DNA of 6,973 nucleotides from an uncultured Rhodospirillales bacterium. Lineage in GTDB: Bacteria; Pseudomonadota; Alphaproteobacteria; Acetobacterales; Acetobacteraceae. The stretch spans positions 1 to 6,973 of the forward strand of contig CAIYPH010000473.1 of the NCBI GenBank assembly GCA_903928045.1. Direction: 5' to 3'. A program made the position numbers and the translations under genes. This document shows, one piece after another, positions 1-6,973 of this stretch. The notes under the pieces were generated by a model that did not search any database, had not been told where the DNA came from, and worked only from the letters and a program-made list of their open reading frames with translations. The number at the start of each line of letters is the position of its first letter. Positions within the stretch are counted from its first letter, which is position 1.

Positions 1-185
1 GCCTTGGCCTCGTTGGAGTAGGTGACGAATCCGCGCTCCACCACGTCGGAACTCCCGGCAATCGCCGTCAGCGTGGCGGCGATCAGCCCGCCCGTGCAAC
101 TCTCCGCGGTGGCCACCATCACGCCCGCCGCGCGGCATTGCGCGAGCAGCGCCTCGGCCGTCGCCAGTATCGCCTCGTCGATCAT
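1..185 (-). CDS. CinA/PncC family nicotinamide-nucleotide amidase, N-terminal part (truncated by window edge)
   Basis: This is the first 61 codons of a protein of the CinA C-terminal domain (PncC) family. Known members deamidate nicotinamide mononucleotide to nicotinate mononucleotide in the cytoplasm, in the pyridine-nucleotide cycle. The fragment starts MIDEAILATAEALL and shows the family signature AESCTGG at residues 27-33, where Ser29 is the likely nucleophile. It ends with VTYSNEAK (54-61), and Tyr56 and Lys61 are the probable partners of the serine. There is no room for an N-terminal molybdopterin-binding-like domain, so this is the short stand-alone form, not full-length CinA. Its ATG overlaps the stop of the preceding gene by four bases (ATGA). 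A G-run at 190-194 could act as its ribosome binding site. Family assignment is firm. The enzymatic role is inferred from the family, and the C-terminal part lies outside the window. Confidence 0.9.
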   Translation of the reverse strand, partial: MIDEAILATAEALLAQCRAAGVMVATAESCTGGLIAATLTAIAGSSDVVERGFVTYSNEAK

Positions 186-1207
186 TCCGGCCCCCTGTTG
201 CCCGTCACCTCCGCCAGCAGGCGGAAAAATCCCAGCTTGCGCTCCGAGCGAATGCCCCAATCGACCGGCAGGCTCTGGTAGCCTTCCGCGAAGCCCTCGC
301 GGATGCGCCGATAGTCGAAATACCCCCAGCCCGCGCGCGACCTTACCGAAGCCAGCATGTTGTTGTCGTCGGCCTCGAAGCCGTAGTGGTCGTCCTCGTT
401 GAACAGGATCGGCTGGCCGTGATAGCCGGTCGAAGCCCGCACCGCCTCCACCATCTCGACGATCCGCGCGGGGTGCTCGACGTTGTTGCCGTGCAACAGC
501 ACGAAATCGCTCACCCCGATGATCTCGGCCGATGGCACCACGCCGCCGTTGAAACTGGTGCTGACCTTGAGCCGCCCCCAGCTCGCCTCGCGCACCCTCG
601 TGATCAGCTCCGCGCAACGGGCGGGGCGGATGATGTCATGGGTGAAGGCGCGGTTGTCGATCTCATTGCCGATCTCCAGCAGCACATTGCGCCAGCCGCC
701 CGCCATCACATGCGCGATGGTGGCATCGAGCGCGCGGATGATTGCCGCCTCGCCGACCAGCCGTCGCGCCGCCGCGCCGTAGAACACGCCGAGGATCACC
801 GCCATTCCCGCGGCATCGGCGGCCTCCAGCACATGATCGAGCCGGCCGAGCGTGTCCGACAGCGGGGTGCCGTCGGCGGCGAAGCCGGAGAAGTTCCATG
901 GCTGGTTCCAGCTATAACCCTGCGGCGAGCCGCCCTGCATGTTGATGGTCACCGCATCCAGCCCGTGGCGGCGATAGGCGGGCAGGGCGGCGCCGAATTC
1001 GAAGCTGTTGCGCGCGGGGTCCCACGGCCCCTCGGCATAGGCCCAGACACCGCGTGTCGCCTGGTTGCGGTCATCGACGATGGCGTTGACCATACGGGCA
1101 TTGAACAACAGGCCGGAGATATCAGTGCCGCGGAAGGAGCGGCCCGCATGCGTCCATTCCCCGTTGCGGGTGAAGCGGTCGCCATCGATGCCGATCACGG
1201 TGCGCAT
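182..1207 (-). CDS. Glycoside-hydrolase-like (clan GH-A type TIM barrel) protein, uncharacterised
   Basis: The 341-residue product starts MRTVIGIDGDRF and has no signal peptide or membrane segment, so it should be cytoplasmic. It reads like a (beta/alpha)8 glycosidase: an early RGTDISGLLFNARMVNAI segment (26-43), TINMQGGSPQGYSW (87-100), a strand MAVILGVFYG (135-144), VLLEIGNEID (175-184), DFVLLHGN (234-241), PILFNEDDH (266-274) and GWGYFDYR (293-300). By analogy with retaining clan GH-A enzymes, Glu182 in the Asn-Glu pair is the candidate acid/base and Glu271, in a second Asn-Glu pair, the candidate nucleophile. I recall similar proteins annotated as hypothetical or cellulase-like, with no known substrate. 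I chose ATG 1207, two bases after the pgpA stop. An ATG at 1249 would add 14 residues inside pgpA and lacks family-like sequence. No clear Shine-Dalgarno precedes 1207, so coupling to pgpA translation is likely. The stop overlaps the start of the CinA-type gene. Confidence 0.8.
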   Translation of the reverse strand: MRTVIGIDGDRFTRNGEWTHAGRSFRGTDISGLLFNARMVNAIVDDRNQATRGVWAYAEGPWDPARNSFEFGAALPAYRRHGLDAVTINMQGGSPQGYSWNQPWNFSGFAADGTPLSDTLGRLDHVLEAADAAGMAVILGVFYGAAARRLVGEAAIIRALDATIAHVMAGGWRNVLLEIGNEIDNRAFTHDIIRPARCAELITRVREASWGRLKVSTSFNGGVVPSAEIIGVSDFVLLHGNNVEHPARIVEMVEAVRASTGYHGQPILFNEDDHYGFEADDNNMLASVRSRAGWGYFDYRRIREGFAEGYQSLPVDWGIRSERKLGFFRLLAEVTGNRGPE

Positions 1208-1209
1208 GG

Positions 1210-1662
1210 TCAATCCAATAGCCCGGGCCAGCCCGTCCGCACCATCCACAGCAGCAGCGCTGCGACCGCGCCGGCCACCACGTCATCCGCCATCACCCCC
1301 TGCGCCCCGCCCAGCCGCTCCGCGGTGCGGATAGGCCCGGGCTTGACGATGTCGAACACCCGGAACAGCACGAAGGCGGCGAGCAGCCCGGCCGGGCTGG
1401 GCGTTGCCAGCCCCAGCATAGCGATCCACTGGCCGCAGAACTCATCGATCACCACCCAGCCCGGGTCCTCCTCCGCCCCGCAGGCTCGCACCGCCCATAG
1501 ACCGGCGAGATAGGCGGCGGCGGCGGCGAGCGGCAGGGCAGGGGGGGAGAGGTGCATGATCCCGGCGCCGAGGATCACCGCGACAAACGAGCCGGCAGTG
1601 CCCGGCGCGAACCGCACCAAGCCGGAGCCGAACCCGCTGGCGATCAGCCGGGCCGGGGTCAT
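1210..1662 (-). CDS. pgpA: Phosphatidylglycerophosphatase A
   Basis: The 150-residue membrane enzyme removes the phosphate from phosphatidylglycerophosphate, giving phosphatidylglycerol at the inner membrane. The PgpA motifs occur in order: RFAPGTAGS at 17-25, VVIDEFCGQW at 70-79, FRVFDIVKPGPI at 100-111 and GAQGVMADDVVAG at 119-131. The acidic residues Asp73, Glu74, Asp126 and Asp127 are the expected metal and phosphate site. Hydrophobic stretches near 26-38, 42-58, 80-100 and 128-140 fit the usual membrane passes, and the length is close to normal for the family. The ATG at 1662 overlaps the stop of the transglycosylase gene (ATGA) and begins directly with MTPARLIASGFGSG, as expected. A longer reading from 1836 would only add residues antisense-like in composition and overlapping the upstream gene. 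It is probably co-transcribed with both neighbours. Confidence 0.93.
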   Translation of the reverse strand: MTPARLIASGFGSGLVRFAPGTAGSFVAVILGAGIMHLSPPALPLAAAAAYLAGLWAVRACGAEEDPGWVVIDEFCGQWIAMLGLATPSPAGLLAAFVLFRVFDIVKPGPIRTAERLGGAQGVMADDVVAGAVAALLLWMVRTGWPGLLD

Positions 1663-3641
1663 CGCAGCCAAGGCGCCAGCGGATGCGGTCGGATTTCGCC
1701 GCGCTTGGCCCGGTAGATCACCTGGTTCTCCACCACCCGCTGCACGTAGTTGCGGGTTTCGCCGAAAGGGATGGTCTCGATCCAGTCGAGCACGTCGGTG
1801 GTTGGCTGGCGCGGGTCGCCATTCCCGGCGATCCATTCGTTCACCCGCGCGGGCCCGGCATTATAGGCCGCCACAGCCAGCACCACCGCGCCGTCGAAGC
1901 GGGCAAGCTGATCGGCGAGATATGCGGTGCCGAGGCGCATGTTGTAATTCGGGTCAAGTACCAGCGCCGGCACCGAGACCGTCAGCTTCAGGCCGCGCGC
2001 GACTTGAGACGCCGTGGCCGGCATCAGCTGCATCAGCCCGCGCGCGCCGACCGGGCTGACCGTCGAACTGTCGAAGCTGCTTTCCTGGCGAATGATGCCG
2101 AGCGACAATGCAGGCTCTGGTGCCGTCAGCGCGGGAGCGTTGACCGGCTGCGGCCAGCCGGTCTCCAGCAGCACCACGCCCGCCCGCCCCGCGCGCCGCG
2201 CCAGGGCCACCGCGGTTTCGGGCATGCCGAGTCCGGTCGCCAGCTTGGCGATCAGCGCCTTGTCCTCGGGATCGGGCGCGATTTCATCGAGCCTGAGCAG
2301 GAAGGGCTGCGCGCGCCTGGCCTCGCCCCAGCCGGCGAGATAGGCCGCGGCGCGGGCGAGGTCGCGGCTCGCCCAGTCCATCATCCGGACTGGATCGGCC
2401 TTGGGGTCGGCGGTGGAGGTGATGCGGGCGCCGAGCGAGGCCGCGGTATCACCGGCCTTGAGCGCGGCGAGCTGACCATAGAAGGTGCTGGGCCAGCGCG
2501 CCCCGGTCGCAAAAGCGGTGTGCGCCGCCTCGGTATTGCCCGCCACCTCCTCGGCGCGGCCAACCCAGTACCAGGCGCGGCCCTGGGTTATCGCGGCGCC
2601 GGACATGGCGGCGAGGGCACGGAAATGCGCGATCGCCTTGCGCGGGTCGTCAAGCCGCCGCAGCGCGATGAAGCCGGCGAGGAATTCGGCATCGGTCGCG
2701 CTCTCCCCGCCCGCCTGCGCGTGCCCGGCGGCGATGGCATAGGCGCCGGCGGCGTCGCCCTGGCGCAAGCGGCGCCGCGCCATGATATTGCGTTCGTTCC
2801 AGAACGCCGCCTGCTTCTCTCCCGCCACCCGCTCCGCCGCGGTGCCGCCCGCGATCCAGGCAGCCTGGGCAGCCTCGTCCTGACCGGACCGGCGCAGATA
2901 CGCGGCCTGGTCGAGGAACACCCCTGGGTCTGGCGCGCGCAAGGCGGCCGCCAGTCCGACGCCCGCCGGATCATCGCGGCGCAGCGCCAGCCGGGCCTCG
3001 AACCGTGCCCGCTCGGCGGGCGCAAGCCGGGCGAGCTGGCGCAGCGCTGCGGCCTCCGCGCCCCGCCCGGCCTCGCTGGTGCGGGAGATATCGGATTGCA
3101 TCAGCCGCTCCATGCGGGCCAATTGCTCGGCGGGGCCGAGGCGGCGACCGTGCTCGTGCAGGAAGCGTTGCTCCCAGGCGGCATCGGCTGGCCCGCCCGC
3201 CCAGACCCGGCGGGCCAGCCGCGTGGCATCCTCCTCGCGGCCGAGTTTCTCGGCAGTCTCGAGGCAATGCAGCATCGTGGCCATCGCCTGCGGCGCGTCC
3301 TGGGCGCAGAACTTGGCCACGCGCGTGTCATCCGGCTCGCCGGCCAGCGCCTCGTCGCGCCGCCGGGCCAGGCTGCCCTGGAGCGGCCAGTCCGGGTTCT
3401 CGGCCATGAAGCCGGCGATCTCCGCCACGTCAGCCCCATTGGGCGACAGCAACCGGTAATAGCGCACCAGCTTGCCCACCACCGGGTCGGTATATCGCGC
3501 GGCCGCCGCCTCGGCCTCGGCCCATCGATCCATGCGGACAAGCGGCATCACATCGCCCGGCGGCGCCTCCGGCGCCTGCGCGATGGCGGGCCCGGCTGTC
3601 ACCGGAATGAGGAGCAGGAGAGAGAGGAGAAAACGTCGCAT
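1659..3641 (-). CDS. slt: Soluble lytic murein transglycosylase (Slt70-like)
   Basis: The 660-residue periplasmic enzyme cleaves the MurNAc-GlcNAc bond of peptidoglycan to give 1,6-anhydro-muropeptides. Residues 1-21 form a signal peptide: MRR, a leucine-rich core, and a likely signal-peptidase I cut after PAIA. Residues from about 30 to 490 are alanine-rich helical sequence with a RAWYWVGRAEE segment near 350, matching the helical superhelix of Slt70. The catalytic SLT domain covers about 505-640. It contains IIRQESSFDSS with catalytic Glu520, GARGLMQLMPATA, the MRLGTAYL segment, AAYNAGP (Tyr593) and ETRNYVQRV. The length is close to E. coli Slt. It is the first gene of the minus-strand cluster and is divergent from the radical SAM gene. 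Its ribosome binding site is weak (AGAAAG-like just upstream). The stop overlaps the pgpA start. The family is certain; the gene symbol is by similarity only. Confidence 0.95.
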   Translation of the reverse strand: MRRFLLSLLLLIPVTAGPAIAQAPEAPPGDVMPLVRMDRWAEAEAAAARYTDPVVGKLVRYYRLLSPNGADVAEIAGFMAENPDWPLQGSLARRRDEALAGEPDDTRVAKFCAQDAPQAMATMLHCLETAEKLGREEDATRLARRVWAGGPADAAWEQRFLHEHGRRLGPAEQLARMERLMQSDISRTSEAGRGAEAAALRQLARLAPAERARFEARLALRRDDPAGVGLAAALRAPDPGVFLDQAAYLRRSGQDEAAQAAWIAGGTAAERVAGEKQAAFWNERNIMARRRLRQGDAAGAYAIAAGHAQAGGESATDAEFLAGFIALRRLDDPRKAIAHFRALAAMSGAAITQGRAWYWVGRAEEVAGNTEAAHTAFATGARWPSTFYGQLAALKAGDTAASLGARITSTADPKADPVRMMDWASRDLARAAAYLAGWGEARRAQPFLLRLDEIAPDPEDKALIAKLATGLGMPETAVALARRAGRAGVVLLETGWPQPVNAPALTAPEPALSLGIIRQESSFDSSTVSPVGARGLMQLMPATASQVARGLKLTVSVPALVLDPNYNMRLGTAYLADQLARFDGAVVLAVAAYNAGPARVNEWIAGNGDPRQPTTDVLDWIETIPFGETRNYVQRVVENQVIYRAKRGEIRPHPLAPWLR

Positions 3642-3697
3642 GACGCTTTCTATCGCGGAACGCGCGCCACCGCACCCACTCCAATGCGCGTGGAGGA

Positions 3698-3726
3698 TTG
3701 ACGACGCGCGCCCATCGGCTAAGCAG
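3698..3726 (+). promoter_or_regulatory. Candidate sigma-70-type promoter for the radical SAM gene
   Basis: TTGACG at 3698-3703 matches five of six bases of the -35 consensus. A 15-17 base spacer leads to CTAAGC/AAGCAG at 3719-3726, which is a poor -10. Many alphaproteobacterial promoters keep a good TTGAC and a loose -10, so this is plausible but unproven. If it is used, transcription would start near 3732 and leave a leader of about 45 bases. Confidence 0.35.
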
Positions 3727-3757
3727 GCTGCATGGGTCCGCCAATGCCGGCGTGCGA

Positions 3758-3764
3758 TGGGGAG
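3758..3764 (+). promoter_or_regulatory. Ribosome binding site deciding the radical SAM start
   Basis: TGGGGAG ends 11 bases before the ATG at 3776. It is the best purine-rich site in the region and supports that start over the in-frame TTG at 3698, whose GGAGGA (3692-3697) directly abuts the codon and leaves no spacing. Confidence 0.5.
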
Positions 3765-3775
3765 ATGTGAGCAGC

Positions 3776-6322
3776 ATGGGCTTCTCCGACTTGCAATTCC
3801 TGCTCCCCGAGCCGGTGCGTGCGGTGTTGAAACCGGCGTATCAGCGGGTGTTTCCGCCCCGTCCAGTGTTCATCGGCTATGTCGCCGAGCGCTCCACCCG
3901 CCACGTCAGCGGCTGGGCCGAAAACGTGCGTGATCGGGCGCAGCGCGTGCCGGTCGAGATCTACTGCACCGCTCCCGAAGGCCGCCGCCTGCTCGGTACC
4001 GCGATCGCCAGCCGCCGCGATTCCGGCCTCGCCGCCCAGGGCGCTGCCGATGCGGATCGTGGTTTCCGCTTCACCTTCCCCGAACCCATCACCGCTGCGG
4101 AGTGCGAGTCGCTCGAAGTCTGGCCGGTCACCGCGCTGCGGCCACTCGCGGTGCTGTCACCGCGCGTGCACGGCTATACCCGCCGCCTCACCGCCCGCGA
4201 GGTGGCCGGCTGGCTGCAGGACGCGACGCAGCCGGAGCGGCGGGTGGCTGTCGAAGTCGTCGCGCGCCGCGATGGCGAGGACCAGGTCGTCGCCCGCGCC
4301 ATCGCCGATCGGCGGGACCCGCGGCTCGCCGCCATCGGTCACCCGTTTCCCGATTGCGGCTTCCGCATCGTGTTCGACCCGCCTCTGGCGGCCAGCGATC
4401 TCCCTGGCCTGCGGGTCCGCGCCGCCGATGATGCGATTGATATCACCTTGGTGCCGACGCCCTCCGGCTTCGTGCGCGAGCGCACGCGCAGCTATGTCGC
4501 GGGGTGGGCGCAGGATCCCGACACCCCCCGCCTGCGGCTCGATGTCGAGGCGGTCCTGTGCCGTGACGGGCGCGAGCAGCTGATTGCCAGCGGGCGCGCT
4601 GACCATGTCGACCGCACCCTCGCCATGGCCGGGCATGAAAACCCGGCCTGCGGTTTCCGCATCCCCTTCGATCCACCGCTCGGCGATGCCGACCTGTCCG
4701 ACCTCCAGGTGCGCATTCGCGGCGATGGCGCCAGGCTTGACTACGTTCCCGCGCCGCCGATCGGCTACGTGCGCGAGCGGGAGCTCACCCATGTCGCGGG
4801 CTGGCTGCTCGACCCCATCGAGCAGCCGCGGCCCCTCATGGTCGAAGCGGTGATCGAGCAGGGCAATCGCGAGATACGCCTCGCCGAGGCGCTGGCCGAC
4901 CGGCATGATCCCCTGCTCGCCGCGGCGGGTCAGCCGCATTCGGATTGCGGCTTCCGCCTGGTGTTCGATCCGCCGCTCCGCGGGGTCGATCCCGCCGACA
5001 TCATTGTGAGGGCCCGCGACAGCGCCACCGTGCTGCACGATTCGGCCTCCGGCATGATCGGCTATCTGCGTGAGCGCACCATCCGCAACGTCGCCGGCTG
5101 GGTGCGCAACCCGGCCGAGCCTGGCGAGCGCGTCGAGATCGAGGTGGTGGTCTCCCGCGACGGCGCCGAGCGCGTCATCGCCACCACCACGGCAGACCGG
5201 TATGATCGGGTGCTCGCCGCGCTCGGCATCGGCGACGCGCTGCACGGCTTTCGCGTGGTGTTCGCCGAGCCGATTCCGGCGGAGGACCTTGCTTCCCTGG
5301 TCGTCCGCAGTCGCGGCATCGGCTACGTCCTGGAGGAGGCGCCGGATATCCAGACCGAATGGCGCCCGCTGCGCTACGTCGCGATGGACATCGTCGACAA
5401 CTGCAACCTGCGCTGCCCGTTCTGCCTGTTTGACCACGCGCCGGTACACCGTACCAACGTGATGGCCGACGAAACCTTCGAGGCCGCGATCCGCCTGCTG
5501 CCTTTCGTTGGCACCGAGGGACACTGGATGTCGTGCCTGCACGAGCCCTCGATGCACCCCAACCTCACCGGCTTCCTGCGCAAGATCCCGCGCGAGAACG
5601 CCCATCTGATGACCTACACCACCAACCTCGCCAAACGCATGCCGGACGCCTACTTCGAGACGCTGGCCGACAGCGGGCTATCCAACATCAACGTCTCCAT
5701 CGAATCGCGCGATCCGGCGATCTACGAGCGCATGCGCAAGGGCGCGCGCCACCGCATCTTCATGGAGAATTGGGACAAGCTGCTCGCCGCCTTCGCCAAG
5801 GGAAAGGCGCCGCCGCCGCTGCGCTACATCGCGATGGCCTACAAGTCGAACTACCGGGAAATCCCGTCGTTGATCGAGTATCTGCGCACCGAGCGCAACG
5901 CCTGGAAGGTCGAGGTGCGCGACACCTACGATGTCGCCCATATCGAGCAGTCCTTCCGTGACGCCGAATATCTCGAGCGCGACCAGTGGATGTGGCTGCG
6001 CAACGCCCTCGCGCATCATTCGCCGCACGAGGTCGTGCTGACCCTGCCGCCCGGCTTCGACGACCCGCCCCCCTCCCAGGGTCCGATCGCCGCCGCTCCG
6101 GCGCCGACCCCAACGCCGCAGGTCGTCACCCTCGATCAGCAGGCCGAGGCCGCGCCGGGATTGATCGAGGCGCGCATTTTCCATGACGGCCAAATGTTCG
6201 TCTACACCTCACCCGACGGCAACTACCCCAACACCGGCGTGCAAATCGCCCACGTCAACATCCGCGACATCGCCGACCCCGCCGCATTCCTGATGGAGCT
6301 CGCCGCCCGCACCCTGGAATAG
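3776..6322 (+). CDS. Radical SAM protein with five N-terminal ~99-residue tandem repeats and a cysteine-free SPASM-like tail
   Basis: The 848-residue protein has no signal peptide or membrane segment, so it is probably cytoplasmic. After a short N-terminus (MGFSDLQFLLPEPV), five repeats fill about residues 34-522. The radical SAM domain follows at about 530-755. Its MDIVDNCNLRCPFC segment carries Cys543, Cys547 and Cys550, the C-x3-C-x2-C motif that binds the [4Fe-4S] cluster reducing S-adenosylmethionine. CLHEPSMHPN (587-596) takes the place of the usual GGEP motif, with Glu590, and INVSIESRDP is a typical later barrel strand. A Pro/Ala-rich linker at about 760-782 leads to a tail (788-848) with FHDGQMFVYTSPDG and NIRDIADPAAF, laid out like a SPASM domain but lacking its cysteines. 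Base composition resembles the neighbours. The reaction and substrate are unknown. A glycan-related role is only an inference from the repeats. No small precursor-peptide gene is visible nearby, which argues weakly against peptide maturation. Confidence 0.88.
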   Translation: MGFSDLQFLLPEPVRAVLKPAYQRVFPPRPVFIGYVAERSTRHVSGWAENVRDRAQRVPVEIYCTAPEGRRLLGTAIASRRDSGLAAQGAADADRGFRFTFPEPITAAECESLEVWPVTALRPLAVLSPRVHGYTRRLTAREVAGWLQDATQPERRVAVEVVARRDGEDQVVARAIADRRDPRLAAIGHPFPDCGFRIVFDPPLAASDLPGLRVRAADDAIDITLVPTPSGFVRERTRSYVAGWAQDPDTPRLRLDVEAVLCRDGREQLIASGRADHVDRTLAMAGHENPACGFRIPFDPPLGDADLSDLQVRIRGDGARLDYVPAPPIGYVRERELTHVAGWLLDPIEQPRPLMVEAVIEQGNREIRLAEALADRHDPLLAAAGQPHSDCGFRLVFDPPLRGVDPADIIVRARDSATVLHDSASGMIGYLRERTIRNVAGWVRNPAEPGERVEIEVVVSRDGAERVIATTTADRYDRVLAALGIGDALHGFRVVFAEPIPAEDLASLVVRSRGIGYVLEEAPDIQTEWRPLRYVAMDIVDNCNLRCPFCLFDHAPVHRTNVMADETFEAAIRLLPFVGTEGHWMSCLHEPSMHPNLTGFLRKIPRENAHLMTYTTNLAKRMPDAYFETLADSGLSNINVSIESRDPAIYERMRKGARHRIFMENWDKLLAAFAKGKAPPPLRYIAMAYKSNYREIPSLIEYLRTERNAWKVEVRDTYDVAHIEQSFRDAEYLERDQWMWLRNALAHHSPHEVVLTLPPGFDDPPPSQGPIAAAPAPTPTPQVVTLDQQAEAAPGLIEARIFHDGQMFVYTSPDGNYPNTGVQIAHVNIRDIADPAAFLMELAARTLE
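3875..5340 (+). repeat. Five tandem in-frame repeats of ~297 bases (~99 residues each)
   Basis: The units start at Gly34 (3875), Gly133 (4172), Gly231 (4466), Gly330 (4763) and Gly429 (5060), giving spacings of 99, 98, 99 and 99 residues. The shared pattern is GYxRER....VAGW..DP at the start, VEVVxxRDG and ADRxDxxLAAxG in the middle, then CGFRxxFDPPL and LxVR near the end. Units 2-4 are the most alike. Unit 1 is the most divergent (GYVAERSTRHVSGW), and unit 5 has HGFRVVFAEPI. The predicted alternation of strands suggests small beta-sandwich modules, which is inference. From memory, related single or paired units sit beside glycosyltransferase and sulfotransferase domains in alphaproteobacteria. 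Confidence 0.9.
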
Positions 6323-6346
6323 GTGCCCTGCGAGACCCGGCTTGCG

Positions 6347-6368
6347 GCCAAGGCGGGCGCGCCTTAGC
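6347..6368. other. Imperfect inverted repeat in the radical SAM-dapA gap
   Basis: GCCAAGGCG and CGCCTTAGC flank a GGCG tetraloop; eight of nine positions pair, with a perfect six-base inner stem at 6350-6365. No T-run follows, so it is not a classic intrinsic terminator for the radical SAM gene, although it could slow polymerase or protect an mRNA end. A very weak promoter-like pair (TTGCGG 6342, TAGCTT 6365, spacer 17) overlaps it and might serve dapA. Confidence 0.35.
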
Positions 6369-6396
6369 TTGGGCGGCTGACAACCGGATACCAAGC

Positions 6397-6402
6397 GGAG
6401 GA
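6397..6402 (+). promoter_or_regulatory. Strong Shine-Dalgarno site of dapA
   Basis: GGAGGA is followed by seven bases and then the ATG at 6410. It is the best ribosome binding site in the window and fixes the dapA start. Confidence 0.85.
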
Positions 6403-6409
6403 ACTCGCG

Positions 6410-6973
6410 ATGCTCAAAGGCAATCTCGTCGCACTGATCACGCCCATGCGGGAAGATGGTTCGGTCGATGAGAAAAAACTCGCGGAGTTCATCGACTGGC
6501 AGATCAAAGAGGGGACCGCGGGTCTGGTGCCCACCGGCACCACCGGCGAATCGCCGACGCTGACCCATGAGGAGCATAAGCGCGTCGTCGAGATCACCGT
6601 CCAGGTGGCCGCCGGCCGCGTGCCAGTCATCGCCGGCACCGGCTCCAACTCCACCGCCGAGGCGCTCGACTTCACCAAGCATGCCAAGAAGGCCGGCGCC
6701 GATATGGCGATGCTGGTGACCCCGTACTACAACAAGCCGACGCAGGAGGGGATGTATCTGCACTTCTCCACTATCGCCAAGGCGGTCGATATCCCCATCA
6801 TCATCTACAACATCCCGCCCCGCTCGATCGTCGACATGTCGCCCGAGACCATGGGGCGGCTGGCCAAGATCAAGAACATCGTCGGCGTGAAGGATGCCAC
6901 CGCCAACCTGGCGCGGCCCTACCACACCCGCCGCGAATGCGGTGTGGACTTCATGCAGTTCTCGGGCGAGGAC
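6410..6973 (+). CDS. dapA: 4-hydroxy-tetrahydrodipicolinate synthase, N-terminal 188 residues (truncated by window edge)
   Basis: The cytoplasmic TIM-barrel enzyme condenses pyruvate with aspartate semialdehyde, the first committed step to meso-diaminopimelate and lysine. Without any gap, the residues line up with E. coli DapA numbering: [10 protein letters not shown] with Thr44 and Thr45, [10 protein letters not shown] with Tyr107, YNIPPRS with Tyr133 and Arg138, and GVKDAT with the Schiff-base Lys161. It starts [13 protein letters not shown], normal for the family. The gene lies 87 bases after the radical SAM stop on the same strand, so it may be read from the upstream promoter or from its own. 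About 100 C-terminal residues lie outside the window. The assignment is secure, although paralogous aldolases of the DapA family (such as N-acetylneuraminate lyase) share the fold; the Thr44, Tyr107 and Arg138 set favours true DapA. Confidence 0.96.

What the first reader, a model, noticed from the sequence alone, without database searches (positions are those of the whole stretch)
3776..6322. Radical SAM enzyme behind five tandem ~99-residue beta-type repeats
The sequence directly shows five units with near-constant spacing (99, 98, 99, 99 residues), followed by an intact C-x3-C-x2-C radical SAM motif at Cys543/547/550. I know such repeats only as one or a few copies next to glycosyltransferase-like or sulfotransferase-like domains, and I know no characterised radical SAM protein with this arrangement. 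The repeats may bind a carbohydrate or a polymer and present it to the radical domain, or set the enzyme at a surface-glycan assembly site. This would be a new kind of substrate-handling radical SAM enzyme, but the substrate is not readable here.
Basis: partly seen in the sequence, partly recalled or inferred. Interest (0 to 1): 0.8.

Follow-up and report, generated by a model that had tools for sequence, protein, structure and literature searches.

The report
Radical enzyme with duplicating repeat arm
This bacterial gene makes a radical-chemistry enzyme carrying five copies of a module often found on sugar-transferring enzymes; it belongs to a widespread, apparently unstudied family whose number of modules keeps changing, which hints at an enzyme steered onto a cell-surface sugar polymer or its assembly machinery.

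Summary
The gene at 3776-6322 (848 aa) has five ~99-residue units (starts 34, 133, 231, 330, 429) and an intact CNLRCPFC radical SAM motif (543-550). A repeat profile built without the window rows finds all five at 66-93 bits. It is not a fusion artefact: a 79%-identical protein has the same layout, and the 120 listed hits (one is the window's own) carry 1-8 repeats.

More distant relatives (names seen: Bacteroidales, Acidobacteriota, Nitrospirota) carry one copy or none before the same radical SAM domain; three carry three similar copies, so arrays grew more than once. In Acetobacterales the module also sits on glycosyltransferases, a sulfotransferase and Hint/adhesin proteins. The radical SAM core is strongly constrained (dN/dS 0.10), the middle repeats much less (0.38-0.59). 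There are no auxiliary-cluster cysteines, no curated family beyond Radical_SAM, and no conserved neighbourhood in the loci examined.

Best reading: a cytoplasmic single-cluster radical SAM enzyme of surface-glycan or glycoprotein assembly, with the repeats as a binding or docking arm. The substrate is not shown. The architecture is real and seemingly uncharacterised, but it is a family, not a one-off.

The parts
3776..6322 (+). whole gene, repeat-array radical SAM protein, 848 aa
   Evidence: open frame; 79% identical full-length relative P0003
3776..3874 (+). N-terminal leader, residues 1-33, two predicted helices, no repeat
   Evidence: net charge +2, amphipathic moment not significant for this protein (p 0.21)
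3875..4171 (+). repeat 1 (residues 34-132)
   Evidence: 90.6 bits with an HMM lacking window rows
4172..4465 (+). repeat 2 (residues 133-230)
   Evidence: 79.4 bits
4466..4762 (+). repeat 3 (residues 231-329)
   Evidence: 81.3 bits
4763..5059 (+). repeat 4 (residues 330-428)
   Evidence: 66.1 bits
5060..5344 (+). repeat 5 (residues 429-523), next to the radical SAM domain and closest to the copy of distant one-copy relatives
   Evidence: 93.1 bits; 46.5 bits with the distant one-copy HMM against 21.9-30.5 for repeats 1-4
5360..6046 (+). radical SAM core (residues 529-757)
5402..5425 (+). CNLRCPFC, CX3CX2C cluster motif (Cys 543, 547, 550)
   Evidence: present in 118 of the 120 proteins listed
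5531..5548 (+). SCLHEP motif (residues 586-591) with an extra near-invariant cysteine, Cys587
   Evidence: SCLHE in 303 of 309 proteins chosen for a recognisable cluster motif
6047..6145 (+). variable Pro/Ala-rich linker (residues 758-790)
   Evidence: low conservation; pLDDT block means 57-81 over 761-790
6146..6319 (+). C-terminal beta-hairpin and helix (residues 791-848), twitch/SPASM-like position but no cysteines
1659..3641 (-). neighbour: lytic transglycosylase (SLT domain), divergent
   Evidence: PF01464 2.2e-26
6410..6973 (+). neighbour: dapA, 87 bp downstream, cut by the window end
   Evidence: TIGR00674 246.7 bits, cut-off 206.15

Best explanation
The gene encodes a cytoplasmic radical SAM enzyme that uses one [4Fe-4S] cluster, bound by Cys543/547/550, to cleave SAM and start radical chemistry on a sugar of a surface glycan, or on a glycan-bearing surface protein, during its assembly. 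The repeats are the beta-sandwich-like module that surface-glycan enzymes in these bacteria share. They hold the growing polymer or its assembly partners and bring them to the barrel. The repeat next to the barrel is the old, fixed part; the others were added by tandem duplication and lengthen or multiply the binding arm. Shown: the architecture, family breadth, repeat duplication, the module's partners, the intact cluster motif, purifying selection and the absence of auxiliary-cluster cysteines. Inferred: the cluster and SAM cleavage, cytoplasmic location, glycan-related substrate and the binding role of the repeats. The exact reaction is not readable. With no auxiliary cluster and no cobalamin domain among the Pfam hits, an elimination, rearrangement, decarboxylation or epimerisation of a sugar seems likelier than a methylation. 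Near-invariant Cys587, just before the loop equivalent to GGEP, is a candidate hydrogen donor.
For: Of 18 repeat-bearing frames found at 16 loci of six genomes, 15 were scanned (one of the rest is itself a radical SAM protein, two repeat another locus): 9 have a glycosyltransferase domain, 1 a sulfotransferase, 6 Hint_2 (3 of these also a glycosyltransferase), 2 nothing. The module of distant one-copy radical SAM relatives is recognisably the same: its HMM hits those frames at down to 6.8e-26. Some relatives sit near glycan genes: polysaccharide pyruvyl transferase and glycosyltransferases (L010/L089), GINT1_N and two glycosyltransferases (L097), a methyltransferase-WsaF protein (L090). One relative is fused to a methyltransferase domain (P0117). 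Structural neighbours include enzymes on sugars or nucleotides such as DesII, BlsE, AprD4 and viperin. dN/dS against L001: core 0.103, repeat 1 0.205, repeat 5 0.247, repeats 2 and 4 0.379 and 0.586. Repeats inside P0009 are 72-83% identical in the pairs shown and 62-81%; inside P0246 69-84%: recent duplication.
Confidence: 0.4

Rival explanations
1. Peptide or protein modification: the enzyme is a maturase that alters a surface protein or peptide (for example a Hint/adhesin-type protein), and the repeats recognise that protein.
For: Closest predicted folds are SuiB and SkfB. A Hint_2 protein (L013/L095), RTX-like proteins (L006/L008; Pfam RTX hit of L008 21.4 bits, under its cut-off of 23) or a low-complexity protein without Pfam hit (L092) lie one to three genes away. 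The same module occurs on Hint_2 proteins, one with an AIDA stalk and one with T5SS/PEP-CTERM repeats.
Against: No auxiliary-cluster cysteines, which SuiB-type maturases have (recalled family knowledge). No conserved small neighbour gene was seen, but genes under 90 aa were not called. Hint_2 is near-universal in the order (319 of 395), so proximity is weak evidence.
Confidence: 0.25
2. Docking scaffold: the repeats bind protein partners (glycosyltransferases or each other) rather than substrate, and place the enzyme in an assembly complex at the inner membrane.
For: The module is shared by several enzyme classes. Basic leaders are common: 60 of 76 examined have net charge +2 or more, and 16 of 76 are amphipathic at p < 0.05. 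Middle repeats evolve fast.
Against: Four rSAM genomes have no other module copy at E <= 1e-6. The window's own leader is not significantly amphipathic (p 0.21).
Confidence: 0.2
3. Spacer arm: repeats 1-4 are near-neutral duplicates that only add length, and only repeat 5 and the barrel matter.
For: Copy number varies from 0 to 8 with the same barrel. Repeats 2 and 4 are less constrained than the core. The terminal repeat is closest to the distant one-copy form.
Against: Repeat 1 is also constrained (dN/dS 0.205). The G-W and F core positions are invariant in the 23 aligned units. Arrays grew at least in Acetobacterales and in Nitrospirota-named relatives.
Confidence: 0.15

Closest known systems
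Radical SAM superfamily (PF04055)
   Same: CX3CX2C motif, predicted partial barrel, over curated cut-off
   Different: no named subfamily fits; the GGEP position reads LHEP with a preceding near-invariant Cys; five-repeat N-terminal array
SPASM/twitch peptide maturases (SuiB, SkfB, anSME)
   Different: no cysteines for auxiliary clusters in the C-terminal part
Sugar/nucleotide radical SAM enzymes (DesII, BlsE, AprD4, viperin, AbmM)
   Different: sequence similarity marginal; none carries the repeat module as far as recalled
MoaA (TIGR02666)
   Same: best NCBIfam hit of the window protein by E-value, 48 bits
   Different: far below its cut-off of 284; lacks the second cluster of MoaA (recalled)
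Glycosyltransferases, sulfotransferase and Hint_2/AIDA proteins of Acetobacterales with the same module
   Same: same ~90-99 residue GW...F module, one or two copies
   Different: catalytic domain is not radical SAM; arrays shorter

Membership tests
Radical SAM superfamily | CX3CX2C motif in a PF04055 domain over cut-off | tested here: met
   49 bits against 29.5; Cys 543/547/550
Radical SAM superfamily | barrel fold of radical SAM enzymes | tested here: met
Radical SAM superfamily | bound [4Fe-4S] and reductive SAM cleavage | not testable with these tools
   needs purified protein
SPASM/twitch subfamily | C-terminal cysteines for auxiliary clusters | tested here: not met
   cysteines after residue 500 are 543, 547, 550 and 587 only; no conserved Cys in the C-terminal part
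MoaA (TIGR02666) | curated score cut-off | tested here: not met
   48 bits against 284.05
W_rSAM_matur (TIGR04317) | curated score cut-off | tested here: not met
   47.4 bits against 380
Viperin family (NF038283) | curated score cut-off | tested here: not met
   not among window hits up to E 1; relative P0106 18.4 bits against 180
Repeat as a named Pfam/NCBIfam domain | match over cut-off in residues 34-522 | tested here: not met
   no hit over cut-off in the window protein; best sub-threshold YebG 14.5 bits against 27.5
Carbohydrate-binding modules | sugar binding, or sequence/fold match to a known module | tested here: inconclusive
   only sub-threshold hits in relatives (Lyase_N 24.9 of 26, Lectin_like 18.1 of 27); fold searches were filled by the radical SAM domain
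RiPP maturases (SuiB/SkfB type) | precursor peptide gene beside the enzyme | tested here: inconclusive
   no conserved neighbour seen, but genes under 90 aa were not called

The most novel reading that the evidence does not exclude
A radical SAM enzyme that works on a polymer: a growing surface polysaccharide or glycoprotein is held along a tandem array of glycosyltransferase-type beta-sandwich modules and fed to a single-cluster radical barrel. The array length would be tuned by repeated tandem duplication, independently in at least two phyla.
Probability: 0.25. Interest if true: 0.8.

Novelty: new variant of a known kind. Interest (0 to 1): 0.52.

Why it matters
Radical SAM enzymes on sugars are known mainly for small molecules in antibiotic pathways (recalled). 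A cross-phylum family that joins the radical barrel to a module of glycosyltransferases would point to radical chemistry in surface-glycan or glycoprotein assembly, where it is little known (recalled). The natural series of 0 to 8 repeats on one conserved barrel also makes the role of repeat number directly testable.

Tried and rejected
Frame-fusion artefact: rejected, because full-length relatives share the layout. Pseudogene: rejected for the window, with core dN/dS 0.103 against L001.

Mobile or phage cargo: no match in plasmids or phages; in viral contigs 26 stretches fitted a pattern, none confirmed as a relative.

Homotypic docking as an essential step: weakened by four rSAM genomes with no second module copy at E <= 1e-6.

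Co-occurrence with Hint_2: 22 of 23 against 297 of 372, not convincing (hand count from the listings).

Solved relatives of the repeat by sequence: none credible (best E 0.57). Foldseek with the full model listed Ig/FN3-type chains at TM around 0.1, taken only as 'beta-sandwich-like'. The viral structure library listed radical SAM proteins and large multi-domain proteins at low TM.

Two repeat-bearing proteins (L040, L042) match no Pfam or NCBIfam family; L042 also has no solved relative.

PHROGs gave one weak rSAM hit. Promoter/terminator scan: one promoter-like site inside the gene, no terminator, uninformative.

Literature: nine searches; only listings and abstract starts were seen, and no paper was opened.

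Full report
What is there. The window carries a run of ordinary chromosomal genes: cinA-like, an unassigned 355-aa frame, pgpA and slt on the minus strand, and dapA on the plus strand. Between slt and dapA lies one plus-strand gene of 848 aa starting at ATG 3776. It has a 33-residue leader, five units starting at residues 34, 133, 231, 330 and 429, a radical SAM core with CNLRCPFC at 543-550, a Pro/Ala-rich linker, and a short C-terminal beta-hairpin plus helix. An HMM of other proteins' repeats scores all five units at 66-93 bits, with no hit reported in 1000 shuffles.

Family breadth. The first protein search gave 172 proteins at E <= 0.001 among 7994 scored, of which 120 were listed. Among these 120, repeat counts are 1 in 7, 2 in 73, 3 in 12, 4 in 15, 5 in 2 (one is the window's own protein), 6 in 5, 7 in 3 and 8 in 3. 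In one search, 19 of the 120 also carry repeats behind the radical SAM domain. P0011 and P0085 have another residue at the first cluster cysteine. A search with the core profile, which by its length limit (about 400 aa) leaves out most repeat-bearing members, gave 200 proteins (120 listed). Of the 103 with the motif, 75 have no detected repeat, 27 one and 1 two; part of them are short-contig fragments, but some look complete. A search with distant forms gave 567 proteins (120 listed, 86 of them new with the motif): 83 with one repeat, 3 with three. Names shown include Bacteroidales, Vicinamibacterales, Luteitalea, Solibacter, Bryobacterales, and Nitrospirota including Magnetomonas; most rows carry no name. 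Within sampled genomes the gene is accessory: 8 of 150 genomes of one family have repeat plus radical SAM (5 more have repeats only), and 23 of 395 genomes of the order have the radical SAM domain. That sample of 395 includes the six genomes already known to be positive, so the true share may be lower. In class and phylum samples only the centre genome and one other already found matched (2 of 308, 2 of 319).

How the array evolved. The repeat next to the radical SAM core is the one most like the single copy of distant relatives: 46.5 bits against 21.9-30.5 for repeats 1-4. The window's repeats are older than its split from P0003, because each matches its counterpart there (61-81%) better than any repeat of its own protein (best 38-47%). 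In Limobrevibacterium (P0009) the four copies are 72-83% identical in the pairs shown and 62-81% by the alignment, so they arose recently. P0246 and P0265 (Nitrospirota by name) and P0312 (no name) each have three copies, at 69-84%, 68-69% and 63-92% identity. Arrays therefore grew more than once. Against L001 the radical SAM core has dN/dS 0.103, repeat 1 0.205, repeat 5 0.247, repeat 2 0.379 and repeat 4 0.586, with dapA (188 codons) 0.065 and slt 0.187 for comparison; repeat 3 has no counterpart in L001 and was not compared. The gene is under selection, most of all in the core.

What the module usually does. In six genomes the repeat profile found 35 places. At 16 fetched loci 18 frames carry it. 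Fifteen were scanned; of the others one is a radical SAM protein and two repeat another locus. Of the 15, 9 have a glycosyltransferase domain, 1 a sulfotransferase, 6 Hint_2 (3 of them with a glycosyltransferase as well), 2 nothing. One Hint_2 frame has an AIDA stalk and another T5SS/PEP-CTERM repeats. The repeat occurs in 225 of 395 genomes of the order and Hint_2 in 319 of 395.

Neighbourhoods. Thirty-one loci were gene-called, several of them the same place fetched twice, and the flanking genes scanned were a choice, not all. Only L001 shares the slt/dapA place. Glycan genes flank the gene in L089 (same locus as L010), L097 and L090, mixed with others (LysE, trypsin-like, PEP carboxylase; TonB receptor; PAS kinase). 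A Hint_2 protein (L013, same as L095), RTX-like proteins (L006, L008; sub-threshold Pfam hit) or a low-complexity protein (L092) lie near it elsewhere. The other scanned neighbours are unrelated. The gene seems to travel alone, so neighbours do not name a substrate.

Mechanism. Shown: an intact cluster motif and radical SAM fold prediction, no auxiliary-cluster cysteines, constraint on the core, a module shared with glycan enzymes, and repeat gain by duplication. Inferred: SAM cleavage; cytoplasmic work (no export signal seen by eye; leaders mostly basic, 60 of 76 with net charge +2 or more, 16 of 76 amphipathic at p < 0.05, the window's own not); a glycan-related substrate; and an arm that binds the polymer or its machinery. 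That repeat-free relatives exist shows that the barrel does not always need the arm. The strongest rival is a peptide or protein substrate, because the closest folds are peptide maturases.

Known or new. No curated family fits: NCBIfam moaA 48 of 284 bits, W_rSAM_matur 47.4 of 380; Pfam names only Radical_SAM; the repeat has no model over cut-off in the window protein. Nine literature searches listed no description (listings only). I rate it a new variant of a known kind: a known superfamily with an apparently undescribed, variable repeat arm, substrate unknown.

Noticed in passing
L025, L027, L031, L032, L037 (Acetobacterales genomes): Frames with Hint_2 followed by the repeat, in three (L027, L031, L032) followed in the same frame by a glycosyltransferase domain. 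This may be a self-cleaving adhesin-glycosyltransferase fusion; the self-cleaving part is a guess from the Hint name.
   Followed up: partly
P0011 and P0085 (relatives): The first cluster cysteine is replaced (FNLRCPFC, GNLRCPFC) while the rest of the core is kept: possible inactive variants or sequence errors.
   Followed up: no
P0117: A methyltransferase domain, the repeat and the radical SAM domain in one 1090-aa protein; the stretch before the methyltransferase looks hydrolase-like by eye only, with no Pfam hit.
   Followed up: partly
L007:1814-3181: A phage terminase gene lies close to the radical SAM gene, with a DPBB_1 (lytic transglycolase) gene between.
   Followed up: no
L107 (G204), 8256-9562: The radical SAM gene is split over two overlapping frames: decay or sequence error.
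   Followed up: no
window 182-1249, minus strand: A 355-aa frame with no Pfam or NCBIfam hit, also present next to pgpA in L001.
   Followed up: no
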